A DNA stretch of 64,000 nucleotides from Rhabdothermincola salaria (GTDB taxonomy: Bacteria; Actinomycetota; Acidimicrobiia; Acidimicrobiales; Acidimicrobilacustridaceae): NCBI RefSeq assembly GCF_021246445.1, contig NZ_JAJQXW010000005.1, positions 1 to 64,000 on the forward strand. Direction: 5' to 3'. The position numbers were made by a program, and so were the translations under genes. How positions within the stretch are numbered: the stretch's first letter is position 1; each line of letters starts with the position of its first letter. Shown here piece after piece: positions 1 to 64,000 of the stretch. The notes below the pieces were generated by a model. That model worked only from the letters and a program-made list of their open reading frames with translations, was not told the origin of the DNA and searched no databases.

Positions 1-99
1 TTGATCGCGCCGATCGCCATGGAAGAGGGTCTGCGTTTCGCCATTCGTGAGGGTGGTCGTACCGTGGGCGCCGGCCGCGTCACCAAGATCATCAAGTAA
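1..99 (+). CDS. tuf: Elongation factor Tu, C-terminal end (partial)
   Basis: Only the last 32 residues are in the window, read in frame from base 1 to TAA at 97-99. The ending with [17 protein letters not shown] then RVTKIIK is the conserved end of the EF-Tu beta-barrel domain III. EF-Tu delivers aminoacyl-tRNA to the ribosome as a GTP complex. Its position just ahead of rpsJ is the classical str-S10 junction and identifies the strand and operon. The 5' part lies outside the window. Confidence 0.93.
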
Positions 100-110
100 C
101 GGAAGCGACC

Positions 111-431
111 ATGGCTGACAAGCAGAAGATCCGTATCCGGCTCAAGGCGTACGACCACGAGATCGTCGACCAGTCGACGAAGAAGATCGTGGAGACGGTG
201 GTGCGCACGAGTGCCTCCGTGCGAGGCCCGGTGCCGCTGCCCACGGAGAAGCACCGCTTCACCGTGATCCGCTCGCCGCACAAGGACAAGGACTCCCGCG
301 AGCACTTCGAGATGCGGATCCACAAACGCCTGCTCGACATCGTCGACCCCACCCCGAAGACCGTCGATTCGCTGCAGCGCCTCGACCTCCCGGCCGGTGT
401 CGACATCGAGATCAAGATCCAGCAGGTCTGA
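111..431 (+). CDS. rpsJ: 30S ribosomal protein S10
   Basis: 106 residues, the usual length for S10, with the conserved [15 protein letters not shown] start and the [16 protein letters not shown] block. S10 is a 30S head protein that also takes part in transcription antitermination with NusB. The ATG follows tuf by 11 bases. Normally rplC follows at once, but here S10 is followed by a hairpin terminator and then by an unrelated dehydrogenase gene, so it is cut off from the rest of the S10 operon. Confidence 0.97.
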
Positions 432-462
432 CGCCCGGCGTCGCCCCCGCAACCGACGCGAG

Positions 463-491
463 AGAGCCCGGGTCCGAGGACCCGGGCTCTT
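463..491 (+). terminator. Strong hairpin after rpsJ
   Basis: A perfect 13-base inverted repeat (463-475 with 478-490, AGAGCCCGGGTCC and its complement) folds into a 12 bp GC-rich stem with a 4-base loop, followed only by TT. It has the form of an intrinsic terminator as seen in high-GC actinobacteria, which often lack a long U tract. It would end the tuf-rpsJ transcript and separate it from rplC onward. Confidence 0.65.
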
Positions 492-579
492 CCGCGTTCG
501 GGGAAGGCGTGCACCTCCCGCCTACGATGCCATCTCGGCTCGACGACACCCGTCGAGCGACTGATCGGGGGAGTGGTTC

Positions 580-1362
580 ATGGGCCGCATGCAGGACAAG
601 GTCGCGCTCGTCACGGGAGGCTCGTCGGGGATCGGTGCCGCCTGTGTGGGCCGCTTCCGCGACGAGGGGGCCTACGTGGTGGCCGCCGACCTGAAGCCGG
701 CGGGGGAGGGGTTCGCCGAGCCCGACCTGTTCGTGGAGTGCGACGTCACCGACGAAGCAGCCGTGCAGGCCGCCGTCGCCGCGGCGACGGAGCACGCCGG
801 ACGGCTCGACACGGTGGTCACCTCGGCCGGGGTCGCCGGCGGCGGTCCGGTGCACTGGGTCGACAGCGCAGCGTGGGACCACGTGCTCGGCGTCAACCTC
901 AAGGGGACCTTCCTCACCGCCAAGCACGCCATCGCCCAGATGCTCACCCAGGAGCCGGTCGACGACGAGCGGGGCTCGGTCATCACCGTGGCCAGCGTCG
1001 AGGGCCTCGAGGGCACCGCCGGCGGGAGCGCCTACAACGCCTCGAAGGGCGGCGTGGTGCTACTCACCAAGAACATGGCCATCGACTACGGCCGCCAGGG
1101 CATCCGGGTCAACGCCATCTGCCCGGGCTTCATCGACACTCCCATGTTCCGCTCCCTCGGGGACCCCGAGAGCGACGAGATGCTCCTGGAGGTCCGCGAG
1201 GAGCACAAGCTGCGCCGCTTCGGCCGCCCCTCCGAACTCGCCGCCGTGGCCCTCTTCCTGGCCTCCCCCGACGCCTCGTTCGTCACCGGCCAGGCCATCG
1301 CCGTCGACGGCGGCTACACCGCCGGCCGCGACCACGGCGTCACCCAGCGCATGGGGCTCTGA
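580..1362 (+). CDS. Short-chain dehydrogenase/reductase inserted in the S10 operon
   Basis: 260-residue classical SDR. The NAD(P)-binding motif TGGSSGIGAA lies at about residues 13-22, an NNAG-like position reads TSAGVAG, and the catalytic YNASK motif follows near residue 152. The end DGGYTAGRD is typical of the family. The start ATG at 580 is preceded by GGGGGAG, a usable ribosome-binding site. The substrate cannot be told from sequence. The striking feature is its place between rpsJ and rplC, which are contiguous in nearly all bacteria. It is preceded by a terminator hairpin and followed by 0.9 kb of repeats, so it probably arrived by insertion. Confidence 0.88.
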   Translation: MGRMQDKVALVTGGSSGIGAACVGRFRDEGAYVVAADLKPAGEGFAEPDLFVECDVTDEAAVQAAVAAATEHAGRLDTVVTSAGVAGGGPVHWVDSAAWDHVLGVNLKGTFLTAKHAIAQMLTQEPVDDERGSVITVASVEGLEGTAGGSAYNASKGGVVLLTKNMAIDYGRQGIRVNAICPGFIDTPMFRSLGDPESDEMLLEVREEHKLRRFGRPSELAAVALFLASPDASFVTGQAIAVDGGYTAGRDHGVTQRMGL

Positions 1363-1546
1363 CATCTTGCTCCGGTCGGCAAGCCTCCCTGCGCCGGCTT
1401 CGCCGAAACGCGGGGCCGGTCTGAGCCTTCGTCGCTGCGCTCCTGCGGATGTCACGAGTCGTGACATCTTGCTCCGGTCGGCAAGCCTCCCTGCGCCGCC
1501 TTCGGCGAAACGCGAACGCTGACTGAGGCTCCGTCGCTGCGCTCCT
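1361..1546. repeat. Direct repeat pair of about 84 bases
   Basis: Two copies begin GACATCTTGCTCCGGTCGGC at 1361 and 1463 and run to about 1444 and 1546. They share CAAGCCTCCCTGCGCCG, a GAAACGCG block and the end TCGCTGCGCTCCT, with small differences between. The first copy overlaps the stop codon of the SDR gene. No protein is supported here; open frames across it are by-products of high GC. Confidence 0.8.
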
Positions 1547-1741
1547 CCGCCTGTTGTGAGTTGACGACCCGCTCCATGGACTCGGGTCTGAGTGGGTTCC
1601 GGGGGGTGGCCCGCACCACTGGTTCTGACGCGCGCACGGGAGCGAGTGCGGCTCGGCGGCCGCACCTTGCGATCGATGAAGGGTTCGTCGGCCCATGCCG
1701 GAGCTCGACGAAGCTGCCGCTCTGAGCGACCGAGCACGTCA

Positions 1742-2060
1742 GGTTCTGGTGCGGGACAGGACCCGCCGGGACCCCGATGACCCGACCAGCGGTGAGTCGG
1801 AGGCGCCAGCGACCCGCCCACGCCGCGTCCCGAGGAGCGCAGCGAGGAGGGCGCCATGGACACGGTTCTGGTGCGGGGACAGGACCCGCCGGGACCCCGA
1901 GGACCCGACCAGCGGTGAGTCGGAGGCGCCAGCGACCCGCCCACGCCGCGTCCCGACGAGCGCAGCGAGGAGGGCGCCATGGACACGGTTCTGGTGCGGG
2001 ACAGGACCCGCCGGGACCCCGATGACCCGACCAGGGGTGAGTCGGAGGCGCCAGCGACCG
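1742..2060. repeat. Tandem repeat, 122-123 base unit, about 2.6 copies
   Basis: Units start with GGTTCTGGTGCGGG at 1742, 1864 and 1987, giving periods of 122 and 123 bases, and diverge after about 2060. Copies differ by only a few bases, including one extra G in the second copy. Each full unit contains AGGAGCGCAGCGA (one base changed in the second), the reverse complement of the end of the direct-repeat pair at 1361-1546. The rest of the 946-base gap between the SDR stop and rplC holds no gene that I can support. Confidence 0.88.
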
Positions 2061-2065
2061 CCGGT

Positions 2066-2095
2066 TTGGATTTGTGGGGCGGGGACCGCTATCGT
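2066..2095 (+). promoter_or_regulatory. Candidate promoter for rplC onward
   Basis: TTGGAT (2066-2071), an 18-base spacer and TATCGT (2090-2095) resemble a vegetative -35/-10 pair. It lies just beyond the tandem repeats and 213 bases before rplC. The same TATCGT hexamer occurs in the groES promoter of this window. If the terminator after rpsJ works, the rest of the S10 operon needs a promoter about here. Inferred from consensus only. Confidence 0.4.
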
Positions 2096-2308
2096 GCTCC
2101 CTTCGTGCGTCGGGCTCCCCCCGGAACACCGGCCGCACCTCTTCGTCGTTGTCAACCGACGTCTGCGACGGCCCGCCCCGGTGGGTACCCCGCAGCACAA
2201 CCGAATGGCGCTCCGCCGGGTCCTTCCCGAGCGGAGCGCTCGCGTGAATGCCCCACGTCCGAGTGGGGGAAGACGAACGCTGCATCCCACAGAAAGAACG
2301 TTGCCGGT

Positions 2309-2962
2309 ATGGCGAACAAGGCAGTAGTCGGCGAGAAGGTCGGCATGACCCAGGTCTGGGACGACGACAACCGTGTCGTCCCCGTGACCGTTGTCAGGGT
2401 CGAGCCGATGCGCGTCGTTCAGATCAAGACCAACGAGTCCGACGGGTACAACGCTCTGCAGGTCACCTTCGGCGACCGCGACGCCCGCAAGCTCAACAGC
2501 CCCGATCGGGGTCACTTCGAGACTGCCGGCGTGCAGCCCGGGAAGCGTCTGCTCGAGCTGCGGCTCGACGACGTCTCGGACTACGAGGTCGGCCAGGAGA
2601 TCACGGTCGACACCCTCGTCGCCGGTGAGCTCATCGACGTGACCGCCATCAGCAAGGGCAAGGGCTTCGCCGGCGTCATGAAGCGGCACAACTTCGCCGG
2701 TCAGCGGGCCAGCCACGGTGCCCACCGCGTGCACCGGGCCCCGGGCGCCATCGGCGCCTGCGCCACACCGGCTCGGGTGTTCAAGGGCACCCGCATGGCC
2801 GGTCGCATGGGCGCCGAGAAGGTCACCACGCTGAACCTGAAGGTGGTCTCGGCCGACGCCGAGAAGAACCTCCTGCTGGTGCGGGGCGCCGTACCCGGAC
2901 CGAAGGGCGGCCTCGTGGTCATCCGTGATGCCGTGAAGGCTGCGACCAAGGGTGGTGCGTGA
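2309..2962 (+). CDS. rplC: 50S ribosomal protein L3
   Basis: 217 residues, normal for bacterial L3. It starts [17 protein letters not shown] and contains the conserved [14 protein letters not shown] and the GAHRVHR segments that reach the peptidyl transferase region. The frame is open far upstream into the repeats, but ATG 2309 fits the family start and an upstream GAAAGAA. The stop overlaps the rplD start by one base (TGATG), implying translational coupling. Confidence 0.97.
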
Positions 2963-3600
2963 TGGCGTCGGTGACCGTCAAGACCTCGTCCGGCGCCGAT
3001 GCCGGCACGGTCGACCTCGATGAGGCGATCTTCGGCATCGAGCCGAACGTCCCGGTCATGCACCAGGTCGTGACCGCCCAGCTCGCCGCCCGACGGGCCG
3101 GCACCCAGAGCACCAAGACCCGCGCCGAGGTTCGTGGCGGCGGGGCCAAGCCCTGGAAGCAGAAGGGCACCGGCCGGGCCCGGGCGGGCTCCACCCGCAG
3201 CCCCATCTGGATCGGTGGCGGCGTGGCCCATGCGCCCAAGCCCCGCTCCTACGCCCAGCGCACCCCCAAGAAGATGATCCGCCTGGCGCTGCGCTCGGCC
3301 CTGTCCGACCGTGCCGCCGAGGGCAACGTCCACGTCGTCGCCGAGTGGGGCTTCGACACCCCGAGCACCAAGGGCGCCATCGCCGCCCTGGCCGCTCTCG
3401 GCGCCGAGGGCCGCGTGCTCGTGGTGCTCTCCCGTGACGACGTCGTCGCCTACAAGAGCTTCCGCAACCTCCAGAACGTCCACGTCCTCGAGGTCGGCGA
3501 GCTCAACACCTACGACGTGCTCGTGAACGACTGCGTCGTGTTCACCAGCCAGACCCTGCCGACGGCCACGCCGACGGCCGATGCCGAGGCAGCCTCGTGA
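2962..3600 (+). CDS. rplD: 50S ribosomal protein L4
   Basis: 212 residues. It contains the L4 signature around [18 protein letters not shown] (the exit-tunnel loop) and a C-terminal domain ending in a low-complexity tail. ATG 2962 overlaps the rplC stop; GTG 2959 is an in-frame alternative. In some bacteria L4 represses the S10 operon by attenuation; nothing in the interrupted leader here shows such a structure clearly. Confidence 0.96.
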
Positions 3601-3887
3601 AGAACCCACGCGACGTCATCATCCGACCGGTGGTGAGCGAGAAGAGCTACGGCCTGCTCGACGCCAACGTCTACACCTTCATCGTGCATCCCGAGGCCTC
3701 CAAGCCCGAGATCCACGACGCCATCGAGTCGATCTTCGATGTGCGCGTCCTGAAGGTGAACACCCTCAACCGCAACGGCAAGCGCAAGCGCAACCGTCGC
3801 ACCGGTACCTGGGGGTCCCGACCCGACACCAAGCGCGCCTTCGTCACCCTCGCCGACGGCGACCGCATCGATCTGTTCGAGGGGTAG
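3597..3887 (+). CDS. rplW: 50S ribosomal protein L23
   Basis: 96 residues, the usual length. It starts [17 protein letters not shown], typical of L23, and contains the basic GKRKRNRR tract. L23 sits at the tunnel exit, where trigger factor and SRP dock. The GTG start at 3597 overlaps the rplD stop by four bases (GTGA). Confidence 0.96.
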
Positions 3888-3893
3888 GACACG

Positions 3894-4730
3894 ATGGCTC
3901 TCCGCAAGCGCAAGCCCACCAGCGCCGGCCGCCGGTTCCAGACGGTCTCGGACTTCTCCGAGATCACCTCGACCGAGCCCGAGCGCTCCCTGCTGGCCCC
4001 CAAGTCCAAGACCGGCGGCCGCAACAGCTACGGCCGCAAGACCGCCCGCCACAAGGGTGGCGGCCACAAGCAGCGCTACCGCGTGGTCGACTTCCGTCGC
4101 ACCAAGGACGGCGTGCCCGCCTCGGTGGCCACGATCGAGTACGACCCCAACCGCACCTGTCGCATCGCCCTGCTGCACTACCACGACGGCGAGAAGCGCT
4201 ACATCCTGGCGCCACGCGACGTGAAGGTCGGCGACGTGCTCCAGAGCGGCCAGGGCGCCGACATCCGCCCCGGCAATGCCCTGCCGCTGCGCTACATCCC
4301 GGTCGGTACCGTGATCCACAACGTCGAGCTCAAGCCCGGCGGCGGCGGCAAGATGGCCCGCAGCGCCGGTGCGAGCGTCCAGCTCGTGGCCAAGGAAGGC
4401 GACTTCGCCACCCTGCGCCTCCCGTCCACCGAGATGCGCCGCGTGCCGATCGACTGCCGGGGCACGGTGGGTGAGGTCGGCAACGCCGAGCACGAGCTCA
4501 TCAAGATCGGAAAGGCCGGCCGCAACCGCTGGAAGGGCGTCCGCCCCCAGACCCGTGGTGTGGCCATGAACCCGGTCGACCATCCCCACGGCGGTGGCGA
4601 GGGCAAGACCTCGGGTGGTCGTCACCCGGTGTCCCCCTGGGGCCAGCCAGAGGGCCGAACCCGCGACAAGAACAAGCCGTCGCAGAAGCTCATCGTCCGC
4701 CGACGCCGCACCCGCGGCTCGCGCCGATAG
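3894..4730 (+). CDS. rplB: 50S ribosomal protein L2
   Basis: 278 residues, the typical length. It has the conserved [20 protein letters not shown] near the start and the C-terminal [14 protein letters not shown] motif, whose histidine lies near the peptidyl transferase centre. L2 is needed for subunit joining and peptide-bond formation. It begins 6 bases after rplW. Confidence 0.98.
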
Positions 4731-4745
4731 GGAGAGACGCCGAAC

Positions 4746-5024
4746 ATGCCTCGCAGCCTCAAGAAGGGCCCGTTCGTCGACGACCACCTGCTCAAGAAGG
4801 TCGACGATCTGAACGACAAGAACGAAAAGCGCGTGATCAAGACCTGGTCGCGTCGCTCCACGGTCATCCCCGAGATGGTCGGTCACACCATCGCCGTCCA
4901 CGACGGCCGCAAGCACGTGCCGGTGTACATCACCGAGTCGATGGTCGGGCACAAGCTCGGCGAGTTCGCCCCGACGCGCACGTTCAAGTTCCATGCCGGC
5001 CAAGAGAAGAAGGGACGCCGCTGA
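4746..5024 (+). CDS. rpsS: 30S ribosomal protein S19
   Basis: 92 residues with the conserved start [15 protein letters not shown], then the [19 protein letters not shown] block and [12 protein letters not shown]19 forms part of the 30S head with S13. The start follows GGGAGAG; the stop overlaps the rplV start (TGATG). Confidence 0.97.
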
Positions 5025-5766
5025 TGGCCTTCGGCGTCAAGACGAACGAGCGCCCCGGCGTGCGCTCCCAGGTGCGCCACGTGCGCACCTCGGCCTACAA
5101 GGCCCGCGAGGTGCTCGACCTGATCCGCGGCCTTCCCGCGGCCCGGGCCCTCGAGGTGCTCGAGTTCTCCGAGCGCGACATCGCCCGCACCATCCTCAAG
5201 TGCCTCGAGTCGGCCATCGCCAACGCCGAGCACAACAACTCGATCCCCGCCGACGAGCTCTTCGTCTCTGCGTGCTACGCCGACGAGGGTCCGACGATGA
5301 AGCGCTGGCGCCCCCGGGCCCGCGGCCGGGCCACCCGGATCCGCAAGCGCACCACCCACATCACCATCATCGTGAGCCGTCTCGAGCCGGAGGCCCTCGC
5401 CGCCCTGCGCGAGCGGGAGGCGTCCACCGGGGCCGGCCGCACCGGTCGGGCCGCCGCCGACGCTCGCCGTGAGCGGGTGGCGCGCAGCCGCCAGGCCAAG
5501 GCCGAGCGCAAGACCGACGACCACGACCACGACCACGATCACGACCACGATCACGATCACGATCACGACGAGGCCAACGAGGCCGATGTGGCCGAGCAGG
5601 CGCAGCCGGCCACGGCCGAGCCGACGCCCGACGTGGTCGACGACGTGGCGACCGACGAGGCCAACGAGGCCGACGTCGCCGAACAGGCCGAGCCGGCCAC
5701 GGCCGAGCCGACCCCTGCCGACGAGCAGGCGGATGCGGCCGCCGAGGCCGAAGGGAAGGACAGCTG

Positions 5767-5767
<1 letters not shown>
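5024..5767 (+). CDS. rplV: 50S ribosomal protein L22 with long His-Asp/acidic C-terminal tail
   Basis: 247 residues, about twice the usual 110-130. Residues 1 to about 118 are the L22 fold, with the conserved [17 protein letters not shown] hairpin that lines the exit tunnel. After a basic linker (about 120-164) comes an uninterrupted run of eight His-Asp pairs (bases 5523-5570). Two copies of a 22-residue acidic Ala/Glu/Pro segment beginning [11 protein letters not shown] (about 5570 and 5657) follow, ending at the rpsC start. The tail keeps the operon frame and couples to rpsC by overlap, so it looks genuine. Its role is unknown; metal binding is plausible for a His-Asp run but not shown. 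Confidence 0.95.
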
Positions 5768-6693
<926 letters not shown>

Positions 6694-6696
6694 ATC

Positions 6697-7113
6697 ATGT
6701 TGATGCCCAGGAAGGTCAAGCACCGCAAGCAGCAGCGCGGTCGTCTCAAGGGGAAGGCCAAGGGTGGCACCGATGTCACCTTCGGCGACTACGGCATCCA
6801 GGCCCTCGAGCCCGGGTGGATCACCGCCCGCCAGATCGAGGCCGCCCGTATCGCCATGACCCGCCACATCAAGCGTGGCGGCAAGGTCTGGATCAACGTG
6901 TTCCCGGACAAGCCGGTCACCCAGAAGCCGGCCGAGACCCGCATGGGGTCGGGCAAGGGCAACCCCGAGAAGTGGGTCGCCGTCGTCAAGCCCGGCCGCA
7001 TCCTGTTCGAGCTGTCCTACAACGACCCCGAGATCGCCCGTGCGGCCATCGAGCGGGCCATCCAGAAGCTGCCGATCAAGGCCCGCTTCGTCGTCCGGGA
7101 GGAGGGGTTCTGA
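6697..7113 (+). CDS. rplP: 50S ribosomal protein L16
   Basis: 138 residues, the usual length. It starts [19 protein letters not shown] and contains [19 protein letters not shown] and [18 protein letters not shown]16 organises the A-site and peptidyl transferase region. A second in-frame ATG lies two codons in; the longer start matches most homologues. The stop overlaps rpmC. Confidence 0.97.
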
Positions 7114-7346
7114 TGGCCAAGACCAAGGAATCACTTCGCGACGTCAGTGACACCGAGCTCTTCACCAAGCTCGCCGAGGCCAAGGAAGAGCTGTTCAACC
7201 TGCGCTTCCAGAACGTCACCGGCCAGCTGGAGAACTCGTCACGGCTCGGCATCGTGCGCAAGCAGATCGCCCGGCTCAACACTGAGCTCCGGGAACGTGA
7301 GATCGCCGCCGCCGAGGCGCTGGCGGCCCAAGAGGAGACCGACTGA
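7113..7346 (+). CDS. rpmC: 50S ribosomal protein L29
   Basis: 77 residues, a two-helix protein. It contains [19 protein letters not shown] and the conserved R-K-x-I-A-R-L-N-T core of L29. It is coupled at both ends, with TGATG to rplP and TGATG to rpsQ. L29 neighbours L23 at the tunnel exit. Confidence 0.95.
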
Positions 7347-7630
7347 TGGCTGACGAGACCGCGGCCACCGCTGAGACCCGCCCGAACCCCCGCAAGACCC
7401 GCGAGGGACTCGTCGTTTCGGCGGCCATGGACAAGACGGCGGTCGTCGCCGTCACCGACCGGGTGCGTCACCCCCGGTACAACAAGACCGTCCAGCGCAC
7501 CGCCCGGCTGTACGTGCACGACGAGGCCAACGACCTCAACGTGGGCGACCGGGTGCGCATCCAGGAGACCCGGCCGCTGTCGAAGCTCAAGCGCTGGCGC
7601 CTCCTCGACGTGGTGGAGCGTGCCCGATGA
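7346..7630 (+). CDS. rpsQ: 30S ribosomal protein S17
   Basis: 94 residues. The OB-fold primary 16S-binding protein S17 is recognised by [27 protein letters not shown] and the KLKRWRL ending. A short extra N-terminal Ala/Thr-rich stretch precedes the fold. The end overlaps the rplN ATG by four bases (ATGA). Confidence 0.96.
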
Positions 7631-7995
7631 TCCAACAGGAGAGCCGACTTCGCGTCGCCGACAACAGCGGCGCCAAGGAGGTGCTGTGCATCAAGGTGCT
7701 CGGCGGCTCCCGTCGTCGCTACGCCTCCATCGGTGACGTCTTCGTGGCCACCGTCAAGGACGCCATGCCCGGTGCCGCCGTCAAGAAGGGCGACGTCGTC
7801 AAGTGCGTCGTGGTGCGGGTGAAGAAGGAGAAGCGTCGTCCGGACGGCTCCTACATCCGCTTCGACGAGAACGCCGCCGTGCTCATCAACGACAACATGC
7901 AGCCACGGGGCACCCGCATCTTCGGGCCCGTGGGGCGCGAGCTGCGCGACAAGAAGTTCATGCGCATCGTGTCGCTGGCACCGGAGGTGCTGTGA
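7627..7995 (+). CDS. rplN: 50S ribosomal protein L14
   Basis: 122 residues, exactly the usual length. It starts [19 protein letters not shown] and contains [19 protein letters not shown]14 forms an intersubunit bridge and is the docking site of the silencing factor RsfS. It overlaps rpsQ upstream and rplX downstream. Confidence 0.98.
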
Positions 7996-8306
7996 TGAAG
8001 ATCCGCAAGGGTGACCGTGTCCAGGTCCTGACCGGCAAGGACCGGGGCAAGACCGGCGTCGTCAGCCGATCCATCCCCGACCGGGGCAAGGTGATCGTCG
8101 ACGGCGTGAACATCGCCAAGAAGCACCAGAAGCCCACCAGCGCCACGACCCAGGGCGGCATCATCGACAAGGAGATGCCGATCCCGGTGGCCAACGTGGC
8201 CATCATCTGCAACTCGTGCGGCAAGCCGACCCGCATCGGCTACCGCATCGAGGGCGACGGGTCGAAGGTGCGCATCTGCCGCAAGTGTGAGGGTGATCTG
8301 TCGTGA
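7995..8306 (+). CDS. rplX: 50S ribosomal protein L24
   Basis: 103 residues with the N-terminal KOW motif [20 protein letters not shown] and the C-terminal VRICRKC ending. L24 is an assembly initiator of the 50S subunit. Cysteine pairs CNSCG and CRKC near the end suggest a zinc-binding (C+) form. The start ATG 7995 overlaps the rplN stop. Confidence 0.96.
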
Positions 8307-8875
8307 CCGCCGCAACCGCCACCGTGCCGCGCCTCAAGCAGCGCTACAACGACGAGGTCCGGGCGTCGCTCAAGGAGCAGCTCGGCCTCGAGAACATCAT
8401 GCAGGTCCCGCGCTTCGAGAAGATCGTCCTCAACTCGGGCGTGGGTCAGGCCCTGCAACAGCAGTCCCTGATCGAAGGGGCCGTGCGAGACCTCGAGGCC
8501 ATCACCGGCCAGAAGGTCGTGGTCACCAAGGCCAAGAACTCCATCGCCGGCTTCAAGCTCCGCGAGGGCAACGCCATCGGCGTGAAGGTCACCCTCCGGG
8601 GCGATCGCATGTGGGAGTTCCTCGACCGGCTGATCAGCCTGGCCATCCCCCGCATCCGCGACTTCCGAGGCCTTCCGGCCACGTCGTTCGACGGCCGGGG
8701 CAACTACACGTTCGGTGTCTCCGAGCAGCTCATGTTCCCGGAGATCGAGTACGACAAGATCGACGTCCCTCGCGGCTTCGACATCACGATCGTCACCACC
8801 GCCCGTTCCAACGCCGAGGGCAAGGCCCTGCTCGATGCCTTCGGCTTCCCGTTCAAGCGTGAGGGGCAGCAGTAA
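8303..8875 (+). CDS. rplE: 50S ribosomal protein L5
   Basis: 190 residues. It has [17 protein letters not shown] at the start, [17 protein letters not shown] in the middle, and [17 protein letters not shown] near residue 130. L5 binds 5S rRNA and contacts S13 across the subunit interface. The GTG start overlaps the rplX stop (GTGA). Confidence 0.97.
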
Positions 8876-9060
8876 TGGCCAAGAAGGCGCTCATCAACAA
8901 GCAGCAGCGCACACCCAAGTTCAAGGTGCGTGGCTACACCCGCTGCCAGCGCTGCGGTCGTCCGCACGCCGTCTACCGCAAGTTCCTGCTGTGCCGCGTG
9001 TGCCTACGCGAGCTCGGCCACGCCGGGGAGATCCCCGGCCTCAAGAAGGCCAGCTGGTGA
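8875..9060 (+). CDS. rpsZ: 30S ribosomal protein S14, zinc-binding (type Z)
   Basis: 61 residues, the short zinc form of S14. Two CxxC pairs, CQRC and CRVC, bind one zinc ion. It ends in the conserved [11 protein letters not shown]. This is the spc-operon copy; a zinc-free paralogue, if present, is not in this window. TAATGG couples it to rplE. Confidence 0.97.
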
Positions 9061-9073
9061 AGGAGGCCGTTCG

Positions 9074-9478
9074 ATGACCATGACCGACCCCATCGCCGAC
9101 ATGCTGACCCGCATCCGCAACGCCAACACGGCGATGCACGATGACGTTCGCATGCCCTCTTCCAAGGTGAAGGAAGCTCTCGCCACCCTCCTGTTGAAGG
9201 AGGGCTACATCGAGGACTTCACCGTCGCCGACGACCCCGGTCGTCCGGGACGGGTCCTCACCGTCACCATGAAGTACTCCCCCGAGCGCAAGCGCGTGAT
9301 CTCCGGGGTGAAGCGCGTGTCCAAGCCGGGCCTGCGCGTCTACATCAAGGCCGACAAGATCCCTCGGGTTCTCGGCGGCCTCGGTGTGGCAGTCCTGTCC
9401 ACCAGCCAGGGGCTCATGACCGACCGTGAGGCGCGCAAGCGCCGCATGGGCGGCGAGATCCTCTGCTACGTCTGGTAG
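9074..9478 (+). CDS. rpsH: 30S ribosomal protein S8
   Basis: 134 residues. It contains [14 protein letters not shown] near the start and the conserved end [18 protein letters not shown] then GGEILCYVW. The ATG at 9074 lies 7 bases after AAGGAGG, an unusually strong ribosome-binding site for this operon; ATG 9080 is a possible internal alternative. S8 binds helix 21 of 16S rRNA and in E. coli represses the spc operon. Confidence 0.97.
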
Positions 9479-9488
9479 AGGAGCCACC

Positions 9489-10028
9489 ATGTCCCGAATC
9501 GGACGCGCTCCGATCCCCGTGCCCGCCGGTGTCGACGTCACCGTCGCCGGTCGCCACATCACCGTCAAGGGCCCCAAGGGCACCCTCGAACGCGACATCC
9601 CCGAGCTGATCACGGTGCGCCAGGACGAGGGCCAGCTCCTCGTCGAGCGCCCCAACGACGAGCGCGAGAGCCGGGCCCTGCACGGGCTGGTCCGCTCGCT
9701 GGTCAACAACATGGTCGTCGGTGTGAGCGAGGGCTTCCGCAAGGACCTCGACATCGTGGGTGTCGGCTACCGCGCCACCGCCAAGGGCAACGACGCGCTC
9801 GAGCTGGCGCTCGGCTTCAGCCACCCGGTCAGCGTCAAGGCCCCCGAGGGCATCACCTTCGAGGTGGCCAGCCCCACCACCATCGGCGTCGTCGGCGTCG
9901 ACAAGGAAGCCGTGGGCCAGGTCGCCGCCAACATTCGAGCCATCCGCAAGCCCGAGCCCTACAAGGGCAAGGGCGTCCGGTACCGCGACGAGCACGTGGT
10001 CCGCAAGGCGGGCAAGGCCGGGAAGTAG
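9489..10028 (+). CDS. rplF: 50S ribosomal protein L6
   Basis: 179 residues, the normal length. It starts [15 protein letters not shown] and ends with the conserved [15 protein letters not shown] and a Lys/Gly tail. L6 lies near the sarcin-ricin loop at the factor-binding site. The ATG follows GAGGAG; the frame is open further upstream but overlaps rpsH. Confidence 0.97.
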
Positions 10029-10033
10029 GAACC

Positions 10034-10399
10034 ATGAGTGACAGTGCCAAGCAGAAGCGTGACGCCCGGCTCCGCCGCCATCGCCGCGTGCGCAAGCACG
10101 TCCGGGGCACGACCGAACGGCCGCGCCTCGCGGTGTTCCGGTCCAACCGTCACATCACCGCCCAGGTGATCGACGACACCAGCGGGCGCACCCTCGCCTC
10201 CGCCTCCACCATCGAGGCCACCGTCGGTGCCGAGGGCACCGGCAACATCGCCGCCGCCACCGAGGTGGGCCGACTCGTCGCCGAGCGGGCCAAGACCGCC
10301 GGTGTCGACAAGGTCGTCTTCGACCGAGGCGGCTTCCTCTACCACGGCCGCGTGGCCGCAGTGGCCGACGCCGCCCGAGACGCGGGACTGGAGTTCTGA
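10034..10399 (+). CDS. rplR: 50S ribosomal protein L18
   Basis: 121 residues. It contains [19 protein letters not shown], the [13 protein letters not shown] block and the C-terminal [12 protein letters not shown] typical of L18, which binds 5S rRNA with L5 and L25. It overlaps the rpsE start by one base. Confidence 0.97.
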
Positions 10400-10965
10400 T
10401 GGCCCCCAACGACTTCGACGCCCTCCCCCTGCGGGAGTCACGCGTCATCAACATCAACCGAGTGGCCAAGGTCGTGAAGGGTGGCCGTCGCTTCTCCTTC
10501 ACCGCCCTCGTGGTGATCGGCGACGGTGCCGGCCACGTCGGCCTCGGCTACGGCAAGGCCAAGGAGGTGCCCCTCGCCATCCAGAAGGGCACCGAGGAGG
10601 CGCGCAAGAACCTCTTCGCCGTCCCGCTGGCCGGTTCCACCATCACCCACCCCATCCTCGGCCGCATGGGTGCCGGACGCGTGCTGCTCAAGCCGGCGGC
10701 GCCCGGTACCGGCGTCATCGCCGGTGGCGCGGCTCGCGCCATCCTCGAAGAAGCCGGCATCCACGACGTGCTCTGCAAGTCCCTGGGCTCGTCGAACCAC
10801 ATCAACGTGGCCCGGGCCACCATCGCCGGTCTCCAGGAGCTCAAGCGCCCCGACGAGATCGCCAAGCTCCGGGGGCTGTCGCCCGAGGAGTTCGTGCCCA
10901 AGGGCCTGCTCGAGGCCTACAAGGAATCCGAGCGGGGCCCGCACGTGCCGAACGAGGTCGCGTGA
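10399..10965 (+). CDS. rpsE: 30S ribosomal protein S5
   Basis: 188 residues. The double-stranded RNA-binding-like N-domain has [18 protein letters not shown] and [17 protein letters not shown]. The C-domain has [16 protein letters not shown] and [15 protein letters not shown]5 is at the mRNA entrance and affects decoding fidelity. The stop overlaps the rpmD start. Confidence 0.97.
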
Positions 10966-11159
10966 TGTCCGCCCTCAAGGTGACCCAGGTGAAGTCCTCC
11001 ATCGGCACCAAGCCGAAGCACCGAGGCACCCTGCGGGCTCTCGGGCTGCGCGGGATCGGCAAGACCAACACCCTGCCCGACCGCCCCGAGATCCGCGGCA
11101 TGATCGCCCGGGTGCCCCACCTCGTGACCGTCGAAGAGATCAAGGACGATGCGTCGTGA
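10965..11159 (+). CDS. rpmD: 50S ribosomal protein L30
   Basis: 64 residues, usual for L30. It starts SALKVTQVKSSIGTKPKHRG and contains ALGLRGIGKTNTLPD. ATG 10965 overlaps the rpsE stop and the gene ends within the rplO start (GTGA). It is too short to stand out as a separate open frame, but the family match is clear. Confidence 0.95.
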   Translation: MSALKVTQVKSSIGTKPKHRGTLRALGLRGIGKTNTLPDRPEIRGMIARVPHLVTVEEIKDDAS

Positions 11160-11644
11160 AGATCCATGACCTCAAGCCCGCTGAAGGGTCCAACCGGGCG
11201 CGCAAGCGCGTCGGACGCGGCATCGGTGGCAAGGGCGGCAAGACCGCAGGCCGAGGCACCAAGGGCCAGCGGGCTCGCGGCAGCGTGCCCGCCGGATTCG
11301 AGGGCGGGCAGATGCCGCTGCACATGCGGGTGCCCAAGCTGCGAGGCTTCAACAACCCGTTCCGGGTCGAGTACCAGGCTCTCAACCTCGACGTCATCGA
11401 CGAGTCGGGCCTCGACGTGGTCGATCCCGAGGCGCTGCTGGCCAAGAGCCTCGTCGGCAAGGGCTCGCTGGTGAAGGTGCTCGGTCGCGGGGAGATCACC
11501 CGTGCGGTCACGGTGAAGGCCCACGCCTTCTCCAAGTCGGCCGAGGCGGCCATCCGCGCTGCGGGGGGTACTGTCGAGATCCTTCCGCTGCCCTGGGGCG
11601 ACCGTCGGCCGCCCGCCCAGGGCAACCACCTGACCAACCGCTGA
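11156..11644 (+). CDS. rplO: 50S ribosomal protein L15
   Basis: 162 residues. The Gly-rich start reads KRVGRGIGGKGGKTAGRGTKG, then EGGQMPLHMRVPKLRGF and a C-terminal ITRAVTVKAHAFSKSAEAAI. L15 is a late 50S assembly protein. GTG 11156 overlaps rpmD by four bases; the frame continues upstream only by chance. Confidence 0.96.
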   Translation: MKIHDLKPAEGSNRARKRVGRGIGGKGGKTAGRGTKGQRARGSVPAGFEGGQMPLHMRVPKLRGFNNPFRVEYQALNLDVIDESGLDVVDPEALLAKSLVGKGSLVKVLGRGEITRAVTVKAHAFSKSAEAAIRAAGGTVEILPLPWGDRRPPAQGNHLTNR

Positions 11645-11675
11645 GCCGCGCGACGGCCCGGCAGGAGCCACAACG

Positions 11676-12989
11676 GTGCTCACCAACCTGAAGAACATCT
11701 TCAAGGTCCACGATCTTCGCAACAAGATCCTGTTCACCCTCGCGATGATCGGGCTCTACCGCCTGGGTGCCCACATCCCCGTACCCGGCATCGACACGGG
11801 CGCGCTGGCCTCGTTGCAGCAAGAGGCCGAGCGGGGCGGCATCTTGTCGTTCCTGAGCCTGTTCTCGGGCGGCGCGCTCACGCAGTTCGCCGTGTTCGCC
11901 CTCGGGATCATGCCCTACATCACCTCGTCGATCATCATGCAGATCCTCGGCGTGGTGATCCCCAAGCTCGAGGAGTGGCAGAACCAGGGGGCGGTGGGGC
12001 AGCGCAAGATCACGCAGTGGACGCGCTACGTCACCATCGGCATCGCCATCCTGCAGTCCACCGGCCTCGCCTACCTGTTCAACAGCGGCGGCGGCGGCCT
12101 CACCGGTTCGTCGGTGAACCTGATCCCGAACTTCGACGTGCCCCACGTGCTGTTGATCGTGCTCACGCTCACCACCGGCACCGCCCTGCTGATGTGGCTC
12201 GGCGAGCTCATGACCCAGCGGGGGATCGGCAACGGCATGTCGCTGTTGATCTTCGCCTCGGTCGTCAGCACCCTCCCCGGCCAGCTGGCCCAGATCAAGG
12301 CGGCGGGCGGCTGGACGGCGGTGACCCTGTTCGTCGCCGGCTTCACGATGATCCTGGTGGCCATCGTGTTCGTCGAGCAGGGCCAGCGCCGGATCCCGGT
12401 GCAGTTCGCCAAGCGGGTGGTGGGCCGCCGCATGTACGGCGGCCAGAGCACCTACATCCCGCTGAAGGTGAACCAGTCCGGTGTCATCCCGATCATCTTC
12501 GCCAGTTCGGTGCTCTACCTGCCCCAGCTGCTTACCTTCGTGCTCCCCTCAGACGGCTGGGGCGCCAGCGTGCAGACCTTCGTCGACGACAACATCGTGC
12601 GGCCCAACGCCCCGCTGCACCTGTTGGTCTTCGGCCTGTTGATCATCGGCTTCGCCTACTTCTACACGGCCATCACCTTCGATCCCGTGAAGCAGGCCGA
12701 CACGCTGCGCAAGCAGGGCGGGTTCATCCCCGGCATCCGTCCCGGGCCCCAGACCGAGCGGTACCTGGCCAAGATCCTCTCCCGGATCACCCTTCCCGGC
12801 GCCCTCTTCATCGCGTCGGTGGCCCTCATCCCGTCGTTCGTCCTCACGACCTACCTGCCGGGCTCGTCGGGCCAGAACGTCAGCTTCTCCGGCATCACCA
12901 TCCTCATCGCCGTCGGTGTGGCCCTCGAGACCATGAAGCAGGTCGACAGCCAGCTGATGATGCGGAACTACGAAGGGTTCCTGAAGTAG
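11676..12989 (+). CDS. secY: Protein translocase subunit SecY
   Basis: 437 residues with ten predicted membrane helices. The plug region reads GIDTGALASLQQ, and helix and loop motifs include GIMPYITSSIIMQIL and MTQRGIGNGMSLLIF. SecY forms the protein-conducting channel with SecE and SecG in the cytoplasmic membrane. The GTG start follows CAGGAGCC by 7 bases. Standard location between rplO and adk; the end overlaps adk. Confidence 0.97.
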   Translation: MLTNLKNIFKVHDLRNKILFTLAMIGLYRLGAHIPVPGIDTGALASLQQEAERGGILSFLSLFSGGALTQFAVFALGIMPYITSSIIMQILGVVIPKLEEWQNQGAVGQRKITQWTRYVTIGIAILQSTGLAYLFNSGGGGLTGSSVNLIPNFDVPHVLLIVLTLTTGTALLMWLGELMTQRGIGNGMSLLIFASVVSTLPGQLAQIKAAGGWTAVTLFVAGFTMILVAIVFVEQGQRRIPVQFAKRVVGRRMYGGQSTYIPLKVNQSGVIPIIFASSVLYLPQLLTFVLPSDGWGASVQTFVDDNIVRPNAPLHLLVFGLLIIGFAYFYTAITFDPVKQADTLRKQGGFIPGIRPGPQTERYLAKILSRITLPGALFIASVALIPSFVLTTYLPGSSGQNVSFSGITILIAVGVALETMKQVDSQLMMRNYEGFLK

Positions 12990-13636
12990 TGGCCATCCGA
13001 CTCCTGATCTTCGGTCGCCAGGGCGCGGGGAAGGGCACACAGTCGGCCCTCCTCGCCGAGCACTACGGGGCCGTGCACATCTCCACCGGCGACGTGCTGC
13101 GCGCTGCCGTCGCCAACGCCACCCCGGTGGGGCTCGAGGCCAAGTCGTACATGGACTCCGGTCAGCTGGTCCCCGACGAGGTCATGCTGGGCGTCGTCGA
13201 GGAGCGCCTGGCGCAACCCGACATCGTCGAGCACGGCTTCCTCCTCGACGGCTTCCCCCGCACGGTGCCCCAGGCCGAGGCCCTCCTCGGCATCACCGAC
13301 GTCGACGTGGCGGTCGATCTCGTGGTCCCCGAGGACGTCGTCCTCGAGCGCATCTCGTCGCGACGGGTGTGCTCGTCATGCGGTCGGATCTACTCGGTGG
13401 GCATGCCGCCCGCCGAGGGCTGGACCTGCGACACCTGCGGTGGCGAGGTCGTCCAGCGCGCCGACGACACCCCCGAGGCCGTCGCCAAGCGCCTCGCGGC
13501 CTACAGCAGCGAGACCGAGCCGACCATCCGGTGCTTCGAGGACAAGGGGCTCCTGGCGACCGTCGACGGCCTCGGCACCCCCACCGAGGTGCAGGATCGC
13601 CTGGTGGCGGCCATCGACGCCGCTGTCGCGTCCTGA
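12989..13636 (+). CDS. adk: Adenylate kinase, zinc-LID type
   Basis: 215 residues. The P-loop GRQGAGKGTQ lies at about residues 7-16, then STGDVLRAA and the DGFPRT motif. The LID domain carries CSSC and CDTC pairs, a four-cysteine zinc site seen in long bacterial adenylate kinases. It converts ATP and AMP to two ADP. GTG 12989 overlaps the secY stop by one base, consistent with co-translation. Confidence 0.96.
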   Translation: MAIRLLIFGRQGAGKGTQSALLAEHYGAVHISTGDVLRAAVANATPVGLEAKSYMDSGQLVPDEVMLGVVEERLAQPDIVEHGFLLDGFPRTVPQAEALLGITDVDVAVDLVVPEDVVLERISSRRVCSSCGRIYSVGMPPAEGWTCDTCGGEVVQRADDTPEAVAKRLAAYSSETEPTIRCFEDKGLLATVDGLGTPTEVQDRLVAAIDAAVAS

Positions 13637-13643
13637 CCCCACG

Positions 13644-14384
13644 GTGAAGCGCACCCCCGAACAGATCCGCCTCATGCGGGCGGCGGGACGGGTGGTGGCC
13701 GAGATGCACGACGAGATCCGCCGGGCGGTCCGGCCCGGGGTCACGACCCTGCAGCTCGATGCCATCGGTCGGACCGTCCTCGAGCGCCGGGGGGCCACCT
13801 CGAACTTCCTCGGCTACCACGGCTACCCGGCTGTGATCTGCGCCTCGCCCAACGACACCATCGTCCACGGCATCCCCTCGGATCGGGCCCTCGTCGACGG
13901 CGACATCCTCTCCATCGACTGCGGAGCCGTCGTGGACGGCTGGCACGGCGACGCCGCCTTCACCATGGCGGTGGGCGAGGTCTCGCCCGAGGCCGAGCGC
14001 CTCATCGAGGTCACCCGAGCATCGTTGTTCGCCGGCATCGCCGCCATGCGCGACGGCAAGCGGCTGGGCGACGTGGGCGCGGCCGTCCAGCGCACGGTCG
14101 AGGCCGCCGGTTTCTCGGTGGTCCGCGAGTACGTGGGCCATGGGATCGGCACGGCGATGCACGAGAAGCCCGAGGTGCCCAACGTGGGCGTCCCGGGCAA
14201 GGGCGGTCGCTTGAAGCCGGGCATGACCCTCGCCCTCGAGCCGATGGTCAACGTCGGGGCCCCCGAGACCTTCCTCACCGACGACGGCTGGACGGTGGTC
14301 ACCGCCGACCGCTCCCTCTCCGCCCACTGGGAGCACACGGTGCTGGTGACCGAGGGCGAACCCGAGATCCTCACCGCCGCGTAG
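13644..14384 (+). CDS. map: Methionine aminopeptidase type I
   Basis: 246 residues. Metal ligands are seen in [11 protein letters not shown] then GDAAFT (two Asp), [10 protein letters not shown] (His), LEPMV (Glu) and the final HWEHTV (Glu). It removes the start Met from new proteins. The GTG start is 7 bases after adk. The usual secY-adk-map-infA order is kept. Confidence 0.96.
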
Positions 14385-14513
14385 CGGGCGCCGCCCCGCC
14401 GTGGACCGACCACGATGCCGGATGCGCCTCGCCGAGGTGCTCGCCGCGGGCGGTGGGGGCGACTACGGTGCTGGGCGAGGCTCGTGAGCTCGCCGGCACC
14501 CGATCTCGCCGAA

Positions 14514-14543
14514 TTGGAATCCGACGGCGAGCACCGCTAGCAT
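14514..14543 (+). promoter_or_regulatory. Candidate promoter for infA and the alpha operon
   Basis: TTGGAA (14514-14519), an 18-base spacer and TAGCAT (14538-14543) lie in the 230-base gap between map and infA, about 70 bases before the infA start. The gap has no gene. A promoter here is common in actinobacteria, so infA-rpmJ-rpsM-rpsK-rpsD-rpoA-rplQ could be transcribed separately. Confidence 0.5.
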
Positions 14544-14614
14544 CGTCCTTCGGCCATCCGCGCCCCCGCGTCTCTGCGCGCCGGGGTGCGATCCGTGCGA
14601 GCAGGAGGACCACG

Positions 14615-14839
14615 CTGCCGAAGCCCAAGGAAGACGCGATCGTTCTCGAGGGAACGGTCATCGAGCCGTTGCCCAACGCCATGTTCCGAGTCGAGCTCGA
14701 GAACGGGCACAAGGTGCTGGCCCACATCTCGGGGAAGATGCGCATGCACTACATCCGCATCCTGCCCGGTGATCGCGTCCAGGTTGAGCTGACGCCGTAC
14801 GACCTCACCCGCGGCCGAATCACCTATCGGTACAAGTAG
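14615..14839 (+). CDS. infA: Translation initiation factor IF-1, apparent CTG start
   Basis: 74 residues, family length. The OB-fold sequence is [20 protein letters not shown], then [20 protein letters not shown] and the [15 protein letters not shown] end. The codon where Met should be is CTG at 14615, six bases after a perfect AGGAGG (14603-14608). No ATG, GTG or TTG lies at a suitable place in this frame. IF-1 binds the A site of the 30S subunit. A rare start codon on an initiation factor could limit its own synthesis, which is speculation. Confidence 0.93.
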
Positions 14840-14931
14840 GACACCACCAGGCAAGTGAGCGTCCGGCCGCCCTGGCCGGACCCGCCGGGGGGATCATGCC
14901 CCGGTGACCCTGAACGAAGGATTCAGGCGAT

Positions 14932-15045
14932 TTGAAAGTACGTCCGAGCGTCAAGAAGATCTGTGAGAAGTGCAAGGTGATCCGCCGCCACGGGCGGGTT
15001 CGGGTCATCTGCACCAATCCCCGACACAAGCAGCGGCAGGGCTGA
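14932..15045 (+). CDS. rpmJ: 50S ribosomal protein L36
   Basis: 37 residues, exactly the L36 length and too short for usual ORF cut-offs. It begins with TTG at 14932 and continues [20 protein letters not shown], ending NPRHKQRQG. The C-x2-C and later Cys and His bind zinc. GAAGGA lies about 10 bases upstream. The stop is one base before rpsM. Confidence 0.95.
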
Positions 15046-15046
15046 C

Positions 15047-15426
15047 ATGGCCCGCATCGCAGGGGTCGACGTCCCCCGAGAAAAGCGTCTCGAGATCAGC
15101 CTCACCTACATCTTCGGCGTGGGTCGCACCACCGCCAAGCAGATCTGTGAGTTCACCGACATCGACTCCAGCACGCGGGTCCGCGACCTCACCGACGAAG
15201 AGGTGAACCGCATCCGCGCCTGGATCGACCAGAACCTCAAGGTCGAGGGTGACCTGCGGCGCGAGGTCGACCAGGACATCCGTCGCAAGATGGAGATCGG
15301 TTCCTACCAGGGCCTGCGCCACCGCAAGGGCCTGCCCGTCCGCGGCCAGCGCACGCACACCAACGCTCGCACCCGCAAGGGCCCGAAGAAGACCGTGGCC
15401 GGCAAGAAGAAGGTGGGTCGCAAGTA

Positions 15427-15427
<1 letters not shown>
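15047..15427 (+). CDS. rpsM: 30S ribosomal protein S13
   Basis: 126 residues. It starts [20 protein letters not shown] and has the [14 protein letters not shown] helix-two-turn-helix and [20 protein letters not shown] near the end, followed by a Lys-rich tail that contacts tRNA. It overlaps the rpsK start by one base. Confidence 0.98.
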
Positions 15428-15825
<398 letters not shown>

Positions 15826-15827
15826 CC

Positions 15828-16445
15828 ATGGCTCGTTACACCGGACCCAAGGCGCGCGTCTCGCGTCGCCTGGGCACCAACATCTTCGGCACCAAGGGCG
15901 AGACCGTCGCCCTCGACAAGCGGCCGTATCCCCCGGGCGAGCACGGTCGCACCCGCCGACGGGGCAATCCCTCGGAGTACCTGCTCCAGATGCAGGAGAA
16001 GCAGAAGGCCCGCTTCACCTACGGTCTCTCCGAGCGGCAGTTCCGCAACCTCTACGAGGAGGCGAACCGCAAGGCGGGGGTGACCGGCGAGAACATGCTC
16101 CGGTTCCTCGAGATGCGGCTCGACAACGTCGTCTACCGCTCCGGCTGGGCGGCCACTCGTCCCCAGGCCCGCCAGTTCGTGGGCCACGGCCACGTGAACG
16201 TCAACGGCAAGCGGGTCGACATCCCCAGCTTCCGCGTCCGTCCGGGCGATGTCGTCACCCTGCGCGACAAGGCCCGCGAGATGGTCGTCGTGCAGTGGAA
16301 CCGCGACGTGCTCGACCGCACGCCTCCGGCGTGGCTCGAGTCCGGTGAGGGCGGCTTCACCATCACGGTGCTGCAGGCCCCGGTCCGCGACCAGATCGAC
16401 GTGCCGGTGCGCGAGCAGCTCATCGTCGAGCTCTATTCGAAGTAG
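15828..16445 (+). CDS. rpsD: 30S ribosomal protein S4
   Basis: 205 residues. It begins [20 protein letters not shown] and lacks the N-terminal zinc cysteines, the C-minus type. The S4 RNA-binding domain contains [20 protein letters not shown] and [15 protein letters not shown]4 starts 30S assembly. It is followed by a hairpin before rpoA. Confidence 0.97.
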
Positions 16446-16454
16446 GCGCCCACC

Positions 16455-16479
16455 GGGCGGGGGACGAGCCCCCGCCCGT
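16455..16479 (+). terminator. Hairpin between rpsD and rpoA
   Basis: GGGCGGGGG (16456-16464), a five-base loop and CCCCCGCCC (16470-16478), with one more flanking pair, make a 10 bp all-GC stem. There is no T run. It is in the 73-base gap before rpoA and may act as a partial terminator or processing site that adjusts RNA polymerase alpha against ribosomal proteins. This is inferred from structure alone. Confidence 0.4.
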
Positions 16480-16518
16480 GCGCCGATCCCCATCCGTACG
16501 GAACCGAGGTAGACACAC

Positions 16519-17457
16519 ATGCTGGTCATGCAGCGCCCGAAGGTGGAAGCGCTCGGAGAGGTCGACGACGCCCGTCAGCTCTTCGCCCTGGGCCCGCTGG
16601 AGCCGGGATTCGGGCACACGCTCGGAAACTCGCTCCGCCGCACCCTTCTCTCGTCGATCCCGGGAGCGGCCGTCACCCAGGTCCGCTTCGACGAGGCCCT
16701 CCACGAGTTCGACACCATCAAGGGCGTCACCGAGGACGTCACCGACATCTTGTTGAACCTCAAGGACCTCGTCCTGCGGGTGCACACCGATGAGCCGGTG
16801 ACCCTTCGTCTCGACGCCCGCGGTCCGGCCGAGGTCACCGCGGCCGACATCGCCCTCACCTCCGATGTGGAGGTCCTCAACCCGGACCTGCACATCGCCA
16901 CACTCAACGGCAACGGCCGTCTGGCCATCGACATCACCGTCGAGACGGGTCGGGGCTACGTCTCGGCCGATCGCAACAAGACCTCGAGCACCATCGGTGT
17001 GATCCCGGTCGACTCGATCTTCTCGCCGGTGCGTCGGGTCACGTTCTCCGTCGAGCCCACGCGCGTCGAGCACTCCACGGAGTTCGATCGCCTGGTCCTC
17101 GACATCGAGACCGACGGCTCCATCTCCGCCCGAGAGGCGCTGGCGTCGGCAGGGGCCACCCTGCAGTCGCTGGTCCAGCTCGTCGCCGAGATGAGCGACG
17201 AGCCCCAGGGCCTCGAGCTGGGTGAGGTGGCCGTGGCCGCCACCGGCTCGCCCGACCTCGACCTCCCCATCGAGGACCTCGATCTCTCCGAGCGTCCTCG
17301 CAACTGCCTCAAGCGGGCCCAGGTCAACTCCGTCGGGGAGCTCCTCGACAAGACCGAGGACGACCTGCTCGCCATCACCAACTTCGGCCAGAAGTCGCTC
17401 GACGAGGTCATCGCCAAGCTCGACGAGCGCGGTCTGTCGCTCAAGCACCGGGACTGA
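16519..17457 (+). CDS. rpoA: DNA-directed RNA polymerase alpha subunit
   Basis: 312 residues, typical for actinobacteria. The N-terminal dimerisation domain has [20 protein letters not shown]. The C-terminal domain (about 245-312) contains [20 protein letters not shown] and FGQKSLDEV, the helix-hairpin-helix that binds UP elements and activators. It starts polymerase assembly. It has its own small leader after the hairpin. Confidence 0.98.
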
Positions 17458-17464
17458 AACCGCC

Positions 17465-17818
17465 ATGCCTGCTACTCCCCGCAAATCCCGCCGCTTCGGC
17501 GGCAGCGCCTCTCACCAGCGTCTGATGATGGCCAACCTGGCCGCGTCGCTCTTCGCGGCCGAAGGCATCGTCACCACCGAGGCCAAGGCCAAGGCCCTGC
17601 GCCCGGTGGCCGAGAAGCTCATCACCAAGGCCAAGAAGGGCGGCCTGCACCGCCACCGCCAGGTCGTCGCCTACCTCGGCGACAAGGAGATGGCGTCGAA
17701 GCTCTTCGACGACATCGGCCCCCGCTACGTCGAGCGGCCCGGTGGCTACACCCGCATCCTCAAGCTCGGTCCCCGTCAGGGTGACAACGCGCCGATGGCG
17801 CGCATCGAGCTGGTCTGA
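17465..17818 (+). CDS. rplQ: 50S ribosomal protein L17
   Basis: 117 residues. It has [20 protein letters not shown] and [20 protein letters not shown], and ends with [20 protein letters not shown]. It lies 7 bases after rpoA and ends the classical alpha operon. Confidence 0.97.
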
Positions 17819-17837
17819 CAGCCGGCGGGTCGCCCCC

Positions 17838-18692
17838 GTGACGACCACCGACCCGACCGCAGCCGACCCCTCGGGGTCGGCTGCGGCGCGTCCGGGCCCG
17901 GTGCGCGTCCGGCTCACCGTGGCCTACGACGGCTCGGCCTTCCACGGCATGGCGGCCAACGAGGGCGTGGCCACGGTGGCCGGCACCCTGGCCGAGGCCC
18001 TGGGGCGCGTCCTGCGCCACCCGGTCACCCTCAGCGTGGCCGGTCGCACCGACAAGGGCGTGCACGCGCACGGCCAGGTGGTGAGCCTCGACGTCGCCGA
18101 TCCCCTCGTCGACCTCGGCGCCCTGGCCCGGGCCGTGAACGGCATCTGCGGGCCGGAGATCTCCGTGCGGGCGGCGACCATCGTGGCCGACGACTTCGAC
18201 GCCCGGTTCTCGGCCACCTGGCGGGCGTACCGCTACACGGTCCTCAACCGGCCCGATCCCGATCCCTTCCTGGCCCGGACGGCCTGGTGGGTGCCCGAGC
18301 CCCTCGACCTCAACGCCCTGCGCCTCGGTTGCGACCCGCTCATCGGCAGCCACGACTTCTCGTCGTTCTGCCGCCGACCCAAGGGTGCCGGTCCCGAGGT
18401 CACCCTGGTCCGCCGGGTGCTCGACGCTCGCTGGCACGACCTGGGCGACGGGGTCCTGCGCTTCGACATCCGGGCCAATGCCTTCTGCCACCAGATGGTG
18501 CGCAGCATCGTCGGGCTGCTGGTCGACGTCGGACGGGGCCGTCGCCGCGCCGGTCAGGTGGCGGGCATCCGCCGGGCGGGCGACCGGGCCGGGGTGCCCA
18601 CCGTGGCCCCGCCGCACGGCCTGTGCCTGTGGGAGGTGGGGTACCCGGCGCTCGGCGCGCCGACCTCCGACCCCCGAGGGCCCCGGCCCTGA
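17838..18692 (+). CDS. truA: tRNA pseudouridine synthase A
   Basis: 284 residues from GTG 17838. It contains [12 protein letters not shown], the catalytic aspartate motif [14 protein letters not shown] (about residues 72-85) and [15 protein letters not shown]. TruA makes pseudouridine at positions 38-40 of the tRNA anticodon arm. The first 21 codons include a perfect 13-14 bp inverted repeat (17857-17886), so a shorter start at GTG 17901, which fits the family better, is possible. No good ribosome-binding site decides between them. Confidence 0.93.
17857..17886 (+). terminator. Perfect inverted repeat after rplQ, inside the annotated truA start
   Basis: CCGCAGCCGACCCC (17857-17870) pairs with GGGGTCGGCTGCGG (17873-17886) around TC, a 13 bp stem with a small loop. 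It is 38 bases after the rplQ stop, where an alpha-operon terminator would be expected, but it falls within the longer truA reading. No T tract follows. Confidence 0.45.
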
Positions 18693-18714
18693 CCGCCCCG
18701 ACCGGCCACCGGAG

Positions 18715-18744
18715 TTGCCCGGTGACGAGGAGCCCCGGTACGAT
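18715..18744 (+). promoter_or_regulatory. Candidate promoter for rplM-rpsI
   Basis: TTGCCC (18715-18720), an 18-base spacer and TACGAT (18739-18744) lie in the 140-base gap ahead of rplM. The -35 is identical to the groES -35 of this window. It leaves a leader of about 80 bases. Confidence 0.5.
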
Positions 18745-18832
18745 TGCCCGCTGCTCTGGCGCGCGCCGAAGGGTCATCCGTGCGCTGCGTCAGACCCGTC
18801 TCGAAGCACTCCACGAAAGCAAGGGCTTGCGC

Positions 18833-19282
18833 GTGCGCACCTACACCCCCAAGGCCAGCGAGATCCAGCGCGACTGGCACGTCATCGACGCCGAGGGCAT
18901 GGTCCTCGGTCGCCTCGCCACCGAGGTGGCCAGCCTCCTGCGCGGCAAGCACAAGCCGACCTACACCCCCCACCTCGACACCGGCGACCACGTCATCGTG
19001 GTCAACGCCGACAAGATCGTCCTCACCTCCAACAAGGGCGAGCGCCAGATGGTGCACCGCCACTCGGGGTACCCGGGCGGTCTGCGCACGCAGACCTACG
19101 GCAACCTCATGGCCAACAAGCCCGAGGAAGCCGTCCGCCGGGCCGTGCGCGGCATGCTCCCGAAGAACCGCCTCGGTCGTCAGATGATCCGCAAGCTCAA
19201 GGTCTACGCGGGGCCGAACCATCCCCACGCCGCCCAGTCGCCCCAGTCGCTCGAGCTCGCCCGCGCCAAGGCCCGCTCGTAA
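18833..19282 (+). CDS. rplM: 50S ribosomal protein L13
   Basis: 149 residues, usual for L13. It begins [20 protein letters not shown] and contains [30 protein letters not shown] and [18 protein letters not shown] 18833 is chosen by homology; TTG 18827 is in frame two codons earlier. It forms the common two-gene rplM-rpsI operon. Confidence 0.96.
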
Positions 19283-19305
19283 CCGCTCGCTGCAAGGAAC
19301 CCCCG

Positions 19306-19698
19306 ATGTCGACTCCTCTCGTCCAGTCCACCGGTCGCCGCAAGCGTGCGGTCGCCCGTGTCAACCTCCGTCCCGGCTCCGGGACCATCACGGTCAACAA
19401 GCGCTCGGTCGACGAGTACTTCCCGACCCCGACCCACCGGATGATCCTCACCGAGCCGTTGCGCCTCACCGAGCTCTCCGAGACCTACGACGTCGACTGC
19501 CGCATCGACGGCGGCGGGGCCTCCGGGCAGGCGGGCGCGCTGCGTCACGCCATCGCCCGGGCGCTCATCGAGGTCGACCCCGAGCTGCGCCCGGAGCTCA
19601 AGAAGGCCGGCTTCCTCACCCGCGACGATCGCAAGAAGGAATCCAAGAAGTACGGCCTCAAGAAGGCCCGCAAGGCTCCGCAGTACTCCAAGCGCTGA
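19306..19698 (+). CDS. rpsI: 30S ribosomal protein S9
   Basis: 130 residues. It contains [19 protein letters not shown], the [19 protein letters not shown] block and the C-terminal [20 protein letters not shown] then KR, whose last Arg contacts P-site tRNA. AAGGAA precedes the ATG. It is followed by two hairpins that end the operon. Confidence 0.98.
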
Positions 19699-19702
19699 GC
19701 CG

Positions 19703-19735
19703 GCCGGTCGCTCCGGCCTCGAGGCCGCGACCGAC
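19703..19735 (+). terminator. Nested hairpin just after rpsI
   Basis: CGGTCGC (19705-19711) pairs with GCGACCG (19727-19733), enclosing the palindrome GGCCTCGAGGCC (19715-19726). It is a weak terminator candidate preceding the much better one at 19749. Confidence 0.35.
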
Positions 19736-19748
19736 CCTGCCGTCACCA

Positions 19749-19791
19749 CCGACGTGCGCCTCCCTGTCGGGACGGCGCACGTCGGCGTTTT
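19749..19791 (+). terminator. Rho-independent terminator after rplM-rpsI
   Basis: CCGACGTGCGCC (19749-19760) pairs with GGCGCACGTCGG (19774-19785) with no mismatch. The loop itself can pair TCCC with GGGA, and the stem is followed by CGTTTT. It is the best intrinsic terminator in the window and closes the ribosomal protein region. Confidence 0.8.
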
Positions 19792-19833
19792 GGTCCCCTG
19801 GGTGCGCCACGATCGAGCAAGGAGAAGTCGTCG

Positions 19834-21159
19834 ATGACGTTGCGGTTCGGGACCGACGGGGTGCGCGGCCGCGCCGATGAGCTCACCGACGAGCTGGTGG
19901 TCGCACTCGGCCAGGCCGCCGCCGAGGTGCTCGGCGCCGACGCCATGGTGGTGGGTCGCGACACCCGGGCCTCGGGTCCTCGGCTCGAGGCGGCCCTGGC
20001 GGAGGGGGCGCGCGCCGCAGGGGTCGAGCCGATCGGCCTCGGGGTCGTGCCCACGCCGACGGTGGCCTGGGAGAGCGCCCGCTCGGGTCGCACCGGTGCG
20101 GTGATCTCCGCATCGCACAACCCCTGGACCGACAACGGCATCAAGTTCTTCGCACCCGGCGGGCGCAAGCTCTCCGACGAGCTGGAGGAGCGCCTGGAGG
20201 CCCGCCTCGACGAGCTCGTGGCCATCGCCGCGCCACTTCCGACAGGGATGGTCGAACCGGCGGGTGATCCCTCGGTGGGCACGGCCTGGGCCGAGGCCCT
20301 CCGGGCGACCGTGCCGGCCGACGCCCTGCGCGGCATGAAGGTCGTCGTCGACTGTGCCAACGGGGCGTCGTCGGCGCTGGCGCCCGGCGTCCTGCGGGAC
20401 CTGGGCTGCGATCTGGTGGTGCTGCACGACTCGCCGGATGGCACCAACATCAACGACGGATGCGGCTCCACCCACCCGGGGGACCTGCAGGCCGCGGTGG
20501 TGGAGCACGGGGCGGATGTCGGGCTGGCCTTCGACGGCGACGCCGACCGGGTGCTGGCCGTGGACGAGCGGGGCGCCCTGGTCGACGGCGACCACCTCAT
20601 CGCCCTGTTCGCCCTCGATCTCCAGGACCGGGGCCGACTGGCCCAGGACCACGTCGTCGTGACGGTGATGACCAACCTCGGCTTCCGCCACGCCATGTCG
20701 AGCGCGGGCATCGAGGTGGTCGAAACGCCGGTGGGCGACCGCCACGTGTTGGAGGCCCTGCAACGCGGCGGCTGGTCGCTGGGCGGCGAGCAGTCCGGCC
20801 ACATCGTCTTCGCCGACCTGGCCACCACGGGCGACGGCCTGCTCTCGGGGCTCCAGCTGCTCGATCTCCTCCGTCGCTCCGGACGGCCTCTCTCCGAGCT
20901 GGCGGCGCAGGTGATGACCCGGCTGCCGCAGGTGCTGGTCAACGTGGCGGTCGACCAGCGTCGCCCCGACATCGCCGACCTGGTCGCCGACGCGGTGGCG
21001 GCCGAGGAGGCGGTGCTCGACGGCGCCGGCCGCATCCTGATCCGCCCCAGCGGCACCGAACCGCTCGTGCGGGTCATGGTCGAGGCCCCCTCGGCCGAGC
21101 AGGCCGAAGGCGTGGCCCAGCGCCTGGCCGCCGCCGTGGGCGCAGCCTGCGCCACGTAG
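19834..21159 (+). CDS. glmM: Phosphoglucosamine mutase
   Basis: 441 residues, family length. The active phosphoserine loop is ISASHNPWTDNG (about residues 90-101). The metal site is DGDADR (about 236-241), and the phosphate-binding RPSGTEPLVRVMVE lies near the end. It converts glucosamine-6-phosphate to glucosamine-1-phosphate for peptidoglycan precursors. AAGGAG precedes the ATG. The next gene is the GlmS-like enzyme that would make its substrate. Confidence 0.96.
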   Translation: MTLRFGTDGVRGRADELTDELVVALGQAAAEVLGADAMVVGRDTRASGPRLEAALAEGARAAGVEPIGLGVVPTPTVAWESARSGRTGAVISASHNPWTDNGIKFFAPGGRKLSDELEERLEARLDELVAIAAPLPTGMVEPAGDPSVGTAWAEALRATVPADALRGMKVVVDCANGASSALAPGVLRDLGCDLVVLHDSPDGTNINDGCGSTHPGDLQAAVVEHGADVGLAFDGDADRVLAVDERGALVDGDHLIALFALDLQDRGRLAQDHVVVTVMTNLGFRHAMSSAGIEVVETPVGDRHVLEALQRGGWSLGGEQSGHIVFADLATTGDGLLSGLQLLDLLRRSGRPLSELAAQVMTRLPQVLVNVAVDQRRPDIADLVADAVAAEEAVLDGAGRILIRPSGTEPLVRVMVEAPSAEQAEGVAQRLAAAVGAACAT

Positions 21160-21235
21160 ACTCCACGGGTTCGCTTCGCCGTCCGGCAGCCGGGTGCATC
21201 CGTCGCCGGGACAACCCCAGGAGTCCGTCGGCCAC

Positions 21236-24200
21236 ATGTGCGGGATCATCGCCGTCGTCCGCCAACGATCCGATCGGACGCCGCCTGCGCCGGCGGAGGT
21301 CACCGACGCCCTCGACGCCGCCTCCCGCCACCTGGCCACCGCGCTCGAGCTCCCGGTCGATCGGGCCCTGATCGAGACGGTGGCGTCGGCCGGCCGGGCC
21401 GCCCACGATGCCGACCGCATCCTGCGAGGGGTTCCCGGCGTGGTCGCCCTGCTGGGCTCGGCCGACCTGGCGGCGACGGTGGAGAACCTCGCCGACGGCC
21501 TCGATCGCCAGGTGGTCGAGCTCGAAGCGCGTCTCGACGCCGCGGGCGCGGGCGCGGTCGCCGGTTCCGAGCTCGAGGCGCTCAACGCAGCCGTGGTGGC
21601 GGTCAAGGACGCCGTGTGGGCCTTGCGCCGCGATCGCCTGCGGGCGGCGCGGAGCGTGGCCGAGCTGGCCGGTCCCGGTGCGGGGCCGAGCGCGGTCGCC
21701 GCCCACCTGTCCGTGCACCAGGCCCTCTCGGCCATCGACCGCCTCGAGGTCCGAGGTCGCGACTCGGCCGGCCTGCACCTGTTGGTGCGCGACCACGGCC
21801 TCGACCTCGACTCCCCGGCGATCCAGGCCGCCCTGGCCGACCGGGCCGGCGACCCCCTGTTCGGCCACCGGGCGGTGCGCACCCCCGAGGGCCACCTGAG
21901 CTTCGTCTACAAGGCGGCGGCCGAGATCGGTGAGCTCGGCGACAACACCCGCCACCTCCGCGACGCCATTCGGGCCGACGCCCTCCTGCGCCAGGCCCTG
22001 GGCGCCGACGACGCCCAGGTGGTGGTGCTGGGGCACACCCGGTGGGCCAGCGTCGGCATCATCTCGGCGCCCAACGCCCACCCGTTGAACTCCGAGGAAC
22101 TCGACGACACGGCGGGCTCCTACGTCACCGCGGTGCTCAACGGCGACGTCGACAACTTCGCCGACCTCAAGGCCACCGAGGGCCTGCGCATCGCCCCGGA
22201 GATCACCACCGACGCCAAGGTGATCCCCACGCTCACCAGCCGGGCCATGGCCGACGGCTCGGACCTCGACGAGGCGTTCCGGCGTACCGTCAACCTCCTC
22301 GAGGGGTCGGTGGCCATCGCCGCCAGCGCCGCGGGCGATCCCGACGACCTGTTGCTGGCGCTGCGGGGCAGCGGCCAGGCCCTCTACGTGGGGCTGGCCG
22401 AGGACGCCTTCATCGTGGCCAGCGAGCCCTACGGGGTGGTCGAGGAGACCGACACCTACCTCCGCCTCGACGGGGAGGTGCCGGCCAGCCCCGACAACCC
22501 GGCCAGCAGCGGCCAGGTGGTGCGCCTCCACGGCGACGCCGCCGGCACGGTGGCGGGCATGCAGCGCTGGGCCTACGACGGCACGCTGGTGCCGGTCACC
22601 GACTCGGACCTCGCTGTGGCCCAGATCACCACCCGCGACATCGACCGCGGCGACTCCCCCCACTACCTGTTGAAGGAGATCGGCGAGGCTCCGGCCTCGT
22701 TCCGCAAGACGCTTCGGGGGAAGCTGGTCGACGGGCCCGACGGCCTGTCGGTCCACCTCGGCGACGACGTCCTGGCGCCCGACGTGCGCACCGCCCTCGC
22801 CGACGGCTCCATCAGCCGGGTGCTGGTGATCGGCCAGGGCACCGCCGCCGTGGCCGGCCGGTCGCTGGTCGAGGCCGTGGCCACCCTCGCGCCGACCTCC
22901 CGCCTGCGGGTCGAGGCCGTGCTGGCCACCGAGCTGTCGGGCTTCGACCTGCGCGCCTCCATGGAGGACACGTTGGTCGTGGCCGTCAGCCAGAGCGGCA
23001 CGACCACCGACACCAACCGCACCGTCGACCTGGTGCGGGGGCGGGGCGCCCGCGTGGTGGCGGTGGTGAACCGGCGCAACAGCGATCTCACCGACCGGGC
23101 CGACGGCGTGCTCTACACCTCCGACGGGCGCGACGTGGAGATGAGCGTCGCGTCGACCAAGGCCTTCTACGCCCAGATCGCGGCGTGCTATCTGCTCGCC
23201 GTGGCCATCGTCGACGCCCGCGGCGACGTCGCCGCCCCTCGGGGTGAGCTGCTCGCCGCGTTGCGCTCCATGCCCGAGGCCATGGAGCGGGTGATGGCCC
23301 TTCGTCCCGCCATCGCGGATGCCGCCCGTCGCCTGGCCCCGTCGCGCCGGTACTGGGCCATCGTCGGCAACGGAGCCAACCGCATCGCCGCCGAGGAGAT
23401 CCGGATCAAGCTCTCCGAGCTCTGCTACAAGGCCATCGCCTGCGACGGCACCGAGGACAAGAAGCACATCGACCTGTCGTCGGAGCCGATGATCCTGGTG
23501 TGCGCCGCCGGCCTGCAGGGTTCCACGGCCGACGACGTGGCCAAGGAGGTGGCGATCTACCGGGCCCACAAGGCGGCACCGGTCGTGGTGGCCACCGAGG
23601 GCGAGGAGCGCTTCTCCGCCGCCCTGCACGTCATCTCGGTGCCTGTGACCCATCCCCGGCTGGCCTTCGTCCTCTCGGCCATGGTCGGGCACCTCTTCGG
23701 CTACGAGGCCGCCCTCGCCATCGATGCCCAGGCGACACCCCTCCGCGAGGCCCGGGCCGCCATCGACGAGGCTGCCGCCGACGGCCTCGACGGCGAGGAG
23801 GCCCTGCGTTCTCTCCAACCGGCGCTGACCGCCACCGCCACGCGCTTCTACGACGGCTTGCGCACCGGCGACTACGACGGCCACCTGGAGGCGTCCACCG
23901 CCGTGCGCCTCTCGTCGACGTGGCGCTTCGCGCTGGGCGTCATCGGGCTCGACGCCTACCAGCTCGAGCATGGCAAGGTCGGCACGCCGGGGGTGGTCCT
24001 CGAGGACCTCTCCATCGCCCTGAGCCGTGCCATCGACGAGCTGACCCGACCCATCGACGCCATCAAGCACCAGGCCAAGACCGTGACGGTGGGCATCTCG
24101 CGCAGCGACGAGACCCTGCTGCAGGTGCCGTTGGTGAAAGAGGTGCTCGTCGCCGGCGCCGCCCGTGACCATCTCACCTACGCCACGCTGCGCACCCTGG

Positions 24201-24688
24201 CCGCCCTCGAGCCCCTCGTCGCCGATGTCCTCGGCTACACGCGGTATGCCATCGACGGCCACGTCGACGCAGTCGACGGGCGCGACGACGCCACCGTGGT
24301 GGTGGTCGACCGGGGCGGCATCGGCACCGAGCTGCGTAGCCGCACCGAGGAGGACCCCCAGCTGCGGGGCACCAAGCGCTGGGTCGCCGTCGAGCGCACG
24401 GTGCTGGTGGCCAAGGGCCGCAGCGACGGCCGCACCGTCGTGATCGTGCCGGAGATGACCGACGGCGCACCCACCGGGCTGGTGCTGTTGCACGTGCGCC
24501 TCGAGGACGACCTGCCCCTGCCCGTGCTGCGGTCGGTGCTGCAGGGCTACCGGAACCGCTACGCCGCCATCAAGCACGCCGTCACCGAGACCGAGCCCGT
24601 CTTCCGCGACGACCTGCTCGTCACCGTGCCCGTGGTCGACCTCATGACCGAACCGGTGAACGACCTCGCCGACCGCTGGCGGCCATGA
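21236..24688 (+). CDS. Giant GlmS-like glutamine amidotransferase with SIS domains
   Basis: 1150 residues against about 610 for usual GlmS. ATG 21236 is chosen because it gives MCGI, exposing Cys2 as the glutaminase nucleophile; the open frame runs 14 codons further up. About 150 helical residues (10-160) are inserted before the conserved RGRDSAG (about 172). HTRWAS (about 266) and LNGDVDN (about 299) follow. SIS domain 1 has SQSGTTTDT (about 584) and ASTKAF (about 639); SIS domain 2 starts near 705 with YWAIVGNGAN. About 340 further residues have no counterpart in standard GlmS. The neighbouring glmM suggests glucosamine-6-phosphate synthesis; the final GlmS DSVTVE ending is not present. Confidence 0.85.
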   Translation: MCGIIAVVRQRSDRTPPAPAEVTDALDAASRHLATALELPVDRALIETVASAGRAAHDADRILRGVPGVVALLGSADLAATVENLADGLDRQVVELEARLDAAGAGAVAGSELEALNAAVVAVKDAVWALRRDRLRAARSVAELAGPGAGPSAVAAHLSVHQALSAIDRLEVRGRDSAGLHLLVRDHGLDLDSPAIQAALADRAGDPLFGHRAVRTPEGHLSFVYKAAAEIGELGDNTRHLRDAIRADALLRQALGADDAQVVVLGHTRWASVGIISAPNAHPLNSEELDDTAGSYVTAVLNGDVDNFADLKATEGLRIAPEITTDAKVIPTLTSRAMADGSDLDEAFRRTVNLLEGSVAIAASAAGDPDDLLLALRGSGQALYVGLAEDAFIVASEPYGVVEETDTYLRLDGEVPASPDNPASSGQVVRLHGDAAGTVAGMQRWAYDGTLVPVTDSDLAVAQITTRDIDRGDSPHYLLKEIGEAPASFRKTLRGKLVDGPDGLSVHLGDDVLAPDVRTALADGSISRVLVIGQGTAAVAGRSLVEAVATLAPTSRLRVEAVLATELSGFDLRASMEDTLVVAVSQSGTTTDTNRTVDLVRGRGARVVAVVNRRNSDLTDRADGVLYTSDGRDVEMSVASTKAFYAQIAACYLLAVAIVDARGDVAAPRGELLAALRSMPEAMERVMALRPAIADAARRLAPSRRYWAIVGNGANRIAAEEIRIKLSELCYKAIACDGTEDKKHIDLSSEPMILVCAAGLQGSTADDVAKEVAIYRAHKAAPVVVATEGEERFSAALHVISVPVTHPRLAFVLSAMVGHLFGYEAALAIDAQATPLREARAAIDEAAADGLDGEEALRSLQPALTATATRFYDGLRTGDYDGHLEASTAVRLSSTWRFALGVIGLDAYQLEHGKVGTPGVVLEDLSIALSRAIDELTRPIDAIKHQAKTVTVGISRSDETLLQVPLVKEVLVAGAARDHLTYATLRTLAALEPLVADVLGYTRYAIDGHVDAVDGRDDATVVVVDRGGIGTELRSRTEEDPQLRGTKRWVAVERTVLVAKGRSDGRTVVIVPEMTDGAPTGLVLLHVRLEDDLPLPVLRSVLQGYRNRYAAIKHAVTETEPVFRDDLLVTVPVVDLMTEPVNDLADRWRP

Positions 24689-24737
24689 CCGTCGCCGATC
24701 GGACCCCGGTTCCTGGTGAGGTCGGGGGAGCGCGGCG

Positions 24738-26639
24738 GTGATCGTGGGCATCGGGGTCGACGTCGTCGACCTCGAGCGCTTCGGGGTGGTCCTGGCCCGC
24801 CGGCCCGCCATGGTCGAGCGGCTGTTCACGCCGGCCGAGCGTGAGTACGCGGAGCGCCGCCGCGACCCGGTCGAGCGCTACGCCGTGCGCTTCGCCGCCA
24901 AGGAGGCCGTCCTCAAAGCCCTGGGCGTGGGCATCGGATCGGTGGGCTGGCACGACATCGAGGTGCGCCGCGACGACGACGGTCGGCCGTCGGTCGTGCT
25001 GTCGGGAGCCGCCGCCGACAAAGCCGCCGAGGCCGGGGTCACCCGCTGGCAGGTGTCGTTGACCCACACCGACCTGGTGGCCCAGGCGACGGTGCTGGCC
25101 CAGGGCGCGCCGGCGGCGGACGTCGCATCCGGGCCGGAGGCCCCCACGGCCCCGAGGGGCGCCGCCCACGAGGCCCGCTCGCCCGGGCCCACCGTCGGGT
25201 CGTCCGGCGCCGGAGCCGATGGCGGGCAGGACGGCGCGTCGTTCGCCGTCGACGGCCTCCCCGTCGACGGTGGGTTGGTCCCCATCGTCACGCCCGAGGA
25301 GATGGGGGCCATCGACCGGTCCGCCCCCGAGCCGGTGAAGGTGCTCATCGGCCGGGCGGGTGGGGCGGTCGCTGGTGCTGCGCGCCGGCTGCTCGGTGGC
25401 ACCTACGGACGGCGGGTCGTGGTCCTCGAGGGCAAGGGCAACAACGGCAATGACGGTCGCGAGGCCGCCCGGCGCCTGCGCAGTTGGGGGGTGCGGGTCC
25501 TCGAGCTCGACGTGGCCAGCGCGCCCGGGCGCCTGCCCGACGCCGACCTCGTCATCGATGCCGCGTTCGGCACCGGGTTCCGTGGCGGCTTCCGGGCCCC
25601 GGTCGCGGCCGCGGGAGCGGCCGTCCTCGCCGTCGACATCCCGTCGGGAGTCGACGGTCTCACCGGCGCGCCCAGCGAGCGGGTGCTGGCGGCCGATGCC
25701 ACCCTCACCTTCGCCGCCCTCAAGCCCGGCCTGGTGCTGCCCCCCGGCTCGGAGCTGGCCGGTCGGGTGGAGGTGGCCGACATCGGCCTCGACGTGTCGG
25801 GGGCCCGGGCCCACCTCGTCGGGGCCGCGGCCGTGGCCGGATGGCTCCCCGACGTGCCCGCCACCGGCCACAAGTGGCAGCGGGCCGTGTGGATCGTGGC
25901 CGGCAGCCCGGGGATGGCGGGTGCCGCCGCCCTCTGCGCCGGGGGCGCGGCCCGCGCCGGCGCCGGCTACGTGCGCCTCTCCACCCCCGGGGGTCACCCG
26001 GCCGGCGCGCCGGTGGAGGCCGTGCTCGGCGACCTGCCGGCCTCGGGGTGGGGTGGCGAGGTGCTCGGCGACCTCGACCGCTTCGCCGCCGTGGTCGTCG
26101 GCAACGGGCTGGGGACCTCGCCCGAGATGCGAGCCGAGATCCGATCGGTCGTGGCGGGGGCTGCGGCGCAGGGTGTCCCCACCGTGGTCGACGCCGACGG
26201 GCTGACCGCCCTCGGATCCGACGCCGGGGAGCTGGTGGGCCCGGCCACGGTCCTCACCCCTCACGACGGCGAGTTCGCCCGACTGGCAGGGGAGGCCCCC
26301 GGCGCCGACCGGCTGGCGTCGGCCCGAGCGCTGGCCGAACGAACCGGTGCCGTGGTGCTGCTCAAGGGGCCCTCCACCGTCGTGGCCCACCCCGACGGGC
26401 GGGTCCTGGTCACCACCACCGGTGACCAGCGACTGGCCACCGCCGGCACCGGCGACGTGCTCGCCGGGGTCGTCGGCGCACTCATGGCCCAGGGCCTCGA
26501 TCCGTGGCGGGCCGCGGCGGCCGGCTCGTTCCTCCACGGGCTCGCCGGCGCCCTAGGCTGGCCTCGCGGCCTGGTCGCCGGGGATCTCCCCGCCGCCCTG
26601 CCGGCCGCCATCGCCGAGGTCGCGGCGCTGCGCCCCTAG
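24738..26639 (+). CDS. Fusion of holo-ACP synthase with NAD(P)HX epimerase and dehydratase
   Basis: 633 residues from GTG. Residues 1-120 are AcpS: IVGIGVDVVDLERF, FAAKEAVLKAL and VSLTHTD, with the Mg-binding Asp and Glu; this attaches phosphopantetheine to acyl carrier protein. A 55-residue Pro/Ala linker follows. About 180-350 is an NnrE-type (YjeF-N) domain with GNNGNDG (about 234) and DIPSGVDG (about 301). About 350-633 is NnrD, an ADP/ATP-dependent NAD(P)HX dehydratase with TPHDGEFARL and AGTGDVLAG. The epimerase N-terminal part is shorter than usual. Separate acpS and nnr genes are often adjacent, so the fusion is logical; a frameshift artefact is unlikely as the frame is clean. Confidence 0.93.
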   Translation: MIVGIGVDVVDLERFGVVLARRPAMVERLFTPAEREYAERRRDPVERYAVRFAAKEAVLKALGVGIGSVGWHDIEVRRDDDGRPSVVLSGAAADKAAEAGVTRWQVSLTHTDLVAQATVLAQGAPAADVASGPEAPTAPRGAAHEARSPGPTVGSSGAGADGGQDGASFAVDGLPVDGGLVPIVTPEEMGAIDRSAPEPVKVLIGRAGGAVAGAARRLLGGTYGRRVVVLEGKGNNGNDGREAARRLRSWGVRVLELDVASAPGRLPDADLVIDAAFGTGFRGGFRAPVAAAGAAVLAVDIPSGVDGLTGAPSERVLAADATLTFAALKPGLVLPPGSELAGRVEVADIGLDVSGARAHLVGAAAVAGWLPDVPATGHKWQRAVWIVAGSPGMAGAAALCAGGAARAGAGYVRLSTPGGHPAGAPVEAVLGDLPASGWGGEVLGDLDRFAAVVVGNGLGTSPEMRAEIRSVVAGAAAQGVPTVVDADGLTALGSDAGELVGPATVLTPHDGEFARLAGEAPGADRLASARALAERTGAVVLLKGPSTVVAHPDGRVLVTTTGDQRLATAGTGDVLAGVVGALMAQGLDPWRAAAAGSFLHGLAGALGWPRGLVAGDLPAALPAAIAEVAALRP

Positions 26640-26669
26640 ACCTGGACGACCGTCGTCACCGGAGGACCG

Positions 26670-27179
26670 ATGCTGCTGCGAGACACGCCCGTGCGCGACC
26701 TGATGGTCACCGAGGTGCTCACCTTCCGCCCGGCGGACAACGTCCAGGACGCCATGCGGGCGCTCGTCCTGCGCGACATCGACGGGGCTCCCGTGCTCGA
26801 CGACGACGGCCGGGTGGTGGGGGTGCTCTCCACCGCCGACCTGATCGTGGAGGAGTCCCGGATCCCGCTCCCCGCGGTCATCACGCTGCTCGGCGCGGTG
26901 TTGGAGCTCCCGTCGTCCAGGCGACGCTACGAGGAGACGCTCGAGAAGGCCCTCGGGGCCACGGTGGGCGAGGTGATGGCCGACGACGACGTGGTGACCA
27001 TCGGCCCCGACGAGACCCTCGAGACGGCCGCCACGGTCATGCACGATCGCGATGTGTCGCGTCTGCCCGTCGTCGACCACGACGGGGTCCTCGTCGGCTT
27101 GCTGGCGCGAGGCGACATCGTGCGGGCCATCGTCCGCGACGCCGACGCCAGGGGGACGACCAGCCCGACCGAGGGCTGA
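26670..27179 (+). CDS. CBS-pair domain protein
   Basis: 169 residues made almost entirely of two CBS motifs. The first covers about residues 8-60 (VRDLMVTEVLTFRP, GAPVLDDDGRVVGVLSTADL). The second covers about 98-160 (VGEVMADDDVVTIGPDETL, SRLPVVDHDGVLVGLLARGD). Such pairs usually bind adenosine nucleotides and regulate a partner. No catalytic domain is attached. It sits between the NAD(P)HX repair fusion and alr, 5 bases from alr. Confidence 0.88.
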   Translation: MLLRDTPVRDLMVTEVLTFRPADNVQDAMRALVLRDIDGAPVLDDDGRVVGVLSTADLIVEESRIPLPAVITLLGAVLELPSSRRRYEETLEKALGATVGEVMADDDVVTIGPDETLETAATVMHDRDVSRLPVVDHDGVLVGLLARGDIVRAIVRDADARGTTSPTEG

Positions 27180-27184
27180 GAGCG

Positions 27185-28291
27185 GTGCGCGCCACGCGGG
27201 CCGACGTCGACCTCGGTGCCATCGCCCACAACGTGGGGGTGCTCAAGGGGCTGGTCGCCCCGGCCGCGGTGTGCGCGGTGGTCAAAGCCGACGGCTACGG
27301 GCACGGGGCCATCGCCGTCAGCCGGGCGGCGCTGGCCGCCGGGGCGGACTGGTTGGCGGTCGCCCTGGTGGAGGAGGGCGTCGTTCTGCGCCGCTCCGAG
27401 ATCGACGCCCCGGTGCTGTTGCTCTCCCAGCCCCGCCTCGACGACATCGCCGCCGCCGTGCGCTTCGATCTGCGGGTGTGCGTCTACACGCCGGAGGCGG
27501 TCGAGGCGGTGGCCGAGGCGGCCAAGCGCGAGCGCCGGTTGGCCCGGGTGCACCTCAAGGTCGACACGGGCATGAACCGGGTCGGCGTGGCCCCACAGGA
27601 CGCGCTCGCCCTCGCCCGCCGCATCGCCGGGCACGGCAGCCTCGAGCTCGAGGGGGTGTTCACGCACCTGGCGGTGGCCGACGAGCCCGGTCACCCCTTC
27701 ACCGACACCCAGCTCGACCGCTTCGACGCGGTTGTGGCCGAGCTCGACGCCGACGGCCTGCGTCCCACGCTGTTGCACGCCGCCAACTCGGCCACCGCCA
27801 TCGAGCATCCCCGGGGCCGCTACGACCTGGTCCGGGCCGGCATCTCCGTCTACGGCATCCCGCCGGCCCCCGTGCTGGCCGACCGGGTCGACCTGCGTCC
27901 GGCCATGACGCTGCGTAGCGAGGTCTCCATGGTCAAGCGGGTGGGGGCGGGGGAGGGCATCTCCTACGGGCTGCGCCACGTCTTCGACCGGGAGACCACC
28001 GTGGCCACCGTGCCGGTGGGCTACGCCGACGGGGTGTCGAGGCGTCTCAGCGCGCTCGGCACCGACGTCCTCGTGGGTGGGCGGCGCTGCCCCATCGTGG
28101 GGACCATCACCATGGACCAGCTGATGGTCGACTGCGGCGACGACGACGTGGCGGTGGGCGACGAGGTGGTGCTCATCGGCCGTCAGGGCGACGAGTGCGT
28201 CACCGCCGAGGAATGGGCCGAGCGGCTCGACACCATCGCCTACGAGGTCGTCTGCGGCATCGGTCCCCGGGTGCCCCGCCGCTACCGCTGA
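27185..28291 (+). CDS. alr: Alanine racemase
   Basis: 368 residues. The PLP lysine is in AVVKADGYGHG (Lys34). The VDTGMNRVG block, RAGISVYG, and the second-subunit tyrosine in EGISYGL are all present. It makes D-alanine for peptidoglycan. GTG 27185 is 5 bases after the CBS gene, so the two are likely cotranscribed. The long frame upstream on the same strand is a shadow of the CBS and fusion genes. Confidence 0.95.
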   Translation: MRATRADVDLGAIAHNVGVLKGLVAPAAVCAVVKADGYGHGAIAVSRAALAAGADWLAVALVEEGVVLRRSEIDAPVLLLSQPRLDDIAAAVRFDLRVCVYTPEAVEAVAEAAKRERRLARVHLKVDTGMNRVGVAPQDALALARRIAGHGSLELEGVFTHLAVADEPGHPFTDTQLDRFDAVVAELDADGLRPTLLHAANSATAIEHPRGRYDLVRAGISVYGIPPAPVLADRVDLRPAMTLRSEVSMVKRVGAGEGISYGLRHVFDRETTVATVPVGYADGVSRRLSALGTDVLVGGRRCPIVGTITMDQLMVDCGDDDVAVGDEVVLIGRQGDECVTAEEWAERLDTIAYEVVCGIGPRVPRRYR

Positions 28292-28369
28292 GCGCCGCCG
28301 GCGACGTCCTGTCCACCGGGGCCGCCAGAGAGCGGTCGTCGCCGAGGCCGGGGAGCGTAGGGTCGGGCC

Positions 28370-29344
28370 ATGCTGACCGACGTCGAGGGAGTCAGGGTCG
28401 GGCACTGGACCGACGAGGTCGCCCGCACCGGGTGCACGGTCGTGGTCCTGCCCGAGGGCACGGTCGCCTCGGGCGAGGTGCGCGGCGGCGCCCCCGCCAC
28501 CCGCGAGTTCGCCCTGCTCGACCCGGCTCGCATCGTCGACCGCCTCGACGCCGTGGTGCTGTCGGGAGGGTCGGCCTTCGGGCTGGCTGCCGCCGACGGC
28601 GTGATGGCCGCCCTGGCCGAGGCCGGCCGGGGCTTTGCGACCGGTGCCGGGCCGGTGCCCATCGTGGTGGGCCTGTCGCTGTTCGACCTGCTCGAGGGCG
28701 ACGGTTCGGTGCGCCCGGGCGCGGGACACGGTGCCGAGGCGCTGGCCTCGGCCCTGGCCGAGCAGCCGCCGTCGCCCGTGCTCGCCGACACGGGCCTGTC
28801 CGTCGCCGCGCTGGGCCGGCTCGGTGCGGGAACGGGGGCCACCGTCGGCAAGTGGCGGGGCCGTGACCACGTTCGCCCCGGAGGGATCGGCGCCGCGACC
28901 GTCCGCCTCCACGACCTCGTGGTCTCGGCCATGGTCGCGGTGAACGCCTTCGGTGACGTCGAGCCCGAACCGGGGCCGTCGGACCACGTGCCCGTCGCGC
29001 TCGAGGACCTGCCCGTCGACGTCGCCACCGGTGCCTTCGGGCCCGCCGCCGGGGCCGGCCTCGCCGAGGAAGCCGCCGGGTTCGGCGGCCCCGGTCCCTC
29101 CTCGGGCCAGAACACCACCATCGGCGTCGTGGTCACCAACGCCACCCTCGACAAGGCCGGGTGCCACCTCGTGGCCCAGGGCGCCCACGACGGCTACGCC
29201 CGGGCCCTGTTCCCACCCCACACCCGGGTCGACGGCGACGCCGTGGTGGCCGCCGCCACCGGGGTCGTGCCCGCCGACGTCGACCTCGTCCGCCTCCTCG
29301 CCGTACGAGCGGTCGACGCCGCCATCCGCGCCGTCGGGCGCTAG
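28370..29344 (+). CDS. P1 family (DmpA-like) peptidase
   Basis: 324 residues. It begins VEGVRVGHWTD, has the conserved VLSGGSAFGLAAADGV and GVVTN-type block SSGQNTTIGVVVTNATLDK. The Thr of NTTIG (about residue 249) would be the autoprocessing nucleophile of this N-terminal-nucleophile family. Members are aminopeptidases or amidases; the substrate is unknown. TAGGGT (28358-28363) ends 6 bases before the ATG, suggesting a leaderless message. Confidence 0.87.
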   Translation: MLTDVEGVRVGHWTDEVARTGCTVVVLPEGTVASGEVRGGAPATREFALLDPARIVDRLDAVVLSGGSAFGLAAADGVMAALAEAGRGFATGAGPVPIVVGLSLFDLLEGDGSVRPGAGHGAEALASALAEQPPSPVLADTGLSVAALGRLGAGTGATVGKWRGRDHVRPGGIGAATVRLHDLVVSAMVAVNAFGDVEPEPGPSDHVPVALEDLPVDVATGAFGPAAGAGLAEEAAGFGGPGPSSGQNTTIGVVVTNATLDKAGCHLVAQGAHDGYARALFPPHTRVDGDAVVAAATGVVPADVDLVRLLAVRAVDAAIRAVGR

Positions 29345-29397
29345 CACCGGGCTCTCCGGCCGTCGCCGGTCGCGGCCCAGGGCACTAACCTTTCCGG

Positions 29398-29991
29398 GTG
29401 CCTCTCACCCTCGCCGCGCTCGCCGACGACGCGGCCGGTTGCACCCGCTGCCCCCTCGCCGAGACCCGCACCAACGTCGTCTTCGGCACCGGCGACCCCG
29501 TCACCGACCTCATGTTCATCGGAGAGGGGCCCGGCGCCCAGGAGGACGAGCAGGGCCTCCCGTTCGTCGGCCGCTCCGGCCAGCTCCTCGACCGTCTCGT
29601 GCTCGAGGAGCTCGGCCTGACCCGCGACCGCGTCTACATCGCCAACGTCGTCAAGTGCCGCCCCCCGAACAACCGCGATCCCGTGCCCGACGAGATCGCC
29701 GCCTGCCGGCCCTACCTCGAGTCCCAGCTCGAGCTCATCGCCCCGAAGGTCGTGGTCACCCTGGGCAAGTTCGCCGGCCAACTGCTCCTGGCCTCCAAGG
29801 AGGGGATCACCCGCCTCCGGGGCCGCAGCTACCCCTACGGAGGTGCCGTGCTGGTCCCCACCGTCCATCCCGCCTACGTGCTGCGGGGCGGGGCCGAGCC
29901 CATGGCCCAGATGCGCGCCGACCTGGTCCGGGCCCGGCTGGCCCTGCGCGACGCCGGCTCCCCGTTGGCCGAGGCGGTGCCGGCCTCGTGA
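29398..29991 (+). CDS. Uracil-DNA glycosylase, family 4 (iron-sulfur)
   Basis: 197 residues. N-terminal Cys pair in GCTRCPL, the active motif [24 protein letters not shown] and AACRPYL give the four cysteines of the 4Fe-4S cluster, with the second motif VHPAYVLRG. It removes uracil from DNA and is common in GC-rich bacteria. GTG 29398 is 6 bases after TAACCT. The stop overlaps tsaE. Confidence 0.94.
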
Positions 29992-30524
29992 TCTGGGCTC
30001 GTACGACCGGCGTCGAGGACACCCGCGAGTTGGCCGCCGCCCTGGCCGAGCTGGCCCGACCGGGCGACCTGCTCCTGCTGGCGGGCGACCTCGGGGCGGG
30101 CAAGACGGCCTTCACCCAGGGCTTCGGCGCCGCGCTCGGGGTGGACGAGCGCATCACCAGTCCCACCTTCACCCTCGTCAACAGCTACGAGGGGCGCCTC
30201 GAGCTGAACCACCTCGATGCCTACCGGCTCGACTCGGTCAACGAGGTGATCGATCTCGGCGTGCCCGAGATGCTCGACGACGGCGGGGTCACCGTCATCG
30301 AGTGGGGCGACGTGGTGGCCCCCGCCCTCCCGGCCGACTACCTCGAGGTCCGCTTCACCTTCACCGACGGCTCCGACGACGAGCGCCTCCTGGAGCTGGC
30401 GCCCGTGGGGGCCAGGTGGATGGCCCGCACCCGGGCCGTCGCCGCTGCCCTCGCCCCCTGGATCCACGAGGCCGATGCACCCGCTCCCGTGACCGACACC
30501 CCGAGCCCCGAGGACCCCGCCTGA
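29988..30524 (+). CDS. tsaE: tRNA t6A biosynthesis ATPase TsaE
   Basis: 178 residues. The Walker A GDLGAGKT is at 33-40, SPTFTLVNSY at about 62-71, and LDAYRL and the VIEWGD motif follow. TsaE works with TsaB and TsaD to place threonylcarbamoyl on A37 of ANN-decoding tRNAs. GTG overlaps the UDG stop and the end overlaps tsaB, starting a tight four-gene operon. Confidence 0.95.
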   Translation: MIWARTTGVEDTRELAAALAELARPGDLLLLAGDLGAGKTAFTQGFGAALGVDERITSPTFTLVNSYEGRLELNHLDAYRLDSVNEVIDLGVPEMLDDGGVTVIEWGDVVAPALPADYLEVRFTFTDGSDDERLLELAPVGARWMARTRAVAAALAPWIHEADAPAPVTDTPSPEDPA

Positions 30525-31219
30525 TGTTGATCGCCGGCATCGACACCGCCACCATCCAGGTGAGCGTGGCCATCGGCGGCCACGAGGGGGTGCTCGCCTC
30601 CACCCAGTCGTGCCGCGCCCGCCAGCACGCCGAGGTCCTCACCCCGGCCATCGACTTCACCTGTCGCCAGGCCCGCATCGAGCTGTCCGAGATCAGCGTC
30701 GTGGCCGTCGACCTCGGCCCGGGGCTGTTCACCGGCCTGCGGGTCGGCGTGGCCGCGGCCAAGGCCATGGCCCACGCCCTGAAGGTGCCCATGATCGGGG
30801 TGCCCAGCCTCGACCTGCTGGCCTTCCCCGTGCGCTTCACCCCCCGCCTCATCGTCGCCGCCATCGACGCCCGTCGGGGCGAGCTCTTCTACGCCTTCTA
30901 CCGTCAGGTGCCCGGCGGCATCCAGCGCCTCTCACCCCACCAGGTGGGCTCGCCCGACGACCTCGCCTCGGAGCTCCTCGCCGCGGGGGAGGACTGCCTG
31001 CTGGTCGGCGACGGCGCCATCCGCTACCGAGAGGTCTTCGACGGCCTGAAGCGCATCGAGATCGTCGAGGAAGGCCTGGCCTACCCGTCGGCGTCGTCGC
31101 TGGTGATGCTGGCCCACGCCCGGGCCCTGCGGGAGGAGTGGGTGAAGCCCTGGGACCTGCAACCGCTCTACCTCCGCAAACCCGACGCCGAGATCAACTG
31201 GACCACCCGACCCTCGTGA
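30524..31219 (+). CDS. tsaB: tRNA t6A protein TsaB
   Basis: 231 residues. The ASKHA fold is seen in MLIAGIDTAT at the start and VDLGPGLFTGLRVGVAAAKA (about residues 63-82). TsaB lacks the metal site of TsaD, with which it heterodimerises. ATG 30524 overlaps the tsaE stop. The end overlaps rimI by four bases. Confidence 0.94.
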   Translation: MLIAGIDTATIQVSVAIGGHEGVLASTQSCRARQHAEVLTPAIDFTCRQARIELSEISVVAVDLGPGLFTGLRVGVAAAKAMAHALKVPMIGVPSLDLLAFPVRFTPRLIVAAIDARRGELFYAFYRQVPGGIQRLSPHQVGSPDDLASELLAAGEDCLLVGDGAIRYREVFDGLKRIEIVEEGLAYPSASSLVMLAHARALREEWVKPWDLQPLYLRKPDAEINWTTRPS

Positions 31220-31851
31220 CCTCGTCCTCGTCCCCTCCGCCGCCCTCGGAGCCCCGCCCGCCCCGATCGGCGCCGCTCGTCGACCTGGTGGTCGAGCCCA
31301 TGCGGCGGCGCCACCTCCGAGGGGTGATGCGCATCGACGCGGCGACGTCCTCGACCCCGTGGTCGCTGGGGCTCTTCGTGGCCGAGCTGGGTCGCGGCGA
31401 CGAGCGCGTCTACCTGGTGGCCCGCGCTGCCGGTCGGGTGGTCGGCTACGCCGGCGCCCTGCTGGTGGCCGGCGAGGCCCACATCACCACCATCGCCGTC
31501 GACCCCGACCACCAGGGCGGGGCCGTGGGCCGCCGCCTGCTGGCGGTGCTCATCCGCCGGGTGCTCGAGCTCGGCACCGTGGCCGTCACGCTCGAGGTGC
31601 GCACCTCCAACGAGGCGGCCAAGGCGTTGTACCGCCGGTTCGGGTTCGTGCCCGCCGGCGTGCGCAAGGGCTACTACTCCAAGCCCACCGAGGACGCGCT
31701 CGTCCTGTGGGCCCACGACGTCGACACCCCCGAGTACGCGGCGCGCCTCGCCGCCATCGAAGCGGCCCTGCCGACCCCGCTCGTCACCGTCGGGCTCCCC
31801 GGCCCCTCGTCGCCCGCCGCCGTCCCCACCCCGGAAGGACCCCCCTCGTGA
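31216..31851 (+). CDS. rimI: RimI-like N-acetyltransferase
   Basis: 211 residues. The GNAT core is at about 25-165: ITTIAVDPDHQGGAVGRRL is the acetyl-CoA loop, and SNEAAKALYRRFGF is the typical motif B. Both ends carry extra Pro/Ser-rich tails. RimI acetylates S18 in E. coli; the actinobacterial enzymes are broader in target. tsaB-rimI-tsaD is a common order. It overlaps both neighbours. Confidence 0.9.
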   Translation: MTSSSSPPPPSEPRPPRSAPLVDLVVEPMRRRHLRGVMRIDAATSSTPWSLGLFVAELGRGDERVYLVARAAGRVVGYAGALLVAGEAHITTIAVDPDHQGGAVGRRLLAVLIRRVLELGTVAVTLEVRTSNEAAKALYRRFGFVPAGVRKGYYSKPTEDALVLWAHDVDTPEYAARLAAIEAALPTPLVTVGLPGPSSPAAVPTPEGPPS

Positions 31852-32855
31852 CCGGTCAACGCATCCTCGGCATCGAGACCAGCTGCGACGAGACCGCCGC
31901 GGCCGTCGTCGTCGACGGCCGAGACGTGCTCTCGTCGGTGGTGTCGAGCCAGGTCGACCTGCACGCCCGCTTCGGCGGGGTCGTGCCCGAGATCGCCAGC
32001 CGGGCCCACGTGGAGCTGCTCACGCCCGTCGTGGCCCGGGCGCTGGTGGAGGCCGGCATCGACGACGACCACGTCGACGCGGTGGCCGCCACCGTCGGGC
32101 CGGGGCTCATCGGGGCGCTGCTGGTGGGCGTGAGCGCGGCCAAGACCCTGGCCCTGGTCTGGGGGGTGCCCTTCGTGGCCGTGAACCACCTGGAGGCCCA
32201 CCTCTACGCCGCCCTGCTCGAGGAGCCGGACCTGGATCTGCCGGTGGTGGTGCTGCTCGTCTCGGGCGGCCACACCCTGGTGGTGCTGATGGAGGGCCGC
32301 GGCCGCTACCGCATCCTCGGCTCGACCATCGACGACGCCGCCGGCGAGGCCTTCGACAAGGTCGCCCGCTACCTGGGCCTCGGGTACCCCGGCGGTCCCG
32401 CCATCGACCGCATCGCCATGGAGGGTGACCCGCAGGCCATCGCCTTCCCCCGGGCCATCCTCGACGAGGGCTACGACTTCTCGTTCTCGGGCCTCAAGAC
32501 GGCCGTGGTGAACCACGTCCGCAAGCACCCGGACGTCGACACCGCCGACGTGGCCGCCTCGTTCCAGGAGGCGGTGGTCGACGTGCTGGTCACCAAGGCC
32601 CGTCGGGCCGCCCGGGACCACGGGGCCAAGGGGCTGTGCCTGGCGGGTGGGGTGGCGGCCAACTCCCAGCTGCGCGAGCGCATCCTCGACGCCTGCATGG
32701 CCGACGGCCTGCAGGCCTTCCTGCCCAGCCGGTCGATGTGCACCGACAACGCCGCCATGGTGGCCGCCGCCGGCTGGTACCGGCTCCGCTCCGACGGGCC
32801 CAGCCCGCTCGACACGGGCGCCTCACCGAACCTGCGGCTCACCTCCACGGTCTGA
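31848..32855 (+). CDS. tsaD: tRNA threonylcarbamoyladenosine synthase catalytic subunit TsaD
   Basis: 335 residues. It begins ILGIETSCDETAAAVV; the metal site is NHLEAH with His114 and His118. LLVSGGHTLVVL and LAGGVAANSQLR complete the ASKHA kinase-like fold. It transfers threonylcarbamoyl from TC-AMP (made by TsaC, not in this window) to tRNA A37. GTG overlaps rimI by four bases. Confidence 0.97.
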   Translation: MTGQRILGIETSCDETAAAVVVDGRDVLSSVVSSQVDLHARFGGVVPEIASRAHVELLTPVVARALVEAGIDDDHVDAVAATVGPGLIGALLVGVSAAKTLALVWGVPFVAVNHLEAHLYAALLEEPDLDLPVVVLLVSGGHTLVVLMEGRGRYRILGSTIDDAAGEAFDKVARYLGLGYPGGPAIDRIAMEGDPQAIAFPRAILDEGYDFSFSGLKTAVVNHVRKHPDVDTADVAASFQEAVVDVLVTKARRAARDHGAKGLCLAGGVAANSQLRERILDACMADGLQAFLPSRSMCTDNAAMVAAAGWYRLRSDGPSPLDTGASPNLRLTSTV

Positions 32856-32867
32856 CGGCGAGTGGGG

Positions 32868-32896
32868 TTGCCCCCTGCTCGCACCGCGCCTATCGT
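32868..32896 (+). promoter_or_regulatory. groES-groEL promoter
   Basis: TTGCCC (32868-32873), a 17-base spacer and TATCGT (32891-32896) make a housekeeping-type promoter. It lies immediately against the first CIRCE operator, whose first base is the last base of the -10. Binding of HrcA there would block polymerase. Confidence 0.75.
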
Positions 32897-32922
32897 TAGC
32901 ACTCGGTCAGCGAGAGTGCTAA
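32896..32922 (+). promoter_or_regulatory. CIRCE operator 1 (HrcA site), perfect
   Basis: TTAGCACTC, nine spacer bases, GAGTGCTAA: an exact match to the CIRCE consensus on both arms. It is bound by the HrcA repressor, which is released under heat shock. hrcA itself is not in the window. Confidence 0.97.
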
Positions 32923-32946
32923 GCGCTCTCGGCCCGAGAGTGCTAG
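32920..32946 (+). promoter_or_regulatory. CIRCE operator 2, degenerate and overlapping
   Basis: TAAGCGCTC, nine bases, GAGTGCTAG matches the CIRCE consensus at 15 of 18 arm positions. It starts 24 bases after the first site and shares its last 3 bases. A longer imperfect palindrome (32922-32944) is also present and would form a hairpin in the 5' leader. Confidence 0.7.
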
Positions 32947-32972
32947 ATACCCCGCCAACGGAGGCGCCGTAC

Positions 32973-34933
<1,961 letters not shown>

Positions 34934-34979
34934 CCCAGGCTCCGGCCTGAGCACACCCGCTCGAACCCGAAGAACCCGA

Positions 34980-35011
34980 ACGGAGGGGCCGGCTCAGCCC
35001 GGCCCCTCCGT
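34980..35011 (+). terminator. Terminator after groEL
   Basis: ACGGAGGGGCCGG (34980-34992), a six-base loop and CCGGCCCCTCCGT (34999-35011) form a perfect 13 bp stem 46 bases after groEL. No U tract follows, as at other strong hairpins in this genome. Confidence 0.65.
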
Positions 35012-35085
35012 CGCGTCCGGGCCCGGGTTCGCTCGCCGACACGATGCGGGGTCCGGGACGGGGCCGGGCTCGGTAACCTCCGATC

Positions 35086-35247
35086 ATGGAGATCCCGCCC
35101 CCTGACCCCGAGAAGCTGCTGGCCGCCTGGATGGAGTGGGAGCGCGGTGAGGTGAACCCCGGTCGGGCCATGGCCAACCTCAAGACCGCGGGGATGCCCG
35201 ATCTGTTGCGCCAGCTCGTCGAGGCCTTGGCCGAGACGTCCGACTGA
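35086..35247 (+). CDS. Small protein of unknown function, 53 residues
   Basis: Not recognised as a named family. It begins MEIPPPDPEKLLAAWMEWER, is predicted helical and acidic, and has an amphipathic end PDLLRQLVEALAE. Support as a gene: TAACCT ends 6 bases before the ATG, the same spacing as at many genes here; codon third positions are GC-rich; and it lies just 20 bases before the Nudix gene. I recall similar short proteins in other actinobacteria but cannot verify. Confidence 0.7.
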   Translation: MEIPPPDPEKLLAAWMEWERGEVNPGRAMANLKTAGMPDLLRQLVEALAETSD

Positions 35248-35267
35248 CCGGCGGCGCGGTCTCGGCC

Positions 35268-36002
35268 ATGCCCGCGCGGGGCGGACGCCAGGTCATCCCC
35301 CGGCCGAACTCGGTTCGGCCCGGTCGGCCCGCGCCCTGGGCCGGGCTCCCCGCCGGACGGTTGCAGCCCAGCCTCGACGACGTGGTGGCGGCCATGGCCT
35401 CCGCCCCCCCGCCTCGACCCTCCGATCGCGAGGGCCCGGGGGTCCGCGCCTCGGCCGTGCTGGCCGCCCTGTACGAGTTCGACGGCGAGGCGGTGGTGGT
35501 GCTCACCCGCCGGGCGCAGCACATGCGCAGCCACCGGGGCGAGGTGGCCTTCCCCGGAGGACGCCAGGAGCCGGGCGAGGACCTGTGGGACACAGCGCTC
35601 CGCGAAGCCAACGAGGAGGTCGACCTCGATCCGGCCGACGTCGAGCTGCTCGGCGAGCTCGACCACCTCCGCACCGTCACGAGCCACTCGTTCATCGCCC
35701 CCTACGTGGCCCGCCTGGCGGGTCGCCCCCAGCTGACCCCGTCCCCGGACGAGGTCGAGCACGTCCTGCACGTCCCCCTCGCCGTGCTGCTGGCGCCGGA
35801 CGTGTTCCGCGAGGAGCGCTGGGGCATCCCGCCGATGGACCGGCCCATCTACTTCTTCGAGGTGGTGGGCGACACCATCTGGGGGGCCACCGGAGCCATG
35901 TTGCGCAACCTGCTGGGCGTGGTCACGGGCACCTACGACCCCGACGACCATCCGCCCCCATGGGGCGCCCTGCCCGGCGAAGACCGCCACGACCACGCCT
36001 GA
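35268..36002 (+). CDS. Nudix hydrolase, CoA pyrophosphatase (NudL)-like
   Basis: 244 residues. The Nudix box is GGRQEPGEDLWDTALREANE then EV (about residues 96-117). It is preceded by VVVLTRRAQHMRSHRGEVAF, the UPF0035 signature seen in NudL/YeaB coenzyme A pyrophosphatases. The first 55 residues are Pro-rich and variable, so a later start is possible. It hydrolyses CoA to 4'-phosphopantetheine and 3',5'-ADP if assigned correctly. Confidence 0.85.
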   Translation: MPARGGRQVIPRPNSVRPGRPAPWAGLPAGRLQPSLDDVVAAMASAPPPRPSDREGPGVRASAVLAALYEFDGEAVVVLTRRAQHMRSHRGEVAFPGGRQEPGEDLWDTALREANEEVDLDPADVELLGELDHLRTVTSHSFIAPYVARLAGRPQLTPSPDEVEHVLHVPLAVLLAPDVFREERWGIPPMDRPIYFFEVVGDTIWGATGAMLRNLLGVVTGTYDPDDHPPPWGALPGEDRHDHA

Positions 36003-36048
36003 GCGCGAGCCCCGAGCGTGACCGGCGGGTGGGGGCTACCGTGCGGCC

Positions 36049-36438
36049 ATGGCCCGGTTGACCTTCGAAGCCGACACCCACGGAGAGCTCGTCGCCCAGG
36101 TGCGGGCGTGGCTGGCCTCGGTCGAGAACACCGACGGCCCCATCTCGGTGGCCGACGCCATCTCCCAGGGGGCCGGGCTGACCAAGGACGCCCTGCGCAT
36201 CATCGCCGCCGCGGCGCCTGCGCCGGTGGCCCAGAGCGATGTCGTGAAGTCGCTCACGGGCATGGGCTACAAGGTCACCGACTCCACCTCGAAGGCCCTC
36301 GTCGACGGCCTCCAGAGCGTGGAAGCCCTGACGGGCGGCAGCGTCATCGAGCAGGTCTCCGACCGGGGCCGGGCCACCCTGTGGAGCATGAACCAGAAGG
36401 TGGCCAAGCAGGTCCTGCGGACCCTCGCCGGGAGCTGA
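36049..36438 (+). CDS. Hypothetical protein, 129 residues
   Basis: Not recognised. It is a soluble protein beginning MARLTFEADTHGELVAQVRA. The middle (DVVKSLTGMGYKVTDSTSKA) and end (GRATLWSMNQKVAKQVLRTL) look like helix-turn-helix or winged-helix segments, which is only a guess. TACCGT lies 6 bases before the ATG, suggesting its own leaderless promoter. Confidence 0.75.
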   Translation: MARLTFEADTHGELVAQVRAWLASVENTDGPISVADAISQGAGLTKDALRIIAAAAPAPVAQSDVVKSLTGMGYKVTDSTSKALVDGLQSVEALTGGSVIEQVSDRGRATLWSMNQKVAKQVLRTLAGS

Positions 36439-36585
36439 TCGGCGGCGGCGGGACGGGCCCCGCAGCGGGCTCGGGCCTCGTCGGCGGACGGGGTAGACTC
36501 CCACCCTTCCAGCGGAGTGGGGCCCCTCACGGGCTCGGCCTCTGCTGTTCTCTCGCAGCGACACACCCAGTGAAGGGACTCTGAC

Positions 36586-37749
36586 ATGGCCGAGGTCGAG
36601 ATCGGGATGGGCAAGTCGGGGCGTCGCGCCTACGGCTTCGACGACATCGCCATCGTTCCCAGTCGCCGCACCCGCGATCCCGAGGACGTCGACATCTCCT
36701 GGGAGATCGACGCCTTCCGCTTCGAGCTCCCCCTCATGGGCTCGGCCATGGACGGGGTCATCAGCCCCGCCACCGCCATCGAGATGGGCCGCCTCGGCGG
36801 CGTCGGCGTGCTCAACCTCGAGGGCCTCTGGACCCGTTACGAGGATCCCGAGCCGCTGTTCGAGGAGATCGCCGAGCTGCCCACCGACAAGGCCACCGCC
36901 CGGATGCAGCAGATGTACAGCGAGCCCATCAAGCTCGAGCTGGTGGGTCAGCGCATCCGTGAGATCAAGGACGCCGGCGTGGTCAGCTGCGCCTCGGTCA
37001 CCCCGCAGCGCACGGCGGCGCTGGCCTCCGAGATCGTCGACGCCGAGCTCGACCTGCTCGTCATCCAGGGCACCGTGGTCTCGGCCGAGCACGTGTCCAA
37101 GACGGTCGAGCCGCTCAACCTCAAGAAGTTCGTCCGCGAGATCGACATCCCGGTCATCGTCGGCGGGTGCGCCAGCTACCAGGCCGCCCTGCACCTCATG
37201 CGCACCGGTGCCGCCGGTGTGCTCGTCGGCGTCGGCCCCGGCCACGCCTGCACCACCCGGGGCGTGCTCGGCATCGGTGTCCCCCAGGCCACCGCCATCG
37301 CCGACGCCAAGTCGGCCCGCATGCGCCACCTCGACGAGACCGGCGTCTACTGCCAGGTCATCGCGGACGGCGGCATGGGCACGGGCGGCGACATCGCCAA
37401 GGCCATCGTCTGCGGCGCCGACGCCGTCATGATCGGCTCCCCGCTGGCCACGGCCGCCGAGGCGCCGGGCCGGGGGTACCACTGGGGCATGGCCACCTTC
37501 CACCCCACGCTGCCCCGCGGCGCTCGGGTCAAGACCACCACCCGGGGCACCCTCGAGGAGATCTTGGTGGGCCCGGCCCACGAGAACGACGGTCGCATGA
37601 ACCTGTTCGGCGCCTTGCGCACCTCCATGGCCACCTGCGGCTACGAGACGGTCAAGGAGTTCCAGAAGGCCGAGGTCATGGTCGCCCCGGCGCTCATGAC
37701 CGAGGGCAAGAACCTCCAGAAGTCCCAGGGTGTGGGGATGGGCCACTGA
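36586..37749 (+). CDS. guaB3: GuaB3 family IMP dehydrogenase-related protein
   Basis: 387 residues, shorter than classical GuaB (about 490) and without the internal CBS pair. The TIM-barrel landmarks are [29 protein letters not shown] and the active loop [19 protein letters not shown] with its cysteine. It converts IMP to XMP with NAD if it acts like characterised GuaB3 proteins. Directly upstream of guaA, which uses XMP, it may supply this step; a canonical guaB may exist elsewhere. Confidence 0.92.
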
Positions 37750-37804
37750 GCGGCGCGGTGCCGGTTCCGCCCTCCACTCCTCCAGCCGACCTCACGGACC
37801 TCGA

Positions 37805-39355
37805 ATGACCGAACCAGTGCGGCCCGCCGACCCCGTCCTGGTGGTCGACTTCGGGGCCCAGTACGCCCAGCTCATCGCCCGCCGGGTGCGTGAGGCCCAC
37901 GTCTACTCCGAGATCGTCCCGCACTCCCTGAGCGCGGCCGAGATCGCCGAGCGGTCGCCACGGGGCATCGTGCTCTCGGGCGGCCCGGCGTCGGTGCACG
38001 TCGAGGGCGCACCCTCCATCGACCCGGGGGTCTACGAGCTCGGCGTGCCCATCCTGGGCATCTGCTACGGAGCCCAGCTCCTCGCCCGCGACCTCGGTGG
38101 CGAGGTGGCTCGCACCGGCCGGGGCGAGTACGGCCGCACCGATCTCGACGTCGTCGACCAGCAGGTGCTGTTCGGGCCGGCGCAACCGTCGCACCAGCCG
38201 GTGTGGATGAGCCACTTCGACACCATCACTGCGCCCCCTGCTGGGGCCACGGTCACGGCCTCCACCCCGGACACCCCGGCGGCCGCCTTCGAGGACGTCG
38301 ACGCCAAGGTCTACGGGGTGCAGTTCCACCCCGAGGTCGTCCACACGCCGCACGGCCAGGAGGTGCTCGAGCACTTCTTGTACGACGCCTGCGGGCTGGC
38401 CCCGGGCTGGACGATGACGTCGATCATCGAGACCCAGGTGGCCGCCATCCGAGCCCAGGTCGGCGATGGTCGCGCCATCTGCGGGTTGTCCGGCGGCGTC
38501 GACTCCGCCGTGGCCGCGGCGTTGGTGCACAAGGCCATCGGCGGCCAGCTCACCTGCGTGTTCGTCGACACCGGGCTCATGCGCCAGGGCGAGGGCGAGC
38601 AGGTGGTGGAGACGTTTCGGCGCCACCAGGGCATCGAGCTCATCCACGTGCGGGCCGGCGACCGCTTCTTCGAGAAGCTGGCCGGCGTCACCGATCCGGA
38701 GGACAAGCGCAAGGCCATCGGCGAGCTGTTCATCCGGGTCTTCGAGGACGCGGCCGGTGGGCTCTCCGACGCCAAGTACCTCGTGCAGGGCACGCTCTAC
38801 CCCGACGTCATCGAATCGGGCACCAAGGACGCAGCCAAGATCAAGAGCCACCACAACGTGGGTGGTCTGCCCGACGACATGGACTTCGAGCTCGTCGAGC
38901 CGTTGCGGGCGCTGTTCAAGGACGAGGTGCGCAAGGTCGGCACCGAGCTCGGCCTCCCCGACGAGATCGTGTGGCGCCAGCCCTTCCCGGGCCCGGGCCT
39001 GGGGGTGCGCATCATCGGCGAGGTCACCCCCGAGAAGGTGGCCATGCTGCAGCGGGCCGACGCCATCGTGCGCGAGGAGGTGAAGTCTGCCGGCCTCGAG
39101 CGCGAGATCTGGCAGGCCTTCGCCGTGCTGCCCGACATTCGATCGGTCGGCGTGATGGGCGACGAGCGCACCTACGGCCACCCGATCATCATCCGGGCGG
39201 TCACCAGCGAAGACGCCATGACGGCGGACTGGGCCCGGCTCCCCTACGAGCTGCTCGAGACCATGTCGGGCCGCATCATCAACGAGGTGGCGGGCATCAA
39301 CCGGGTGGCCTACGACGTCACCTCCAAGCCCCCCGGCACCATCGAGTGGGAGTGA
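37805..39355 (+). CDS. guaA: GMP synthase (glutamine-hydrolysing)
   Basis: 516 residues. The N-terminal class I amidotransferase has the nucleophile in GICYGAQ (Cys about 87) and FHPEV (His, Glu). The ATP pyrophosphatase has [12 protein letters not shown], and the C-terminal dimer domain ends PPGTIEWE. It aminates XMP to GMP. ATG 37805 fits the family; the frame is open further up. 55 bases after guaB3. Confidence 0.97.
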
Positions 39356-39402
39356 ACGCCCCCGTCTGAGGGCGGTCCCCCGTCGCTGGTACGTTCGCTG
39401 CG

Positions 39403-40644
39403 ATGGACCTGGGGGCGAGCGAGGCGATCTCGGCGAAGTACTCGACGCGGGCGCGCCTCTTCGCTCCTCCGCTCGGGAGCGCACCGGCCGACGGGGTGCG
39501 GATCAACTTCGACCAGGGCCTGCCCGACCCGTCGCTGTTCCCGATCGACGAGCTGCGGCGCTGCCTCGACGCCACCCTCGCGGAGGACGGGGACGAGGCG
39601 CTGCGCTACTTCGGCGCCGGTGGTCCCGAGGAGATGCAGTACGGGCACCTGGGTCTGCGCGCCGAGCTGGCCCGCCGGTTGGCCGAGCGCGACGAGCGGG
39701 CGCTCGACCCCGCAGGCGTCACCTTGGTCAACGGCTCCACCGACGGGTTGGCCCTGGTGGCCAACGCCTTCCTCGGCCCCGGCGACGGCGCGGTGATCGA
39801 GGCGCTGACGTACCCGCACACGCGGCGCTTCATCGCCGCCACCGGAGCGACGGTCCGCACCGTGCCGGTCGACGACGACGGCATGGTCGTCGACGCCCTG
39901 CCCCAGGTCCTCGACGAGCTCCGGGCCGAGGGGTGCACCCCGAAGCTGGTCGCCACCATCCCGACCTTCCACGCTCCCACCGGCACGGTGCTCCCCGTCC
40001 ACCGCCGTCGGGCGCTGGTCGACATGGCCGTCGAGCACGACGTGATGGTGCTCGAGGACAACTGCTACTACCACTTCGGCTACGACACGGCCCCACCCCC
40101 GACGCTGCGGTCCTTCGACGAGCAGGGTGTCGTGATCCAGTCGGACAGCTTCTCGAAGTACGTGGCCCCCGGGCTCCGCCTGGCCTGGGTGGCCGGCCAC
40201 CCGGCGGCCGTCGAAGGGGTGGTGCGGGCCCGTCAGGATTTCTCGGTCAGCGCCCTGCTGGCCCGCGCGATCGAGCGCTTCTGCCGCAGCGGCGACTTCG
40301 ATCGCCACATCGAGCTGCTCCGCGCGCGCTATCGCCACAAGCGCGACGTCACCACCGCCGCCCTCCGGGAGCACTGCGAACCGCTCGTGGCATTCCGCGA
40401 GCCGGCGGGTGGCTTCTACTTCTGGCTGCGGGTCGCCGACGACGTCGACTGGCTGCACGCTCGTGAGCTGGCCGCCGCCGACGGCGTGGCGGTCCGCCCC
40501 GGGGATCAGTTCGTCGACGGCGACGCTGGCCCCCGCTTCGTGCGGCTCTCGCCGATCCAGGTCCCCGACGCCGAGATCGAGCCCGGCATCGCGCTGCTGG
40601 GCCGGGCGCTGCGGGCGGCTCGGCGAGACCACGCCCGGTCGTAG
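39403..40644 (+). CDS. PLP-dependent aminotransferase, class I/II (MocR/2-aminoadipate-like)
   Basis: 413 residues. The PLP lysine is in SDSFSKYVAPGLRLAW (Lys252). TLVNGSTDGLALVANAFLGP and NCYYHFGYD (Asp/Tyr cofactor contacts) are also seen. There is no DNA-binding domain, so it is the free enzyme. Substrate is unknown; the family includes 2-aminoadipate and aromatic aminotransferases. TACGTT lies 7 bases before the ATG. Confidence 0.88.
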   Translation: MDLGASEAISAKYSTRARLFAPPLGSAPADGVRINFDQGLPDPSLFPIDELRRCLDATLAEDGDEALRYFGAGGPEEMQYGHLGLRAELARRLAERDERALDPAGVTLVNGSTDGLALVANAFLGPGDGAVIEALTYPHTRRFIAATGATVRTVPVDDDGMVVDALPQVLDELRAEGCTPKLVATIPTFHAPTGTVLPVHRRRALVDMAVEHDVMVLEDNCYYHFGYDTAPPPTLRSFDEQGVVIQSDSFSKYVAPGLRLAWVAGHPAAVEGVVRARQDFSVSALLARAIERFCRSGDFDRHIELLRARYRHKRDVTTAALREHCEPLVAFREPAGGFYFWLRVADDVDWLHARELAAADGVAVRPGDQFVDGDAGPRFVRLSPIQVPDAEIEPGIALLGRALRAARRDHARS

Positions 40645-40653
40645 GCTCGGCCC

Positions 40654-41022
40654 ATGGCTGCTGGCGCTCCCCTCCCATCCGATGCCGACCCCCTCGCCGT
40701 GGCCGAGGCCTTCGTGGCGGCGTGGGACGCCCACGACCTGGAGGCCACCCTGGCGCTCGTCACCGACGACTGCGTGTTCGAGTCGGCGCGGCCGGCCAGC
40801 AACGGGGCCCGGGTCCAGGGTCGCGACGAGCTCCGACGGGTGTGGGGGCCGAGCTTCGGCGCCGGTGGGGGGTCGATGGAGACCGAGGCCACCTTCGCGG
40901 CGGGCGAGCGGGTGGTGCAGCAGTGGCGCTTCGTCGACGGCGACCGCGTGGTGCGGGGGGTCGACCTGCTCCGCGTCCGCGACGGGCGCATCTGCGAGAA
41001 GCTGGGCTACGTGAAGGCCTGA
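40654..41022 (+). CDS. SnoaL-like (NTF2 fold) protein
   Basis: 122 residues with FVAAWDAHDLEATLALVTDD near the start and VVQQWRFVDGDRVVRGVDLL in the sheet region, typical of SnoaL-like polyketide cyclase folds. Function cannot be deduced. TAGGCT ends 6 bases before the ATG and lies across the stop codon of the preceding aminotransferase. Confidence 0.8.
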   Translation: MAAGAPLPSDADPLAVAEAFVAAWDAHDLEATLALVTDDCVFESARPASNGARVQGRDELRRVWGPSFGAGGGSMETEATFAAGERVVQQWRFVDGDRVVRGVDLLRVRDGRICEKLGYVKA

Positions 41023-41063
41023 TCGTCGGCCTGGCCGCCCGGCAGGGCCTGGCGCCGAGTTAC

Positions 41064-41092
41064 TGGACATAGTCAGACAAGCTTCCTAGGGT
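41064..41092 (+). promoter_or_regulatory. Leaderless-type promoter of the marR gene
   Basis: TGGACA (41064-41069), a 17-base spacer and TAGGGT (41087-41092), 6 bases before ATG 41099. The -35 matches TTGACA at 5 of 6 positions. Transcription would start at or next to the ATG. The same TGGACA box occurs before the DUF222 gene at 52849. Confidence 0.6.
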
Positions 41093-41098
41093 GGCGCC

Positions 41099-41632
41099 AT
41101 GGGCCGGACGAGCAGCGATGTGGTCGGGGCCGAGCAGGCCCTCGAGCGGCTCTTCCGCCTCACCGTGAGCCGCCGCATGTACAGCCGCCAGTCCGCGGCC
41201 GTGGGCGCGGTCGTCACCCGCGCCGGCTACGCCGTGCTGCGCAGCGTCGACCAGGCGGGCGAGCTCACCATGACCGAGCTGGCCCGCGAGTGCTCCATGG
41301 ACCCGGCGGCGGCCGGCCGTCAGGTCCGTTCCCTCACCGAGGACGGCCTCGTCGAGCGCCGCTCGGGGGCCGACGACGCCCGGGTGACCGTGGTGCGCCT
41401 CACCCCCGAGGGCCGCGACGTCTACCGCCGCATCGTGGCCGTGCGCACCGCCCACCTCGACGAGGTGCTGTCGGGCTGGAGCGCCGAGGACCGCACTGCG
41501 CTCACCACCCTCGTCGATCGCCTCGTCGACGACCTCAAGGCGGTGCCGTTCCGGCCCGCCCCCACCGCCACCCGAGCCACGCCAGCCACCCCAGCCACCC
41601 CAGCCACCCCAGCCACCGAGGAGCGCCCATGA
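41099..41632 (+). CDS. MarR family transcriptional regulator
   Basis: 177 residues. The winged helix is at about 25-125, with MTELARECSMDPAAAGRQVR (recognition region) and VERRSGADDARVTVVRLTPE (wing). The C-terminal 20 residues are an Ala-Thr-Pro repeat encoded by 9-base tandem DNA repeats. The stop overlaps the DegT-like gene start (ATGA), so the regulator heads a three-gene operon and may control it in response to a small ligand. Confidence 0.9.
   Translation: MGRTSSDVVGAEQALERLFRLTVSRRMYSRQSAAVGAVVTRAGYAVLRSVDQAGELTMTELARECSMDPAAAGRQVRSLTEDGLVERRSGADDARVTVVRLTPEGRDVYRRIVAVRTAHLDEVLSGWSAEDRTALTTLVDRLVDDLKAVPFRPAPTATRATPATPATPATPATEERP
41581..41616 (+). repeat. 9-base tandem repeat at the 3' end of the marR gene
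   Basis: Four copies of a CCCAGCCAC-type unit (first one beginning G) encode repeated Ala-Thr-Pro. The unit is a multiple of three, so copy-number change would lengthen or shorten the tail without shifting frame. Confidence 0.85.
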
Positions 41633-42864
41633 GCCGCATCCAGTCCGACCGCCGCATCGACTACGCCGGGTCGGTGCACGACGAGCGCGAGATCGACGCG
41701 GTCGTCGCGGTCCTGCGCGGGGGCCCCACCGCCATGCGCATCGGCCGCAACGTCAAGGCCATGGAGCAACGCGTCGCCGAGCTGTTCGGCAAGCGCCGGG
41801 GGGTCATGTGCAACTCGGGGAGCTCGGCGCTCTACCTCGCCGTCGAGGTCCTCGGTCTCGAACCGGGCGACGAGATCCTCACCTCGGCCGTCACCTTCTC
41901 CACCGACATCGCGCCCATGATCAGGGCCGGCCTGGTGCCGGTGTTCGTCGACGTCACCCCCGACACCTTCCAGATCGACGTCGACGCCATCGAGGCGATG
42001 ATCGGGCCGCGCACCAAGGCCATCCTCGCCCCCAACCTCATCGGCAACGCCCCCGACTGGGATCGCATCCGCGAGATCGCCGACCGTCACGGGCTCAAGG
42101 TGATCGAGGACTCCTGCGACGCCCTGGGCCTCACCCTCCGGGGCACCCCCACCGGCACCCGGGCCGACATCAGCCTCACCAGCTTCGCCCTCAGCCACAT
42201 CATCACCGCGGCCGGCACCGGAGGCATGGTCTGCTTCGACGACGACGACATGGCCGACAAGGCGCTGCTGCTGCGGCGTTGGGGCCGGCGCAGCGAGGTC
42301 CAGCTGTTCGGGTCCACGAAGGGGGTCGAGCGCAGCTTCTTCAGCACCATCGACGACGGCCTCGAGTACGACAACCTCTTCATCTTCGACGAGGTCGGTT
42401 GGAACTTCGAGCCCTCCGAGCTGTCGGCCGCCTTCGGTCTCGTCCAGCTCGACAAGCTCGCCGACAACCTGGTCCGTCGCCAGCAGAACTTCGAGATCAC
42501 CGGGTCGTACTTCGCGCGGTACCCGCACCTGTTCACCATGCCTCGCCTCACCGAGGGCGTGGAGACGGGCTGGCACATGTTCCCGGCGCTGATCGAGCCC
42601 GACTCCGGCATCCGCCGCAGCGAGCTGCAGCAGTGGATGGAGCGCAACGGGGTGGACACCCGCATGGTCTGGACGGGCAACGCCACCCGCCAGCCTGCGT
42701 TCCGGGACAAGCCGCACCGGGCCCCCGAAGGGGGCCTGCCCAACGCCGATCGGGTCATGGAGTGGGGGATCATCCTGCCCAACAACCACTCCATGGACGA
42801 CGACGACTGCCACTACATGGGCCAGACCCTCGAGGGCTTCCTGGCCGAGAAGGGACTCATCTGA
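41629..42864 (+). CDS. DegT/DnrJ/EryC1 family enzyme with His in place of the PLP Lys
   Basis: 411 residues. The fold I aminotransferase landmarks are MCNSGSSALYLAVEVLGLEP, VDVTPDTFQID and VIEDSCDALG (the Asp that contacts the pyridine N). At the internal aldimine site, family members read SF..xK; here it is TSFALSHIITAAGTGGM, with His190 replacing Lys. That substitution defines the sugar 3-dehydrases ColD and RfbH/E1, which use PMP and dehydrate instead of transaminating. The RFLFGST-loop and overall length agree. Activity on a nucleotide 4-keto-6-deoxyhexose is an inference. It overlaps marR upstream and the SDR downstream. Confidence 0.88.
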   Translation: MSRIQSDRRIDYAGSVHDEREIDAVVAVLRGGPTAMRIGRNVKAMEQRVAELFGKRRGVMCNSGSSALYLAVEVLGLEPGDEILTSAVTFSTDIAPMIRAGLVPVFVDVTPDTFQIDVDAIEAMIGPRTKAILAPNLIGNAPDWDRIREIADRHGLKVIEDSCDALGLTLRGTPTGTRADISLTSFALSHIITAAGTGGMVCFDDDDMADKALLLRRWGRRSEVQLFGSTKGVERSFFSTIDDGLEYDNLFIFDEVGWNFEPSELSAAFGLVQLDKLADNLVRRQQNFEITGSYFARYPHLFTMPRLTEGVETGWHMFPALIEPDSGIRRSELQQWMERNGVDTRMVWTGNATRQPAFRDKPHRAPEGGLPNADRVMEWGIILPNNHSMDDDDCHYMGQTLEGFLAEKGLI

Positions 42865-43685
42865 TGGCTGGACGATTCGCAGGACGGCGCGCCGTGGTCA
42901 CCGGCTCGAGCCGGGGCATCGGCGCCGGCATCGCCGAGCGCCTGGCCGCCGAAGGAGCGGACCTGGTGCTCACCGCCCGCACGCTCGACAAGCACGACCA
43001 CCTGCCCGGCAGCCTCAACGACACGCGCGCTCGCCTCGAGAAGTACGGCACCGCGGTCTCGGTGGTCGTCGCCGACCTCACCGACCCCCAGGACCGCCTC
43101 CGGGTGATCCCCGAGGCGGTCGAGGCCCTGGGCGGCCCGGTCGAGATCCTCGTCAACAACGCGGCGGCGTCGATCCAGGCGCCCTTGGCCGAGGTGTCGG
43201 TCAAGCGGCGCAACATCATGTTCGAGGTGAACGTCAACGCCCCGGTCGACCTGTCGCTGGCCGTCGTGCCCGACATGGTCGCCGCCGGTGAGGGCTGGAT
43301 CGTCAACCTGTCGAGCGGCAGCGCCCAGCTGTGGCCCGGTCCCGGCCACGAGCTCAGCGACTCGGCCGAGCGCATCATCGCCTACGGCGCCTCCAAGGCG
43401 GCTCTCAACCGGGTGAGCAACGGCATGGCGGCCACGCTCCACGGCACCGGGGTGCGGGTGAACACCGTGGAGCCGCGAGCTGCGGTGCTGAGCGAGGGCG
43501 CCGCCCAGCTGGTGGGCGACATCTTGACCCCCGACCAGATCGAGTCGATGGAGGAGATGGTGGAGGGGACCGTGGCCCTGTGCGACTGCCCGGCCGACGT
43601 GACCGGCCGGATCACGGTCAGCCTCGACCTGATCGAGGAGTGGGGTCTCACCGTCCACGGCCTCGACGGCAACGCGCTGTCCTGA
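42864..43685 (+). CDS. SDR family oxidoreductase in the DegT operon
   Basis: 273 residues. The cofactor motif VVTGSSRGIGAGIAERLAAE is at the start, LVNNAAASIQ near 95, and YGASKAALNR is the catalytic Tyr-x3-Lys. It is a classical SDR, not the extended type usual for nucleotide-sugar reductases. ATG overlaps the DegT-like gene stop (TGATG). Reduction of the product of that enzyme is possible but not shown. Confidence 0.9.
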   Translation: MAGRFAGRRAVVTGSSRGIGAGIAERLAAEGADLVLTARTLDKHDHLPGSLNDTRARLEKYGTAVSVVVADLTDPQDRLRVIPEAVEALGGPVEILVNNAAASIQAPLAEVSVKRRNIMFEVNVNAPVDLSLAVVPDMVAAGEGWIVNLSSGSAQLWPGPGHELSDSAERIIAYGASKAALNRVSNGMAATLHGTGVRVNTVEPRAAVLSEGAAQLVGDILTPDQIESMEEMVEGTVALCDCPADVTGRITVSLDLIEEWGLTVHGLDGNALS

Positions 43686-43763
43686 CCCGGTCCCGGTCGT
43701 CGGGGTCGGGCGGCAGCAGCCGTCGCCCGGCTCCGGGGTCGCCGGGCCGGCGGGCAGTCCGGC

Positions 43764-44744
43764 TCAGCGGGGTACGCGAGGAGCGCGGCGGCTGTACGTG
43801 GTGCTGATGGCCTCCACCCAGGCGTCCTCGTGGTGGGGGTCGTCGGGGGGCTCGACGTCGACGCCCCGCGCTCGCAGATCGGCCACGAACGTGTCGACGA
43901 CGCGCTCGAGGGTGAGGTCGTCGACGTGCTCCTCGCACCGGGCCAGCTCGTCGGCGTCGGCGTAGATCTCGCCCTTCCACGACACGGTGATGCGGACATC
44001 GGCATCGGTGGCGGTGTGGACGACCTCGTCGCCGTTGCGCATCTGCCAGCCACCCGCCACGCGGTGCAACGACGAGTCACGGGTGAGGCCCTCGATGAGG
44101 GCGTCGCCCTCGTCGCCCACCGGGGCCACCCCGTGGTAGGTGCGCTCGTTGTCGGACAGGACGGCCACGTTGCCGTACGGGGGCTCCACGACGGCCGACG
44201 GGGCGTCGGGACCGTCGGGCCAGTAGTGGAAGGCGCCGCCGGGCCCGTCGTAGAACCAGCTCACAGCGGTGGCCAGCCGCACCCGCCAGTGCTCGAACAA
44301 CCCGGAGCTCATCATCTGGTTGAGGAGCCAGACGGGGTGGTCGTCGCGGGTGAACCCCCGGAAGGCGGGGACGTCGGTGTGGGGGATGAACGGCACCGGG
44401 CCCGGCACCATCACGTTCACGTAGACGGTCTGGGGGCGAACGATGGCCTCCGCCCCGAACACGGCGTGGGCGCCCTCGACGAAGCGGGGGTTGCCCAGGA
44501 CGACGTCGGCGCCCGGGATCAGGGCCCGGCGACCGAGGGCGAAGTCGCGCCGGAACCACGGCGGCACGAACATGGTGGCCCCCTGGTTGCCGCCGGTGGC
44601 CCGCACCTCCTTCTCGGTGCCGGCGTAGCGGGCGATCGGCCACCACTCCTCGACCGCCCGGATGGTGTCGACCACCAGCGCCGGGTCGTCGTAGGCGGGC
44701 TCGAGGCGCACGGCGCTCGGCGTCGTGGTGGACGTGGCGGTCAT
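43764..44744 (-). CDS. Hypothetical protein with a 2OG-oxygenase-like HxD...H pattern
   Basis: 326 residues, not recognised as a named family. His122-Thr-Asp124 (FIPHTDVPAFRGF) and His204 (NERTYHGVAPVG) lie about 80 residues apart. This is the iron-facial-triad arrangement of Fe(II)/2-oxoglutarate dioxygenases, with FHYWPDGP between. The 2-oxoglutarate Arg cannot be assigned surely. ATG 44744 was preferred; the frame is open 147 codons further upstream on this strand, antisense to the LLM gene region. Convergent with the SDR gene. Confidence 0.72.
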   Translation of the reverse strand: MTATSTTTPSAVRLEPAYDDPALVVDTIRAVEEWWPIARYAGTEKEVRATGGNQGATMFVPPWFRRDFALGRRALIPGADVVLGNPRFVEGAHAVFGAEAIVRPQTVYVNVMVPGPVPFIPHTDVPAFRGFTRDDHPVWLLNQMMSSGLFEHWRVRLATAVSWFYDGPGGAFHYWPDGPDAPSAVVEPPYGNVAVLSDNERTYHGVAPVGDEGDALIEGLTRDSSLHRVAGGWQMRNGDEVVHTATDADVRITVSWKGEIYADADELARCEEHVDDLTLERVVDTFVADLRARGVDVEPPDDPHHEDAWVEAISTTYSRRAPRVPR

Positions 44745-44841
44745 GTGGAGTCCCCCTGTGGGCCGAAGCGTCCCGGGACGCCGAGGGTAGCGGTTGACGA
44801 GACGCGCATCCGCGCCCGGCGGCGCGCCGCCGGGGCGGGGC

Positions 44842-45819
44842 TCAGGTGCCGGCCAGGCGAGCCACCACCGGGGCCATGCCCTCCATGGCGTCGGCCCCGA
44901 TCCCGATGTAGGAGATCCCGAAGCGGTCGCGGCGCTCCTGGATCTGCTCGACGAGCTGCTCGACGGTGCCGGCCAGGGCGTGCGGCGACTCCAGGGCGTC
45001 GGCCGGCGAGATGCCGAGTGCCGGCCCGAGCAACTCGGCCATGGCGTCGCGGTCGTCGGTGACAGCCGCGACGTGCACCCTGACCTGCAGCTCGAGGTCG
45101 TCGTAGCGGTCTCCGGCGGCGTCGTGGATCCACCGGAGCTTCTCGGTGGTGGCGTCGGTGGTGGCGTTGGGACCGGCATCGGCATCGATGACGCCCTTGC
45201 GCAGGTCGATGTTGATGCCCACGATGTCGGCCTCGCGGGCCGCCAACGAGAGCATCCTGCGTCCGCCTCCGCCGAGCAGCAGGGGCGGCCCGGGCCGTTG
45301 GAGGGGCTTGGGGAGGCCCTCCAGAGCGTGGACCCGGTAGTGGTCGCCGTCGAAGGACACCGGGCCGTCGGCGAACAGGCCCTTGATGATCCCGACCGCC
45401 TCGGCGAGGCGCTCGATGCGGACCCCGGGCCGGTCGAGGGCGATGCCGGACTGCTCGTAGTCGGTGGTCATCCAGCCGGCGCCGAGGCCCAGCTCGAAGC
45501 GCCCCTCGCACAGCACGTCGATCGTGGCTGCCTCCTTGGCCATGACCACGGGATGGCGGTAGTCGTTGCACCAGACGAGGCCGCCGACGCGGAGGCGGGT
45601 GGTGGCGTCGGCGGCGGCCATCACGGCCGGGGTGATGGCGAACTGGTCGTCGAAGTGGTCGGCCACGGTGAGGGTGGCGTAGCCCAGGTCCTCGACCCGG
45701 CGGGCCAGGTCCCGCCAGGCCCGGGCGTCGGCCGGGGTGCCGGTGAGGCCACCGGCCGGGGCGCTGGCCTGGACGCCGAAGCGGAAGGGCTTGGGGCGGG
45801 GCAGGGGCACGGCGCTCAT
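44842..45819 (-). CDS. LLM-class F420-dependent oxidoreductase
   Basis: 325 residues. The luciferase-like barrel is shown by FGVQASAPAGG near the start, YATLTVADHFDDQF, VMAKEAATIDVLCEGRFELG and GAGWMTTDYEQSGI. It resembles the actinobacterial F420 group of MSMEG_2516 type. Hydride transfer from reduced F420 is expected; substrate unknown. ATG 45819 is used because TACGGT (plus 45826-45831) lies exactly 6 bases upstream on this strand, although the frame is open longer. Confidence 0.88.
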   Translation of the reverse strand: MSAVPLPRPKPFRFGVQASAPAGGLTGTPADARAWRDLARRVEDLGYATLTVADHFDDQFAITPAVMAAADATTRLRVGGLVWCNDYRHPVVMAKEAATIDVLCEGRFELGLGAGWMTTDYEQSGIALDRPGVRIERLAEAVGIIKGLFADGPVSFDGDHYRVHALEGLPKPLQRPGPPLLLGGGGRRMLSLAAREADIVGINIDLRKGVIDADAGPNATTDATTEKLRWIHDAAGDRYDDLELQVRVHVAAVTDDRDAMAELLGPALGISPADALESPHALAGTVEQLVEQIQERRDRFGISYIGIGADAMEGMAPVVARLAGT

Positions 45820-45880
45820 GGCCGCACCGTACCGGCGTCCGGCCCCGCGCTCGGGCGCCGGATCGGCGTACCGTGACCCC

Positions 45881-46675
45881 ATGCCGGACGACCTCTCCGA
45901 CTTCACCTGCACGCCGTTCCGTCACGAGGGCACCACCCGAGACGTCTACCGCAGCGGTACCGGCCCGGCCGTGATCGTGATGGCCGAGATCCCCGGCATC
46001 ACCCCGGCGGTGGCCGCCTTCTCCCGTCGGGTGCGCGACCTGGGCTGCACGGTGGTGCTGCCGGTGCTCTTCGGTGAGCCCGGCAAGGACCCGAGCGGCG
46101 TGTACATGGCCCGGTCACTCGTCCCAGCGTGCGTGTCGAAGGAGTTCGCCGCCTTCGCCACCGGCCGCACGGCGCCGGTCACCGACTGGCTGCGCGCGCT
46201 CGCCCGCGATGCCCACGCCGCCTGCGGGGGGCCGGGCGTCGGGGCGGTTGGCATGTGCTTCACCGGCGGGTTCGCGCTCGGGATGATGGCCGGGCCCGAG
46301 ATGATCGCCCCGGTGCTCTCGCAACCTTCGCTCCCCATCGGCTTCACCGGGTCGGCCAAGTCGTCGGTGCACCTCTCCGACGACGACCTGGCCCGGGTTC
46401 GCGAGCGGGTCGACGAAGGGGTGTGCGTGCTGGGGTTGCGCTTCACCAACGACCCGGTGGTGCCGGCCGAGCGCTTCGAACGGCTTCGTCGCGAGCTGGG
46501 TGACGGCTTCGTCGGGGTCGAGATCGACTCCTCCAAGGACAACCCGTGGGGCATCTCGACGCGGGCCCACTCGGTGCTCACCGAGCACCTCGTCGACCAG
46601 CCCGGGCACCCCACCCGCGAGGCGCTGGACCAGGTCCTGGACTTCTTCCGCGACCGCCTCCTGGCGTCGCAGTAG
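45881..46675 (+). CDS. Dienelactone hydrolase family protein
   Basis: 264 residues. The alpha/beta hydrolase nucleophile is Cys126 in GMCFTGGFALG, the Cys form typical of dienelactone hydrolase, with MAEIPGI early on (the Glu of the family) and FTNDPVVPAERF near the Asp position. It may hydrolyse lactones or esters. Divergent from the LLM gene over 61 bases, both with TANNNT boxes 6 bases from their starts. Confidence 0.88.
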   Translation: MPDDLSDFTCTPFRHEGTTRDVYRSGTGPAVIVMAEIPGITPAVAAFSRRVRDLGCTVVLPVLFGEPGKDPSGVYMARSLVPACVSKEFAAFATGRTAPVTDWLRALARDAHAACGGPGVGAVGMCFTGGFALGMMAGPEMIAPVLSQPSLPIGFTGSAKSSVHLSDDDLARVRERVDEGVCVLGLRFTNDPVVPAERFERLRRELGDGFVGVEIDSSKDNPWGISTRAHSVLTEHLVDQPGHPTREALDQVLDFFRDRLLASQ

Positions 46676-46685
46676 CGTCGCGGCC

Positions 46686-47093
46686 ATGCGGCTGATCCGT
46701 CGAGTGGTGCTCCTCCCCGCCGTGCTCGCCCTGGGCCTGGCACTGGGCGCCTGCGGTGGCGATGGTGACGGCGACGACAACGGCAACGACGAGGCCACGA
46801 CGACGACGGCGGAGCCCTCGGCCTCGAGCACCACGGCGGCGCCCTCGACGACCGCGGCACCGAGCTCCACCGCTGCGCCCTCAAGCACGGCGCCCCCCAC
46901 CTCCGAGGCGGGGTTGTCGCCGGGCGACCCCTGCGCGCTGGGCTCCGATCCCGACTGCATCGATCCGCTGGGCACCGGTGAGGGCACCTACCTCATCGGG
47001 GGCGCCGACTGCCTCGCCGCCTTCGCCGACTCGCCCACCCTCTGCGAGGACCTCGACGGCGACGGCTACGCCGGCTACCCCGACTCCGGCTGA
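46686..47093 (+). CDS. Putative lipoprotein with Thr/Ser/Pro-rich linker
   Basis: 135 residues. The signal is basic MRLIRR, a hydrophobic core and the lipobox LALGAC (Cys23), so it is probably lipid-anchored outside. Residues 24-75 are acidic then Thr/Ser/Ala/Pro repeats, a wall-spanning linker. The last 60 residues have four Cys and end DLDGDGYAGYP, an EF-hand-like or thrombospondin-type calcium loop. TAGCGT lies 7 bases before the ATG. Confidence 0.82.
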   Translation: MRLIRRVVLLPAVLALGLALGACGGDGDGDDNGNDEATTTTAEPSASSTTAAPSTTAAPSSTAAPSSTAPPTSEAGLSPGDPCALGSDPDCIDPLGTGEGTYLIGGADCLAAFADSPTLCEDLDGDGYAGYPDSG

Positions 47094-47122
47094 GGGCCGT
47101 CGTTCCGGTCGGTCGCCGTCGG

Positions 47123-47635
47123 TCAGTCCTCGATGACGTCGAGGCCCTTGGCTCGGAGGTCGGCGAGGTTGTCGAGCATGGCTTGCAGGACTTCGGGCGG
47201 GTGGCCTTCCCACCGCTCGAGCTCACCGACGATCCGCACCGGGTGGGGGCTGCGGTAGGACCGGGTGACGTTGCCCGGGAAGCGCTTGTTCGTGACGTTG
47301 GGGTCGTCCTCGAACGGGCCCGTCGGCTCGACGACGTAGATGCGCTCGCGTCCCTCGCCGTCGCCGAACGCCACCGCCAGCTCGGCGCCCCAGATGGCCG
47401 GCTCGAGCAACGCTGCGAAGTAGACGTGGTTGGCCACGCGGCCCTCGTGGTAGTTGGACGATCGCCCGGGCACCAGCTCGTCACCGACCGCGAACTCGGC
47501 CCTGGTGCCGTGGAAGAACGGCCCCTCCACGTGCTCGTGGCTGTCGAAGGTGACCGGCACGTGCTCGGTGCCGGCCGATGCCTCGATCGCTTCGGCGATG
47601 GACATCAGGTGTGCTGGCCGCTGGTCGTCCGCCAC
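47123..47635 (-). CDS. arr: Rifampin ADP-ribosyltransferase (Arr) family
   Basis: 170 residues. It matches Arr enzymes closely: GPFFHGTRAEFAVGDELV, HVYFAALLEPAIWGAELA, YVVEPTGPFEDDPNVTNKRF and PGNVTRSYRSPHPVRIVG. Arr transfers ADP-ribose from NAD to a rifamycin hydroxyl and so inactivates the drug; chromosomal homologues in soil actinobacteria may serve as natural resistance. GTG 47635 gives an extended start; an internal ATG at 47605 would give 160 residues. Confidence 0.93.
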   Translation of the reverse strand: MADDQRPAHLMSIAEAIEASAGTEHVPVTFDSHEHVEGPFFHGTRAEFAVGDELVPGRSSNYHEGRVANHVYFAALLEPAIWGAELAVAFGDGEGRERIYVVEPTGPFEDDPNVTNKRFPGNVTRSYRSPHPVRIVGELERWEGHPPEVLQAMLDNLADLRAKGLDVIED

Positions 47636-47717
47636 GGTCCCTCCAGTTGTGATCCGCCGGTGCTCGCCGCTCGTCCGGTCGAGGGCGACCGGACCGGGAG
47701 GCGGGTCTCAGATCATC

Positions 47718-48506
47718 TCAGAGGTCGGGGATGCCCATCTCGAGGTTGGAGCCCTCGATGCCGCCGTCGACGCGGATGTCGCGGCCGGTGACGTAGGAGC
47801 CGGCCTCCGAGGAGAGGAAGACGGCAGCGGCGGCGATGTCGTCGACCGTGCCGAGGCGCCCCAGGGGCGTGCCGTCGATCATGGCCTGTTCGAGCTCGGG
47901 CATCTGCAGCACCATGTCGAGCGCCGAGGTGGCGATCGATCCGGGCGACACCGAGTTGACCCGGATCTTGGGGGCCAGGTCTTGGGCCATGTGGCGGGTG
48001 AGCTTCATGAGGGCGCCCTTGGCCGTGCCGTAGGCGGTGAAGCCACGGTCGGCGAACGACCCCGCCACCGAGGTGATGTTCAGGATGGAGCCGCCGCCCT
48101 GCTCGAGCAGGTGGGGCACCGCCAGCTGCGAGAGGTTGAAGGCGGTGGTGACGTTCCAGCGCAGGGCGTGGTCGAAGGCCTTCTCGGTGGTGTCCATGAA
48201 CGGCTGGGGCATGGAGCCGCCGGCGTTGTTCACCACGATGTCGATGCGGCCGAGCTCGCTGATGGCGGTGTCGACGAGGGTGCCCATCGCCTCTCGGGTG
48301 CTCAGGTCGCCCGGAACGACCACCGCCCGGCGGCCGAGGGCCTCGACCTGGTCGGCGACCTCGCGGAGCTGCTCCTCGGTGCGCGCGCCGATCACCACGT
48401 CGGCGCCGACCTCGGCGAAGGCGGTGGCGATGCGGGCGCCGATGCCGCGGCCGGCCGCGGTGACGATCGCGACCTTGCCATCGAGACGGAACAGATCGAG
48501 GATCAC
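47718..48506 (-). CDS. SDR family oxidoreductase
   Basis: 262 residues. VAIVTAAGRGIGARIATAFA, VNNAGGSMPQPF, ITSVAGSF and YGTAKGAL cover all classical SDR motifs, and VDGGIEGSNLEMGIP ends the protein. It is similar in layout to 7-alpha-hydroxysteroid dehydrogenase-like SDRs of actinobacteria; substrate unknown. GTG 48506 is preceded on this strand by GGGGGAAG. Confidence 0.9.
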   Translation of the reverse strand: MILDLFRLDGKVAIVTAAGRGIGARIATAFAEVGADVVIGARTEEQLREVADQVEALGRRAVVVPGDLSTREAMGTLVDTAISELGRIDIVVNNAGGSMPQPFMDTTEKAFDHALRWNVTTAFNLSQLAVPHLLEQGGGSILNITSVAGSFADRGFTAYGTAKGALMKLTRHMAQDLAPKIRVNSVSPGSIATSALDMVLQMPELEQAMIDGTPLGRLGTVDDIAAAAVFLSSEAGSYVTGRDIRVDGGIEGSNLEMGIPDL

Positions 48507-48671
48507 TGGTTCTTCCCCCTTGTCGGCCCGCCGGGTGCGGGCCTGCGAACCCCGGCGACGCTAGCTGCCTGGGAGCGGGTCCCGAGGGGCTGGAGGGCCC
48601 GGTCGAGCCTGCCGCGAGCGGCCCCGGTGCCGGGCGAGGCCGTCACAGGCCACCGGTAGGGTGGGCGCGCC

Positions 48672-51600
48672 ATGTCGGACGACCTGCTCTCCGGGCTGAA
48701 CCCGGTCCAACACGAGGCGGTGACCCACACCGAGGGCCCGCTGCTCATCGTGGCCGGGGCCGGCTCGGGCAAGACGCGCGTCCTCACCCACCGCATCGCC
48801 CATCTCATCCGCGACCTCGGTGTGTCCCCGTTCGAGATCCTGGCCATCACCTTCACCAACAAGGCCGCCGACGAGATGAAGCACCGGGTGGCCGAGCTGG
48901 TCGGGCCGGTCGCCGAGAAGATGTGGGTCTCCACATTCCACTCGGCGTGCGTGCGCATCCTGCGGCGCGACGGCCACCTGCTGGGCTTCCCGTCGTCATT
49001 CACCATCTACGACCAGGCCGACGCCGTGCGCCTCGCCGGCTACGTCATCCGTGACCTGGGCCTCGACTCGAAGCGCTTCCCTCCCCGGTCGGTGCAGGCG
49101 ATCATCTCGGCGGCCAAGAACGACGGGGTGGGGCCCGTCGAGTACGCCGAGCGGGCCAAGGTGATCTTCGAGCGCAAGATCGCCGACGTCTTCACCGAGT
49201 ACCAGGCCCGCCTGCTCAAGGCCGGCGCCATGGACTTCGACGACCTGTTGGCCAACGCGGTGCGCCTGCTGCGCGAGCACCCCGAGGTGCTGGAGCACTA
49301 CCGGCGCCGCTTCCAGCACGTGCTGGTCGACGAGTACCAGGACACCAACCGGGTGCAGAACGACCTGGTGCTGCTGCTCACCCAGGAGTCCGGTCGGGTC
49401 TGCGTGGTGGGCGATGCCGACCAGTGCCTCCCCGCCGGCACCATGGTGCGCACGCCGACCGGCGAGGTCCCCGTAGAGCAGGTGAGGGTCGGCGACGAGG
49501 TGCTCGGCGCAGACGGTGGCCTCGAACCCGCTGTCGGGCGGGTGCGTGAGGTCGTGCCGGGCCGCTACAAGGGCACCATCGTGACCGTCCACGCGGGCGG
49601 TCGCACCCTCACGGGTACGCCCCACCACATCGTCCCCGCTCGGATGACGCTGAATCCGGGGCAGTGGGTCGTCTACCTCATGCACCGCGCCGACCGCGGC
49701 TGGCGTATCGGCCAGTGCAAGAGCGTCCGCTCCGATGATCGCGGCAACGCGGCCATCGGCGTGCGGGTCCGCGCCAACCAGGAAGGTGCCGACGCCGTCT
49801 GGGTGCTCCAGGTCTGCGACAGTCCCGCGGAGGCGTCGTACTGGGAGGCTCGCTTCGCCGCCGACTACGGGCTGCCGACGGCATGCTTCCACGGGATCGG
49901 GCGGCGGCTCTCCATGGACGAGGAGTGGCTCGAGCGGCTCTACGCCACGCTCGACACCGAGTCCCGAGCAAAGCAGTTGATGAGCGAGCTGCACCTCCAT
50001 CCGGAGTTCCCTCACCACCGCCCCCAGAACGGCGCCCGGCGGGCCACCGTGAACCTCACCATGTTCTCGGACCGACGTCGCTCGCGTGCCGGTCATCGGG
50101 TGCAGTGGTCATCCAACCGGGAGGCGGTCGCCGACCTCCTCCGCGCCGGCGGCCTCGCGGTGCGGCCGGGTCGGCTCCCTGGCACCGCTCGCTTCGAGAC
50201 CAGCCGCACCGACTATGTGGAGGCGGTCGAGCTTGCCCGCCGCGTCGCCGATGCGGGAGGTCTCGCCGTGCGTCGTCGGATGCTCATCGACGGCGAGGTG
50301 TACGACTTCACCCCGCTGGCCCACCTCCGACCCGGCATGGTCCTGCTGGCCGAGGGTGCCAACGGCTGGGAGGAGGTCGCCGTCGACGAGGTGGTCTTCG
50401 ATCACCACGACGGCCCGGTCTACGACCTCGAAGTGGCTGCGACGTACTCGTACGCAGCCAACGGGATCCTCAACAAGAACTCCATCTACAAGTTCCGCGG
50501 GGCGGACATGCGCAACATCGTGGACTTCGAGGATGCCTTCCCCGAGGTCACGGTGGTGCTGCTCGAGCAGAACTACCGGTCGAGCCAGACCATCCTCGAC
50601 GCCGCCAACGCGGTCATCGCCAACAACCTGGGGCGCAAGCCCAAGGAGCTGTGGACGGAGGCCGGGGCGGGCGAGGCGATCGTGCGCTACCACGCCGACG
50701 ACGAGGGCGACGAGGCCCAGTGGGTGGCCCACCAGCTCATGCACCTCCACGACGGCGGCCAGCACCGCTGGGGCGACTGTGCGGTCTTCTACCGCACCAA
50801 CGCCCAGAGCCGGGTCGTCGAGGAGTACCTCATGCGGGTGGGCATCCCCTACAAGGTGGTGGGGGGCACCCGCTTCTACGACCGGCGTGAGGTCAAGGAC
50901 GCCATCGCCTACCTGCGCGCCGCCAACAACCCGGCCGACGAGGTCAGCGTCAAGCGGGTGCTCAACGTGCCCAAGCGGGGCGTGGGCGACTCCACCGTCG
51001 GCCGCCTCGACGTGTATGCCCGGGCCCACGGGCTCACGTTCCTCGACACGCTCCGCGAAGCACCGGCCGCCGGCGTCACCGGGCGCGCCGTGAAGGGCAT
51101 CGAGCAGTTCCTCGCCCTGCACGAAGAGCTCATCGGGCTCATCCCCGAGGGCCCGGCGGCGGTGCTGGAAGCCGCCCTCCAGCGCTCGGGCTACGTGGCC
51201 GAGCTCGAGGCCGAGCACTCCATCGAGGCCGAGGGGCGCATCGAGAACCTGGCCGAGTTGGTGGGCGCGGCGCGCGACTTCGGCTCGGTCGACGAGTTCC
51301 TCGAGCAGATCTCGCTGGTGGCCGACACCGACGACCTCGACGGCGACGAGTCGTCGGTCGTGCTCATGACCCTGCACTCGGCCAAGGGCCTCGAGTTCCC
51401 CGTGGTGTTCCTGGTCGGCCTCGAGGACGGCGTGTTCCCCCACCTGCGCTCCATCGGCGAGCCCGACGAGCTCGAGGAGGAGCGCCGCCTCGCCTACGTG
51501 GGCATCACCCGGGCCCGCGAGCGGCTGTACCTGTCCCACGCCTGGGCCCGCAACATCTACGGCGGCACCCAGTACAACCCGCCCAGCCGCTTCCTCGACG

Positions 51601-52025
51601 AGATCCCCGAGGGCCTGGTGCAACAGATCGAGGGCAACCGGCGGGCGTCGCGGCGACCGGCCAGCGGCAGCTGGGGGGGCTCCGGTTCGTCGGGCAGCAG
51701 GGGCTTCGGCGGCGGCGGGGGCGGCGGATACGGCCGTGGTCGCCGCTCAGAGGACGACGAGTGGACGGGGTCGGTGATCGGCGGCCGCAGCCGTCACCGC
51801 GACGACGTGGTCGAGGCCGCCCTCAAGCCGACCGCGCCCGAGCCCAGCGGTGCCGACAAGCTGGGCCTGGCCGTCGGCGACGACGTGCACCACCAGAGCT
51901 TCGGCGACGGTGTGATCACCGCCATCGAGGGCACGGGCGACAAGACCGTCGCCCACGTGCACTTCGCCGGCGGCGTCGGGTCCAAGCAGCTCCTGCTGTC
52001 GTGGGCGCCGCTCGAGAAGCGCTGA
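48672..52025 (+). CDS. pcrA: PcrA/UvrD superfamily 1 DNA helicase containing an intein
   Basis: 1117 residues encoded; 765 after removal of a 352-residue intein. Helicase motifs: Walker A AGAGSGKTRVL (motif I), ITFTNKAADEMKHRV (Ia), VDEYQDTN (II), GDADQ/SIYKFRGADM (III, interrupted), LLEQNYRSSQ (IV), LMTLHSAKGLEFPVVFL (V) and YVGITRARERLYL (VI). The C-terminal tail (about 970-1117) has a Gly-rich segment and an SH3-like end that in PcrA contacts RNA polymerase. It unwinds 3'-5' in repair and replication. TAGGGT ends 9 bases before the ATG. Confidence 0.96.
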   Translation: MSDDLLSGLNPVQHEAVTHTEGPLLIVAGAGSGKTRVLTHRIAHLIRDLGVSPFEILAITFTNKAADEMKHRVAELVGPVAEKMWVSTFHSACVRILRRDGHLLGFPSSFTIYDQADAVRLAGYVIRDLGLDSKRFPPRSVQAIISAAKNDGVGPVEYAERAKVIFERKIADVFTEYQARLLKAGAMDFDDLLANAVRLLREHPEVLEHYRRRFQHVLVDEYQDTNRVQNDLVLLLTQESGRVCVVGDADQCLPAGTMVRTPTGEVPVEQVRVGDEVLGADGGLEPAVGRVREVVPGRYKGTIVTVHAGGRTLTGTPHHIVPARMTLNPGQWVVYLMHRADRGWRIGQCKSVRSDDRGNAAIGVRVRANQEGADAVWVLQVCDSPAEASYWEARFAADYGLPTACFHGIGRRLSMDEEWLERLYATLDTESRAKQLMSELHLHPEFPHHRPQNGARRATVNLTMFSDRRRSRAGHRVQWSSNREAVADLLRAGGLAVRPGRLPGTARFETSRTDYVEAVELARRVADAGGLAVRRRMLIDGEVYDFTPLAHLRPGMVLLAEGANGWEEVAVDEVVFDHHDGPVYDLEVAATYSYAANGILNKNSIYKFRGADMRNIVDFEDAFPEVTVVLLEQNYRSSQTILDAANAVIANNLGRKPKELWTEAGAGEAIVRYHADDEGDEAQWVAHQLMHLHDGGQHRWGDCAVFYRTNAQSRVVEEYLMRVGIPYKVVGGTRFYDRREVKDAIAYLRAANNPADEVSVKRVLNVPKRGVGDSTVGRLDVYARAHGLTFLDTLREAPAAGVTGRAVKGIEQFLALHEELIGLIPEGPAAVLEAALQRSGYVAELEAEHSIEAEGRIENLAELVGAARDFGSVDEFLEQISLVADTDDLDGDESSVVLMTLHSAKGLEFPVVFLVGLEDGVFPHLRSIGEPDELEEERRLAYVGITRARERLYLSHAWARNIYGGTQYNPPSRFLDEIPEGLVQQIEGNRRASRRPASGSWGGSGSSGSRGFGGGGGGGYGRGRRSEDDEWTGSVIGGRSRHRDDVVEAALKPTAPEPSGADKLGLAVGDDVHHQSFGDGVITAIEGTGDKTVAHVHFAGGVGSKQLLLSWAPLEKR
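49425..50480 (+). other. Intein in the helicase (in-frame protein insertion)
   Basis: Residues 252-603. Block A is Cys1 in CLPAGTMVRTPTGEVPVEQV; block B is LTGTPHHIV; block F is GPVYDLEVAATYSYAANGI; the end is LNKN followed by Ser604 of the helicase. The penultimate residue is Lys, where most inteins have His. There is no LAGLIDADG motif. The middle (about 335-560 of the protein) has VVYLMHRADRGWRIGQCKS and EASYWEARF, spaced like GIY, YIG and the Glu helix of a GIY-YIG nuclease. It lies precisely at Q/S of motif III. Confidence 0.92.
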
Positions 52026-52051
52026 GCGGCCTCTGACCTCGGACTCGGACC

Positions 52052-52498
52052 TCAGGCGTCGGACGGGGGACCGGTGAGGTCGGGCACGGTGAGGTTCCCG
52101 TCGCCGTCGAGCGGGAAGCCCGGGTTGTGGGCGATCTCCCACACGTGCCCGTCGAGGTCGCGGAAGCAGCCGGCGTAGCCGCCGTAGAACGTGGTCCTGG
52201 GGGCGCGGGTGACCGTGGCGCCCGCGGATGCTGCGCTGGTCACGACGTCGTCGACCTCCTCGGCCGAGCGCACGTTGTGGGCCAGGGCCACGCCGGAGAA
52301 GCTGGCGCCGGTGTCGCCGTCGATCCCGGCATCCTCGGCGAGCCGCTGCCTGTCCCAGAGCACGATCGCCTGGCCGTTGGCCTGGAAGAAGACGGTCTCG
52401 TCGACCTCCTGCCCCTGCCACCCGAGCTGCTCGTAGAAGCGTCGGGCCCGTGCCACGTCCCGCACGCCGAGGGTGATGAGGCTCACACGCTGCTCCAT
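52052..52498 (-). CDS. VOC (glyoxalase-like) family protein
   Basis: 148 residues. It has LITLGVRDVARARRFYEQLG at the start and GCFRDLDGHVWEIAHNP at the end, with the terminal Glu of the metal site. It is of the single-chain vicinal-oxygen-chelate type; many actinobacterial members have unknown function. TAGCCT on this strand (plus 52505-52510) is 6 bases before the ATG. Confidence 0.87.
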   Translation of the reverse strand: MEQRVSLITLGVRDVARARRFYEQLGWQGQEVDETVFFQANGQAIVLWDRQRLAEDAGIDGDTGASFSGVALAHNVRSAEEVDDVVTSAASAGATVTRAPRTTFYGGYAGCFRDLDGHVWEIAHNPGFPLDGDGNLTVPDLTGPPSDA

Positions 52499-52883
52499 GT
52501 CCCGAGGCTAGGAGGTCGTGGGCTCCACACCGGGAGGGTGGGGTGCCGGTGCTCAGGCCGCGGCGGGGGCCAGGGGCCGGCCGATCGTCCACCGGATGGA
52601 GTCGGGTGGTCTGCGGCACGGCCCGTCCGAAACGCGTGTGGCCGTCTCCGCAGGACTGTCGGTCGCTGCGCAGCGACGCTCCCGGTGCGGGGGGGGGTCA
52701 GGACACGACGCGTGCGCGCATCTGCGCAGGCGCCGGTGGCGTCGGCCGATGTGACGGGTTCCAGGCCGGGCAGATGTGGGCCGGCGGGCCACGCATCGCC
52801 GGTCTGAACTCGAACGCGAATATCCATATGAAACGTGTTGATTCTGGGTGGACATCGAACACCTGTCCTGTAGACTTCGACGC
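52499..52883. other. Non-coding interval between the VOC and DUF222 genes
   Basis: 385 bases without a supported gene. It holds the divergent start signal of the VOC gene at its left end, a run of nine G (52689-52697), an AT-rich patch around ATATCCATATGAAAC (about 52820-52836) and the DUF222 promoter at the right end. No repeats or RNA gene seen. Confidence 0.6.
52849..52876 (+). promoter_or_regulatory. Promoter of the DUF222/HNH gene
   Basis: TGGACA (52849-52854), a 16-base spacer and TAGACT (52871-52876), 7 bases before ATG 52884. The AT-rich stretch immediately upstream could act as an UP element. It implies a leaderless message and rules out the longer reading frame start at 52848. Confidence 0.6.
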
Positions 52884-54863
52884 ATGGTCACCACGACGCT
52901 GGGGGAACTGGAGGAGGCGGTCGGCGAGCTGACCGTGGCCCCGGTGTCGGCCGACGTGGTCGAACTGTTCGCCCTGCGCGAACGGGTCGAGGTGACCGTG
53001 CTCGAGACCCTGACCGGGTTCTTCGCCACTGGTGGTCACGACGTCGACGGGTACCGCTCCGCGGTGGGTTGGCTGAAGGCCCACGTGGCGCTCACCGACG
53101 GTGAGGCCAAAGCATTGGCGGCCCGGGCCCAGCGGTTGGCGGTGTGGCCGGTGCTGGCCAAGTTGCTGTTCGACGGGTCGCTTGCCGCCGCGCAGGTGGC
53201 GGTCATCGTGTCCGCCGTGCCCCGCGATCTGGTCGACGTGTTCGCCGCGCATGACGAGGAGCTCTCGCCGGTGCTGGTCGGGTTGTGCGTGGGTGACACC
53301 CGCACCGCCATCGACACCTGGGTGAACCTCGCCCGCGACACCAAAGCCACCAGTGACGAGCCGGTCGATCCGCACGACACGACCGTCGATGGGTTCGTGC
53401 ACCTGTCTCGCTACGGGTCCGATGATCGGGGGCGGCTCGACGGCGACCTCGGCCCGGACGCCACCGCCGTCATCGACGCCGCGCTGACCGCCGCCGACGC
53501 CGCCCTCACCGCAGCTCGCGCCGCGGATGGCCATGGTCGCGTTGCCCACCGAGTGAGGTCCGAACGGCTCGGCGATGCGCTGGTCGAGGTGTGCCGCTTC
53601 TACACCGCCCACGTCGACTGCGAGGGGCCCCGCCGGGCCCGCACCCCCCAGCTCACGGCCCTCATGGAGCTCGGTGACCTGTACCGCGCCGCCCTCTACG
53701 GGCTGGGTATCGGTGACCGGGCCGGTCTCGACCGGTTCTTGACCGCCCGCCGCCACGCCGGGCAGCCGGTCTCGACGGTCGAGGAAGGGTTCCTGCGTCA
53801 CGCCCTCGATCACGCCACCGGGCAGGCCACCACCATCGACGGCCACCGCCTGTCCCCCGAGGCGGTCACCACCATCTTCGGGGCCGGCACCACCCTCGAG
53901 CGGGTCATGCTCGCGGAGAGCCAGGTGTTGGACCACGGCCGACAAGTGCGCCTCGCCGCCGGACCGCTGCGTGATGCGATGCTCGCCCGCGACGGCGGCT
54001 GCCGGTTCCCCACCCCCACCGGAGAACGATGCGACGCACCCGTCGCCTGGATCAACGGCCACCACATCACCCACTGGAAACGCGGTGGTGCCACCTCACT
54101 GGTGAACCTCCTCTGCCTGTGCTCCACCCACCACGGGGTCGTGCACCGCGACGGCTGGGACATCACCATCGACGACCACGGGACGGTCACCGTCACCCGA
54201 CCCGACGGCACCACCCTCACCAGCCCACCACCCCACACCCGCCGCCCACCCCGCCTCCCCCTCCACCGCAACGACGACCACCCCGGCACCCTCGATCACG
54301 CCGGGACCCTCGACGCCGCCCTCGCGAACAACGGCGCCACCGGCGCCGAACAGGACAGGCCCGACGACCGAGTCGCCGGACCGAGCCCCACCGACGAGCA
54401 GGCCACGACGAGCCGAGGCGAGAGCGCCGACGACCAGGGCGAGCCCGGGCCGGGAGCTTGCCGCTCAGACGACGGCGACGCAGACCCGGGCGTCTGCGGC
54501 TACGACCAGGCCCGGCTCACGCTCACCCTCCGGCTCCCGGAACCGGAGAGGAGCGGCCATGGTGCTCCGTCGGGTGGGCACGTCAGGTGCGGCAGGACGA
54601 ATCGCGCCGGGAGCACGCCGCTGTGTCGGTCGGGCCGGAGCTACTCCCCGGTGTCGGTGCTGCTGTCGCCGGATTCGTCACCTTCAGCGTCGGTCGTCTC
54701 GGTGTCGTCGGGGTTGAGGTCGACGACCACCTCGCCGTTCTCGGTGACCTCCACCGGGTACGAGATCAACCCCTCGCCGTCGGCGGGCACCACCGTGCCG
54801 TCGCAGGGATCGACGAACTCGGCCTCGGCGTCCTGCCACTCGAGGGTGCAGTCCCGGGACTGA
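52884..54863 (+). CDS. DUF222 (13E12-type) protein with HNH endonuclease domain
   Basis: 659 residues. The all-helical DUF222 domain occupies about 1-340 and includes AVGWLKAHVALTDGEAKALA. The HNH motif at about 375-425 contains CRFPTPTGERCDAP, INGHHITHWKRGG and NLLCLCSTHHGVVH, with all metal and catalytic His/Asn. The tail from 470 is Pro/Asp-rich. The last 75 codons (54641-54863) lie antisense to the convergent membrane-protein gene and read as Ser/Pro-rich nonsense, so the natural end may be nearer 54640. Multicopy in actinobacteria, possibly mobile. Confidence 0.87.
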   Translation: MVTTTLGELEEAVGELTVAPVSADVVELFALRERVEVTVLETLTGFFATGGHDVDGYRSAVGWLKAHVALTDGEAKALAARAQRLAVWPVLAKLLFDGSLAAAQVAVIVSAVPRDLVDVFAAHDEELSPVLVGLCVGDTRTAIDTWVNLARDTKATSDEPVDPHDTTVDGFVHLSRYGSDDRGRLDGDLGPDATAVIDAALTAADAALTAARAADGHGRVAHRVRSERLGDALVEVCRFYTAHVDCEGPRRARTPQLTALMELGDLYRAALYGLGIGDRAGLDRFLTARRHAGQPVSTVEEGFLRHALDHATGQATTIDGHRLSPEAVTTIFGAGTTLERVMLAESQVLDHGRQVRLAAGPLRDAMLARDGGCRFPTPTGERCDAPVAWINGHHITHWKRGGATSLVNLLCLCSTHHGVVHRDGWDITIDDHGTVTVTRPDGTTLTSPPPHTRRPPRLPLHRNDDHPGTLDHAGTLDAALANNGATGAEQDRPDDRVAGPSPTDEQATTSRGESADDQGEPGPGACRSDDGDADPGVCGYDQARLTLTLRLPEPERSGHGAPSGGHVRCGRTNRAGSTPLCRSGRSYSPVSVLLSPDSSPSASVVSVSSGLRSTTTSPFSVTSTGYEINPSPSAGTTVPSQGSTNSASASCHSRVQSRD

Positions 54864-55183
54864 CCCGGTCGGCGGGCGTCGAAGGCCAGCCAGTCCTCGT
54901 CCTCCTCCGCGCCCAGGTGCTGCAGGTAGATGTCGCGCTGGCCGTTGGCCACGTCGGGGAGCAGCAGTGGCCCACCTTCGTCGACCGCCGGGGCCAGGCG
55001 GGACACGTTGCCGGCGGTGAAGCGGTCGTCACCCAGGTTCACCTGCACCGAGTCGGACTCGGTGAGCGAGGGGATGGCCAGGACGAACACCACGATGACC
55101 AGGGCGATCCCGAGCACGATGCCGCCGACGGCGATGACCATCGAGCGCGGGTTGCGCGCCGGGCGCTGCTGGACGGGGCTCAT
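54641..55183 (-). CDS. Membrane-anchored protein of unknown function
   Basis: 180 residues. A basic start (QQRPARNPRS) precedes one membrane helix (about 16-39, MVIAVGGIVLGIALVIVVFV). An exported domain then contains DCTLEWQDAEAEFVDPCDGT with a Cys pair, and the end is acidic. The fold is unknown. ATG 55183 preferred over an upstream frame; GATACT lies 8 bases before it on this strand. Convergent with and overlapping the DUF222 gene by 223 bases. Confidence 0.82.
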   Translation of the reverse strand: MSPVQQRPARNPRSMVIAVGGIVLGIALVIVVFVLAIPSLTESDSVQVNLGDDRFTAGNVSRLAPAVDEGGPLLLPDVANGQRDIYLQHLGAEEDEDWLAFDARRPGQSRDCTLEWQDAEAEFVDPCDGTVVPADGEGLISYPVEVTENGEVVVDLNPDDTETTDAEGDESGDSSTDTGE

Positions 55184-55297
55184 GGGGTGCCAGTATCCCC
55201 GCGTCGACCGATGGGCCACACATCGGGCCCGGTCGGGCGCACGACCTGTCGACGACGTTTGGGCCGCTCACCGGCCCGGTGACTACGTTGTCCCCTC

Positions 55298-56440
55298 GTG
55301 GATCTTCTCGAATATCAAGGCAAACAGTTCTTCGCCCAGTACGGCATCCCGATCTCCGAGGGGCGGGCCGTCGAGTCCGTCGAGGATGCGCTGGCTGCGG
55401 CCGAAGCGGTCGGCTACCCCGTGATGGTCAAGGCCCAGGTGCACGCGGGCGGCCGCGGCAAGGCCGGCGGCGTGAAGTTCGCCCCCGATGCCGACGCCGT
55501 GCGCGAGCACGCCGGCAACATCCTCGGCCTCGACATCAAGGGCCACGTGACCCGCATCCTCTGGATCGAGCACGCCTCCGACATCGCCGAGGAGTACTAC
55601 GCCAGCTTCACGCTCGACCGCTCGGCCAAGAAGCACCTCGGCATGCTGTCGGCCGAGGGTGGTGTCGAGATCGAGCAGGTGGCGGTCGACAACCCCGACG
55701 CCATCGCCAAGATCTGGATCGACCCGGTCGACGGCCTCAGCGAGGACGCCGCCCGCGAGTGGGTGCTCGCCGCCAAGCTCAACCCCGACGTCACCGACGG
55801 CGCCGTGGAGATGCTGCGCAAGCTCTACACCGCCTACACCGAGGGCGACGCCGACCTGGCCGAGATCAACCCCCTCATCGTGAAGACCGACGGCAACGTG
55901 CACGCCCTCGACGCCAAGGTCACCCTCGACGCCAACGCGGCCTACCGCCACGAGCTCGACGAGTACGAGAAGACCCAGGTCCGCGACGCCCGCGAGCAGG
56001 CCGCCCACGAGAAGGGCCTGCAGTACGTGGGCCTCGACGGCTACGTCGGCATCATCGCCAACGGCGCCGGGCTGGCCATGAGCACCCTCGACGTCGTCAA
56101 CCAGGTCGGCGGCGAGCCGGCCAACTTCCTCGACATCGGCGGCGGCGCCAACGCCGACGTGATGGCCGGGGCCCTCCAGGTCATCAACGACGACCCCAAG
56201 GTCAAGAGCATCTTCATCAACATCTTCGGTGGCATCACCCGGGGTGAAGAGGTGGCCAAGGGCATCATCGAGGCGCTCGACCGGGTCGACATCGAGGCCC
56301 CCATCGTGATCCGCCTCGACGGCACCAACGCCGACGAGGGCCGGGCCCTGCTCGAGCCCCACCTGTCCGACAAGCTGCAGAGCCGGCCCACCATGCTCGA
56401 GGCGGCCCGTACGGCCGTCGAGCTGGCCGGGAAGAACTGA
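55298..56440 (+). CDS. sucC: Succinyl-CoA synthetase beta subunit
   Basis: 380 residues. The ATP-grasp part starts MDLLEYQGKQFFAQYGIP and includes VKAQVHAGGRGKAGGVK. The C-terminal ligase domain has LDGYVGIIANGAGLAMSTLD and FINIFGGITRGEEVA. With SucD it makes ATP or GTP from succinyl-CoA in the TCA cycle. GTG start; TACGTT ends 8 bases upstream. Confidence 0.97.
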   Translation: MDLLEYQGKQFFAQYGIPISEGRAVESVEDALAAAEAVGYPVMVKAQVHAGGRGKAGGVKFAPDADAVREHAGNILGLDIKGHVTRILWIEHASDIAEEYYASFTLDRSAKKHLGMLSAEGGVEIEQVAVDNPDAIAKIWIDPVDGLSEDAAREWVLAAKLNPDVTDGAVEMLRKLYTAYTEGDADLAEINPLIVKTDGNVHALDAKVTLDANAAYRHELDEYEKTQVRDAREQAAHEKGLQYVGLDGYVGIIANGAGLAMSTLDVVNQVGGEPANFLDIGGGANADVMAGALQVINDDPKVKSIFINIFGGITRGEEVAKGIIEALDRVDIEAPIVIRLDGTNADEGRALLEPHLSDKLQSRPTMLEAARTAVELAGKN

Positions 56441-56450
56441 GGACCCCGAC

Positions 56451-57344
56451 ATGAGCATCTTCGTCGACGAGACCACCAAGGTCGTCTACCAGGGCCTCAC
56501 CGGCTCCCAGGGCCGCTTCTACGGTCTGCGCAACCGTGACTACGGCACCAACGTCGTGGCCGGCACCAACCCCAAGAAGGCGGGCGAGGACGTCGATGGC
56601 ATCCCCATCTTCGCCAGCGTCGCCGACGCCGTGGCCGAGACCGGCGCCAACGCCAGCTGCATCTTCATCCCGGCTCCCGGCGTGCGCAGCGCCGTGATGG
56701 AGGCCGCCGAAGGCGGTGTCGAGTTCATCGTCTGCATCACCGAGGGCGTCCCCGCCCACGACGAGGCCTGGTTCTACAACAAGCTCAAGCGCGACTTCCC
56801 GAACGTGCGCCTGCTCGGCCCCAACTGCCCCGGCATCATCAGCCCCGGCAAGGCCAATATCGGCATCACCGCCGGCGAGATCGCCAAGGAGGGCGGCCCG
56901 GTCGGCATCGTGAGCCGCTCCGGCACGCTCACCTACCAGGCCCTCTACGAGCTCAAGCTCCAGGACATCGGCGTCACCACGTGCGTCGGCATCGGTGGCG
57001 ACCCCGTGCCCGGCACCTCGTTCATCGACTGCCTCGAGGCCTTCGAGGCCGACCCCGACACCAAGGCCGTCATGATGATCGGTGAGATCGGCGGCTCGGC
57101 CGAGGAAGAGGCGGCCGAGTTCATCAAGCACAAGATGAGCAAGCCGGTCGTGTCCTACGTCGCCGGCGTCACCGCCCCGGCCGGCAAGAAGATGGGCCAC
57201 GCCGGTGCCATCGTCTCCGGGGGCAAGGGCACGGCGGCCGCCAAGATGGAAGCCCTCGCCGACGCCGGCGTGAAGGTGGGCCAGAACCCCACCGAGGCCG
57301 GCGAGCTCATGGTCCAGGTCGTCCGCGAGAACGGCTGGGCCTGA
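56451..57344 (+). CDS. sucD: Succinyl-CoA synthetase alpha subunit
   Basis: 297 residues. The CoA-binding Rossmann fold has VVYQGLTGSQGRFYGLRNRD and VAGTNPKKAGED. GIVSRSGTLTYQALYEL is typical, and the phosphorylated His lies in MGHAGAIVSGGKGTAAAKM. It is 10 bases after sucC and followed by a terminator. Confidence 0.97.
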   Translation: MSIFVDETTKVVYQGLTGSQGRFYGLRNRDYGTNVVAGTNPKKAGEDVDGIPIFASVADAVAETGANASCIFIPAPGVRSAVMEAAEGGVEFIVCITEGVPAHDEAWFYNKLKRDFPNVRLLGPNCPGIISPGKANIGITAGEIAKEGGPVGIVSRSGTLTYQALYELKLQDIGVTTCVGIGGDPVPGTSFIDCLEAFEADPDTKAVMMIGEIGGSAEEEAAEFIKHKMSKPVVSYVAGVTAPAGKKMGHAGAIVSGGKGTAAAKMEALADAGVKVGQNPTEAGELMVQVVRENGWA

Positions 57345-57387
57345 CCCCGGGCGGACCGCGGTCCGTCACCGAAGCAGATCCACACCG

Positions 57388-57417
57388 ACGGAGCCCGGCC
57401 CCACGGCCGGGCTCCGT
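57388..57417 (+). terminator. Terminator after sucD
   Basis: ACGGAGCCCGGCC (57388-57400), loop CCAC and GGCCGGGCTCCGT (57405-57417): a perfect 13 bp stem 43 bases after sucD. It could also end the convergent regulator transcript. No T tract. Confidence 0.65.
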
Positions 57418-57491
57418 GCGCGTCTGGCCCGTGGTGGGGTCGTGCACCAGCGCCGCCGGGGGGGGGTGACGCCACCTGCTCGAGCAGTGGC

Positions 57492-60479
57492 TCAGCGGGC
57501 GTCGGCGATGGCGGCGAGGGCGTGGGCGACCACGGCGTCGTCGCGCATCCGCGCCCCGTGGGAGTGGAGCTGGGCGGCCCGGTCCCCGCCGAGGCGGGCG
57601 AGGAGCGAGTCCCGTTCGAGCTCGACGGCGTCGGCGTCGGTCGGGGCGAACGGGAGCGCGGAGGCGGCCCCGGCGGCGTCGACCGCCCCGAAGAGGATCG
57701 CCGCCTGCTCGTCGTGGCGGCACGACGCGAGGATGGCGGCGAGCTGGCGGAGGGTCAGCCACTGGTTCGCCCAGTCCCCGCCGCGGAACCACGTCTCGAC
57801 CACCTCGCGGTAACCCTCGAGCGCGGACCCGAGCTCGCCCCGCTGGGCGCGCAACCACATGGCCTCGGTCATGGCGAAGGCCACCATCCAACGGTTGCCG
57901 GCCTCGGCGGCGGCGTCGATGGCGGCCTCCAGCATCGTGAGGGCGGCGTCGCTCTCGCCGGTGGCGGCCGCAGCCAGACCGGAGGCGTACGCCGCCTGGG
58001 ATCGCGACGTCGCGCTCCCGCTGCGCTCGGCCGCCTCATGGGCCAGCTCGGCGAGGCGGCGTCCGCCGTCGAGATCGCCGACGCTGGTCGCCGCGACCGA
58101 GCTCATGTACCGGGCGTGGGCGACGTTCCCGTCGACGCCGGTGGCCTCAGCTGCCGCCCGCATCCGTCGCATCCACTCCAGCGCCACGATGCGGTCTCCC
58201 ACGTAGAACCAGGCGTTGCCGAGTGCCCGTTCGGCGAGGCCCTCGGTGGTGTGGCCCGAACGGTCCGCGGTCTCGACCGCCTGCTCGGCCCAACGGATCG
58301 ACGCGCGCAGCTCGCCCCTCACGAAGCAGCCGTAGGCCACCATGGCCAGTGCCGTGGCGAAGAGCGGGTGGGTCTGCGCCGCCGGCTTGGTCACCAGTAC
58401 CTCGGCCCACCCGACCACCTCGTCTCGCAGGCGCCGGAACCCGAACTCGCGCGTCGCGGTGGCGAGGCGCAGCGCCAGGTCGACGTCTCCGGCGTCGGTG
58501 GCGGTGCGGACCGCGGCGCGCAGGTTCCCCAGCTCGGTCTCGAGGCGCGCCATCGTGGCGGCCTCGTCCGGCGACTCGAGTTCCGTGGCCGCGAGCTCGG
58601 CCAGGCCGGTGAAGGTCTCGGCATGGGCCCTCGCCACCCACCCGGATCCGGGACGCTCGGCGAGGAGGCGAGCCCCGTACTGCCGCAGGGTCTCCAGCTG
58701 GCGGAAGCGAACCCCGTCGCCTTCGTGCTCGGCCACGACCAGCGACTTGTCGGCGAGCGCGGCCAGCCGACCGGCGATGTCGTGGGCCGGGAGCTCCTCG
58801 TCGGCGCAGGTGGCTTCGGCCACCTCCAGCCCGAAGCCCCCGGCGAAGACCGAGATGCGCTCGAAGAGCGTGCGTTCGGCGTTGTCGAGCAGCTCGTAGG
58901 ACCACTGGACGACGTCGAGGAGGCTCCGGTGGCGACGATCGAGCGCTCGTGGCGCATCGAGCAGGCCGAAGCGTTCGTCGAGGCGCTCGACGAGCTGGCG
59001 GGGGGACATCGAGTTCATGCGGGCTGCCGCCAGCTCGAGGGCGAGGGGGACGCCGTCGAGACGGATGCAGAGCTCGGCCACGTCGGTGGCCGTGGCGGTG
59101 TCGTAGTGGAAGCCGGGTGAGGCCGCCGCAGCTCGCTCCCGGAAGACCTGCACGGCAGGAGAGCTCGCCAGCTCCGCGGCCGGGGCGGTCGGGTCGGTCG
59201 GGACCGGCAGCGGTGCCACCGGCCACACGACCTCGCCGGGGAGTCGCATCGGCTCTCGACTGGTGGCCAGGATCCGCACGTGGGGACACCAGCGCACCAC
59301 GTGGTCGACGAGGGACGTCACGCCCTCGATGACGTGCTCGCAGTTGTCGAGCACGAGGAGCAGCTCGAGCGGTCCCAGCACCTCGGCGATGGCATCGGTG
59401 AGGGTGCGACCGGACCGTTGCTGCACGTCGAGCACGGCGGCGACCGACGGCGTGACCTCCTCGGGCCTCACGATGGGGGCCAGCTCGACGACCCGCACGC
59501 CGTCGCCGTGGTGCTCGGCCTGGCGTCCGGCCAGCTCGTAGGCGAGGCGGGACTTGCCCACCCCACCCGGTCCGGTGAGGGTCAGGACCCGGGCCGCGCC
59601 GAGCTGCGCTTCCAAGCGGGCCAGGTCGTCGGCCCGACCCAGGAGCTCGGTGGCCGCCCTGGGCAGGGTCGCACGGGTCGAGGGCGGGGCCGATGTCGGC
59701 ACCGGCGGCTCGGCCCCCTCGGCGGGCCCGCCGGACGGCGGACGCAGCGCCGGGTCCTCCGCGGCGATGGCCTGCTCGAGCGACCGGAGCTCGGGGGAGG
59801 GTTCGAGCCCGAGCTCGTCCGCGAGGGTCCGGCGCAGCCGGTGTGCGGTGCGCAGCGCCTCGGCCTGGCGACCGCTGCGGTGCAGGGCGAGCATCAGCAG
59901 CCCCCAGGGACGTTCCCGAAGGGGGTGTTCGAAGGTGAACGCCTCGAGGTCGCCGATCACCTCGGCCGCGTCGCCGGCGTCGAGCCGGCTTGCTGCTCGT
60001 TCCTCACGGACGACGAGGTGGAGCTCGTCGAGCCGCACCGCCTCGGGTCGGGCCCAGTCGTGCTCCGCCATCCCGGCGAAGGCGGGGCCGTGCCACTCCT
60101 CGAGGGCCGCATCGAGCTCGGCCGCGGTGCGCCGGGGGTCGACCCGCTGGGAGAGCGAGGCTTCGACCGCGTCCGCGAAGCGATCGGCGTCGACCTGGTC
60201 CCGAGGCACTTCCAGCACGTAGCCGGGGGCCTGTGCCACGAGCCGGGTGCCGGGAAGTCGTTGCACCAGCGTCCGGAGCCTGGACACATGGGTCTGGAGC
60301 GTGGCTCGCGCCGTCGCCGGGGGTTCTGCCCCCCAGAGGGCGTCGGCGAGGGCGTCGACGGAGACGACCCGTCGTCGGTGGGCCAACAGCACGGCGAGGA
60401 GGAGGCGTGGGGTGGGTCCGAGCGACACCTGTTCGGTGCCGTCGCGGAGCTTGACCCCACCGAGCACCTGAAGTCCCAT
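57492..60479 (-). CDS. SARP/AfsR-like transcriptional regulator with ATPase and TPR regions
   Basis: 995 residues. The OmpR-type DNA-binding domain (1-95) has SVDALADALWGAEPPATARA, and the bacterial transcriptional activation domain (about 98-243) contains ERPWGLLMLALHRSGRQAEA. The NB-ARC ATPase has Walker A GPGGVGKSRL (Lys near 308), Walker B LLLVLDNCEHV (about 373) and RILATSREPMRLPGE. About 600-960 is helical, TPR-like. Such STAND regulators activate secondary metabolism or stress genes after ligand sensing. Divergent from the cupin gene, its most likely neighbouring target. Confidence 0.92.
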   Translation of the reverse strand: MGLQVLGGVKLRDGTEQVSLGPTPRLLLAVLLAHRRRVVSVDALADALWGAEPPATARATLQTHVSRLRTLVQRLPGTRLVAQAPGYVLEVPRDQVDADRFADAVEASLSQRVDPRRTAAELDAALEEWHGPAFAGMAEHDWARPEAVRLDELHLVVREERAASRLDAGDAAEVIGDLEAFTFEHPLRERPWGLLMLALHRSGRQAEALRTAHRLRRTLADELGLEPSPELRSLEQAIAAEDPALRPPSGGPAEGAEPPVPTSAPPSTRATLPRAATELLGRADDLARLEAQLGAARVLTLTGPGGVGKSRLAYELAGRQAEHHGDGVRVVELAPIVRPEEVTPSVAAVLDVQQRSGRTLTDAIAEVLGPLELLLVLDNCEHVIEGVTSLVDHVVRWCPHVRILATSREPMRLPGEVVWPVAPLPVPTDPTAPAAELASSPAVQVFRERAAAASPGFHYDTATATDVAELCIRLDGVPLALELAAARMNSMSPRQLVERLDERFGLLDAPRALDRRHRSLLDVVQWSYELLDNAERTLFERISVFAGGFGLEVAEATCADEELPAHDIAGRLAALADKSLVVAEHEGDGVRFRQLETLRQYGARLLAERPGSGWVARAHAETFTGLAELAATELESPDEAATMARLETELGNLRAAVRTATDAGDVDLALRLATATREFGFRRLRDEVVGWAEVLVTKPAAQTHPLFATALAMVAYGCFVRGELRASIRWAEQAVETADRSGHTTEGLAERALGNAWFYVGDRIVALEWMRRMRAAAEATGVDGNVAHARYMSSVAATSVGDLDGGRRLAELAHEAAERSGSATSRSQAAYASGLAAAATGESDAALTMLEAAIDAAAEAGNRWMVAFAMTEAMWLRAQRGELGSALEGYREVVETWFRGGDWANQWLTLRQLAAILASCRHDEQAAILFGAVDAAGAASALPFAPTDADAVELERDSLLARLGGDRAAQLHSHGARMRDDAVVAHALAAIADAR

Positions 60480-60631
60480 CTCTCACAGTCTGGCCCCATC
60501 TCGTCGCCGACGGTGGCGGTGACGCACCACGCCGCGCCACCGAGCGACCACCGACGGACCACCGACAGCCCACAAGGGCCGGGCCTCATCGTGCTCCTCG
60601 AACCAGATGGACCACGACGAACGGAGACACC

Positions 60632-61027
60632 ATGCACATCCGCAGAGACGACGTGCCGGTCAAGATCGATGCGCCGGGAGCGGTGGCTCGCCAACTCCCC
60701 GACTTCGGCGACGCGACCGGGTACGGGACCATCGGCGGGGAGTTCTTCTCCCTGGCCGCCGGCACCGACATCGCTCCGTTGCTCGCCGGGCTCGAGGGCG
60801 ACAGCTGCCAGGCCCCCCACTGGGGGTACATGCTCTCGGGCGTTCTCGTCGTGTCCTACCGCGACGGCACCGACGAGCAGTGTGAGGGCGGTGAGCTCTT
60901 CTACTGGCCGCCGGGTCACACCGTGCGGGTGACCGAGGACGCCGACGTCATCTTGTTCAGCCCGGCGGTGGAGCACACGGCGGCGCTGGACCACATGCTC
61001 GATCAGATGGCGGGGGCGGGCTCGTGA
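60632..61027 (+). CDS. Cupin-domain protein
   Basis: 131 residues. The cupin barrel is at about 40-115, with QAPHWGYMLSGVLVVSYRDG as motif 1 (partly changed) and ELFYWPPGHTVRV as motif 2. Its enzymatic role is unknown. CGGAG precedes the ATG. The end overlaps the next gene by four bases (GTGA), so the two form an operon divergent from the SARP regulator. Confidence 0.85.
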   Translation: MHIRRDDVPVKIDAPGAVARQLPDFGDATGYGTIGGEFFSLAAGTDIAPLLAGLEGDSCQAPHWGYMLSGVLVVSYRDGTDEQCEGGELFYWPPGHTVRVTEDADVILFSPAVEHTAALDHMLDQMAGAGS

Positions 61028-61638
61028 GCGTCACCGAGGTGCAGACGCTGCCTCGCGACGCCGAGGAGGGCGCCGCCCAGCTCGAGGTCATCGTGCCGAG
61101 GCTCGGCGCGCTGGTCGCGGAGGTGGGCCCGACGGAGCTCGGCCTGTCGACGCCCTGTGACGGCTGGGCGGTGCGGGACCTGCTCAACCACGTGGTCGGC
61201 GGGGCCGAGATGTTCGCCGGTGCCCTCCAGGGCGGCCCGGTCCACGACATCTCGGGCCGCCTGCCCGACGCCCTCGGTGACGACCCGCTCGGGGCCTTCG
61301 AGCGCGCCGCGGAGCACTTCGGCGCTGCTGCGCAGTCGCCGGGGGCGACGGAGCGGGTGCTCGATCTCCCCTTCGGGTCCATGCAGGGCGCCACCTTCCT
61401 CCGGTTCGTCGCCTTCGACCTGCTGGTCCACAGCTGGGACCTGGCGACGACCCTCGGGTCCGAGCTCGACGTGCCCGACGACGTCGTCGTCGGCGCCGGG
61501 CGGATCGCCCACCGCACCCTCGACGGACGAGAGCGCGACGGTCGCACCTTCGCCGAGTCCACGGTGGCGCCGGGCGGGGCGACGCCGCTGGAGCGACTCG
61601 TCGCCTTCACCGGGCGCTCGGTGCCCGGGCGCCCTTGA
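61024..61638 (+). CDS. TIGR03086-type DinB/mycothiol-dependent maleylpyruvate isomerase-like protein
   Basis: 204 residues. CDGWAVRDLLNHVVGGAEMF near residue 45 carries the first metal His; LLVHSWDLATTLG near 138 gives another. This is the DinB-like helical bundle seen in mycothiol-dependent enzymes, mostly of unknown substrate. GTG 61024 overlaps the cupin stop. The stop is directly followed by the CGAGC repeats. Confidence 0.85.
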   Translation: MSVTEVQTLPRDAEEGAAQLEVIVPRLGALVAEVGPTELGLSTPCDGWAVRDLLNHVVGGAEMFAGALQGGPVHDISGRLPDALGDDPLGAFERAAEHFGAAAQSPGATERVLDLPFGSMQGATFLRFVAFDLLVHSWDLATTLGSELDVPDDVVVGAGRIAHRTLDGRERDGRTFAESTVAPGGATPLERLVAFTGRSVPGRP

Positions 61639-61705
61639 GTCGAGCCGAGTCGAGCCGAGCCGAGCCGAGCCGAGCCGAGCCGAGCCGAGCCGAGCCGAGC
61701 CGAGC
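61637..61705. repeat. Pentanucleotide microsatellite (CGAGC)n
   Basis: A pure run of 11 CGAGC units (61651-61705) preceded by imperfect units with GAGTC (61637-61650). It starts at the stop codon of the TIGR03086 gene and runs into the left arm of a hairpin. Frames across it on both strands read as meaningless repeats of Ser-Arg-Ala-Glu-Pro type. Confidence 0.93.
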
Positions 61706-61729
61706 CCGGGGCCGCCGGCCCCGGGCTCG
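61701..61729 (+). terminator. Terminator abutting the microsatellite
   Basis: CGAGCCCGGGGCC (61701-61713), loop GCC and GGCCCCGGGCTCG (61717-61729) form a perfect 13 bp stem. The left arm begins with the last CGAGC repeat unit, so repeat number could alter how the stem pairs. Confidence 0.65.
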
Positions 61730-61843
61730 TCGGCATCGCGCCGCTCGCCTTCGGCCTCCCCACCGGGCACACCCCCACCGTGCGCAGCGTCGACCCTCGT
61801 CGCTGGGTGACGCCGTCGTTCGGTGGGCCTACGGTGGCCGTCC

Positions 61844-63535
61844 ATGCACGACCTGGTGATCCGTGGGGGCATGGTGGTCGACGGCACGGGAGCGGGCCCG
61901 GTGGCCGCCGACGTGGCCGTCGAGGGCGACACGATCGTCGCCGTCGGTCCTGACGTCGGGCGGGGTCGACGCACGCTCGACGCCGACGGCCGGCTGGTGA
62001 CCCCGGGGTTCGTCGATCTGCACACCCACCTCGACGCCCAGCTGGGGTGGGACCCATTGGCCACCTCGTCGTGCTGGCACGGCGTGACCTCCCTGGTGAT
62101 CGGCAACTGCGGCGTCACCTTCGCCCCCGTCCGCGCCGGCGACGCCGGCTACCTGGCCCGGATGATGGAGTCGGTCGAGGACATCCCGGCCGACTCGATC
62201 CTCGCCGGGCTGCCGTTCAGCTGGGAGAGCTACGGGCAGTACCTCGACTGGCTGGGCTCGACGCCGAAGGGGGTCAACGTCGGGGGCATGGTCGGGCACT
62301 GCGCGGTGCGCTACCACGCCATGGGGGAGCGTTCCCTCGATCCCGACGCCGTCCCCACCGACGCGGAGCTGGCCGTCATGGTGGGTGCCGTCGACGAGGC
62401 CATGGCCGCCGGCGCCCTGGGCTTCTCCACCTCGCGGACCCGCCGGCACGTGGCCCCCGACGGTCGCAACGTGCCCGGCACCTGGGCCACCGAGACCGAG
62501 CTGGTGGCCCTGGCCGACGCCGTCGGTGCCCACGGACGCGGCTTCTTCGGCGCCGCCCCCCGCTTCGACGGCGACGGACCCGGCGTCGAACGGGCCCGCT
62601 CGGAGGTGGCGCTCATGGCCGCGATGAGCCGGACCGCGGGGCGCCCGTTCACCTTCAACCTGACCAACACCTTCTCCGACCCCGACCTGTGGCGCCAGAC
62701 CCTCGGGTTCGTGGCCGGTGCCAACGCCGCCGGGGCTCGCCTGCGGCCCCAGACCACCTCTCGGGGCATCGGCGTGGTGTTCAGCCTCGACCACGCCACG
62801 CCGTTCGACAGCCGACCTGGTTGGGAAGCCCTCTCCGGGCTCGACGCCCGGACCAAGGCGGCGGCGATGACCGATCCCGACGTGCACGCCGCCCTCGTCG
62901 CCGAGGGCGACGGCCCCGCCGGCGTCGATGCCTGGCGCGACTTCTACGTGCTCACCCCCGAGCGGGGGGCTCGCTACGACTGCGATCCCGCCAGCAGCCT
63001 GGCGGCGCATGCCGAGCGGGCCGGCACCAGCGCGGTGGAGGCCTACGTCGACCTCTGCGTGGCCCACGACGGGCAGGTCGTCCTCAACTGGCCGGTGCTC
63101 AACCAGGACTTCGGGGTGATCGCCGAGATGCTCACCGACCCCCTGGTGATGATGGGGTTGGCCGACGCCGGCGCCCACGTCGGCCAGATCCTCGACGCCA
63201 GCCAGCCCACCTTCTTCCTCTCCTACTGGGTGCGCGAGCGAGGCCTGGTCGACATCGGCGAAGGGGTGCGGCGCATCACCTCCGACACCGCCGCCTTCGC
63301 CGGGCTGACCGGCCGGGGGGTGGTGCGCCCCGGGGCCCGGGCCGACCTCAACGTGGTCGACCTCGATGCCCTGCACCTGCCGCTACCGCAGTACGTGCGC
63401 GACTTCCCCGGCGACGCCGGTCGCTTCGTGCAGCGAGCCGAGGGCTACGGCTGGACCCTGGTGAACGGCCAGGTGTTCATGGAGGACGGCAGGCACACCG
63501 GGGTGCTGGCCGGGCGGCCCCTGCGCGCCGCCTGA
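61844..63535 (+). CDS. N-acyl-D-amino-acid deacylase-like amidohydrolase
   Basis: 563 residues. DLVIRGGMVVDGTGAGPVAA starts the beta-sandwich, and GFVDLHTHLDAQLGWDP has the HxH metal motif. VIGNCGVTFAP is the family's Cys ligand region, and ADAGAHVGQILDAS near 445 holds the catalytic Asp. It is of the amidohydrolase-3, D-aminoacylase type; substrate uncertain. ATG 61844 is used because TACGGT lies 8 bases before it; the frame is 7 codons longer. Confidence 0.9.
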   Translation: MHDLVIRGGMVVDGTGAGPVAADVAVEGDTIVAVGPDVGRGRRTLDADGRLVTPGFVDLHTHLDAQLGWDPLATSSCWHGVTSLVIGNCGVTFAPVRAGDAGYLARMMESVEDIPADSILAGLPFSWESYGQYLDWLGSTPKGVNVGGMVGHCAVRYHAMGERSLDPDAVPTDAELAVMVGAVDEAMAAGALGFSTSRTRRHVAPDGRNVPGTWATETELVALADAVGAHGRGFFGAAPRFDGDGPGVERARSEVALMAAMSRTAGRPFTFNLTNTFSDPDLWRQTLGFVAGANAAGARLRPQTTSRGIGVVFSLDHATPFDSRPGWEALSGLDARTKAAAMTDPDVHAALVAEGDGPAGVDAWRDFYVLTPERGARYDCDPASSLAAHAERAGTSAVEAYVDLCVAHDGQVVLNWPVLNQDFGVIAEMLTDPLVMMGLADAGAHVGQILDASQPTFFLSYWVRERGLVDIGEGVRRITSDTAAFAGLTGRGVVRPGARADLNVVDLDALHLPLPQYVRDFPGDAGRFVQRAEGYGWTLVNGQVFMEDGRHTGVLAGRPLRAA

Positions 63536-63576
63536 GCACGCCGGGGCGGCGTCGAGCACCCGGCTGGCAGGCGGGT

Positions 63577-63966
63577 TCAGCCCGGGGGGAGGGCGCGGGT
63601 CGGTCCCTGCCGCCACGCCACGCTCGATGCGAACCCGGCCGCCGCGACCATGGCGATGGCCACGCCGAAGATCACGCGGAGCGGCCACAGGAGCCCGCCT
63701 CCGGCGGCGATGACGGCCCACACCATGGCGCCACCGAGGAAGGCCAGCCCGGCGCTGCGGGGGGTGACGCGGACGGAGCGGCCGATCACGGCGCCCACCA
63801 CCACGCCGGTCACGGGGAGCAGCACGAGCCCGAGCCACCCCAGCGGCAGTACCCACGCCACGATGCGCACGCCGATGCCGCAGGCCAGGCCGATCACCAG
63901 GCACTGGGCCACCCCGCGGGTGGTGGGCTGGGCCGGTGGGGGGTTGGTGGCCGGGGTGCGGTCCAT
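63577..63966 (-). CDS. Small integral membrane protein
   Basis: 129 residues with about four membrane helices: LVIGLACGIGVRIVAWVLPL, WLGLVLLPVTGVVVGAVIG, AGLAFLGGAMVWAVIAAGG and VIFGVAIAMVAAAGFASSV. The start is Pro/Thr-rich and cytoplasmic. No known family recognised. It converges on the amidohydrolase gene; the 5' side is at the window edge. Confidence 0.75.
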   Translation of the reverse strand: MDRTPATNPPPAQPTTRGVAQCLVIGLACGIGVRIVAWVLPLGWLGLVLLPVTGVVVGAVIGRSVRVTPRSAGLAFLGGAMVWAVIAAGGGLLWPLRVIFGVAIAMVAAAGFASSVAWRQGPTRALPPG

Positions 63967-64000
63967 CGTCCCAGTGTGCCTGCTGGGGCCCTCGGCCGGG

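Follow-up and report, generated by a model that had tools for sequence, protein, structure and literature searches.

The closest described systems are DegT-fold dehydratases in which a histidine takes the place of the lysine that forms the Schiff base with PLP. E1, ColD and SpnQ, the characterised Lys-to-His dehydratases, are biosynthetic enzymes with nucleotide-sugar substrates, and all characterised His-type members named in a review act on nucleotide sugars (PMC8987622). E1/RfbH (PDB 3bcx and 3bb8) is the CDP-6-deoxy-L-threo-D-glycero-4-hexulose-3-dehydrase, and ColD (PDB 2gms and 3b8x) is the GDP-4-keto-6-deoxymannose 3-dehydratase, which carries His188, contains no iron-sulfur cluster and has its PMP regenerated by glutamate (PMC8987622). 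GenB3, from gentamicin dideoxygenation, sets an example of a PLP-dependent enzyme that deoxygenates a sugar carrying no nucleotide, although its substrates are 3'-phosphorylated aminoglycoside intermediates and it is likened to the enzyme considered here by description, not by sequence (PMC7941887).

The window, the whole 64,000-nucleotide stretch of DNA that was analysed, belongs to contig C5 of a 3.9-Mb genome and holds the following features:

41064..41092, forward strand: putative promoter/operator, TGGACA - 17 nt - TAGGGT with core GACATAGTC, likely a MarR operator, a role that we infer
41099..41632, forward strand: MarR-family regulator, 177 aa (PF01047, 3.8e-12)
41629..42864, forward strand: predicted DegT-fold PMP-dependent dehydratase, 411 aa, with His190 for Lys (PF01041, 2.7e-81)
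42864..43685, forward strand: classical SDR oxidoreductase, 273 aa, with TGSSRGIG, S and YGASK intact (PF00106, adh_short, 9.6e-35)

The three overlapping genes of the original prediction are real open reading frames, each with a Pfam match; the ends of marR and degT share an ATGA overlap and those of degT and the SDR gene a TGATG overlap. The regulator scores 46.3 bits on the Pfam winged-helix profile (cut-off 24.6), and the DegT protein scores 274 bits on DegT_DnrJ_EryC1 (PF01041, gathering score 19.8), placing it in a fold I family. The SDR carries all of the classical motifs TGxxxGxG, S and YxxxK, with the Tyr and Lys kept in 71/71 cluster members; it is a classical SDR rather than an enzyme of epimerase/RmlD type. 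No description of a MarR/DegT/SDR cassette was found in the literature searched, which does not prove that none exists. At its C-terminus the regulator has an ATPATPATPAT repeat run (window 41560-41618), located shortly 5' of the degT start.

The alignment of the DegT protein with E1, ColD and two Lys-type paralogues from the same genome places His190 (ISLTSFALSHIITAAG) in the Schiff-base Lys column, as had been predicted; this column holds His in E1, RfbH and ColD and Lys in the two paralogues. His190 is invariant in 114/114 aligned relatives, a set of clade rows in which some genomes are represented twice. No Lys takes the place of His190 in that column. Active-site columns fixed in common among the clade, E1 and ColD are S63-G64-S65-S66, D161, D164, S185, H190, G198-G199 and N259.

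E1 is the nearest solved relative by sequence (3bcx, 7e-57), with ColD lower in the list (8e-41), and E1 is also the best structural match (Z score 46.7; 367 residues at 33% identity) of an AlphaFold model with pLDDT 85.6, computed from an input of the window protein plus 29 relatives. Behind E1 rank sugar transaminases, GDP-perosamine synthase and ColD. The window protein shares with E1/RfbH the DegT fold, His for Lys and the TRQP motif, but it lies outside an rfbF-rfbG operon, lacks the 2Fe-2S cysteines and has Ala187 rather than Tyr. On the RfbH equivalog profile (NCBIfam NF011936) it scores 271.8 bits against a cut-off of 423, whereas a genuine RfbH encoded in the same genus reaches 644.9 bits. 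The E1 2Fe-2S cysteine set is absent from the window clade in the alignment: the ligand columns hold S222, L/V/P/I224, and K or a gap at 233, and column 163 is the sole one that is still Cys, whereas genuine RfbH proteins of the same order retain the ligand cysteines. Because the iron-sulfur ligands of E1 are missing, a hydrolytic cycle of the ColD type is predicted, and the DegT protein, as judged from its sequence, should be an iron-sulfur-free enzyme with ColD-like chemistry. It resembles ColD in the DegT fold, in His for Lys and, as predicted from the missing cysteines, in the absence of an iron-sulfur cluster. The two differ in that identity is only ~30%, and ColD lacks the TRQP motif and the WGR loop found in E1 and the window clade. 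The window enzyme is paired with a classical SDR, while the pathway partner of ColD is a C5-epimerase/reductase.

Nineteen alignment columns set the clade apart from E1/RfbH and from a CDP-sugar clade, among them Ala187, which lies three residues N-terminal of the catalytic His, and Trp348; these residues were compared in the alignment. Position 187 is Ala in 112/114 and Ser in 2/114 clade members, figures that exclude three RfbH rows which the residue-column script had counted within the clade and which gave a few deviating letters, and it is Tyr or Phe in E1, RfbH, ColD and the CDP-sugar clade. Position 348 is Trp in the clade and Phe in the comparison groups.

The phylogeny against ColD and RfbH, which the original prediction had proposed as a check, puts the window subfamily in its own supported clade (98/98), apart from E1 and ColD. 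His-type proteins split from the two Lys-type proteins (99/99), the CDP-sugar clade has support of 100/96, and E1 groups with ColD (98/99), but ColD forms a very long branch and its placement is unsure. A single clade for all relatives outside E1, ColD and the CDP-sugar group received 80 in a quick tree but only 32% of bootstraps in a careful one, and for that reason the clade claim is limited to the window subfamily; the tree does not settle the order of deep branches.

The leaderless promoter that had been proposed consists of TGGACA (41064-41069), a 17-nt gap and TAGGGT (41087-41092), followed by six bases to the marR ATG. A strict sigma-70 consensus scan of the region upstream of marR gave no match and was dropped as promoter evidence in favour of a phylogenetic footprint: upstream of the relatives' marR genes, a block composed of TTGACATAGTC, a variable stretch and TANNNT recurs, closely followed by a start codon, although the DNA around it is not conserved. 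The composite pattern TKGACATAGTC...TANNNT has one match per genome in 5/6 genomes searched, always before marR, and 0 matches in the control. The arms of the core GACATAGTC are GAC/GTC. This core overlaps the -35 box, the position expected of an autorepressor site, and is likely to be the MarR operator. MarR would sit on its own promoter and be released upon binding a pathway compound.

Genes near degT in the relatives, called with our own codon-usage script so that their starts are approximate, were compared across non-redundant loci at distances of ≤3 and ≥5 places. SDRs of the window type account for 20/291 of the nearer genes and 1/408 of the farther ones, MarR regulators for 16/291 and 2/408, and PF04909 proteins for 12/291 and 2/408. 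The SDR gene is the immediate downstream neighbour of degT in many relatives, MarR lies within three genes in 15/47 non-redundant loci, and all three partners occur at six loci in varying order; 23 of the 47 loci, counting those with enough flank, have none of the three nearby. Among 94 operon neighbours in relatives, 29 are SDRs, nine are PF04909 proteins and nine are MarR regulators, while glycosyltransferases and sugar nucleotidyltransferases are absent from the 25 leading families; weak Epimerase matches in this set are most simply cross-matches of SDRs. The genome context in relatives, also raised by the original prediction, is unlike that of polysaccharide biosynthesis and has a more degradative look.

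The PF04909 'amidohydrolase' is the third recurring partner of DegT, and its nearest solved relative is PtmU3, a dinuclear oxygenase (PMC10811679). In the window genome the closest relative of this partner (66%) is found at C1:826842-828020. The gene after it encodes another MarR regulator, which shares 48% identity with the degT-adjacent MarR of one relative (L127) and 39% with that of the window. Cupin_7, PF04909 and MarR genes stand in a row there (C1:825767-828609; L183:7768-10610), and cupins of this cluster also adjoin degT in three other loci (L113, L116 and L120). From this arrangement the cassette would seem to be divided in the window genome, with the C1 row probably its other half. 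In three loci (L062, L066 and L069), SDRs, a Gfo/Idh/MocA oxidoreductase and a xylose-isomerase-like gene lie downstream of degT, and in a Rhodococcus erythropolis relative an iol cluster with iolC-type genes is ~8 kb away; these contexts, though not general, hint at polyols or cyclitols.

The reading that we favour, to which we give about an even chance, is that the operon encodes an inducible, iron-sulfur-free PMP-dependent dehydratase and an SDR that act on a non-nucleotide hydroxyketone, and with that same confidence we see the operon as a module for catabolism or salvage under local control. The DegT protein would bind PLP without a Lys Schiff base and be charged to the PMP form by an amino donor, e.g. 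glutamate. PMP would then condense with the ketone of an alpha-hydroxyketone, His190 would take the C4' proton and the neighbouring hydroxyl would be expelled, and hydrolysis would, as with ColD, set free ammonia and a deoxyketone. The SDR might form the ketone beforehand or reduce the product, and the linked PF04909 enzyme may also process the substrate in some lineages. The most likely substrate class comprises free polyols, cyclitols and other hydroxylated rings encountered in catabolism. This reading draws on the invariant His190, on E1 and ColD standing closest among characterised enzymes in both sequence and fold, on the enrichment of the three partners near degT with no glycan families leading, on the clade-specific Ala/Ser187 and on the polyol-type neighbours of some relatives; CDP-glucose enzymes are also mostly missing from the carriers (CDP-glucose 4,6-dehydratase above cut-off in 1/30 carrier genomes, a cytidylyltransferase in 6/30). 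Against it stand the nucleotide-sugar substrates of every characterised His-type member (PMC8987622), the abundance of SDRs in these genomes and the loci without any partner. Of the dehydration and reduction pathway on another kind of substrate that had been put forward, the Lys-to-His dehydratase type, the SDR partner, the MarR control and the non-polysaccharide context hold up; the non-nucleotide substrate did not gain the same support.

Second to the non-nucleotide hydroxyketone reading, and clearly less probable though still a serious candidate, is a ColD-like nucleotide-sugar 3-dehydratase. Its substrate, most likely GDP-4-keto-6-deoxymannose, would be supplied by Gmd (GDP-mannose 4,6-dehydratase) encoded elsewhere. 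The SDR would reduce the 4-keto-3,6-dideoxy product on its way into a surface glycan, with MarR as the regulator. The closest characterised enzymes have this activity, and most carriers should have GDP-4-keto-6-deoxymannose at their disposal: Gmd is present in 28/30 carrier genomes, and the window genome has gmd and a GDP-fucose-synthase-like gene elsewhere. Gmd is, however, as general in the order (133/148, regardless of degT), and since it is equally common there its presence is uninformative either way; we rejected the co-occurrence as evidence for a GDP sugar. The classical type of the SDR, the glycan genes' absence from the leading operon-neighbour families and the clade-specific changes next to the catalytic His all argue against this explanation. 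The claim that no nucleotide-sugar synthesis genes lie nearby is correct both for the window and for the leading families of the relatives' operon neighbours. rfbF and rfbG are found neither in the window nor beside its orthologues, and they do stand beside the genuine RfbH found in the same genus (G001:C17).

Further weight on the nucleotide-sugar side comes from alphaproteobacterial cousins (L165-L169: Leisingera, Roseibium, Sinorhizobium meliloti pSymB, Ensifer and Palleronia), whose degT genes directly follow rfbF-rfbG, a placement judged partly by eye. These proteins are ~50% identical to the window DegT and share His for Lys, the lack of the E1 cysteines and an SFxxSH...GNGGM core, and each is apparently an iron-sulfur-free CDP-4-keto-6-deoxyglucose 3-dehydratase. 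They differ in their CDP-sugar biosynthetic context, in forming a separate supported clade, and in having Tyr187, Phe348 and Thr93 where the window clade has Ala, Trp and Asp. In several of these loci a SAM methyltransferase and a reductase come after the His-type DegT.

An aminotransferase or other PLP enzyme working without Lys, e.g. a slow ketone transaminase, is unlikely: the DegT fold would allow it and SpnQ transaminates somewhat without its reductase, but ColD and E1 show no transaminase activity in reductase-free conditions (PMC8987622), and His at the Lys site, a mark of dehydratases, is invariant in the clade, for which reason a plain aminotransferase was not preferred. A non-catalytic DegT-fold protein, such as a sensor paired with MarR, is more improbable still, given that the active-site columns common to E1 and ColD stay fixed and that the gene is tightly paired with an intact SDR, even though the lost Schiff-base Lys, taken by itself, would be consistent with such a protein. 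An E1/SpnQ-like reductive 3-dehydrase needing an iron-sulfur cluster and an external reductase is the least credible and was rejected on the missing ligand cysteines, notwithstanding that E1 is the best sequence and fold match.

The three-gene operon is conserved within a family of environmental bacteria, and its enzyme probably represents an undescribed branch of a known group. That it is a further iron-sulfur-free His-type PMP dehydratase branch with a non-nucleotide substrate, used for inducible degradation in Acidimicrobiia, other Actinomycetota and Myxococcota, we put at a little short of an even chance. If so, a catabolic branch acting on free substrates would widen the natural range of PMP chemistry, a radical-free and iron-free deoxygenation tool would be gained, and the retention of the gene in most sampled genomes of a small-genome genus of that family would be explained. 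The identity of the inducer recognised by the predicted regulator-operator pair would point to the substrate.

DegT matches at E ≤ 1e-60 were found in 38/148 related genomes, three of the weakest being true RfbH, and they cover most genomes of that small-genome genus (g12, about 1.8-2.6 Mb), whose assemblies are incomplete, so that little can be read into an absence. In a wider search the gene turned up in Acidimicrobiia, in other Actinomycetota (Yinghuangia, Embleya) and in Myxococcota/Deltaproteobacteria. The window genome itself has a second His-type DegT, 56% identical, at C2:282010-283203 (L008:9993-11201), in a context without a MarR or SDR partner. Two other copies, one with an in-frame TGA (G014:C273:2675-3877) and one split into two ORFs (L119), may reflect decay or assembly error. 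Downstream of the SDR gene in the window, a convergent 327-aa gene on the reverse strand (43764-44744) had no match in Pfam and NCBIfam searches, and its homologues are found near degT in several genomes.
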